The position numbers and the translations under genes were made by a program. A stretch of 35,325 nucleotides of DNA, taken from IMG/VR virus record IMGVR_UViG_3300020445_000026, positions 1-35,325 of that record; one strand, 5' to 3'. Positions 1 to 35,325 of this stretch are shown piece by piece. Below the pieces are notes generated by a model. That model saw nothing but the letters and a program-made list of their open reading frames with translations. It made no database searches and was not told the DNA's origin. This stretch comes from a virus. Numbering within the stretch: the first letter of the stretch is position 1; each line of letters opens with the position of its first letter.

Positions 1-1
1 T

Positions 2-3000
2 ATAACTCAGAAAGATTCTGTTATCTCCTTACAAGTTGGTCAGACATCTGCTGTAAACTATACACCTACGAATGCTACTTATGACCCTGTAACAGGTGAC
101 ATGGTACTGACCCTCAATCAGCACCCTGTAATCAATGGAGCATCGGCACACGCCGCTACAGATGCCTCTTACGATGCTGTAACAGGTAAGATGGAGATTA
201 CTCTTGCTAACCATGGATTTAGTAATGGTGAGAGAGTAAGGATTCCACGTGACACCTTTAAGTTCACATGTGCTATGGATGGCGATACAGCCACCAAGGC
301 ATACCCTAGAGCAACTGACGATGCTGCTGATTGGTGGCTCGAAGTTGAGGATGTTACTACTGATACCTTTAAGGTTGAAGTTGGTAAGTCTCCTATCAAG
401 AATTTCACAGTATCCGCTGCTACATACAACCCCACAAGTGGTGACTTAGTTCTAACAATTGGATCACACCGTTTAACAACTGGTGAAGGTATCAGGTTAG
501 GAAAAGATTCACTGACATTTACTTGTGATTACAATAGCGACGGTAATACAACTCAAAAGACATATCCTAGAGCAACTGGTTCATCTGCTGCTGGTGGTAA
601 AGACTACGCATATGACACTTCTCTAGACATCACAGGTACTACTGAAACTACTATCACAGTTAATGTGAACGGTGGTCAGGGTGCTATTGGTGATACAACA
701 GCACATAACTTTGTTGCTGCTTCTAAGATCCAACCATCCAATGCTTCATACAACCCAACAACGGGTGTGATGTCATTGACAGTAGTTGGTCATGGAATGG
801 AAGATGGTGAGTACATTAAGTTAGACGACAGTACAGTAACCTTTACTTGTGCTAAGGATAGCGATGCTACAAACCACACATATCCACGTGCTAGTGACCC
901 TGCTAGTGGAACATGGTTGAAGATTTCAAATAAGACTAATGATACATTCGAGATTAATGTAGGAATATCTTCTGATACTTCTGCTCATTCATTCGTATCT
1001 GCTACTGCTGGTATTACTAGAAGTCAGGTACACACTGGTGGTGACTATGCTCACACATATGTACCAGCAACAGATCTAACACCTACTGGTGCGACTTACA
1101 ATCCAACAACAGGTATAATGACTCTTACAATTCCTAACCATGGAATTGCTGATAAAGAGTATGTTAAACTTGCTGATGGTGCTGTAACATTCACTTGTAC
1201 TGAAGGTGCTGGTAACCACGCATATCCTCGTTCTACTGACCCTGCTAGTGGTAAGTGGTTAAAGACTACTTACGTAGATGCTAACAGCTTCAGTATACAA
1301 GTTCTTGCTAAGACTCCATCTACTAATACTACAACTCACACTTATGTAAGTGCTGCTGCTAATAGTGTTAAGAGAGCACAGTTCTTATTATCTAAGCAGT
1401 CGATTCTACTTGCTGATGGTGCTGTAACATTTACATGTGCCGAAGATAGTAATGCTACTAACCATTCATATCCAAGATCTACTTTAAATCAGTATACAGC
1501 TACTGATGCTTCTTATGATCCTAATGATGGTGTAATGGTAATCACCGCTAGTGGTCATGGTATGAACAATGGTTCATATATTAAGATCGATGATGGTGCT
1601 TTCACATTCAAGTGTGCTAAAGATAACTATGCTACTAACCACGCATATCCAAGATCAACTGATCCTATCAGTGGAAAATATATAAGAATTTTTGATGTAA
1701 CTACAGATACATTCAGTATAGAATGTCTAGATGTAATACCTTCTACACATACAACTATACACACATTCGTATCTGCTGTAACTAATGGCATCACAGAGAA
1801 ACGTGATCCATACCGTCTATCTGCTATCCCAGTATCAGAAGTTGGTGAGTCCATGGCTACTGTCACTGGAGCTTCTTATAATGAGACTTCAGGTGTAATG
1901 AACGTTACTGTTCTTACCCACGGTTTATCATCTGGTGATCGTGTTAAGTTTGACGAAGGTTCACTGACCTTCACATGTGCTAAGGATGGTAATGCTACGC
2001 AGCATACTTATCCTAGAAAGACTGATCCATACTATGATGAGTGGCTTCAGATCACTTCCATTGACGTTGATACATTCAGTGTTCAAGTTGGTACAGGAGG
2101 TCCAAATGATCGTTTCGCCCACTCGTTTGTCTCTGCTACCCCTGGTGGTATTAAGTTCCAAGACGGAACAGTCAGAATCAATGTCGGAAAGTCAACTAAC
2201 ACTACTGCTCACGCATTTGTTAGTGCTGTTAGTAATTCCGTCAAGACAGGAGGGGTGTATAACCATACCTTTGTTCCTTCATCAGGAATAACAGCACAGG
2301 CAGGTACAGCTTACAATCCAACTACAGGTTGGATGACAGTAACTTCTGCTGATCATGGTCTAGTAAATGGAGATTACATCACTGTAGCTGAAGGTGGAAT
2401 ATCATTTACATGTACACATGATAGTAACGTATCAACTCATGCGTACCCAAGGAAGACTGATCCTCTCTACGCAACTTATGTTGTAGTACGTAACTGTACA
2501 CAAAATACTTTTGAGTTCAATGCCCTACAAGGTACAACTCCAACAAACACTACTGTCCACACCTTCGTAAGTGCTCTAACTGGAGCAATCAAGAGGGCTG
2601 CTATTAAGGGCGGTGGTAACTACCCACACAGATTCATCTCAGCAACTGCTAATGGTGTCGAGGTATCTGGAGATAACCAAGACTGTAAGGATGACGTTCT
2701 AGATGTCCTACAGGTCGTATCTTGGAACCTTGCTATGGGTGGTAACGACTTCACCTATGATGCTGCTAACCTGTATGTAACAGGCAATCATCTAGCAGGT
2801 GAGGAACATCATGCTATCTACGCTTTACGTCAAGCAAAATCAATTGCTACTGAAGTATTCCAGAATGAGACTGTAACAACTGGTGGACATACCACTAGGT
2901 CTCAGGTTAAGGATTTAACAATCACACAGGATACAGGTCTACCAATCTGTAATACTGTGATCGCATCCCTGACTACCTTAATGAATATCATTGAGGTTGC

Positions 3001-6000
3001 TATCGATACTGATAGTCTATCAGGTGTAACAAGGACAGTATCACACGCTACTCGTTGTTCTGATGTTGCTTCTACAATTACAACATTAACAAGTATATTA
3101 ACCACTGCCATAGGTACTACTGGGTCTCCAGGTAACCTAACTGGTGTAGCAAGAACATACCCAATATCTGATGAACAGTGTCTTGATGATATCAGACACG
3201 TTATCCGTTCTTGGATGTATGACCTTCGCTATGGTGGTAACTCTAAGACTATTGATTCCGCTAGTAAGTATATAAGCGGTACTAATATCGTTAACGTTAA
3301 TAATGAGGTAACTCAGACACGTCAGGTATACCAGAAGGCAAAGGACATGTGTGTCCTTGCTATTCGCAACCAGTTACCAGAAGCTGAGTTCACAAGTATA
3401 ACTCCATTCAGTAATGGTTCAACTACGGTTGATCTGACCAAGCCTGAGTGTAACGCAATGATCACTAATTTGACAGCGTTACATACTATCTTAGATAATG
3501 CTCTTAATACTCCAACATCACTTGCTGGTGTAACCAATACTCCTCCAAGCACAATGCTTAAGGATGATACTGGTATTAAGAAGGTTCCTATGTTGGGTGA
3601 CATGCTTGACTTACCAGTCATTGAGGCATCACCTTATATTCAGAACTCTTCACTTATCTCCTTCCTTGGTGCTTCTGGTGCTGAGATTGACGGTGCTAAG
3701 GTTGCTCAACCTAACGTTCCCAGACCAGGTGTCTATGCTGATGCTAACGGTGTTGAACGTCCAACATGGCCCCATCAGGGTAAATCGATGGTTGCCAACG
3801 CATTCACTATCATATCAATTGGTGGTGGTGTTGGTTATAACATCCTCAATGATGGATATACACAGCTTGTGTCTGTGTTCGTTATCTTCGGTGGAGACGG
3901 TGTTATTGTACAGTCAGGTGGATATGCTTCACTAACTAACTCTGCTTCTAACTTCGGTACTCGTTCACTTAAAGCAACTGGATATAGAAAAGATGCTTAT
4001 GAGTTTGACGTTGGTACGATTACTAACATCATTAACCAGACCGATAATAACGGTGCTGCTACTGGTCGTCAGATCATCGAGGTTGGTGGTACAACTCTAA
4101 CTAACTTCCCAGTTGAAGATTATATAATCAAGATTGATGGATACACTAATACTGATCCTTCTAAAGAATACTTTATTCTTGGTGTAGAGAAATTATCTGG
4201 TTCTATTGGTACTCAGGTAACTGCTAACGTCACTACTAACGATGGTTTAGGATTAGACCTTGTTAAGACTGACGGTGGTGCTCAGATCGCTTACAGTCAG
4301 GGTAACTTAACTCCTGAACTTGTAGGTAAGACAATAAGATTCCACAGACCATCCGTCTGTAACTCATCTTCCCATACGTGGGAATATGTAGGTGCTGGTG
4401 ATACTTACTTAGCTCTACCACAAAACGGTGGTGTTGGTATCCCTGCTAACGAAGCAGTCGAAGAGAAGTACGGTCAGGTTTATACCTCAGGTACTAACGA
4501 ATTCGGTGACTTCAAGGTTGGTGACTTCGTTACCATATTCAACAGAACTGGTAGTATTAGTTTCGTTGGTACTGTTAGTATCTCTGAACTATCATCTATT
4601 AAGATTGTTGGTGGAAACATTACTATTACTGGGTTCTCAGACAGTGATGAACTAGGTGGTGCTTTCGCTTCTGATTCATTACTACCCACACAGGCTGCTG
4701 TTAAGGATTACATTAACAACAAACTTGGTCCTTATCTAAACCAGCCATTCTCAACTAACGCTGTTCCTTCTGCTCTTGTACAGTTAACTACCTCTGGTAA
4801 GATTAACATTGAACAGATCCCTGCGTTACGTCCATTCAATATTACCTCTGTAGCATCTACAGCAGAAAGATTAGCGATTGAAGACGCTGCTGCTGGTGAC
4901 ATTGCTATTGAGACAACCTCAACAACATTTGAGTTTGCTCCATCTGCTGTTGATACAGTTAGTGAGTATATCAATATTCCTGCTCATGGACTGGCAACTG
5001 GTGACGCTTTAACATACTTCCAAGGTACCGCTAACATTGGTAACTTGGCTGATGGTGCCACTTACTATGTCATCCTACATTCTGTTGGTGCTAACACCAC
5101 AGACTACATCAAACTTGCTACATCACTAGCTGATGCTCAAGGTGGTACTCCTAGAAACCTATCCTCTCAAGGATCTGGTACTCATAAGTTACGTACTGAG
5201 GGTGCTGCTGTATCCTACATTCTTGAGAATGATCTGGATTCGATGTATATCGCATTCACTCCAGATGCTACAATCACCTATACTAATACTAACCTAGCAA
5301 TTGGTTCTGCTACTGGTGCTCAGGGTGTTATTACTGATTACAAAGAGGGTGTTGTTAGAGACATCTTAATTGATGAAGCTGGTGCTGGATACGCAAGTGC
5401 TCCAGGTATCACAATTACTGCTCCTGGCGGCGGTGGTGTAACTGCTACTGCTACATGTACCATTACTAATGGTCAGATCAGTACAATCACTATTACCAAT
5501 CCAGGTAGTAAGTACTTCACACAACCAACAGTTACCTTCTCAGCACCACCTACAGGTGGTACACAGGCTACTGCTCAGGGTAACGTTGCTAGGATCGAAG
5601 CTCGTTTAACAGTCGATCTTGCTAATAATATTAAATTCAGTGACGTTGATTTCATGCAGGAGGAGACAAATACAACTCTTGCTACAGGTACATACGTTCA
5701 CGACACATACGACATCACAGTAACAGAGACAAACCATGGCTTTGCTCAAGGTGATATCGTTTACTTAGATTTCACATCTGGTTCTTCACCATCTGGATTC
5801 TACGCAATTACTCCTGTCAATGCTAATGAGTATACAGTAACTGCTGCTGTAGCTCTCTTGACATCTGGTAACTATAATCGTAAGAAGATTGTAGATGTTA
5901 TCAGAACAGTTAATACATCTGCTAATGATGCTGCTAACTGGACTCAGTTATCATCTACTAACATTGATGCTTCTAACATCGTTGCTGGTACAATTGACCC

Positions 6001-9000
6001 TGAGCGTCTTGCTGACACAGGTGTTGCTAACAGTTTCACCTTCTTAAGAGGTGACTCTTCTTACCAGTACACTATTCAGTCAGTTAAGTTCTCAACTGAT
6101 GACTGTATGGTTGCTGAGTCAAGTCTATCTGACACATCATACGTTGAGAAAGTAAACGTCACTGTTGGTGGTTCTGGATACACAGTTGGTACTTATCAGA
6201 ACATCCCAATGTTGGGTGGTAACGTTAGTATCTCTGATGCTGGTGTAGCACGTGCTACATACACAGTTGCTGACGTTACTACTGGTGGTATTATCGCTAG
6301 TGTAAGTAACCTCAACCAGACTCCAACATCATACACAGTATCAAGTACATTTGACGTAGAACCTTCCACCACAACAGGTGCTGGTTTAGGTGCTTCTATT
6401 AGATTCGTTTCTGATGGCAATGGTACATTAACTGTTGACGTTATACTAGATGGTGGTTCTGGATACTTAGGTGGAGATACTTTAACCTTCGATGGTCCAT
6501 TATTCGGTGGTACAGTACAGCAACCAGTCGAACTAACAGTTTCAACTCTAACTTCTACTCAGGCATTTGGTGTCTTGACTAACTGTAGTGTTGTTACCGC
6601 AGGTACTGGATATAACGCAGACTTCACACTAACAGTTCCTAATGAACTTGGAACTCCATCCGTAGCAGCAAGTCTTACTGCTGTCAAGGGTACACTCCCA
6701 CGTTACTTTGGTAACGCTTCTATTGACCTTAAGAAGGCAAACAAACTTACTCCAACTACTCTTCAGGCTGGTGGTTCAGTATTCGGTAACTACGGTATCG
6801 CTAAGTTCCGTAAGAACGTTGCTGAACAGGCACTAGGTGACCAGACAGAAGGTGGTTTCGTTCTCACAGTTAATGGTGAGGTCTCTATTGACCAAGGTGC
6901 TGGTTCTAAACTGAACGCAGACAAACTAGATGGTAACGAAGGTGCGTTCTATCAGAATGCTTCCAACCTTGTTGAAGGTGTTATCGATCCACAACGTCTG
7001 GCAAACACCACATACAACATCTCTATATCTGGTACTGCTGACTTCGCTAACGTACTGTTCGCTGAAACAACTGCTCCATCATCTGCTAACGCTAACCTCG
7101 TATCAGCAGCAAACGTTGGTGCTCAGTTGGCACTCAGAAGTAACAGTGTTAATGGTATTCCTACTGATGCTGGTGGAACTAGAAACGGTACTTTAACATT
7201 CCGTCGTACTGCTACTGGCAACTCTGTTGCTCAGTTAGCATTCTCCGCTACAGATAACCTATACATTCGTGGTAACAGTGATACTGGTACCGTATATGGT
7301 AACTGGGCTAAGATCTGGCATTCAGAAAATGATGGTCCTCCTGATATTAACGAACCTCGTCGTGGTACACTTCCTGGTCCTAACGCTGACTTCTTAGATA
7401 ATCAGCAAGGATTGTGGTACCAGCAAGGCTATAACATTCATGACCAAAGAACAGTTGGTGTTCTAGGCGATCCTGCATTACCAACTCTATTAGGTCGCAA
7501 CAAGTATATCGCTGACAACCTTTACGTTGTATCTTCTGGCGAGAAATATACACTTTATATTCCAAACTATAAGGCAGCAACTGGAACCAATCCAGTAGGT
7601 AACCTTTCAGCAGGTGGTAACTATACTATCTACGCTGATGACGCTGCTGTAAATAACATTGGTACAATCACGGTAGATCCTGGTGGTATTAATGAAGTAG
7701 ATGACACCACAACTGGTGGAACCTACACAACAGTTACTGGTTCTATAGCGTTCGTTGGTGCTTACACCAATAAGGACATTAGAGTCTTTGGTCCTAACCC
7801 TGGATCTAAGTGGACAGTAACTTCTTCTAACCTACTTACAACAGGTGCTTCTCAGGTATTTGCTCTAAGCAATACTGCTAACGGTGCTCTTCTTGAAATG
7901 GGTAGAGCTGGTATCGTAGCAACCCCAATGCTAGATGTCAGATCTGGTGGTCTATCTAATGACTACGATGTCAGATTTGAATTCTCTGGTGGTGATGCTA
8001 CTAACGGCAACGGTCTTCTAGATATCAAGACAAGTTCTGTTACTGTCAACAGTAACACAGTTTGGCATAGTGGTAATGATGGTGCTTCATCACAACTTGA
8101 TGCACACTATGTTGATGGTTGGACACAGAATTCCAGCAATGTTAATAACACTCTTGTAAGGAGAGGATCAAGTGGTGACATCAGTATTTCTGATTTGTAT
8201 GCTGACCAAGGTATATTCCAAAACACTGGTACTACTATCTTACAACTAGGTGATGCCAACGGTATTCATATCGGTAAGGCAACAACCAACGTTCTATCCA
8301 TTAAAGGTAAGAACAATGGTAACCTAGGTTACATTAGATTTGGTAATGATTCAAACAACTTCGGATGGAATGGTACACACCTATCATACAATAACGTTTA
8401 TTTCCGTAATGGTCGCTTGGGCATTGGTGATAGCGACCCAGCTGTCTCACTAGAGTCTTCTGGAGATGCCATCTTTGGATCTACTGGTAGATCCGCTAAT
8501 ACATATATCCGTGCTTTAGCGGGTGATTCTTATCAGTGTGGTTTTGAAGCCTATGGTTCTAACCAAGGTACAGGTTACTTATACGTTGGACAATCATCTG
8601 CCTATGGTGGTGGTATTGCTTACAACGGAGACAACTCTCCTGGAGCATTTGGTTCTGAGCAAGGTGATGATATAACCTTCTTCAGAAGAGAGAATGGATC
8701 TGACAATCGTGTCATGAAGTATCGTTACAACGATTCTACTGTACACTTCTTCGGTCAGATACAATCTAGAGTTTCTACTGGTACAGCACCATTTGTAGTT
8801 GCTTCTACTACAGTTGTTTCTAACTTGAACGCTGACTTACTTGATGGTTACACAGCAACTGGATTACCTTACTTGGGTAACCAAGTCAACCAGTGGCAGA
8901 CTTCTAATGAGGGTCAGAGACGCTTCTACTTCTCTAACAACTCTCATACATACTACAGTACTGGTAGCAACTACTACTGGAGAAATGATGCTGACTACGG

Positions 9001-9337
9001 TATCGCTTCTCTTAGTGATGGTGGTCATTGGACATTATACGAACCAGGTAGTGACCAAACTCAGTCATCCTACAGGATGCAGATCAAGGGTGATAATGGT
9101 TTAGACATTGACTCCGATTCAGTTGGTCTATCAGGTGGTCAAAGATCTGTTGTACTACGTGCTGACGGATCTAAGCAGTGGGTAGATAGGTACGGTATTA
9201 TCAAGCGTAATAACCAATCTATCTCAGAAAGTATCACTATAAATAATGGAGACTCCTGTGCTTCCTACGGTCCACTAACAGTCAACAATGGCTACACAAT
9301 CTCCATCGCATCAGGCGGTGCTTGGGTAATTCTCTAA
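2..9337 (+). CDS. Giant repeat-rich tail fibre/structural protein, 5'-truncated
   Basis: The reading frame is open from position 2 through the first ATG at 101, and the residues before that ATG already match the repeat (Y-D-P-V-T-G), so the gene continues beyond the left edge. Visible layers: about seven copies of a 90-130 residue beta-type repeat (nt 74-2670; consensus A-[ST]-Y-N-P-T-T-G, H-G, T-F-T-C, Y-P-R, T-F, H-x-F-V-S-A); a predicted helical, Cys-containing module in two copies (2674-3545); a Gly/Val-rich segment (about 3590-4010); G-x-G-Y beta repeats (5380-6650); and fibre modules typical of cyanomyoviruses with L-N-A-D-x-L-D-G (6911, 8826) and W-H-S-G-N-D (about 8065). The C-terminus ends in a short S-I-T-I-N-N-G type beta segment. 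No enzymatic motif is seen. It is very probably a virion host-recognition or baseplate-attached fibre protein; its exact position on the particle is not known. Three smaller fibre-tip-like genes follow directly. Confidence 0.85.
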   Translation: MTQKDSVISLQVGQTSAVNYTPTNATYDPVTGDMVLTLNQHPVINGASAHAATDASYDAVTGKMEITLANHGFSNGERVRIPRDTFKFTCAMDGDTATKAYPRATDDAADWWLEVEDVTTDTFKVEVGKSPIKNFTVSAATYNPTSGDLVLTIGSHRLTTGEGIRLGKDSLTFTCDYNSDGNTTQKTYPRATGSSAAGGKDYAYDTSLDITGTTETTITVNVNGGQGAIGDTTAHNFVAASKIQPSNASYNPTTGVMSLTVVGHGMEDGEYIKLDDSTVTFTCAKDSDATNHTYPRASDPASGTWLKISNKTNDTFEINVGISSDTSAHSFVSATAGITRSQVHTGGDYAHTYVPATDLTPTGATYNPTTGIMTLTIPNHGIADKEYVKLADGAVTFTCTEGAGNHAYPRSTDPASGKWLKTTYVDANSFSIQVLAKTPSTNTTTHTYVSAAANSVKRAQFLLSKQSILLADGAVTFTCAEDSNATNHSYPRSTLNQYTATDASYDPNDGVMVITASGHGMNNGSYIKIDDGAFTFKCAKDNYATNHAYPRSTDPISGKYIRIFDVTTDTFSIECLDVIPSTHTTIHTFVSAVTNGITEKRDPYRLSAIPVSEVGESMATVTGASYNETSGVMNVTVLTHGLSSGDRVKFDEGSLTFTCAKDGNATQHTYPRKTDPYYDEWLQITSIDVDTFSVQVGTGGPNDRFAHSFVSATPGGIKFQDGTVRINVGKSTNTTAHAFVSAVSNSVKTGGVYNHTFVPSSGITAQAGTAYNPTTGWMTVTSADHGLVNGDYITVAEGGISFTCTHDSNVSTHAYPRKTDPLYATYVVVRNCTQNTFEFNALQGTTPTNTTVHTFVSALTGAIKRAAIKGGGNYPHRFISATANGVEVSGDNQDCKDDVLDVLQVVSWNLAMGGNDFTYDAANLYVTGNHLAGEEHHAIYALRQAKSIATEVFQNETVTTGGHTTRSQVKDLTITQDTGLPICNTVIASLTTLMNIIEVAIDTDSLSGVTRTVSHATRCSDVASTITTLTSILTTAIGTTGSPGNLTGVARTYPISDEQCLDDIRHVIRSWMYDLRYGGNSKTIDSASKYISGTNIVNVNNEVTQTRQVYQKAKDMCVLAIRNQLPEAEFTSITPFSNGSTTVDLTKPECNAMITNLTALHTILDNALNTPTSLAGVTNTPPSTMLKDDTGIKKVPMLGDMLDLPVIEASPYIQNSSLISFLGASGAEIDGAKVAQPNVPRPGVYADANGVERPTWPHQGKSMVANAFTIISIGGGVGYNILNDGYTQLVSVFVIFGGDGVIVQSGGYASLTNSASNFGTRSLKATGYRKDAYEFDVGTITNIINQTDNNGAATGRQIIEVGGTTLTNFPVEDYIIKIDGYTNTDPSKEYFILGVEKLSGSIGTQVTANVTTNDGLGLDLVKTDGGAQIAYSQGNLTPELVGKTIRFHRPSVCNSSSHTWEYVGAGDTYLALPQNGGVGIPANEAVEEKYGQVYTSGTNEFGDFKVGDFVTIFNRTGSISFVGTVSISELSSIKIVGGNITITGFSDSDELGGAFASDSLLPTQAAVKDYINNKLGPYLNQPFSTNAVPSALVQLTTSGKINIEQIPALRPFNITSVASTAERLAIEDAAAGDIAIETTSTTFEFAPSAVDTVSEYINIPAHGLATGDALTYFQGTANIGNLADGATYYVILHSVGANTTDYIKLATSLADAQGGTPRNLSSQGSGTHKLRTEGAAVSYILENDLDSMYIAFTPDATITYTNTNLAIGSATGAQGVITDYKEGVVRDILIDEAGAGYASAPGITITAPGGGGVTATATCTITNGQISTITITNPGSKYFTQPTVTFSAPPTGGTQATAQGNVARIEARLTVDLANNIKFSDVDFMQEETNTTLATGTYVHDTYDITVTETNHGFAQGDIVYLDFTSGSSPSGFYAITPVNANEYTVTAAVALLTSGNYNRKKIVDVIRTVNTSANDAANWTQLSSTNIDASNIVAGTIDPERLADTGVANSFTFLRGDSSYQYTIQSVKFSTDDCMVAESSLSDTSYVEKVNVTVGGSGYTVGTYQNIPMLGGNVSISDAGVARATYTVADVTTGGIIASVSNLNQTPTSYTVSSTFDVEPSTTTGAGLGASIRFVSDGNGTLTVDVILDGGSGYLGGDTLTFDGPLFGGTVQQPVELTVSTLTSTQAFGVLTNCSVVTAGTGYNADFTLTVPNELGTPSVAASLTAVKGTLPRYFGNASIDLKKANKLTPTTLQAGGSVFGNYGIAKFRKNVAEQALGDQTEGGFVLTVNGEVSIDQGAGSKLNADKLDGNEGAFYQNASNLVEGVIDPQRLANTTYNISISGTADFANVLFAETTAPSSANANLVSAANVGAQLALRSNSVNGIPTDAGGTRNGTLTFRRTATGNSVAQLAFSATDNLYIRGNSDTGTVYGNWAKIWHSENDGPPDINEPRRGTLPGPNADFLDNQQGLWYQQGYNIHDQRTVGVLGDPALPTLLGRNKYIADNLYVVSSGEKYTLYIPNYKAATGTNPVGNLSAGGNYTIYADDAAVNNIGTITVDPGGINEVDDTTTGGTYTTVTGSIAFVGAYTNKDIRVFGPNPGSKWTVTSSNLLTTGASQVFALSNTANGALLEMGRAGIVATPMLDVRSGGLSNDYDVRFEFSGGDATNGNGLLDIKTSSVTVNSNTVWHSGNDGASSQLDAHYVDGWTQNSSNVNNTLVRRGSSGDISISDLYADQGIFQNTGTTILQLGDANGIHIGKATTNVLSIKGKNNGNLGYIRFGNDSNNFGWNGTHLSYNNVYFRNGRLGIGDSDPAVSLESSGDAIFGSTGRSANTYIRALAGDSYQCGFEAYGSNQGTGYLYVGQSSAYGGGIAYNGDNSPGAFGSEQGDDITFFRRENGSDNRVMKYRYNDSTVHFFGQIQSRVSTGTAPFVVASTTVVSNLNADLLDGYTATGLPYLGNQVNQWQTSNEGQRRFYFSNNSHTYYSTGSNYYWRNDADYGIASLSDGGHWTLYEPGSDQTQSSYRMQIKGDNGLDIDSDSVGLSGGQRSVVLRADGSKQWVDRYGIIKRNNQSISESITINNGDSCASYGPLTVNNGYTISIASGGAWVIL
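74..2670 (+). repeat. Protein-level tandem repeat array, about 7 copies
   Basis: Divergent in-frame repeats inside the giant structural gene. Each starts with A-[ST]-Y-[ND]-P-x-x-G, has H-G near residue 20, then T-F-T-C, then Y-P-R, then an H-x-F-V-S-A end. Copies start near nt 74 (incomplete), 167, 419, 737, 1088, 1505, 1868 and 2306. Extra fragments interrupt the array, for example a lone T-F-T-C...Y-P-R piece near 1410-1485, so array growth was partly by unequal internal duplication. Confidence 0.8.
1168..1431 (+). repeat. 24-bp direct repeat, 240 bp apart, in frame
   Basis: Positions 1168-1191 and 1408-1431 are identical over 24 nt and both encode L-A-D-G-A-V-T-F. The offset is 240 bp (80 codons), so frame is kept. 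The second copy starts a partial repeat lacking the Y-N-P-T-T-G head, which looks like the scar of a recombination within the array. Confidence 0.75.
2674..3545 (+). repeat. Duplicated helical Cys module within giant fibre
   Basis: Two related segments begin with C-[KL]-D-D-[VI] followed by W/Y...G-G-N and A-[AS]-x-[LK]-Y-[VI] (near 2683 and 3180). Three sub-repeats have the pattern C-x-x-[VM]...L-T-x-L/I...I...A followed by L-[SAT]-G-V (near 2948, 3058 and 3451). The amphipathic, beta-poor character differs from the flanking beta repeats, so this is likely a helical spacer or hinge. Confidence 0.6.
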
Positions 9338-9343
9338 AAAACT

Positions 9344-10096
9344 ATGAGTCGATTATACGTAAATAACCTGAGAGCATACTCAGGTTCAACTATTACTATT
9401 CCAGCGACAACATCGTTGTCATTGGGTGGTGCCAAAATTAATGAGTCCTCAGTTCTACCAAGTGCTTCTGGACAAACCAACAAAGCAGTTGGTAGTGATG
9501 GAGAATCAATTATATACGATACATACGGAGCTACCGCAATTCAGACCTTTACAAGTTCTGGTAGTTATAGTAAGTCTACTGGTGTTAATACCGTTATGGT
9601 TAGACTTGTTGCTGCTGGTGGAGGAGGATCTGGACATGGAGAATGTGGTGGAGCTGGTGGATTCACTGAACGTATATGCGACGTTAGTGGTGTTTCCTCA
9701 GTCTCAGTTGTTATTGGTGTAGGTGGAACTGGTACATACTATTCAGGTAGATCTGGTCAGGGTACTGCTTCATCATTCGGTTCATTCTGTACTGCTACAG
9801 GTGGTGACGGTGCTAACCAAACTTATCAGCACGCTGGTGGTTTAGGTGGAGTAGGAACGGGAGGAGATGTTAATATGTACGGGGGCGGTGGATCTGCTCA
9901 CGGAAGATATAATGGTGCTGGTGGATCATCCTTCTTTGGTGGATGTGCTGCTAGAGGTCATCCTCGTGGTGGAGATTATTCTCGTAACCACCAAAGACGA
10001 TCTGCGCCTGGTTCGGGAAGTGCTAATGCTTGGCATAGATCTTATCTGGGTCCAGAAGGGATGAATGGAATGATCGTAGTCTGGGAGTTTAAATAA
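9344..10096 (+). CDS. Glycine-rich fibre-tip/adhesin-like protein, paralogue 1
   Basis: 250 aa. The first 60 residues are a short beta module (V-N-N-L, S-G-S-T-I-T-I) like the attachment ends of cyanophage short fibres. A segment F-T-S-S-G-S-Y...V-R-L-V-A-A-G-G-G-G opens a Gly-rich domain resembling the Gly_rich_2 type, and the rest is a Gly-rich lattice with G-G-A-G-G, F-G-G and G-H-P-R-G-G motifs ending in V-V-W-E-F. Gly-rich lattices of this kind are known from T-even-type gp38 adhesins, where polyglycine helices present variable loops to the receptor; assigning that role here is inference. It starts 7 bp after the giant fibre stop and abuts the next paralogue exactly. Confidence 0.75.
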   Translation: MSRLYVNNLRAYSGSTITIPATTSLSLGGAKINESSVLPSASGQTNKAVGSDGESIIYDTYGATAIQTFTSSGSYSKSTGVNTVMVRLVAAGGGGSGHGECGGAGGFTERICDVSGVSSVSVVIGVGGTGTYYSGRSGQGTASSFGSFCTATGGDGANQTYQHAGGLGGVGTGGDVNMYGGGGSAHGRYNGAGGSSFFGGCAARGHPRGGDYSRNHQRRSAPGSGSANAWHRSYLGPEGMNGMIVVWEFK

Positions 10097-10858
10097 ATGA
10101 GTTTACTTAAAGTTAATACATTAGTACCCCAATCAGGGTCGAACGTAACTATCCAGTCAGGATATACACTTAGACTAGGTAGCAAAAACCTAGACGCTTC
10201 TAGTGTTATGCCATCTCCCAGTGGGCAGAATGGTAAGATCCTTGTAAGTAATGGATCAACTCGTAACTGGGAAGATCATGGTGCTGTCTCTATGTCTGTA
10301 TGGACATCTAATGGTACATGGTCAAGACCTACTGGAGTAAAAAGAATTCTTGTTAGAATATGTGGTGCTGGTGGAGCAGGATCTGGTGTAGGAGAAGCTG
10401 GCGGTGCTGGTGGATACGCAGAAGAAATTATTGATGTAACAGGTGTATCATCTATATCTGTTACTGTAGGACAACCTGGATCATGGGGTGGAACCTATTA
10501 TTCTGGTGGTGCTGCTAACGGTAGTTCCTCCTCTTTTGGTAACTACCTTTCTGCTGGTGGTGGAAATGGTGCTAACCGTAACTACCAACACTGTGGTGGA
10601 CTTCCTGGCGGTGGCTCAGGTGGTCAGATGAACATCTATGGTGGAGGTGGATCAGGTCATGAATATTGGTCTGGTATGCCTGGTGGTGGATCTTTCTTTG
10701 GTGGTGCTGGTGCTACTGGTCACCCTCGTGGAGGTCACTACGCTTATAACTATCAATACAGGGCTGCTAAGGGCAGTGGTGGTTCACCTGGATATCACGG
10801 ACAAAGACGTGGTGCTAGGGGAATGGCTGGTGTCGTATGTGTCTGGAACTTTAGATAA
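10097..10858 (+). CDS. Glycine-rich fibre-tip/adhesin-like protein, paralogue 2
   Basis: 253 aa, the same architecture as its neighbours: an N-terminal beta module of about 60 residues (V-N-T-L, S-G-S-N-V-T-I, L-R-L-G), then W-T-S-N-G-T-W-S-R-P-T-G-V-K, then a Gly-rich domain with A-G-G-A-G-G-Y, S-S-S-F-G-N-Y, Y-Q-H-C-G-G, G-H-P-R-G-G and a V-W-N-F end. It begins directly after the stop of paralogue 1, with the TAA ATG junction inside an A/T-rich AAATAAATG string. The framework is conserved among the three copies while residues between glycine runs differ, as expected for diversifying receptor-binding loops. Function is inferred from composition and position. Confidence 0.75.
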   Translation: MSLLKVNTLVPQSGSNVTIQSGYTLRLGSKNLDASSVMPSPSGQNGKILVSNGSTRNWEDHGAVSMSVWTSNGTWSRPTGVKRILVRICGAGGAGSGVGEAGGAGGYAEEIIDVTGVSSISVTVGQPGSWGGTYYSGGAANGSSSSFGNYLSAGGGNGANRNYQHCGGLPGGGSGGQMNIYGGGGSGHEYWSGMPGGGSFFGGAGATGHPRGGHYAYNYQYRAAKGSGGSPGYHGQRRGARGMAGVVCVWNFR

Positions 10859-10860
10859 CT

Positions 10861-11616
10861 ATGTCAAACGTATACACTAACGAACTCGACGCTGCGTCGG
10901 GTGAAACTATTCTGATCCCCGATGGGTACAACCTATCACTCGGTGGAACTACTATGAATAAGGACTCTATTCCTCCAAGTCCACTGGACAAGGAAGGGCA
11001 GTTCTTAATTAGTGATGGTACCTCTGCTAGTTACCAAAATATAGGACCATCAAGCATACAAACATTCTACAGTAGTGGTACATGGTACCGACCAACAGGC
11101 ATTAATAGAATCATTGTTCGCGTCATTGGAGGCGGTGGTGGTGGTTCAGGACATGCTGAATCAGGTGGTGCTGGAGGATATTGTGAAGAAGTTATCGACG
11201 TACGTGGTGTAACAAGTGTATACTGTACAGTCGGTTCAGGTTCTGGAAGTGGTACATACTACTCTGGAAATGGTGGTGGAGGTAACACATCTTCCTTTGG
11301 AAACTACTGTTCTGCTTATGGTGGACTAGGTGCTAACCAAGTTTATCAACATTGTGGTGGACTGGGTGGTGAATCAACTGGAGGAAACCTCAACATTATC
11401 GGTGGGGGCGGCATTGGTCACATGAACTATTTTGGTCATGGTGGCGGTGGCTTCTTCGGTAGTGGCACAATGAGTGCCCATGGTAACTGGTCACAAGGCA
11501 CACGATCCTCACAGTTAAGAGCTGCTAGAGGTGGTGGTGGGACATCTGGATATCAGCGTTCTTATCAAGGAGCGAATGGTATGGCTGGTGCGGTTATCAT
11601 ATTAGAATTTATCTAA
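10861..11616 (+). CDS. Glycine-rich fibre-tip/adhesin-like protein, paralogue 3
   Basis: 251 aa, third tandem paralogue, starting 2 bp after the previous stop. N-terminal beta module (T-N-E-L, S-G-E-T-I-L-I, L-S-L-G-G), then F-Y-S-S-G-T-W-Y-R-P-T-G-I-N, then the Gly-rich lattice with S-G-G-A-G-G-Y, S-S-F-G-N-Y-C, Y-Q-H-C-G-G-L-G-G and G-G-G-G-F-F-G; it ends I-I-L-E-F-I. It lacks the G-H-P-R-G-G element of the other two and has H-G-N-W-S-Q-G at the corresponding place. Likely a virion adhesin. A late-promoter-like box overlaps its stop codon and may begin a new transcript for downstream genes. Confidence 0.75.
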   Translation: MSNVYTNELDAASGETILIPDGYNLSLGGTTMNKDSIPPSPLDKEGQFLISDGTSASYQNIGPSSIQTFYSSGTWYRPTGINRIIVRVIGGGGGGSGHAESGGAGGYCEEVIDVRGVTSVYCTVGSGSGSGTYYSGNGGGGNTSSFGNYCSAYGGLGANQVYQHCGGLGGESTGGNLNIIGGGGIGHMNYFGHGGGGFFGSGTMSAHGNWSQGTRSSQLRAARGGGGTSGYQRSYQGANGMAGAVIILEFI

Positions 11617-11619
11617 ATA
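11612..11619 (+). promoter_or_regulatory. Possible T4-type late promoter box (TCTAAATA)
   Basis: TCTAAATA differs at one base from the T4 late consensus TATAAATA and lies 22 bp before the start at 11642, inside one of the few gaps in the window (11617-11641). It overlaps the TAA stop of the preceding gene, so part of the match is forced by coding. Confidence 0.4.
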
Positions 11620-11641
11620 GTAAACAGGATTCAAAAGAAAC

Positions 11642-12157
11642 ATGGCTAAAAGTTGTCTAGTAGACTACCGAGGCTTTATCACAGATATCGTTGATGTAGG
11701 TGATGAGTTCGAGGTGTACCAGGGTGATGATGCCCAGGTCAGATGGGTAATTTGTGACGATGATAATGTCACTAACCTATGGGTACTCTATAATGGTGAG
11801 TTCTTCAATAGCGAGGATCGCTTAGAACGTAACCAACAAATGAAAAGAAAGGTCGAATACGGTCAAGTCGAGGATCAACTCGATATGATGTATTGGGACC
11901 AAGTAAATGGTACTACCAAATGGAAGGATAGTATAACAGCAGTTAAGAACGCTATTGTTAATCAAGATGCTGCTGATGCTGATGCTTCTTTCTATGCGGA
12001 TAAGAAAGAATTTGAGATGGGAACTGAGGAGGCTCCAGCATGGAATAGTCTTCCTGCTAATAAGAGACAGAAGGTAACTACCTTTAAGAACCCAACAGTA
12101 TATGAAGAAGGTTGGGGTCCAGACCCTGTTACAGGGAGACCTATATATACTGGATAG
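11642..12157 (+). CDS. Hypothetical protein, possible fibre-assembly partner
   Basis: 171 aa, soluble, acidic, with no signal peptide or membrane segment. The centre carries V-E-D-Q-L-D-M-M-Y-W-D and G-T-T-K-W-K-D, a pattern seen in small proteins next to tail-fibre genes in myoviruses, some annotated as fibre assembly or structural proteins; I recognise the pattern but not a proven function. The C-terminus is W-G-P-D-P-V-T-G-R-P-I. It sits between the three Gly-rich fibre-tip genes and the halogenase cassette. AGGA at 11625 is a possible but distant ribosome binding site. A chaperone or accessory role for the preceding fibre proteins is inference. Confidence 0.55.
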   Translation: MAKSCLVDYRGFITDIVDVGDEFEVYQGDDAQVRWVICDDDNVTNLWVLYNGEFFNSEDRLERNQQMKRKVEYGQVEDQLDMMYWDQVNGTTKWKDSITAVKNAIVNQDAADADASFYADKKEFEMGTEEAPAWNSLPANKRQKVTTFKNPTVYEEGWGPDPVTGRPIYTG

Positions 12158-12174
12158 CACAATAATACTTTGTT

Positions 12175-13740
12175 ATGAAAATTGAGAAGATTTGTATAGT
12201 TGGAGGCGGATCTGCTGGTTGGATAACTGCTTCTACTCTGATTAAATCACATCCATGGCTTGATATAACAGTCATAGATTCGCCAGACATACCGACGATT
12301 GGGGTAGGAGAATCCACTACTCAATTCTTTAGGGACTGGTGTAAGGAGATGAATATCTCTGATGTATGGATGGATGAATGTGAAGCGACGTATAAGTATA
12401 GTGTAAAATTCGAGAACTTCAGTGAGTACGGAGATTTCCATTACCCATTCTATGATGGTGGTGCTCCTGCTAATTCAAGTTGTGATATTTTAGAATGGTT
12501 CTTTCACTTACAGGCAACTGGTGGCAAACCAGACATGTCTTTTGCTGAGTGGATGGTTCCATATTGGAAAGTAATAGAAGATAATAAAGTAGTAGTAGAT
12601 CAATTCCAAAGTTTCGATTACACGAAAAACTCAGGGTATCACTTAGATGCTGTTAAGTTTACTAAGTGGTTGAAGAGAGAATTCTGTGGTCCTCGTGGAG
12701 TAAAGCATCATCACGATACTATTCAAGATTGTGAGAAGGATGAGTCAGGAAATATTACAACACTAATAGGTAATAAGCATGAGTATGATGCTGATCTGTT
12801 TATAGATTGTACTGGATTTAAATCACTCCTCTTAGGGGAGTACATGGGTGTTGAGTGGGAAGAGTTCCCATGGTTAATTAACAATCGTGCTTGGGCTGCG
12901 AGAGTCAAGTACATTGATAAGAAGACTGAGATGTTAAACCATACTAAGTGTACAGCACTTGATAATGGTTGGGTTTGGCATGTCCCGTTAACAACAAGAA
13001 TGGGAATAGGATATAACTTCAGTAATAAGTTCTGTTCTGATGAGGAAGCATTAAAGGAATTTAAAGAGTACCTAGGTGATCATGAGATCATAGGTGAACC
13101 TCGTTTGATCGAATGGAGAAATGGAGTATCGAAAGAGATATGGCATAAGAACGTTGTAGGTCTTGGTTTGGCTGGTGGGTTCATTGAACCACTAGAATCC
13201 AATGGCTTACTTAGTGTACACAACTTTGCTGTGTTCTTAGCAGATAGTTTGTCAGTACATAACGGTAAAGTTAATACATTGATAAGAGACCAGTTTAACC
13301 ATAGATGTCGCAAACACTTTATTTCTTTTGCTCACTTTGTGGCTAATCATTATATGATGACCACTAGGGATGATACCCCATACTGGAAATATATCAGTGA
13401 GGATATAGATTATCTTTCTGACATGGCAAGGGATGAGTATAGAGCGTACCCATTTGATAAGTTCCCATTGAGGATGGATCAAATATCTGACTGGAACTTC
13501 CAGAACCTAGCTGGTAATTCTTACATTGCTGCTGGTCATAGGCATACTCCTGCTACTGAATGGACATGCGATTACATGGATAAACGTAATAACATTGACT
13601 TAGCTTCCTTTGCTAAGTTATCATCAGGGTATCAACTCAGCGATGAGATTATAAAAGAGATAGATAAGTTCCCTGAACCTTGGGACTTTTACTACGAAGA
13701 TGTAGCTGGCATAGATAATCCTTATTACGAACATGGCTAA
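12175..13740 (+). CDS. Flavin-dependent tryptophan-halogenase family protein 1
   Basis: 521 aa, full length for the family (PrnA-type enzymes are about 500-540 aa). The FAD-binding G-G-G-S-A-G-W is at residues 10-16, followed by V-G-E-S-T at about 44-48. The lysine matching PrnA Lys79 is K74 in A-T-Y-K; the W-x-W-x-x-P motif is W266-V-W-H-V-P271 (Ile replaced by Val); the glutamate matching PrnA Glu346 is E341 in E-P-L-E-S-N-G. All elements needed to make hypochlorous acid and deliver halogen through the lysine are thus present. FADH2 would have to come from a reductase encoded elsewhere; none is in this window. The substrate is unknown: the family includes free-tryptophan, indole and carrier-bound substrates. 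The gene overlaps the second halogenase by 8 bp. Such genes occur in cyanophages, but their role is unresolved. Confidence 0.9.
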   Translation: MKIEKICIVGGGSAGWITASTLIKSHPWLDITVIDSPDIPTIGVGESTTQFFRDWCKEMNISDVWMDECEATYKYSVKFENFSEYGDFHYPFYDGGAPANSSCDILEWFFHLQATGGKPDMSFAEWMVPYWKVIEDNKVVVDQFQSFDYTKNSGYHLDAVKFTKWLKREFCGPRGVKHHHDTIQDCEKDESGNITTLIGNKHEYDADLFIDCTGFKSLLLGEYMGVEWEEFPWLINNRAWAARVKYIDKKTEMLNHTKCTALDNGWVWHVPLTTRMGIGYNFSNKFCSDEEALKEFKEYLGDHEIIGEPRLIEWRNGVSKEIWHKNVVGLGLAGGFIEPLESNGLLSVHNFAVFLADSLSVHNGKVNTLIRDQFNHRCRKHFISFAHFVANHYMMTTRDDTPYWKYISEDIDYLSDMARDEYRAYPFDKFPLRMDQISDWNFQNLAGNSYIAAGHRHTPATEWTCDYMDKRNNIDLASFAKLSSGYQLSDEIIKEIDKFPEPWDFYYEDVAGIDNPYYEHG

Positions 13741-15292
13741 AATTTGTATAGTTGGTGGTGGTTCATCTGGATGGATGACTGCTGCCGCTTTCTGCCATTT
13801 GTTTCCAGAACATAAGATACAATTAGTAGAGAGTTATCATAAACCAAAGATGAGTGTAGGAGAGTCTACACTTGGACATTTTAATAGGTACCTGAATCTA
13901 CTTGGTCTTGAAGACAAGGAGTGGATGGCAGCTTGTAATGCTACCTATAAAGTATCGATTCAATTTACCAATTGGAAAGGAGATGGAACAACATTCCAGT
14001 ATCCATTTGGTGAGACAGATTATTCAGATGGTGGTATAGTTGATTGGTACCATCTTCATAACTTATATCCAGATGAGTTTCCAGATAATACATTCTGCGA
14101 GTTCTACAATCCTATAACATATCTTGCTCAGACTAATAGAGTATATGGTAGTGGTGATTATATTCGCAACTTCAGTCCAAAATGGAATAGAGCATATCAT
14201 TTTGATTCAGATAAATTTGGGAATTGGTTAAAGGATAATAGATGTCAGAGTGTTGAACATTCTTGGGCTGATATAGAAAAGGGTGTCTTTAATAGTGATG
14301 GTGAGATTGATTACCTAGTAGACAGTCAAGGTATGATGTATCATGCTGATTATTTTATTGACTGTACAGGATTTAGATCTGCTCTCTTGGGTGGTATCAT
14401 GGGAGTACCTTATCAAAACTTTGAGTTCCTACCTAATGATCGTGCTATAGCAGCGAGGATTCCATATGAGAATCGTCGTGAACAGATGATCAATACTACT
14501 GATGGGTATGCTATGCCTGAAGGATGGGTATGGACAATTCCTTTATGGAATCGCATCGGTAAGGGATATGTTTACTCAAGTAAGTTTACTACTGAAGAAG
14601 ATGCTGAGGAGACCTTCAGAGAGCACCTGGGAGGGTTTGAGGGTGATCTACAACACATTAAGTTCAGACATGGTAGAAGGATGGACGCATGGGTGAAGAA
14701 TGTTATTGGTATTGGGTTGTCACAGGGGTTCTTAGAACCTTTGGAATCCACTGGACTCTTCAGTACACATGAAAATATTATAAGATTAATTGATGTCTTC
14801 CAACGTAGAGATGGGTTTATATCAAAACTTGATGTAGATGGTTACAACCACTCAGTCAACTATGAGATGGAAGCAATGAAAGAGTTTATTGAGATACACT
14901 ATTACTTGTCTCCAAGAACTGATACTCCTTACTGGAGACAGTTCCATGAAAGGTCTCCTCTCACTCATGAAGAAATGAATGATAAGATAGTACGGTCACC
15001 ACGATTATATCAAGAATTGATCCACTCTTTTAATATCTCAAATGCTCCTCAGGCACTGGGAGGTACTACATATATTGCTGCTGGTCTAGGGTACCATCCC
15101 TGTACAAAAGCGACTACGGAATACGTCATAAATAGAGATGAATACTCAAATGCTGAAGCAAGGCACTCTGCTGACAGGTACAAGCATTATAAGGAATCTG
15201 TACTAAGATACTTAAAGACTCAGCCCGTTCATTATGATTACCTATTGAAGAACATATATGATAATGATGAATCCTTTGAATTTATTTCGTAA
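13733..15292 (+). CDS. Flavin-dependent tryptophan-halogenase family protein 2
   Basis: 519 aa. G-G-G-S-S-G-W at residues 8-14 binds FAD; V-G-E-S-T at 42-46; catalytic-type lysine K73 in N-A-T-Y-K; canonical W-V-W-T-I-P at 265-270; E338 in F-L-E-P-L-E-S-T-G, matching PrnA Glu346. This copy keeps the textbook W-x-W-x-I-P, unlike its neighbour. The two share the scaffold but differ along most of their length, so they are diverged paralogues and may act on different positions or substrates. The start ATG lies in the last 8 bp of halogenase 1 and is probably translationally coupled; the 3' end overlaps the next gene by 35 bp. Cytoplasmic, with no signal peptide. Confidence 0.9.
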   Translation: MAKICIVGGGSSGWMTAAAFCHLFPEHKIQLVESYHKPKMSVGESTLGHFNRYLNLLGLEDKEWMAACNATYKVSIQFTNWKGDGTTFQYPFGETDYSDGGIVDWYHLHNLYPDEFPDNTFCEFYNPITYLAQTNRVYGSGDYIRNFSPKWNRAYHFDSDKFGNWLKDNRCQSVEHSWADIEKGVFNSDGEIDYLVDSQGMMYHADYFIDCTGFRSALLGGIMGVPYQNFEFLPNDRAIAARIPYENRREQMINTTDGYAMPEGWVWTIPLWNRIGKGYVYSSKFTTEEDAEETFREHLGGFEGDLQHIKFRHGRRMDAWVKNVIGIGLSQGFLEPLESTGLFSTHENIIRLIDVFQRRDGFISKLDVDGYNHSVNYEMEAMKEFIEIHYYLSPRTDTPYWRQFHERSPLTHEEMNDKIVRSPRLYQELIHSFNISNAPQALGGTTYIAAGLGYHPCTKATTEYVINRDEYSNAEARHSADRYKHYKESVLRYLKTQPVHYDYLLKNIYDNDESFEFIS

Positions 15293-16076
15293 GAAGAAAC
15301 CAAGAGCAAGATTTTTTTCACTAAATCATGGAGCACATACACTCCATCCAATAACTAAGTCTGTTGACTTAGATAGATCCTGGCGCAAGGAAGAAAAGAA
15401 AGAGTTTCAAGATAGATTAAGTAGATGTCCTATTGGTCCTCTACTGAGAGGAGAACGTGAGGAAGCAAATTCTATAGGGAGATGCCCTGCTATTAATCAA
15501 ATCATGAGGACTGGATATATTGTCCATGCTCCTGCTGATTTTAAAGTACATACTAACGGGGACGGACATACTGTTCTATTCACGCAGACAGGTTTCAGTC
15601 CACCTGGATCTGACTACGTGGTGCTTCATGATGAGAATGTATCCAAATGGTTACTGGACAGTAGCAAGGATACTACTATTGATCAGGTAGTAAAGGTGAA
15701 TACTACTTGGCGTGTACAGGCTGATGATGATGTCGTATTCCTACAAACAAAAGTACCATTTGTTAATGAGACTCGCTTCTCAGCAATAGCTGGTATACTC
15801 GATCCACGTTCTGCTTATGAAGTCAATATCCAGTTATGGTGGCACGTATTAGAAGGAGATGAATTAGTTAAAGCAGGTACTCCACTCTGTATGTACATAC
15901 CAATCTCTAGAAAATTGTTAGAAGACTTAGATGTCAGTATAGATTGTGCTGACCAAAAAGATTATAGATTAGAAGATGAGTTTATGTACAGTGGATATAA
16001 CCAGTTCCCTGAGAACGTTAGTGTAACGCAGAGGCAGTTGAAAACGAATAAAGTATTGAGGAAGTATTGGAAATGA
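15258..16076 (+). CDS. Halogenase-associated protein, possibly DUF6065-like
   Basis: 272 aa with a basic N-terminus (F-R-K-K-K-P-R-A-R). Conserved-looking blocks are C-P-A-I-N-Q near residue 79, a W-R...P-F stretch mid-protein, and G-T-P-L-C-M-Y-I-P in the C-terminal half, which resembles the G-E-P-x-C-x-x-x-P end of DUF6065 proteins that accompany tryptophan halogenases in some bacterial clusters. The match is from memory of the pattern and is weak. No catalytic residues can be named. Three in-frame ATGs (15258, 15264, 15267) lie inside the halogenase 2 gene; the first gives a 35 bp overlap. Its place between halogenases and oxygenases suggests it works with them, for example on substrate handling. 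Confidence 0.6.
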   Translation: MIMMNPLNLFRKKKPRARFFSLNHGAHTLHPITKSVDLDRSWRKEEKKEFQDRLSRCPIGPLLRGEREEANSIGRCPAINQIMRTGYIVHAPADFKVHTNGDGHTVLFTQTGFSPPGSDYVVLHDENVSKWLLDSSKDTTIDQVVKVNTTWRVQADDDVVFLQTKVPFVNETRFSAIAGILDPRSAYEVNIQLWWHVLEGDELVKAGTPLCMYIPISRKLLEDLDVSIDCADQKDYRLEDEFMYSGYNQFPENVSVTQRQLKTNKVLRKYWK

Positions 16077-16678
16077 GTGTCTTACCTTTATTTGGAGTAC
16101 CAGTTGAAAGAGGTCGCATCATACCTAATGAATATGATGATGCCCATACTGAAGATTGTTTGAACAGAATGTTTCTAGACAAGACTTTAGGTGAGTTTGA
16201 AGGTGAGTCTGGTCTATCGACTGGACCACAGACATTAAACCTACATGAGTTTGAAGAATTACAATGGTTGTTCAAACCATTGACCATGGCTGTCAGAGAG
16301 TTCTGGGTACATGTACTTGGTTACAGGAAGATGATGTATATTGATGCCCATGATGCTTGGGCTAATAAACATTTCTCAGGTGACACTACTGTTGCTCACA
16401 ACCATAGAGATGGTTGGTGGGGTCAATGTCAAGTATCTGGTGTATTCTATTTCAGAAAACCCAAAGGGTCTGCTAACATAAGGTTCATAAATCCTAACGA
16501 TGCTATACTACGCATGACACCGTATGCTACCATGTTAGGTACTAACGACCATTCTATTGAGGTTCCAGCAGAACAATATGAGTTCCTTCTGTTCCCATCA
16601 TGGGTTAAACATAGGGTACCATCTAGTAATGTAAGTCCTAGAATCTGTATTTCATTTAATTATTTTGGCCATGATTGA
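16073..16678 (+). CDS. 2OG-Fe(II) oxygenase (PF13759/TIGR02466-like)
   Basis: 201 aa from the ATG at 16073, which gives a 4 bp ATGA overlap with the previous gene; a TTG six bases earlier is less likely. The family pattern is present: N-terminal L-F-G-V-P-V, then H109-x-H111 (H-N-H) followed by S-G-V-F-Y-F, and F-P-S-W-V-K-H (distal metal ligand H180) then P-R-I-C-I-S-F-N with R190 as the expected 2-oxoglutarate-binding arginine. These enzymes use Fe(II), O2 and 2-oxoglutarate to hydroxylate or otherwise oxidise a substrate; the substrate is unknown here. It is the first of six consecutive oxygenase-type genes. Confidence 0.75.
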   Translation: MSVLPLFGVPVERGRIIPNEYDDAHTEDCLNRMFLDKTLGEFEGESGLSTGPQTLNLHEFEELQWLFKPLTMAVREFWVHVLGYRKMMYIDAHDAWANKHFSGDTTVAHNHRDGWWGQCQVSGVFYFRKPKGSANIRFINPNDAILRMTPYATMLGTNDHSIEVPAEQYEFLLFPSWVKHRVPSSNVSPRICISFNYFGHD

Positions 16679-17498
16679 AACTGTATCAGGAAACTTTATG
16701 AAAGTTTTACCAACCCCCAGACACCTGTATGATGGTACTGATATCATCAAGCCAGCAGAGGAGTGGACACATGTGTATCACAGTACACATTGGGAAGTAG
16801 ATAATATATTTGCTGATGGTGGATTGGATAGGTTAAAGGATATATGTGAGTGTTATCCTATAGAGGATATGAACAATCAAGAGACTGCGTTTGATGCCAA
16901 TCCCTTCATTGTTCATCACATACCTTACTGGTTGTTTAACCCTCTTGCTCAAGCAGTAAGAGACTTTGTTGTCATAAATTATTTTAAGAGACCTAAAGAA
17001 GAGTCCTGTATAAATGATGAACGTTTATCTGAGTGGGCTAATATCTTTTTAAGATCTGAATCTAACCCAGTTAGATATAGTGCTTTACCTCATGTGGATT
17101 ATCCATATGATGAAGGTTTCATTTCAAACCTATGGTTATCAGAACATGAACCAGGAACAACAGGCACAACCCTCTATGAGTATAAAGGAACGATTGATGA
17201 AGGACGGTACGATTTCCAAATCGATCCAAATCACCACCTCTATAAAAAGTGGCATAGTTGGTACGGAAGCGGTACCGATCACAAACCAGGATGGAATAAC
17301 TTTACAGACAAGGAAGCTTACGAGTGGGGATTTAGAAAAATAGGATTTGCTCCTGCCAAGCATGGTACGATGACAATCTATAATGCCAATACTCCACACT
17401 CACCTTATATTGCGGACAGTGTAGATTTTAGATGGAGTCATTGCTTTGGGTTTAAGTACTCTCCATTGAATTTTTCTCCTACACCATGGGATAAATGA
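16671..17498 (+). CDS. 2OG-Fe(II) oxygenase-like protein, possibly DUF6445-like
   Basis: 275 aa from ATG 16671, overlapping the upstream stop by 8 bp (a TTG at 16665 would add two residues). A probable metal triad is H141-x-D143 in P-H-V-D-Y-P and H243 in N-T-P-H-S-P, with R254 downstream as a candidate co-substrate contact. The P-H-x-D...H pattern and size resemble DUF6445-type proteins found beside tryptophan halogenases in bacteria; that link is a recollection and needs a profile search. The protein is Trp/Tyr-rich with no export signal. It is coupled by a 4 bp overlap to the next oxygenase. Confidence 0.65.
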   Translation: MIETVSGNFMKVLPTPRHLYDGTDIIKPAEEWTHVYHSTHWEVDNIFADGGLDRLKDICECYPIEDMNNQETAFDANPFIVHHIPYWLFNPLAQAVRDFVVINYFKRPKEESCINDERLSEWANIFLRSESNPVRYSALPHVDYPYDEGFISNLWLSEHEPGTTGTTLYEYKGTIDEGRYDFQIDPNHHLYKKWHSWYGSGTDHKPGWNNFTDKEAYEWGFRKIGFAPAKHGTMTIYNANTPHSPYIADSVDFRWSHCFGFKYSPLNFSPTPWDK

Positions 17499-18058
17499 TA
17501 TTAGATGAGATCTTCCCTACACCTATATGGATATTTGACTTAGAGTTTGATTTAGGTTCTATAGAGTATTGGTGTCGTAGAAAAAAAGATGAGGATACAG
17601 GTAGAGATGTATCGAACGTAGGTGGTTGGCAGTCTAATGATATCGAAGAGTTTGGTGGTACTCCATTAGAACCTTTCGTTGAATGGGTGGAGCATGAGGT
17701 AACACATCTAGCAGATGATCTAGGATGTCGTGGAGACTATCCTAAGATGGATAACCTATGGGTTAATATCAATCCTAAAGGTGGATTCAATCAACCTCAT
17801 GTACACCCTGTATCAAGATTCTCTGGTGTCTTTTATATCAAAGCACAAGAGAACTCTGGTGATCTTTGTTTCACTAGGGATGATAATGATTATGCTTTGG
17901 GATCCATCTGTCCTGATAACACTAGATACAGTAGCGCACAGTGGTTGTACAAACCTAAGATGAATCGTGCTATACTATTCCCATCATGGGTTAAGCACCA
18001 GGTTCTACCAAACGAGTCTGAAGAAGACCGCATTTCTTTAGCATTTAATTTACGATGA
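17495..18058 (+). CDS. 2OG-Fe(II) oxygenase (PF13759/TIGR02466 family)
   Basis: 187 aa and the clearest family member in the cassette. It opens with I-F-P-T-P-I-W, the usual start. N-L-W-V-N-I-N-P-K-G precedes H102-V-H104, followed by F-S-G-V-F-Y-I; then L-F-P-S-W-V-K-H (H168) and E-D-R-I-S-L-A-F-N (R179). This gives two His ligands plus a distal His and the 2-oxoglutarate arginine. Both ends have 4 bp ATGA overlaps with neighbouring oxygenases. The family is common in cyanomyoviruses but its substrate is not established; virion proteins, sugars or a halogenated product are all possible. Confidence 0.85.
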   Translation: MILDEIFPTPIWIFDLEFDLGSIEYWCRRKKDEDTGRDVSNVGGWQSNDIEEFGGTPLEPFVEWVEHEVTHLADDLGCRGDYPKMDNLWVNINPKGGFNQPHVHPVSRFSGVFYIKAQENSGDLCFTRDDNDYALGSICPDNTRYSSAQWLYKPKMNRAILFPSWVKHQVLPNESEEDRISLAFNLR

Positions 18059-18681
18059 AAGAATTTAAGAATTTTCTACCGATCTCATTAGCACATGAGA
18101 TACATGATGTAGTTACGTCTGATATATTTCCTTGGTATTGGATAGATGATGTTACTACTGCTCCTGAAGATAGGACAAATGTAACTGAGGTTCTTCCAAG
18201 TCAACCTGGGTTTCACCACACTCCATTTGTTGATGGTAAAGCTAGTGAGTGGTATCCTAGTTTTTCATTCATGTACCATTACATTCTGGACGCATTGGAA
18301 CTAGATGGAGAGGAGTGGTACCTAGCTAGGATTAGAGTAGGGATGAACTTCCCTTCAATATTTGATCAACATCAAGAACATAATGTTCCACATGTAGACT
18401 ATCCAGAGACATCAGTTGGTGAGCATTACACATGCCTATACTATGTTAATGAGTCAGATGGTCCTACTGTAATTTTCAATGAGCAACAGGAGTCTGAGAA
18501 TTATACTATACAAAATAAGTGTCATCCAGAAAAGAATAAGTTAATGGCATTCAATGGTAAGAACTATCACGCAAGTTCATGTCCTAAGGAATGTCCTGCT
18601 AGGATAGCTATTACAATTAACCTCGTAAAGAAAGGTAATCATAACCATGGTCTCGTTAAACAGTTTATGCGCCAGTCGTGA
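18055..18681 (+). CDS. 2OG-Fe(II) oxygenase, prolyl-hydroxylase-like fold
   Basis: 208 aa. The motif P-H113-V-D115-Y-P, a following C-L-Y-Y-V-N strand, H172 in N-Y-H-A-S and R183 in A-R-I-A-I-T-I-N form the HxD...H...R set of 2OG-Fe(II) dioxygenases. The order and spacing resemble prolyl 4-hydroxylase-like enzymes used on small molecules or peptides. It shares the P-H-V-D-Y-P signature with the 275-aa protein two genes upstream, so the two may be related. It has a 4 bp overlap upstream and a 35 bp overlap with the JmjC-like gene downstream. Confidence 0.75.
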   Translation: MKEFKNFLPISLAHEIHDVVTSDIFPWYWIDDVTTAPEDRTNVTEVLPSQPGFHHTPFVDGKASEWYPSFSFMYHYILDALELDGEEWYLARIRVGMNFPSIFDQHQEHNVPHVDYPETSVGEHYTCLYYVNESDGPTVIFNEQQESENYTIQNKCHPEKNKLMAFNGKNYHASSCPKECPARIAITINLVKKGNHNHGLVKQFMRQS

Positions 18682-19378
18682 TTTTATTCACAACGATGGT
18701 GCTGTACATATAAAAGGGTTCCTACAAGAACCAGAAAAGTATTGTAATTGGACTCATGTAGAGGATGCGTTATCTCGTTCTGATATGGGTTGGGAGTTAA
18801 TAAACTCTGATGGTACTAAGAAGGAGTTAGGAATGTACAAGCCCTACTGGGCACCTACTCCAGACTTTGAGAAGGAAGTTATATGGGAGCATTTGATAAA
18901 TGGATTGGGTTTTGTTATCGTTGGATATAGTAGATCTAATCAATATATAAAAGACTTATGTTCTGATATAGAAAGGGAGTTTAATGTAAATTGCTGTACC
19001 CATGTGTATGGTGGTAGGGGTTTAGGTGGATCATTCAAATGTCACTATGATCATTTTGCTAACCTTATAATACAGACTAAAGGTACTACACCATGGAAAG
19101 TATATAAGAATAGAGCAACAGCATTATACCATTCTCGGAATGATCTCGATCATAATGAAGAAGAGATGATAATTGATTGGGAAGGAGATATGAATCCTGG
19201 AGATCTATTATACATACCAGACAGAGCTTTCCACAAAGCATCTCCTAATGGAGAAAGGTTATCAATGAGCATACCCTGTATGCCTACCATATATAACAGT
19301 GAACATTATGACCGACGTAATTACACATTCCCCAATACTAAAAGTCAAGAAGGGTCTGATCCCTCTACCGATAGTTGA
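18647..19378 (+). CDS. JmjC/cupin-type 2OG oxygenase
   Basis: 243 aa. H133-Y-D135-H-F-A-N, then G-T-T-P-W-K-V-Y, M-N-P-G-D-L-L-Y-I-P, and H196 in F-H-K-A-S form the H-x-D...H signature of the ROXA/NO66 (cupin_4, PF08007) group of JmjC oxygenases. Known members hydroxylate ribosomal proteins, which makes protein hydroxylation a reasonable idea here, though it is not shown. The protein lacks the C-terminal winged-helix part of cellular enzymes and is essentially a catalytic core. The start lies 35 bp inside the previous gene; no later start keeps the first helix. Confidence 0.75.
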   Translation: MVSLNSLCASRDFIHNDGAVHIKGFLQEPEKYCNWTHVEDALSRSDMGWELINSDGTKKELGMYKPYWAPTPDFEKEVIWEHLINGLGFVIVGYSRSNQYIKDLCSDIEREFNVNCCTHVYGGRGLGGSFKCHYDHFANLIIQTKGTTPWKVYKNRATALYHSRNDLDHNEEEMIIDWEGDMNPGDLLYIPDRAFHKASPNGERLSMSIPCMPTIYNSEHYDRRNYTFPNTKSQEGSDPSTDS

Positions 19379-19922
19379 ATTCGCTTATACTGAATTCAGA
19401 TTGATGAGGGATGCCTTACTTGCAATGGGTAGTAAGGAGGGTTATAATGATCCTACAGTACCAGGTTGTTTTTCTTGGTATTCTCCACTATGTTTTGAAG
19501 CATTAAGTTTATATGTTAAACCTATTGTAGAGGAAATTCTAGGTACGGATCTCCATCCGACCTATTCATATGGTCGCATATATACTGAGGGAAGTGAGTT
19601 GGTAAAACACACTGATCGCCGATCTTCACAGTTGGCAGTTAACGTTTCTCTTGCAAGAGACACTCAATGGGATTTACTATTTGAATGGATGGGACAGGAG
19701 TTGAGGGTTGACTTAGAACCAGGAGATGTGGTAATATATACGGGAACTATTCCTCATTGGAGGGAAAAGTACACTGGTAAGGAACATGTGAATGCTTTCT
19801 TACAGTTCGTGTACGCTGATGGTGAGTACAGTGACTTGAGATATGACACTCGTCCTTATCTTGCTACTCCTTATACTATGACCCAACAGCACATTAAAGA
19901 CGAAGTACAAAATTATGTCTGA
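19308..19922 (+). CDS. 2OG-Fe(II) oxygenase, P4H-like
   Basis: 204 aa from ATG 19308; a GTG nine bases earlier and an ATG at 19404 are alternatives. Y-G-R-I-Y-x-x-G...H101-T-D103-R-R, then a W-D-L-L-F strand, P-G-D-V-V-I-Y-x-G and H150-W-R-E form an H-x-D...H metal site. This form (H-x-D-R followed by G-D...Y-x-G...H-W-R) is a recurring oxygenase type in T4-like cyanophages. The expected 2-oxoglutarate-binding residue is less obvious than in its neighbours. The 71 bp overlap with the JmjC-like gene is the longest in the window, so the true start could be later, but the region before 19404 (P-L-P-I-V-E-F) looks like the family's N-terminus. Confidence 0.7.
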   Translation: MTDVITHSPILKVKKGLIPLPIVEFAYTEFRLMRDALLAMGSKEGYNDPTVPGCFSWYSPLCFEALSLYVKPIVEEILGTDLHPTYSYGRIYTEGSELVKHTDRRSSQLAVNVSLARDTQWDLLFEWMGQELRVDLEPGDVVIYTGTIPHWREKYTGKEHVNAFLQFVYADGEYSDLRYDTRPYLATPYTMTQQHIKDEVQNYV

Positions 19923-20208
19923 TGAAAACACAGCTCCCGCTACTGAGGAAACTCAGCAAGAGGGATGGACATTCGACCAGGTATGGGAGGACTTTATAAG
20001 TCAACTTACTCAGGCTCGTGTGGATGTCAAAGAAAAGGAAGAAGAGTTAGAAAAGAATTCTAGTCTTATGACAAGGATTGATTTAACTGAAGTTAATGAC
20101 GCTCGCAATAAAGTGAATCGTCTTGAGGGTGCTATTGAAGCACTAGATATCGTACGCACACAAGTAATTGGTGTGGAATCTCTTATTAAACGTGAGGAAT
20201 CTAAATGA
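19915..20208 (+). CDS. Small coiled-coil protein A
   Basis: 97 aa, acidic. A disordered Thr/Glu-rich start is followed by W-T-F-D-Q-V-W-E-D-F, then a Lys/Glu-rich heptad-like helix from about residue 30 to the end with N-R-L-E-G-A-I-E-A-L. It has an 8 bp overlap with the upstream oxygenase and a 4 bp overlap with the next gene. The R-L-x-G-A-I-E-[AG]-L element recurs in the next protein, so the two may be distant paralogues or partners forming a mixed coiled coil. A structural or assembly role is plausible; function unknown. Confidence 0.65.
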   Translation: MSDENTAPATEETQQEGWTFDQVWEDFISQLTQARVDVKEKEEELEKNSSLMTRIDLTEVNDARNKVNRLEGAIEALDIVRTQVIGVESLIKREESK

Positions 20209-20438
20209 CTATTGAAGAAATGATTACCGACTTTACTGAACAGCAAAGTAAAGTTAGAGCAGAAGTAGCTGAACTTAAAGATGCTTTGAAGGCACGAGAA
20301 GATCAGCTCCTACGCTTAGGTGGAGCTATTGAAGGGTTGCGTCTCGCTACTCAAAATGAAGAAGGTAATTCTCCTGGACCTGCGGGGACTAATGCCCCAC
20401 CAGTAGCAATACCACCAAAGGATGTTAAAACTAAGTAA
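20205..20438 (+). CDS. Small coiled-coil protein B
   Basis: 77 aa. Residues 1-48 are an amphipathic helix (E-E-M-I-T-D-F...R-L-G-G-A-I-E-G-L-R-L) and the remaining 29 are a Pro/Gly/Asn-rich tail. It shares the R-L-x-G-A-I-E motif with the upstream 97-aa protein, to which it is joined by an ATGA overlap. It ends the long coupled run that started at 12175, and its stop overlaps by 8 bp the end of a gene on the opposite strand. Unknown function; the composition suggests oligomerisation. Confidence 0.65.
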   Translation: MTIEEMITDFTEQQSKVRAEVAELKDALKAREDQLLRLGGAIEGLRLATQNEEGNSPGPAGTNAPPVAIPPKDVKTK

Positions 20439-20721
20439 CTTCCATACCTAAAAACTTTGATGAGATCAAATCATGCTTCTCATCAAATTCATACCTTTGA
20501 CGGGAATGGGTCTTATCTCCTTGTACTATGAGATAATACCTCTTCCCGTAAATATTTTTTGTGGTACCTATTGCTAGGATAGGACGTTCCTCATATTTCT
20601 TTCCTACTTCATAAGGTATCGTACTTGGATCACCAGTGAAGGGCAAATCTACCCTAGACCATAGGTGTTCTCTATTCCTATACTCACCAATAGGTGCTTC
20701 TCTATCTCTAAGTCCAGCCAT
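20431..20721 (-). CDS. Only minus-strand gene, small hypothetical protein
   Basis: 96 aa from the ATG at 20721 (an upstream in-frame start at 20805 would run into the next gene, so it is not preferred). It fills the only sizeable gap on the + strand (20439-20765) and converges on the previous gene with an 8 bp overlap. The protein is basic and soluble with Y-E-V-G-K-K-Y-E-E-R-P-I-L, G-K-R-Y-Y-L-I-V-Q-G-D and a C-terminal F-L-G-M-E-V: likely a small beta domain. I do not recognise it. The opposite orientation next to a late promoter suggests an independently expressed, possibly early, cargo gene. No convincing ribosome binding site is seen. Confidence 0.6.
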   Translation of the reverse strand: MAGLRDREAPIGEYRNREHLWSRVDLPFTGDPSTIPYEVGKKYEERPILAIGTTKNIYGKRYYLIVQGDKTHSRQRYEFDEKHDLISSKFLGMEVT

Positions 20722-20727
20722 TTGTTC

Positions 20728-20735
20728 TATAAATA
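20728..20735 (+). promoter_or_regulatory. T4-type late promoter box TATAAATA
   Basis: Exact match to the T4 late promoter -10 element, located in the gap between the minus-strand gene start (20721) and the subtilisin gene start (20766). Transcription would be to the right, giving a leader of roughly 20-25 nt before the ATG. It is the best regulatory match in the window and likely drives 20766 onward, including gp13-gp16. Confidence 0.75.
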
Positions 20736-20765
20736 CAAAAGAGGATAATACTGACCCAGATATAA

Positions 20766-23700
20766 ATGGCAACCCTTTTAGTAAAGGTCGCAGACTCAAC
20801 AGCATTGGATGGTGCTCAGACAGGAATCATCAGCCAGCATAGCTATTTAGAGTTTGTACGTTCCTTCCCATCATTTAAGACTATTCAGTTCACGGCTCCC
20901 AGTGAGAACCAGGACTCTATAGATAGTATTCGCAAATTGCCATACGTAGTTGGTGCTACTTATGATAAGCAATTTGAAATAGAACCTGTTGATGGAGCAG
21001 TCGAGAATGTCATCTTCTCAGAGGATACTGTAGAAGAAGCAACTGCTCTAGTATCAGATGTTAATACAGATAATAAAAATACAAGAATTCTAACTGGATC
21101 TGGTGGTGGTACCATCTATGTTAAGGTTGCCAACTATAGTGGACAAAACCGATTCCAGTTCTCAAGTTCTCAAGGTGGTGTTTATTCTAGAATAGGAACT
21201 TACTCAGGTTTTACTCAGGGTGGTACATATACATTCGACCAATCAGATTCATCAAACGCTGGTCATCGTATTTTATTCTCAATAATACCTGATGGTACAC
21301 ATAAAGATGGTGTAGACTATACTACTGGTGTAACTACTGCTGGTACTCCAGGATCTTCTGGTGCTTATACACGTTTAACAATAGGATCAACAACAGCATC
21401 TGTGCTATACTGGTACAATGCTAGTAACGCTGACTATGGTGCTTATAGCGATAGTCCTCTTAGGTATGGTTGCCTTTGTGTACACGACTTCTGGCATTTA
21501 GATAGAGTTACCAAACAGAATAGGAATTATCTCAATGGACAATACTTCACTACAGAAGAATCTGAAGGTGTTGACTTGTACGTTCTTGATACTGGTGTTA
21601 GAGGAGCGTCGCGCCCAACGGGATCGAACGTCGGACTCCACCCAGAATTATTTGACGTAACAAACAACGCTGATCTGAATGGTTTGTCTGAGCAACAAGC
21701 ATACCGTGTGTATGAGGTTGGAGGATATACATCAGGATATACAGTCAACGGAAATCCCGACTCGAATGAAGATGACAATGGTCACGGGACTCAATGTGCT
21801 TGCCTAGCTGGTGGTATTAAATCTGGTATCGGAAGAAAGGTTAAAGTCTACGGTTTAAAATGTTTTAGTTCTGCTGGTAGTGGATCTCTCTCAGGTATAA
21901 TGGCTGCTTATCAGGCTGTTATAAACCATAATGATTCAGGACATGTTAACTATAAAGGTAACACTAGACCAGCAGTTATCAATGCTAGTTTTGGTCCAAC
22001 TACTCCTAGTGGATCAGTACCTTATGTTGAACTAAACGAATCAGGAACTGACGCAGGGTTTGACATTGAACTATATGACGAGACTGAAAAAGATGTAGTA
22101 GATGCTAACATAGTTCTTGTTAGATCTGCTGGTAATGGTTTCAAAGACTCTGGTGATAACTTCGCTGGACCTTTACAAACAAGATTTAAAGCTGGTGCTA
22201 GATCATCAGGTTATCAAGATGGTGATGTTAACATCTTCGATACAAACATCGCATCTATATCTGTAGGTGCTACAGATTATAATGACAACTGGGCAGACTT
22301 CTCTAACTATGGATCAGGTTGTACAACTACTGCTCCAGGTCAACACATAACATGTCCGAAGTACGACTGGACTACGAACACAACATATAATACAGTAAGT
22401 AACTACACTAATATTGGTGGTACATCATTCTCTGGACCTATTGTTGCTGGTGTAGTATGCCAGTTCATTGCTGCTAATAGTTACACTCATGCTACTAATA
22501 CTTTACCCACCCTATGTAAGAACTGGGTAAGAGCTAGTGGAGATACTGGTAAGTATAGTGCTGTAAGTAGTACAGCATATCCTATTAACAGTGCTAAAGA
22601 ATATAAACTACCATCTAACCCATTTGAGGTATCTAACGGTAGTCAACAAATAAAGATTGAGTTCGAGTCTGCTAACTCATCTTACTTCCTGAACAATGTT
22701 GGTAAGAAGGTACAGTTAAGAATACAATCATCAGCATTAACTGTTGGTGGAATAGACATAAAGGATGTATCAAGAACCTGGCATGGAATCATTGCTCAGG
22801 ATGCTGCTGCTAACACAATAACTATTCAAGTTACTAACTCTGGTACCAGTGATGAAACTGCTGGTGGTAGTAACAACTATCTTGCAATTGTATCAGGTAC
22901 ACATGAAGCAACAGATGGTCCTACGTTTGCTAACGTAGCTTTATATGCTGAACTTGATAGTGAAGAGGCAGGTCATACAGGTCGTACCATTGAACAACTT
23001 CCAGTTGATACAGGTGCTGACTTTAATTTCCAAGACACTACTTCTCTTATCAGTAAGGTAAGAGGTATATTCACCAAGTATATTAATAAGTCTATAGCAT
23101 GGCATAGAGCATCTGGTACATTATCAACGAGTGGTGGATTTGGAACAACCAATGGAAGAATCTGGTGGAAGACTACAGGAGTAAGTACAGGAACATACTA
23201 TACACAATGCGAAGCTCATACTAACATGTATGGTCAGGTTGTATTGTCTGGTAGTGGTGGAAGTGCTGTTAGAAAATGGAATGTAACTGATGCTGGTAAT
23301 GGTGCTTATAATTTTGCTGAACAAAATGTAGCAACTACATCTCTCAGTATTACCGTATCAAATACTGGTAGTAGTGACTATACTATATCTGGTACTGATA
23401 GAGATACTACTCATAGTTCTGCTGCTGATCCTGGTGTAAAGGTATGGATCGGAGATACAATAACATTTGCTGTTAACGCAACAGGACACCCCTTCTATCT
23501 TAAGACACAGGCTGGTACAGGTACTGGTAATCAAATATCATCAGGGGTAACAGGTCAAGGTGCTGAGGTTGGTAACGTTGTATGGAATACAACAGGAGCA
23601 ACTGCTGGTACTTACTATTACCAATGCGAATACCATGGTGGTATGGTAGGAACTATCACTCTTGCTGAACCAGGTGATACTGGAGATGACGTTACAATCA

Positions 23701-26606
23701 ACGCAACCGTTGGTGATACTTTAATATTTGACGTTAATGCTGCAGGTCATCCATTCTCTATTAAGAGTGTCCAAGGAACAGGAACTTCTAATAGAGTTAC
23801 TACAGGAACAGTTGGTGGTGATGGATTTGCTAATGGTGCTTCCATATCAACCCAATTAGGAATAAACACATTCACTAGCTACGCTACTGAACCATTCAAT
23901 ATCAGAGAGTACACCCTAAGTGGTGACAGTATATCTGGAACAGGACTATCACTTAACGCCACTTCTGGTGAGCTAAGTGGTACTGTTACATCGAGCTATC
24001 AGGATGGTTTCTATAGTGTGACGGTCAACGAAGTGACCAGTGGTGAATCACAAAGTTACAATTTCCACACATCTGGAACAGGTGTGATTGTAACTATCGG
24101 ATCGCAACCTACAAGTACAAGTATTGAGGCGGGTGCTGGAACCAATGCTACCTTCGGTCCTCTCAATGCTAGTACATCCGATAGTTCTACTGTTACATAT
24201 CAGTGGCAGTATAGTACAGGTGGAGGATGGGCAGACATCAGTTCTCAGGCTGGACACAGTGGAGAGACAACAGATACATTAACTGTTGATGATGATTACT
24301 CATACAATGGATGGCAGTACCGATGCGTCTGTGATTCAAATACAGCAGCAACTACTACAACAACTAATGCTGCTACATTAACTGTATACAGAACAGTTAC
24401 GATTAATACCCAACCAACCAACCAGTCAGTTACAGCTCCAACTGCTGCTGTATATACAGCTGCGGCTACAACTGCTGATGGTGCTGGAGTAACATACTCA
24501 TGGGAGAAATCAGAAGATGACACAGCATGGCATGTAATCTCTGGTGCTACAAGTAATACATATACAACTACTGCTACTACTTACGATAGTGGTGGCACAC
24601 CTCCAGGATCATTCGATGCTGATAATGGAGACTATTTCAGAGTAAAAGTTAATGCGGTTGGAGCAACTGAAGTTACTTCCAACAGTGCTACACTAACAGT
24701 CGCACGAGGTATCACAGTAACAGATCACCCTGATAATGAAACAGGATCTGTAGGTGGTACAAGACAATTTGATGTTGCTGCTACTCTTAGTGATGGTGAT
24801 AATTCTGACATTACATTCCAATGGCAGTTATCTATAGATGATGGTAATAACTGGAGTAATATAGGTGGTGCTACAAGTGCTTCTTATACTACACCCACGT
24901 TAACAGCACAGTATGATGAGTATCAATATCGTTGTTACTTATCTGCCCCTGGTGCTTCCAACGTATTTTCTAATGCTGCTGTACTACAAGTAGAGACTGT
25001 ACAAGTTACAGTAACATCTCATCCATCTGATCAATCTGCTGATGAGACTGGTACTGCTACATTTACTTGTGCTGGTACTGTAGACAACAGTGCTATAACC
25101 GCACTATTAAATTCTTCCTTCGGGGTAGGAAACTGGACGACCCCCTCAGGTGGTGGTAACGCTGCTCATGCTGAGACTGCTGCTAATCCTGAATTATATA
25201 ACTCTATCTGGAGTGATCATACTCCAACACTAACTTATCAGTGGCAGAAGTCTGATGACGCTGGTAGTAACTGGGCAGATGTACCAAGTGCTACGAGTGA
25301 TTCTTATACAACTAGCACTCTAACATATGCTGATGATCATTCTGATCAATATCGTTGTAAGTTAGATGCTACAGGAGCAGATGCTGTTGCTTATACAAAC
25401 GCAGCAAATCTTACTGTATACAGAACCCATTCGATTACAGTTCAACCAGTTAACGCAACTGGTAATGAAGGAGGAAGTTCATCCTTCTCTGTAACTGGTT
25501 CTACATCTAGTGGAGCACAGACATATCAATGGCAGAAGTCTGACAACGCTGTTGACTATAATGATATTCCTGGTGCTACAGCAGCAACATATAACACACC
25601 ATCTCTAGTATTTGGTACTGACAATGATGATAGGTTCCGTTGTGTTGTAAGTTTGGTAGGTGCTCAAGCATCTATTACTTCCACATATGGTATCTTAACA
25701 GTTCTGAGAGTAATCACTATCAGTGCTCAACCACAAGATGCTACTATCATTGAAGGTAACGCAGCAACATATAATATTACTGCTTCTATAACAAGTGGTG
25801 TAATCAACTACCAGTGGCAGAAGTCAACTGATAGTGGTGGTAACTGGAGTAATGTAATTGGTGCTACTGCTGCTTCTTATACTACAGTTGTACAACCATT
25901 CCCAACATTAAACAACCAGTACCGTTGTGTACTATCTAATTCTAATGCCATATCAGTAACATCTAATGCTGCTACTATAACGGTTAATGAATCTGAATTT
26001 GTATCAGCACCATCTTCACTGACTGTTAATGTTGATACTGATACTACCCTTTCATATAATAGACAACCAACATTTACTACTGTTGCTTTCAATAGTCAGT
26101 ACGCAGGTTCTACTCACTATGCTAGTTACTGGCTGATTAAGAAATTATCTGATAACACTGTGATATATGATACTTCATTGATTACAGTTCCTGATTTGTC
26201 TGCTGGTGATACAGTTAACTTAACTACATTTACAGTACCTTCTGGTTACTTAGACTTTGATACATCTTATACAGCACAAGCTAAGTATAAGGATAACAAT
26301 GGTTTGGTATCATCTTATGGTAACCCAGTTGTCTTTAAGACACCAGTTGTAGATCAACCTGTCATACAGGCATTCACTCCAGCATTTAATCCAACGATTA
26401 ACGTTGTTTCCCCAGCTATCAAGGCTGGATATGGACACAACTCTACTGACTGGCAGTTCTCTCAGGCAGATACATTCCTGAATATTGAACACCAATCCTT
26501 AGGAAACTCAACCAACTTACTACAGTACACCTTACCAGGTGATGTAAATCTACTACCAACTACTACATATTATGTACGAGTGAGATTCAACGTCGATACA
26601 GTTTAA
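20766..26606 (+). CDS. Subtilisin-like protease with cupredoxin and Ig-like repeats
   Basis: 1946 aa. Residues 1-80 resemble an I9-type propeptide. About 105-225 is a cupredoxin-like segment without copper ligands. The S8 catalytic domain spans about 240-600: D275 in V-L-D-T-G, H340 in N-G-H-G-T, oxyanion N457 in S-A-G-N-G, and S554 in G-T-S-F-S-G-P. So it should be active if folded. Residues 790-1010 hold cupredoxin-like units, one with H908, C954-x-x-H957-x-x-M960. Next come a cadherin/PIG-like unit, six Ig-like repeats (about 1107-1743, core Y-Q-W-Q-K-S) and fibronectin-like ends. There is no signal peptide. A virion structural protease that trims virion proteins or host surface proteins is plausible; the substrate is unknown. 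It overlaps gp13 by 1 bp (TAATG). Confidence 0.85.
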   Translation: MATLLVKVADSTALDGAQTGIISQHSYLEFVRSFPSFKTIQFTAPSENQDSIDSIRKLPYVVGATYDKQFEIEPVDGAVENVIFSEDTVEEATALVSDVNTDNKNTRILTGSGGGTIYVKVANYSGQNRFQFSSSQGGVYSRIGTYSGFTQGGTYTFDQSDSSNAGHRILFSIIPDGTHKDGVDYTTGVTTAGTPGSSGAYTRLTIGSTTASVLYWYNASNADYGAYSDSPLRYGCLCVHDFWHLDRVTKQNRNYLNGQYFTTEESEGVDLYVLDTGVRGASRPTGSNVGLHPELFDVTNNADLNGLSEQQAYRVYEVGGYTSGYTVNGNPDSNEDDNGHGTQCACLAGGIKSGIGRKVKVYGLKCFSSAGSGSLSGIMAAYQAVINHNDSGHVNYKGNTRPAVINASFGPTTPSGSVPYVELNESGTDAGFDIELYDETEKDVVDANIVLVRSAGNGFKDSGDNFAGPLQTRFKAGARSSGYQDGDVNIFDTNIASISVGATDYNDNWADFSNYGSGCTTTAPGQHITCPKYDWTTNTTYNTVSNYTNIGGTSFSGPIVAGVVCQFIAANSYTHATNTLPTLCKNWVRASGDTGKYSAVSSTAYPINSAKEYKLPSNPFEVSNGSQQIKIEFESANSSYFLNNVGKKVQLRIQSSALTVGGIDIKDVSRTWHGIIAQDAAANTITIQVTNSGTSDETAGGSNNYLAIVSGTHEATDGPTFANVALYAELDSEEAGHTGRTIEQLPVDTGADFNFQDTTSLISKVRGIFTKYINKSIAWHRASGTLSTSGGFGTTNGRIWWKTTGVSTGTYYTQCEAHTNMYGQVVLSGSGGSAVRKWNVTDAGNGAYNFAEQNVATTSLSITVSNTGSSDYTISGTDRDTTHSSAADPGVKVWIGDTITFAVNATGHPFYLKTQAGTGTGNQISSGVTGQGAEVGNVVWNTTGATAGTYYYQCEYHGGMVGTITLAEPGDTGDDVTINATVGDTLIFDVNAAGHPFSIKSVQGTGTSNRVTTGTVGGDGFANGASISTQLGINTFTSYATEPFNIREYTLSGDSISGTGLSLNATSGELSGTVTSSYQDGFYSVTVNEVTSGESQSYNFHTSGTGVIVTIGSQPTSTSIEAGAGTNATFGPLNASTSDSSTVTYQWQYSTGGGWADISSQAGHSGETTDTLTVDDDYSYNGWQYRCVCDSNTAATTTTTNAATLTVYRTVTINTQPTNQSVTAPTAAVYTAAATTADGAGVTYSWEKSEDDTAWHVISGATSNTYTTTATTYDSGGTPPGSFDADNGDYFRVKVNAVGATEVTSNSATLTVARGITVTDHPDNETGSVGGTRQFDVAATLSDGDNSDITFQWQLSIDDGNNWSNIGGATSASYTTPTLTAQYDEYQYRCYLSAPGASNVFSNAAVLQVETVQVTVTSHPSDQSADETGTATFTCAGTVDNSAITALLNSSFGVGNWTTPSGGGNAAHAETAANPELYNSIWSDHTPTLTYQWQKSDDAGSNWADVPSATSDSYTTSTLTYADDHSDQYRCKLDATGADAVAYTNAANLTVYRTHSITVQPVNATGNEGGSSSFSVTGSTSSGAQTYQWQKSDNAVDYNDIPGATAATYNTPSLVFGTDNDDRFRCVVSLVGAQASITSTYGILTVLRVITISAQPQDATIIEGNAATYNITASITSGVINYQWQKSTDSGGNWSNVIGATAASYTTVVQPFPTLNNQYRCVLSNSNAISVTSNAATITVNESEFVSAPSSLTVNVDTDTTLSYNRQPTFTTVAFNSQYAGSTHYASYWLIKKLSDNTVIYDTSLITVPDLSAGDTVNLTTFTVPSGYLDFDTSYTAQAKYKDNNGLVSSYGNPVVFKTPVVDQPVIQAFTPAFNPTINVVSPAIKAGYGHNSTDWQFSQADTFLNIEHQSLGNSTNLLQYTLPGDVNLLPTTTYYVRVRFNVDTV
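24084..25995 (+). repeat. Six Ig-like domain repeats
   Basis: Six repeats of about 100 residues in the protease protein, each with a Q-P/H-P start, a T-Y-Q-W-Q-x-S strand C (variants Y-S-W-E-K-S, F-Q-W-Q-L-S), a W/D...I/V-x-G-A-T-x-x-x-Y-T-T loop, an [YF]-R-C strand F and a T-L-T-V end. Ig-like repeats on phage virions usually bind surface carbohydrate weakly; this is family knowledge. The fourth repeat has a long insertion near 25080-25220. Confidence 0.75.
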
Positions 26607-27415
26607 TGGCAAAACCAGCAACCCGCGATGCTCTCATAGAGTATTCTTTAAGAAAACTGGGTGCACCAGTTTTAGAAATTAATGTCGATGACGATCAGAT
26701 ATCTGATCTCGTAGATGATGCTGTTCAATTCTTCAATGAAAGGAACAGTGATGGTTACTTGAGAACTTTCCTAAAGTATAAGTTTGATCAGGCTACTATA
26801 GATCTGATGAAGACTGATACTACAGAAACTGTTACACAGACAGGTGCTAGAGCAACAGAATTTCTCACACAAAATAATTTTATTAAGATGCCTGAGCATG
26901 TAACTCAGGTGGTTAAGATATTTGATTTCACTTCAAAGAATACTACTAACATGTTTGATGTTAGGTATCAGTGGAGATTGAATGACCTATGGGATTTGAC
27001 TCAGACAGAGATCCTTACATACGAAATGGTCAACAGGAGGATGGAAGATATCTATTGGTTATTGGAAGGTCAGAAGCAATTGAGATTCCAGATGAGAGGA
27101 GATAAACTCTTTATGGATCTAGACTTCCACACTGATGTTAATGACGGAGACTTCTTGGTATTTGATTGCTGGAGAGCATTAGATCCAACACAGAACACAG
27201 ACATGTATAATGATATATTCCTCAAGAGATACCTAACTTCTCTAGTTAAGAGACAGTGGGGTCAGAACTTAAGTAAGTTCAAGGGTGCTCAGTTACCTGG
27301 TGGTATTACCATGAACGGTGAAGAGTTGTATCGAGAAGGTCAGAGAGAAATCGATGAGCTTGAAGATAAGATGATCTCTACATATGAAATCCCACCAATG
27401 GATATGATTGGATGA
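26606..27415 (+). CDS. gp13: Neck protein, T4 gp13-like
   Basis: 269 aa. The opening M-A-K-P-A-T-R followed by L-G-A-P-V-L-E-I-N-V-D-D-D-Q-I-x-D-L-V-D-D-A is the typical cyanomyovirus gp13 start. In T4, gp13 and gp14 form the neck that closes the DNA-filled head and receives the tail. Length is close to T4 gp13 (309 aa), slightly shorter. It is followed by gp14 with a 4 bp overlap, the same order as T4. The start ATG shares a base with the protease stop, so translation is probably coupled; transcription likely comes from the late promoter at 20728. Confidence 0.85.
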   Translation: MAKPATRDALIEYSLRKLGAPVLEINVDDDQISDLVDDAVQFFNERNSDGYLRTFLKYKFDQATIDLMKTDTTETVTQTGARATEFLTQNNFIKMPEHVTQVVKIFDFTSKNTTNMFDVRYQWRLNDLWDLTQTEILTYEMVNRRMEDIYWLLEGQKQLRFQMRGDKLFMDLDFHTDVNDGDFLVFDCWRALDPTQNTDMYNDIFLKRYLTSLVKRQWGQNLSKFKGAQLPGGITMNGEELYREGQREIDELEDKMISTYEIPPMDMIG

Positions 27416-28743
27416 GAAACGTATTTTTTACTCACGGAACTCGTAACGAACAGTTCCTTCAGCAAGATCTTACTGAAGAGTTTATCAAGATGTTTGGGAT
27501 GGATATATTGTATATCCCCAGACAGATGGTTGCTCAGGATGGTGTATTCAATGAAGAGATTGCGTCAGAATTTGACGACTCATATCTTATTGAAGCATAC
27601 CTAGAGAACTTTGATGGGTTCCAAGGTGGTGGAGATTTGCTAACTAAGTTTGGAATAAGACAGACTGATGAAATAAGTATGGTTATCTCACAGCAGAGAT
27701 TTCAAGATTTAATATCACAGTTCCTTTTAGAAGATAACGATATAGCATTAGGAGATAGACCACAGGAAGGAGATCTAATATTCTTCCCATTGAGTTCTAA
27801 CTATTTTGAGATCAAGTTCGTAGAGCACGAAGAACCTTTCTATCAGCTTGGTAAGAACTACGTATACAAACTTAAGGCAGAACTCTTTGAGTTCAGTGAT
27901 GAGCAGGGAGAATTCTTTGCTGGAGATGATGAGCTTATAGATACTGGATATACAGTACAGTACTACTATCTGGTTAACCCAGGTGTAGCAGCTGCCGCTA
28001 CCCCACTCATTAGTAATGGATCGGTCACCCAAGGAGTCGTCACTACAAACGGAAGTAAGTACAATTTCACTCCTACTGTTACTTGCAGTGGAGACGGGAG
28101 TGGTTGTACTGCTCATGCTGAGATGATCATTGCTACTGTAGCAGGATCAACTCCAACTAGAGCTGCCGTATTAGATCCTAAAGTGGTCAACGGTAAGATG
28201 ACAGGAATAACAATTATCGACGGAGGTGCTGGTTATGATGTATCTAGATCTAGTATTAATTTCTCTGATCCTCCTAGCTCAGGCTCCAAACCTGTGGTTA
28301 CCCCGACTTTTAACTCGTCTGGTGAACTCACTAAGGTTGAGATAACAAACGAAGGGTCAGGATATGATTCAGTTGAATCTATAGTCATAGATACTCCTGG
28401 TTCTAATTACACTACTGCTGCATTTGCTTTACAGTCTGTACCTGGTGGTCTATCTGGTAACTTTACTGATGGAGAAACAGTTACTGGAGATCTATCCTCT
28501 GGTACTGCTCTACTGGCAGACTGGGATAAGAGTGAAGGATGGCTCAAACTTAAGAACCCAACTGCGGACTTCTCTATTGGGGAGCAGTTAGTTGGATCCA
28601 CTTCTGGAGCGTCTATTACTATACATAGTTTTGATGCAATGAAAACAACAGACACCAAGTTCTCTGATAGTACACTGTTTGAGAGTGAGGCTGATGATAT
28701 TATTGACTTCAGTGAAGGAAACCCATTTGGAATAGCTACTTGA
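27412..28743 (+). CDS. gp14: Neck protein, T4 gp14-like, with inserted beta domain
   Basis: 443 aa; T4 gp14 is 256 aa. Residues 1-175 match the T4 pattern (Y-I-P-R near 34, E-G-D-L-I-F-F-P near 119, E-P-F-Y-Q-L-G-K near 141). The end (A-D-D-I-I-D-F-S-E-G-N-P-F) also looks like the gp14 C-terminus. Between them, about residues 185-415, lies a Gly/Thr/Ser-rich beta region with G-A-G-Y, G-S-G-Y and S-F-D motifs like those in the giant fibre. So the neck protein carries an additional surface domain. With gp13 it completes the head and joins the tail. The insertion could be decoration or whisker-related; that is inference. Confidence 0.85.
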   Translation: MRNVFFTHGTRNEQFLQQDLTEEFIKMFGMDILYIPRQMVAQDGVFNEEIASEFDDSYLIEAYLENFDGFQGGGDLLTKFGIRQTDEISMVISQQRFQDLISQFLLEDNDIALGDRPQEGDLIFFPLSSNYFEIKFVEHEEPFYQLGKNYVYKLKAELFEFSDEQGEFFAGDDELIDTGYTVQYYYLVNPGVAAAATPLISNGSVTQGVVTTNGSKYNFTPTVTCSGDGSGCTAHAEMIIATVAGSTPTRAAVLDPKVVNGKMTGITIIDGGAGYDVSRSSINFSDPPSSGSKPVVTPTFNSSGELTKVEITNEGSGYDSVESIVIDTPGSNYTTAAFALQSVPGGLSGNFTDGETVTGDLSSGTALLADWDKSEGWLKLKNPTADFSIGEQLVGSTSGASITIHSFDAMKTTDTKFSDSTLFESEADDIIDFSEGNPFGIAT

Positions 28744-28744
28744 T

Positions 28745-29749
28745 ATGTTAGGAGCATACACATACAACAAAGTTATCCGTAAGTGCGTAGTTGCTTTCGG
28801 TACACTTTTTAATAATATAGAGGTCCGTAAGGAAGTTTCAGGTAGTACCTATCAGAAGATGAAGGTACCCCTTGCCTATGGTCCTAAGCAAAAATTCTTG
28901 GCTAGACTGGAGCAACAACCAGATCTCAACAAGAAGGTTGCTATTACATTACCTAGAATCTCATTTGAGATGCAAGGTATATCATATGATAGTAGTAGGA
29001 AACTTAGTCCTATTACTGCTGACTACAAAAAGGATGGTGCTAATGCTGTAAGGAAAATATTCACACCTGTACCATATAATTTAGATTTCACAATGTCTAT
29101 CTTATCGAAGACAAACGATGAGGCACTAGAGATTACTGAACAGATACTACCAATATTTCAACCATCATATAATGTTACTATTAAAATACTTGATGACATC
29201 AACGAGTACCGTGATGTACCTATAGTACTTAACAGTCTTCAGTATGCTGATGATTATGAAGGAGATTTCTCAACAAGGAAATTAACTACTATTGATATTA
29301 GTTTTACTATGAAAGCGTATATCTTCGGACCTACGCAGACTGGCAAGCCAATCAAGAAAGCAAAAGTCGATTACAAGACTGGTACCGATGTGGTCAATTC
29401 ACCACGACGTGTATCATATACAGTCGAACCAAAAGCCTTACGTGATAAGGATAGTGATGGAGCAGGTCTAACCTTAACTGCTGCTGTTACTGCTAAGATT
29501 GGTACACTTCAAGTTACTGACTCAACAGTCTTCAGTATTGGAGATTATATTGAAATCAATAATGAAGTTATGAAGGTTAAGACCAAGCCTGATGGTACAA
29601 GTATTACTGTCACACGTGGTCAGAACGCAACCACATCATCTGCTCATGCTAGTGGATCTGTGATTGATTTAATTACCTCTGCTGACACTGACTTAATAGA
29701 CAGTGACGATGACTTTGGATTCAATGAGATGACTTCTTTCTATGGCTAA
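28745..29749 (+). CDS. gp15: Tail sheath stabiliser/terminator, T4 gp15-like
   Basis: 334 aa versus 272 in T4. The N-terminus (Y-T-Y-N-K-V-I-R...F-G-T-L-F-N-N-I) parallels T4 gp15 (F-Y-N-S-S-F-R-R...G-D-L-F-S-N-I), as do L-P-R-I-S-F-E, Q-I-L-P-I-F-Q-P and a later S-F-T-M-K-A-Y-I-F-G-P. gp15 caps the contracted-sheath end of the tail and joins it to the neck. Residues about 240-310 contain an extra segment (G-D-Y-I-E-I-N-N-E-V-M-K-V, T-R-G-Q-N-A-T-T-S-S-A-H-A-S-G) of a small beta domain also common in other phage structural proteins. It starts one base after the gp14 stop and overlaps gp16 by 8 bp. Confidence 0.85.
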   Translation: MLGAYTYNKVIRKCVVAFGTLFNNIEVRKEVSGSTYQKMKVPLAYGPKQKFLARLEQQPDLNKKVAITLPRISFEMQGISYDSSRKLSPITADYKKDGANAVRKIFTPVPYNLDFTMSILSKTNDEALEITEQILPIFQPSYNVTIKILDDINEYRDVPIVLNSLQYADDYEGDFSTRKLTTIDISFTMKAYIFGPTQTGKPIKKAKVDYKTGTDVVNSPRRVSYTVEPKALRDKDSDGAGLTLTAAVTAKIGTLQVTDSTVFSIGDYIEINNEVMKVKTKPDGTSITVTRGQNATTSSAHASGSVIDLITSADTDLIDSDDDFGFNEMTSFYG

Positions 29750-30152
29750 TGAAAACTATGGGGGTTTGGATAAAGCATTCAATACTGTTGAAGCTGTAAA
29801 CAATCCAACTCCAAAAAAGAGACCTACTAAAAAGATCTCTGAAGATCAAGTGGGAGATGACCATGAGTATGCGAGAGCAAACTTATATTCTCTTATAGAG
29901 AAAGGTCAAGAGGCAGTCGATGGTGCTTTAGATGTAGCACAAGGTAGTGACCATCCCAGAGCATATGAAGTTGCTGGACAATTAATTAAGCATGTAGGTG
30001 ATGTTGCTGACAAACTTATGACTCTCCAAAAGATGACTAAGGATGTCAAAGAAGAATCTAAGAAAGGTCCATCAACTGTGAACAATGCCCTATTCGTAGG
30101 GAGCACAGCGGATCTCCAGAAGATGTTAAAGAATGCTTCCAAAGATAAATAA
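29742..30152 (+). CDS. gp16: Small terminase subunit, T4 gp16-like
   Basis: 136 aa (T4 gp16 is 164). An acidic/basic disordered start leads to the central helical pair (Y-A-R-A-N-L-Y-S-L-I, H-P-R-A-Y-E-V-A-G-Q-L-I) and the C-terminal A-L-F-V-G-S-T-A-D-L-Q-K-M-L, which matches the V-F-M-G-S-P-T-E-L end of T4 gp16. It forms ring oligomers that regulate packaging by gp17. In T4, gene 16 directly precedes 17; here about 5 kb of other genes separate them. It overlaps gp15 by 8 bp. Confidence 0.85.
   Translation: MANENYGGLDKAFNTVEAVNNPTPKKRPTKKISEDQVGDDHEYARANLYSLIEKGQEAVDGALDVAQGSDHPRAYEVAGQLIKHVGDVADKLMTLQKMTKDVKEESKKGPSTVNNALFVGSTADLQKMLKNASKDK
30144..30151 (+). promoter_or_regulatory. Probable late promoter box (GATAAATA)
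   Basis: GATAAATA has one mismatch to TATAAATA. It overlaps the end of gp16 and precedes the gene at 30175 by 23 bp, a spacing like that at the other candidate boxes. It may start a transcript for the accessory genes before gp17. Confidence 0.5.
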
Positions 30153-30174
30153 CTCAGGAACCAACTAAAAAATC

Positions 30175-30714
30175 ATGACCGTATTAAAAGTAGTACAGGA
30201 CGGACCTACGACTGACGTGGGTAGTGCTGCTAACACACAAAGCGCAGCATTATCAGTTAAGACAGGTTTGTACCGATTCGCAGTGGACATCGCCAAGGGT
30301 GGATGTGCTATTGCTATAGGTGGCAATGCCAATGCTACCAACTCAACTCTCTATGTTGAGAAAGGAGAATCAGTAATACTGAAAGGAGATAGTCCCATAA
30401 GAGTGGGTATCACTGGATGTACTGCTGCTAACCCAACAGTTTTTACAATCGAAAGATCAGGTGGAAATCATAACCAATTCAAGGTAGGTGATTATGTCAC
30501 AACAACTGGTTCCTCTGTAGGTGATTATAATGTATCTCATCAAGCAATTACCGCTGTTACTCCCACAACTTTCACAGTTGCCGTTGACGGTTCAGGTTTC
30601 AGTGCTTTCTCAGGTACTGCTGAAGCTAGACTTTCTCAAAAGTATGCTATAATGCCTAAGACAGGATCAGGTTCTACTGTATACTGTACAGAAGTTCAAG
30701 TGGTTAATAACTAA
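30175..30714 (+). CDS. Predicted virion structural protein
   Basis: 179 aa, beta-rich, without signal peptide or catalytic motif. The first 80 residues and the last 25 seem to form one small beta sandwich (L-Y-R-F-A-V-D-I, G-E-S-V-I-L-K-G, and a final Y-A-I-M-P-K...E-V-Q-V-V). Between them, about 85-152, is a unit G-D-Y-V-T-T-T-G-S...I-T-A-V-T-P-T-T-F-T-V resembling elements of the fibre repeats (H-G...G-D-Y...T-F). It follows the gp16 stop by 22 bp with a candidate late promoter, and its TAA shares a base with the next ATG. Possibly a head or tail decoration protein. Confidence 0.6.
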   Translation: MTVLKVVQDGPTTDVGSAANTQSAALSVKTGLYRFAVDIAKGGCAIAIGGNANATNSTLYVEKGESVILKGDSPIRVGITGCTAANPTVFTIERSGGNHNQFKVGDYVTTTGSSVGDYNVSHQAITAVTPTTFTVAVDGSGFSAFSGTAEARLSQKYAIMPKTGSGSTVYCTEVQVVNN

Positions 30715-30938
30715 TGACAGCGGCACGTCTGAATGAGTACGGGAAATACTATTACGTCGAGTTGGTTTGGCGTGGCAGAATGTATCGCGTCCAGATATTC
30801 TTTCCTAACTTACAGAAGCCTCAACGTCAGGAGATCCAGAAACAAGCTAACAAAATTTATCCAGGTGCTAGAGTGCTCTCATATGTAGAAGCAGGTAAGA
30901 CACCTGACCTACCAATGTTGTATGCCTTAGATATATAA
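30714..30938 (+). CDS. Small basic conserved-type hypothetical protein
   Basis: 74 aa, basic and Tyr-rich (Y-G-K-Y-Y-Y-V-E-L-V-W-R-G-R-M-Y-R-V-Q-I-F-F-P), then a helix (Q-R-Q-E-I-Q-K-Q-A-N-K-I-Y-P-G-A) and a short end. The strand-strand-helix pattern suggests a small nucleic-acid- or protein-binding domain. It has 1 bp overlaps (TAATG) on both sides, so it is part of a tightly coupled operon. I do not recognise a named family. Confidence 0.65.
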   Translation: MTAARLNEYGKYYYVELVWRGRMYRVQIFFPNLQKPQRQEIQKQANKIYPGARVLSYVEAGKTPDLPMLYALDI

Positions 30939-31123
30939 TGCAATTTCATGAACAAGATGTAGCACACCTACTCCAAGCTTGTGACTACTATAAGTCTGCT
31001 CACCCAGTAGTAGAAATTGAATATGATAGATTGATCCATAAGGTCGAGAGTTATCGACAGGAAATGGAATGTTCAGACTGTAATTATGTAAAGTGTGAGA
31101 TACATGAGTTGGCACGACCTTAG
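30938..31123 (+). CDS. Small protein with putative Cys/His metal site
   Basis: 61 aa. Mostly helical (V-A-H-L-L-Q-A-C-D-Y-Y-K, D-R-L-I-H-K-V-E-S-Y-R-Q-E-M), ending in C45-x-x-C48-x4-C53-x-x-H56, which could bind one Zn(II). The arrangement CX2CX4CX2H is not the classic retroviral-type knuckle, so the metal site is a suggestion only. Its start shares a base with the previous stop; its 3' end overlaps the following oxygenase by 20 bp if that gene begins at 31104. Confidence 0.55.
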   Translation: MQFHEQDVAHLLQACDYYKSAHPVVEIEYDRLIHKVESYRQEMECSDCNYVKCEIHELARP

Positions 31124-31703
31124 AAATACATCAATGATAATCAGTGAGAAGTTACCTGACTTTCTCTACACTGAATTACTTTCAACAACAAAGAAAAGAA
31201 GACTTGAACAGGACTGGAATTATAATGACAGACTGGTTGGAGCACTTGGGCAACAGTCGAGTATATCATGGAGTTCAGAGTTAGAATTATATCTAACAAG
31301 GTATGGTGCTAGGTTATGGAACGATATACATCAGACATGTCCATGGGAGTTTGAGACAATAGGGGACGTTAGTCCTTTTTTAAAGCTTAGAGATCTCTGG
31401 GCAAACTATCAAAGACCAGGTGAATATAATCCAATGCACTGTCACAACGGTGTAGTGAGTTTTGTTATCTTTATCGATCTACCCTATGGTAGAGAGGAAA
31501 AGGAGGAGCATCGTTGTCATGGATCTCTCCAATTAGAGAACGATGTGATAGAAATAGATAAGTCTTGGAATGGTACTATCATTGCCTTCCCATCTCATGT
31601 TAAGCATGGGGTGTATCCATACAAATCCACTAATGAAGAGAGAGTTACTGTTGCAGGTAACCTAGTATGGAACGTTGAAGGTCCAGGTGAAGAACACTAC
31701 TAA
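31104..31703 (+). CDS. 2OG-Fe(II) oxygenase (PF13759-like), outside main cassette
   Basis: 199 aa from ATG 31104, which has a GAG just upstream; ATG 31134 is a good alternative because M-I-I-S-E-K-L-P-D-F is a natural N-terminus and it starts after the previous gene ends. A GTG at 31095 is unlikely. D-L-W-A-N-Y-Q-R-P-G-E precedes H112-C-H114, then A-F-P-S-H-V-K-H (H168) and E-E-R-V-T-V-A-G-N (R180), the same framework as the 187-aa enzyme at 17495. It is located immediately before a 1-kDa-scale acidic protein and the 1047-aa fibre, so again an oxygenase sits beside a fibre gene. Confidence 0.75.
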   Translation: MSWHDLRNTSMIISEKLPDFLYTELLSTTKKRRLEQDWNYNDRLVGALGQQSSISWSSELELYLTRYGARLWNDIHQTCPWEFETIGDVSPFLKLRDLWANYQRPGEYNPMHCHNGVVSFVIFIDLPYGREEKEEHRCHGSLQLENDVIEIDKSWNGTIIAFPSHVKHGVYPYKSTNEERVTVAGNLVWNVEGPGEEHY

Positions 31704-31709
31704 AACTAT

Positions 31710-31717
31710 ACTAAATA
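31710..31717 (+). promoter_or_regulatory. Weak late-promoter-like box (ACTAAATA)
   Basis: ACTAAATA has two mismatches to TATAAATA; it lies in the 38 bp gap before 31742 and 24 bp before that ATG, a spacing similar to the other candidates. A/T-rich half-palindromes (ACTATA at 31705, TATAGT at 31728) flank it. Weak evidence. Confidence 0.3.
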
Positions 31718-31741
31718 TTAGTGTTGTTATAGTATAAGGTT

Positions 31742-31993
31742 ATGAGCGAAGTACCAGAAGATCGCCTCACAGCACAACTAGACTTTGAAGATGATATGCG
31801 TGAGAACCCAGAGTTCTATGCTAAGTATCTCACAGAACATCGAGATGATTTTCCTGAAGATGTTCATTGGGATCCTATTGTAGATAAATGGGTAGTGTAC
31901 TATAATAATTCCACGCTATTTTTCGATCACGAAGAAGCAGCACGGGAATGGTATAGGCTAAATACCTTAAGTAAAGAAGTAGTCAAGCAGTGA
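31742..31993 (+). CDS. Small acidic hypothetical protein
   Basis: 83 aa, strongly acidic at the N-terminus (D-F-E-D-D-M-R-E-N-P-E), with a likely beta centre (W-D-P-I-V-D-K-W-V-V-Y-Y-N) and a helical end (E-E-A-A-R-E-W-Y-R-L). No known family recognised. AAGG at 31736 lies very close to the ATG. It is followed after 4 bp by the large fibre, so it could be a chaperone or adaptor, but nothing in the sequence proves this. Confidence 0.6.
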   Translation: MSEVPEDRLTAQLDFEDDMRENPEFYAKYLTEHRDDFPEDVHWDPIVDKWVVYYNNSTLFFDHEEAAREWYRLNTLSKEVVKQ

Positions 31994-31997
31994 ACAA

Positions 31998-34900
31998 ATG
32001 TCCCTGACGATTAGAAGATTACCTGAACAGGATAATAATCTGCTCAGACCCCCTACAAGTTTGACCCCATCTCAGAACGGAGACGTGGTATTGGAAGCTA
32101 CTTCCAACACCGTCCTCACTATGAAGTTGAAGGGTACTGACGGTGTTGTCAGAAACTTTGACGTGGGTGGTGGTGGATCCACCATTGGTACTGAATACGA
32201 TATCCGTGCGATTGCTGATACTTCACCTGCTGTTAAATTTAGATTAACTTCTTCTTACTCTGTCTTAGACGACATAAAGTTTGCTGGTACCGCTAATCAA
32301 TTAATATTCTCACGTGTAAGTGACGATGAGATTAACTTGGCGTTCCCTACCGATGTTACATTTCCTAATGACGTAGTGGTCACAGGGGATCTGACAGTTA
32401 ATGGAACCCAAACCACGGTAAATTCTACCACCGTACAGGTAGATGATAAGAACTTAGAACTTGGTACTGTTGCCACTCCTACTGATGCTACTGGAGATGG
32501 TGGTGGTATTATCCTTAAAGCAGCAGCAGATAGATCAATCCTTTGGTCTAATGCTAATGATGCTTGGACACTAAACCAACATTGTTTCCCTGATGCTGAC
32601 TCTACCTATGACTTAGGTAGCAATACAATACGTTGGCAGAATGTCTATGCTGATGCTGCTAACATTACATCAATTACAGGAGCACTGACTGGAAATGCGG
32701 ACACTGCAACTACTTTGGCTACTGCTCGCAACATATCGGGTGTTAGCTTCAATGGCTCAGCGAATATCGACTTGGTTACTGACAACGTTCAGGAGTCAGG
32801 AACACCAACCAATATCTACTTCACCGACGCTAGAGCGAGATCTGCGGTTTCTGTCACTGACTCTGGAGGCGATGGTTCCCTCGCTTACTCCAGCTCCACA
32901 GGCGTATTTACATATACTGGTCCTAGCTCCGCAGAAGTTAGAGCACATCTTTCAGCAGGGACGGGAGTTGGATTCACAGGCGGGGCGATAAGTATTGGAC
33001 AGGCTGTAGGAACATCTGATTCCCCACAGTTTGTTACAGTTACTGCTGCTCTTGCTGGTAATGCTACTACTGCTACTACACTAGAGACAGCACGTAATAT
33101 AAACGGTGTATCCTTCAATGGATCTGCCAACATAACATTAGACTTGGATGATATTGCTGAAGCATCATCAACTCCAACAAATTTATTCTTCACTAATGAG
33201 AGAGTAGACGACAGAGTATCTGTCCTCCTCACTGGTGGAACAGGTATTAGTAAAACATATGATGACGTTAGTGACTCACTAACATTGGCAGTTGACTTCA
33301 GTGAATTTAATACAGACAATGTAACTGAAGGTTCTACTAATGAGTACTATACTTCTGCTCGTGCCCGTGGTGACATCTCTGTTACTGACTCAGGTGGAGA
33401 CGGAGCACTTTCATATAACAGTACAACAGGTGTTATAACCTACACTGGTCCTAGTGCTGCTGAGACACAAGGACATATATCTGTCACTGACTTAGGTGGT
33501 GATGGATCATTGGCATATAGTAATGGTGTTATAACCTACACTGGTCCTAGTTCATTAGAAGCTAGAGCACACTTAAGTGGTGGTACAGGTGTAACTTATA
33601 ATTCCTCATCAGGTTCTATTGCTATTGGACAGGATGTTGCCACTTCTTCTGATGTAACCTTTGGTGAGGTTACTATTGGTGCTAGTGGAACTAGAAACCT
33701 TCTTATCCAGAACACTGATAATACTGGTACAGTAGACTCTGCTTGTAACTTAACATTTAAGCACAGTGGTGTTGACTTTACTCAAGACTCTATCATTGCT
33801 GATGGTAATGATCTAGGTCATGTAGATTTTAGAAATAACGGTGGTACTAAGGTAGCAGCGTTTGGATTTAGAAAGCGTAACACACAAGGTAGTAAAGTTG
33901 CCTTTGAGGTTGACGCAAATGATAATGGTACACCCAACCTAGAAGTTGGTGATACTAATATAACCTTAAGTTCTACTAACGTAGATGTAACTGGTACTGG
34001 TACATGGACAGGGCAGTCACTTGCTCTTACATTAAATGATGCTTCTGAGAACGTAGGTCCAGACCTAATTCTTCAGAGAGATAGTGCTAGTGCTGCCACT
34101 AATGACCTACTTGGACGTATTAAATTCCAAGGTAGGAACACAGGTAATGCTGCTGACGTTGAGTTTGCTGCTATTACATCTAAGATTCACTTTGATACTC
34201 AAGGATCAGAGAGAGGGTTACTTAAGTTCACTGTCATAGATGCTGGATCACCAGTAGATACTTTGACAATGCGTGGATCACTTATTGGTCTAGGTATTGA
34301 TGAACCAGCGGGTCAATTACATGTTAAGGGTAATGACACCACTGACCAAATAATTATTGAGAACACAACCAATTCCTCAACCACTGCTCCTGACCTTGTA
34401 TTGTATAAGTCAGGTACTATTGCAGTAGGACACCAGCCAGGACGTATTGACTTCAGAGGTAGAAATCTTGCCGATGATTCTAACGTTACGTATGCTGGTA
34501 TCTTTGCTGAGGTTACTGGTACATCTAACTTAGCGGAAAATGGTGCACTTAAATTCTATACTGTACAAAGTGGTACTCTTTCAGAAGCAGCACGTATTAC
34601 AGAGTCTGGTAACTACAAGCTTCAGGCAGATAAGGGTATTGACTTTAGTAATCAGACAGCATTGGTTGGTAAGACGTACGAAATTCTGGATCATTATGAA
34701 GAGGGAACATACTCGGCTACGCCAGAATTTGTTAGCACGATTAGAGCTGGGATGACTACCACCTCTACTGGCTACTATACTAAAGTCGGTAGAATGTGTC
34801 ATGTACATGCTAAAGTAACAGTTAATATTACTGACGCTGCTTTGATTGGTGGTACTCTTAAGTTCCCAATCCCATTCCAACCTGCTCTCTCATGTGCCGA

Positions 34901-35141
34901 CAATACTATTTGTCGTGTAAACATGGACACAGATTCAACTCACTTCTTGAACCAGGCACAGGCAATCTTCTTAGATGATAGTAAGGATATGGTTATATCT
35001 CATGCTGGATCACAAGACCTATGGGTTGTACTTCAAATATTAAATGCTGACTATCAGAGATCATCAGTCATCACTGCTGGTAACTGTGCTGTTGGTAGTA
35101 CTGCTGTATTCCTAGACTTTACATATAGAACTTCTGCATAA
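31998..35141 (+). CDS. Tail fibre protein with C-terminal receptor-type domain
   Basis: 1047 aa. The N-terminus has V-T-F-P-N-D-V-V-V-T-G-D-L-T-V-N-G-T-Q-T, a segment common to phage fibres. The middle contains repeats V-T-D-S-G-G-D-G-S-L-A-Y...T-Y-T-G-P-S...H-L-S (three main copies, about 32840-33600) and V-S-F-N-G-S-A-N-I. The C-terminal region starts with L-D-H-Y-E-E-G-T-Y-S-A-T-P and continues with Y-Y-T-K-V-G-R-M, a module found at the ends of many marine phage fibres and thought to contact the receptor or trimerise. No protease or chaperone motif is seen. It lies between gp16 and gp17, and its stop overlaps the gp17 start by 1 bp. Confidence 0.8.
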   Translation: MSLTIRRLPEQDNNLLRPPTSLTPSQNGDVVLEATSNTVLTMKLKGTDGVVRNFDVGGGGSTIGTEYDIRAIADTSPAVKFRLTSSYSVLDDIKFAGTANQLIFSRVSDDEINLAFPTDVTFPNDVVVTGDLTVNGTQTTVNSTTVQVDDKNLELGTVATPTDATGDGGGIILKAAADRSILWSNANDAWTLNQHCFPDADSTYDLGSNTIRWQNVYADAANITSITGALTGNADTATTLATARNISGVSFNGSANIDLVTDNVQESGTPTNIYFTDARARSAVSVTDSGGDGSLAYSSSTGVFTYTGPSSAEVRAHLSAGTGVGFTGGAISIGQAVGTSDSPQFVTVTAALAGNATTATTLETARNINGVSFNGSANITLDLDDIAEASSTPTNLFFTNERVDDRVSVLLTGGTGISKTYDDVSDSLTLAVDFSEFNTDNVTEGSTNEYYTSARARGDISVTDSGGDGALSYNSTTGVITYTGPSAAETQGHISVTDLGGDGSLAYSNGVITYTGPSSLEARAHLSGGTGVTYNSSSGSIAIGQDVATSSDVTFGEVTIGASGTRNLLIQNTDNTGTVDSACNLTFKHSGVDFTQDSIIADGNDLGHVDFRNNGGTKVAAFGFRKRNTQGSKVAFEVDANDNGTPNLEVGDTNITLSSTNVDVTGTGTWTGQSLALTLNDASENVGPDLILQRDSASAATNDLLGRIKFQGRNTGNAADVEFAAITSKIHFDTQGSERGLLKFTVIDAGSPVDTLTMRGSLIGLGIDEPAGQLHVKGNDTTDQIIIENTTNSSTTAPDLVLYKSGTIAVGHQPGRIDFRGRNLADDSNVTYAGIFAEVTGTSNLAENGALKFYTVQSGTLSEAARITESGNYKLQADKGIDFSNQTALVGKTYEILDHYEEGTYSATPEFVSTIRAGMTTTSTGYYTKVGRMCHVHAKVTVNITDAALIGGTLKFPIPFQPALSCADNTICRVNMDTDSTHFLNQAQAIFLDDSKDMVISHAGSQDLWVVLQILNADYQRSSVITAGNCAVGSTAVFLDFTYRTSA
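33429..33551 (+). repeat. 27-bp direct repeat in the tail fibre
   Basis: Positions 33429-33455 and 33525-33551 are identical over 27 nt (encoding G-V-I-T-Y-T-G-P-S), with an offset of 96 bp (32 codons). The intervening unit is a shortened copy of the V-T-D-x-G-G-D-G repeat. The DNA identity suggests a recent duplication compared with the rest of the repeat set. Confidence 0.75.
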
Positions 35142-35325
35142 TGCCTTCGTCATCCCAAGACTTCTATCTTGGTAACCCCAACCTGAAAAAGGTTGGGATG
35201 GATATTGAATTCACCCAAGAACAAATAGAAGAATGGATCAAGTGTAAAAGTGATCCTGTATATTTTACTATGAACTACATCAAGATCGTATCTCTTGATG
35301 AGGGTGTAGTCCCGTTTAAGATGTG
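35141..35325 (+). CDS. gp17: Terminase large subunit N-terminus, T4 gp17-like, 3'-truncated
   Basis: Sixty-one codons before the window ends. The segment L-G-N-P-N-L-K-K-V, then T-Q-E-Q-I-E-E-W-I-K-C, D-P-V-Y-F and later Y-I-K-I-V matches T4 gp17 (M-G-L-P-N-L-K-R...E-E-W-K-K-C-R-D-D-I-V-Y-F). T4 has about 90 further residues before this block, so this protein has a shorter N-terminus, as expected in cyanophages. gp17 is the packaging motor ATPase and nuclease; those domains lie beyond the right edge. The ATG overlaps the preceding fibre stop by 1 bp. Confidence 0.8.
   Translation, partial: MPSSSQDFYLGNPNLKKVGMDIEFTQEQIEEWIKCKSDPVYFTMNYIKIVSLDEGVVPFKM
35177..35197 (+). other. 7-bp perfect stem-loop inside the start of gp17
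   Basis: CCCAACC at 35177-35183 pairs perfectly with GGTTGGG at 35191-35197 around a 7-nt A-rich loop, 36 nt after the ATG. No U-run follows, so it is not a normal terminator. It coincides with codons for the conserved N-P-N-L-K-K-V-G, so it may be coincidence or an RNA element affecting gp17 translation. Confidence 0.4.

Follow-up and report, generated by a model that had tools for sequence, protein, structure and literature searches.

Behind the fibre-tip genes of a cyanophage lies a block that encodes two flavin-dependent halogenases, six oxygenase-like proteins and a beta-clip accessory protein, and we think that it is probably a late operon for the maturation of receptor-binding proteins, which would halogenate and hydroxylate the fibre tips during their chaperoned assembly. 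The argument draws on gene order, the position of a late-promoter motif, the conservation of catalytic residues under purifying selection, and the way in which the block co-occurs and is co-inherited with the tips; from these we infer that expression is late, what the enzymes act on, which residues they modify and how the virus benefits. The window analysed is the whole 35,325-nucleotide stretch of IMG/VR record IMGVR_UViG_3300020445_000026, which belongs to a widespread ocean virus of cyanobacteria (Table 1). The initial annotation was aware of no explanation for so dense a set of enzymes. This fits the literature searched, although the set has been public in genomes since syn9 and one of its halogenases is the subject of earlier work under the name VirX1. 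The novelty lies in the unit of tips, chaperone candidate and enzyme block; the cassette genes in genomes and the VirX1 enzyme were already known.

An ORF check confirmed nine head-to-tail plus-strand ORFs at 12175-19922, preceded by three glycine-rich fibre-tip proteins (adhA, adhB and adhC) and p171. The 4-71 bp overlaps first reported were also borne out, provided that ox9 starts at ATG 19308 (the candidates are 19299 and ATG 19308). The true starts of ox4 and ox5 are probably ATG 16073 and ATG 16671, rather than the TTGs of the ORF list. A PF00082 match confirms the S8 protease on the flank. The small protein s97 closes the cassette at its 3' end here and follows g3 in syn9-type loci. Against the closest relative, the cassette enzymes gave dN/dS values of 0.07-0.36, indicating purifying selection; as the catalytic residues are also kept, the genes are, as first proposed, no decaying cargo.

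Table 1. Features of the fibre-tip and enzyme region, in window coordinates.
Feature	Coordinates	Strand	Basis and remarks
Long fibre protein, 3078 aa	101..9337	+	ORF; directly upstream of tips; large fibre/structural gene matched in the same place in S-RIM44, Sf-CH3, Sf-FR1
adhA, glycine-rich fibre-tip protein, candidate substrate	9344..10096	+	PF21722; tail fibre matches phrog_863/21412/6202
adhB, glycine-rich fibre-tip protein, candidate substrate	10097..10858	+	As adhA
adhC, glycine-rich fibre-tip protein, candidate substrate	10861..11616	+	PHROGs as adhA; Pfam score slightly under cut-off
CTAAATA, late-promoter-like element	11613..11619	+	Precedes the p171 chaperone gene
p171, Tfa-like tail-fibre chaperone candidate, opens the unit	11642..12157	+	AF2 model; weak structural matches; position
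FDH1, predicted flavin-dependent halogenase, EPLESNG halide-site variant	12175..13740	+	PF04820, E 6e-91
FDH2, predicted syntenic VirX1 orthologue, EPLESTG	13733..15292	+	PF04820, E 2e-103
g3, predicted dUTPase/beta-clip-fold protein	15258..16076	+	phrog_7084; AF2 model
ox4, PF13759/TIGR02466 oxygenase	16067..16678	+	Family match; metal-site residues
ox5, 2OG-oxygenase-like	16665..17498	+	phrog_3234/phrog_1644, weakly DUF6445; HxD...H motif
ox6, PF13759/TIGR02466 oxygenase	17495..18058	+	Family match; metal-site residues
ox7, 2OG-oxygenase-like	18055..18681	+	phrog_274; HxD...H motif
ox8, JmjC/ribosomal-oxygenase-like hydroxylase	18647..19378	+	PF08007 (JmjC_2)
ox9, HxD...H oxygenase-like	19308..19922	+	phrog_2954; 'ferrochelatase' label in records
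s97, small conserved companion protein	19915..20208	+	phrog_20247

FDH1 and FDH2 are predicted PF04820 halogenases of the VirX1 clade, and the GxGxxG FAD motif, the WxWxxP motif and the catalytic Lys and Glu were found in both. The Lys/Glu pair, whose retention had been noted at the outset, is invariant among all relatives fetched (68/68 for FDH1, 76/76 for FDH2). FDH1 matches syn9 gp41 at 46% and forms its own clade in the tree (SH-aLRT 96). Its top NCBIfam match, with a score below the cut-off, is QhpG, an enzyme that acts on a peptide Trp. Cyanophage Syn10 has an iodinating halogenase, VirX1, of which FDH2 is the syntenic orthologue on sequence and gene order: the best PDB match of FDH2 is VirX1 (6QGM, 452 bits), which is identical to CPUG_00131 inside Syn10's own copy of the cassette. 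The two proteins share fold family, Lys/Glu pair, EPLESTG motif and cassette context, whereas in FDH1, the second paralogue, the motif reads EPLESNG. The active site of VirX1 is open and takes bulky substrates, and the enzyme was assayed on small aromatics only (PMC8407142). The literature searched treats it as a lone enzyme that acts on small substrates, and describes neither its native substrate nor its operon context.

By their HxD/H...H site and distal Arg, ox4-ox9 fit the 2OG-Fe(II) oxygenase superfamily and are predicted to be hydroxylases. The metal ligands had been reported as kept, and ligands and distal Arg proved invariant in every relative fetched for ox4 (H111/H113/H182/R192, 121/121), ox6 (H102/H104/H168/R179, 44/44), ox7 (H113/D115/H172/R183, 119/119), ox8 (ligands H133/D135/H196, 53/53) and ox9 (H101/D103/H150/R152, 62/62); for ox5, H143/D145/H245 is found in 51/51 and R256 in 50/51. 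The metal site of ox4 and ox6 is HxH...H, not HxD...H, and is invariant within their family. PHROG matches and the HxD...H motif coincide in ox5, ox7 and ox9, and the conserved HxD...H...R motifs led us to reject the labels 'DNA endonuclease V', 'ferrochelatase' and 'minor coat protein' given to relatives of ox7, ox9 and ox5, respectively. ox8 scores 56.3 bits against PF08007 (cut-off 22) and is closest to protein Asn/His/Arg hydroxylases, its nearest PDB entries being YxbC, a putative asparaginyl hydroxylase (E 1e-6), and the histidyl hydroxylase NO66 (E 7e-4). It has the JmjC_2 domain and metal ligands in common with the ribosomal oxygenases/JmjC protein hydroxylases NO66, MINA53, RoxA and YxbC, but is shorter, and it matches NO66 and RoxA with modest E-values. 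A defence-system library search returned generic 2OG matches only.

The AF2 model of g3 (pLDDT 87.2) has a dUTPase/beta-clip fold, aligning with dUTPases at Z up to 9.4 (121 aa, 2.5 Å; Foldseek E 2.4e-4). The dUTPase/dCTP-deaminase fold matches the model over ∼ 120 aa, although identity in the structural matches is only ∼ 9-19% and g3 has added helical parts. The DUF6065-like label first suggested for g3 has weak support: PF19541 was matched by 2/14 family members (best E 0.076) and not by the window's own g3. A search for a bacterial source gave only two contigs, a Prochlorococcus single-cell genome and a P-TIM40-like phage segment in a Nonlabens assembly, and thus no cellular counterpart of g3 was found.

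In the three tip proteins conserved polar residues sit between the Gly stretches, and relatives of adhB in the phage collection are confined to cassette-bearing phages. p171 lies between adhesin and halogenase in marine loci. Its AF2 model (pLDDT 86.7) consists of an N-terminal beta domain and a helical domain, and its best structural matches are weak: Z 3.8 to the fibre complex of cyanophage Pam3 and Z 2.9 to the fibre chaperone of Mu; p171 is a probable candidate for a Tfa-like tail-fibre chaperone. In Pam3, gp24 is a glycine-rich tip and gp25 its chaperone, an arrangement that the adhesins and p171 resemble (PMC9608196). Pam3 gp24-gp25 (PDB 7YPX), the gp38 adhesin of phage S16 and Mu Tfa all represent a layout in which a two-domain chaperone comes after a receptor-binding tip rich in glycine, p171 being the candidate for such a chaperone here; unlike here, the part of that source available to us describes no modifying enzymes alongside. 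The tie of the tips to Pam3 and S16 is based on their PHROG fibre matches, on their composition and on p171, whose structural match is weak; an adhesin profile searched against PDB sequences gave no relevant match. We looked in tip and chaperone for an aromatic column that tracks the presence of FDH1 and found none.

In 51/62 loci NTAAATA occurs in the 60 bp that precede p171; it comes before internal cassette genes in 33/687 cases, is present in 2.6% of random 60-mers, and precedes the late gene gp13 in 24/27. The late motif of S-PM2 is NATAAATA (PMC2984593). CTAAATA is not enriched across the window as a whole, so what gives it meaning is where it sits from locus to locus, and this suggests that the cassette is expressed late.

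The cassette is not unique to this virus. Its order is kept, as a check proposed at the outset showed, in the cultured cyanomyoviruses S-RIM44, syn9/Syn10, P-TIM40, S-CREM1 and Sf-CH3 and in ∼ 100 viral contigs; it was seen in ∼ 60 loci of the first scans and recurred in later scans anchored on other genes, confirming that the cassette is beyond chance. S-RIM44 (gp165-157) corresponds to the window one-to-one. Genes and order also agree in syn9 (gp41-54), Sf-CH3, P-TIM40 and S-CREM1, but Sf-CH3 and S-CREM1 have a single halogenase, syn9 and S-CREM1 have additional oxygenases, and P-TIM40 is without some of the window's oxygenases. All five cassettes carry gene-by-gene labels (halogenase, 'DNA endonuclease V', 'ferrochelatase', 'minor coat protein'). 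Dispersed homologues with no fibre genes nearby would have spoken against a link to the fibres, and the outcome favours the link: among loci that are related to one another, so that the counts are not independent events, a halogenase lies within 5 kb in 66/66 loci that are anchored on the chaperone and extend 2.5 kb or more downstream (an oxygenase too in 63/66) and beside the tips in the 34/34 best adhesin-anchored loci (40/51 once weak Gly-rich matches are included). The syn9 gp38-type tip occurs in 20 of 50,697 phage records, and all 20 have a VirX1-clade halogenase; Sf-CH11 and S-H35 carry such halogenases without these tips. The module is found at one of two places in the genome, either ahead of the neck genes or elsewhere downstream of fibre genes, and always behind the tips. 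Three contigs (L230, L231 and L241) have the enzyme block in inverted orientation but still beside the tips, so the linkage is independent of a shared transcript. ox9 is mostly ∼ 0.5 kb from the neck gene gp13, with the tip ∼ 7 kb upstream. Its distances nevertheless track the tip (r 0.85; partial 0.77) and FDH2 (0.92), not gp13 (0.57; partial -0.12); the cassette is co-inherited with the tips and has a history distinct from the neck genes.

In the mechanism that we propose, p171 would open the operon and hold the glycine-rich tip proteins during assembly while the two halogenases, the six 2OG-Fe(II)/JmjC oxygenases and the beta-clip accessory protein that the operon encodes are at work. The halogenases would modify aromatic side chains (Trp, Tyr), and the oxygenases hydroxylate other residues (such as His, Asn, Asp, Arg or Pro), on the tips or on an immediate fibre partner, which may alter tip stability or receptor binding. 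Modification of fibre proteins is the best supported of the hypotheses first put forward, halogenases lying beside tips with both anchors; the chemistry is the conjectural part. The literature searched holds no record of a modified virion peptide and gave no mass-spectrometric evidence of modification, and the part of the S-SZBM1 virion proteome report available to us lists no tip protein.

Synthesis of a small molecule, modification of the host surface and DNA repair all fit worse than fibre-tip maturation. Natural-product tailoring is the usual role of such halogenases, VirX1 acts in vitro on small aromatics (PMC8407142), and cyanophage papers have suggested that an antibiotic protects the host during infection (the pyrrolnitrin idea). 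That infected cells make a small compound bearing halogen and hydroxyl groups is nonetheless unlikely: the Pfam/PHROG scan recognized no scaffold-building enzyme, carrier protein or transporter in the block, and no scaffold-building or carrier enzymes among the neighbours scanned, as a natural-product gene cluster would have; the late-promoter motif precedes the chaperone; and the linkage to the tips persists after inversion. The co-occurrence and co-inheritance data would also suit enzymes that travel with the tips because both concern the same receptor, and that modify this receptor or the host surface (LPS, S-layer or outer-membrane proteins), for example against superinfection or to free progeny from debris. 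FADH2- and 2OG-dependent enzymes, however, are expected to act in the cytoplasm, where the tips assemble; this and the late-promoter motif count against surface modification, which is slightly less likely still.

Fibre loci are hot spots of exchange, and the history shared by cassette and tips could reflect enzymes that hitchhike without function in a swapped fibre segment. We regard this as improbable, more so than either alternative above, for the enzymes are ordered and catalytically intact under the selection described, two halogenase paralogues are retained in fixed order, and the linkage outlasts inversion and relocation. Least probable is auxiliary metabolism, be it 2OG consumption tuning the nitrogen-stress response or DNA/RNA repair, as proposed in print for cyanophage 2OG oxygenases (PMC3037559); it must account for six different ordered oxygenases kept with halogenases beside the tips in two genome sites, and leaves the halogenases unexplained.

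As to what VirX1 acts on natively, and why cyanophages carry so many 2OG oxygenases, the guesses published in the literature searched are host antibiotic protection, DNA repair and nitrogen signalling. Viewed as one probable late operon tied to the tips, the block allows the question to be put directly to isolates already in culture (Syn9, Syn10 and S-RIM44). We give about an even chance to the broader proposal that marine T4-like phages encode a protein halogenation and hydroxylation system that matures receptor-binding proteins, editing glycine-rich tips with two halogenases, six oxygenases and a dedicated chaperone, and that this is the native role of VirX1. If so, abundant ocean viruses would have virion proteins that are halogenated and hydroxylated where they bind the host, which would add to host recognition a new layer that standard proteomics would have missed.

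Family matches to its ORFs identify the window as a T4-like cyanomyovirus segment, which is a complete virus record of 35,325 bp and probably represents part of a phage genome. A 3078-aa fibre protein is followed by three glycine-rich proteins that match tail-fibre families (the tips), p171 (171 aa), the enzyme block and a fibre protein with an S8 protease domain; neck and then sheath-stabiliser and small-terminase genes come after. The ORFs and family matches bear out the initial annotation's enzyme block: two flavin-dependent halogenases (FDH1 and FDH2), the beta-clip protein g3 and six 2OG-Fe(II)/JmjC oxygenases (ox4–ox9), head to tail. Three oxygenase genes carry PHROG labels that are likely misannotations, since 2OG-oxygenase motifs are present. 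The 124-aa ORF is a rare reverse-strand gene in the window. In the S8 protein, the domain is joined to a long region that seems repetitive and, by eye, Ig-like; the protein is present in close relatives of the window and absent between cassette and gp13 (the downstream neck gene) in S-RIM44-type loci.

Features of the window and database labels of three cassette oxygenases
Feature	Position	Strand	Remark
phrog_1644, 'minor coat protein'	16665-17498		2OG-oxygenase motifs
phrog_274, 'DNA endonuclease V'	18055-18681		2OG-oxygenase motifs
phrog_2954, 'ferrochelatase'	19308-19922		2OG-oxygenase motifs
124-aa ORF, phrog_26228	20431-20805	minus	between the cassette's small genes and S8 protein
S8 subtilase-domain protein, 1946 aa	20766-26606		S8 domain, residues 272-573
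Seventh 2OG-Fe(II) oxygenase, phrog_81	31095-31703		outside the cassette, after small terminase gene

The cassette is conserved and not unique to the window. S-RIM44 matches it gene for gene in the same order. In syn9, Syn10, P-TIM40, S-CREM1, Sf-CH3 and Sf-FR1 the cassette is shorter or longer, and the versions in S-SZBM1, S-WAM1 and P-RSM6 are more distant. Scans of viral contigs added about 100 further examples. A short contig of a Prochlorococcus single-cell genome shares the cassette genes (59-75% identity) and so gives a hint of the host. A P-TIM40-like cyanophage stretch in the Nonlabens xiamenensis assembly (NZ_RMVE01000006.1) is probably contamination.

FDH2 is the syntenic orthologue of VirX1 (6QGM). 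The VirX1 sequence is the same, from end to end, as that of CPUG_00131, which comes second among the halogenases in the cassette of Syn10. FDH1 and FDH2 are old paralogues. In two-FDH cassettes ESN(G/S) is almost always the motif of the first enzyme and ESTG that of the second, and nearly all single-FDH marine cassettes also carry ESTG; the ESN group forms one branch (96% SH-aLRT). Because the solved FDHs shown in alignments carry ESTG, FDH1 may have an altered halide or substrate preference. FDH catalytic residues and oxygenase metal ligands are invariant or nearly so among the relatives compared, and dN/dS is low for cassette genes. The nearest relatives of ox8 are protein hydroxylases. The predicted model of g3 has a dUTPase-like beta-clip fold, as judged by structural matches. 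Four loci (L068, L069, L071, L094) have g3 with no halogenase in reach; there it adjoins a gene resembling UV-damage endonuclease by eye.

The unit also takes in the tips and p171, a chaperone candidate modelled as an N-terminal beta domain followed by helices. Among its structural matches at Z of 2 or more are the fibre complex of Pam3 and the fibre chaperone of Mu, both with weak scores; in Pam3, gp24-gp25 are a glycine-rich tip and its chaperone (PMC9608196). Marine loci run tips, p171, enzymes. Among the best-scoring 80 of 241 chaperone loci, a sample in which distant relatives are under-represented, 66 had enough downstream DNA; all 66 have an FDH within 5 kb and 63 an oxygenase as well. 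Anchoring on adhesins gave an FDH in 34/34 best matches (40/51 counting weak ones), and all 20 cultured-phage records with this tip type have one; judging by matches to the small terminase, the phage collection contains about 479 related records. In L230, L231 and L241 the whole enzyme block is inverted relative to tips and chaperone, yet still adjacent.

Across 13 loci, some of them near-copies, ox9 distances correlate with those of FDH2 (0.92), g3 (0.95) and tip (0.85) more than with gp13 (0.57), although gp13 mostly lies ~0.5 kb from ox9; with tip held constant the partial correlation with gp13 is -0.12. The evolutionary border thus lies between cassette and neck gene, with the tips inside. 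The late-promoter-like motif NTAAATA precedes p171 in 51 of 62 loci and gp13 in 24/27, and internal cassette genes in only 33/687 (background in random 60-mers, 2.6%); the Fisher P of 1.6e-45 overstates the evidence because the loci are related. The window's variant, CTAAATA, also precedes gp13 relatives (10/27). In S-PM2 the late motif reads NATAAATA (PMC2984593).

The enzymes might instead make a small molecule, serve metabolism, act on the host surface or simply hitchhike with the tips, and linkage has exceptions. Sf-CH11/CH1a have FDH and oxygenases between other fibre-tip genes, and in S-H35/S-B64 the FDH adjoins a peptidase. No FDH was found in L240/L242, where tip, chaperone and oxygenases are present. 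A second contig group (L080, L089 and relatives, L074-L101), probably freshwater to judge by the sample codes, has up to three FDHs (motifs LEASS, LEASS, LEANG), g3 and several oxygenases near neck genes; no glycine-rich tips were detected in it. The late-promoter motif, the chaperone-first layout, the linkage to tips and the kinship with protein hydroxylases favour modification of the fibre tips or of an adjacent fibre protein over the rival readings. We found no description of halogenases, oxygenases and fibre tips as one unit in the literature searched, which took in few subscription papers. On balance we think it somewhat probable that the enzymes modify residues of these proteins.
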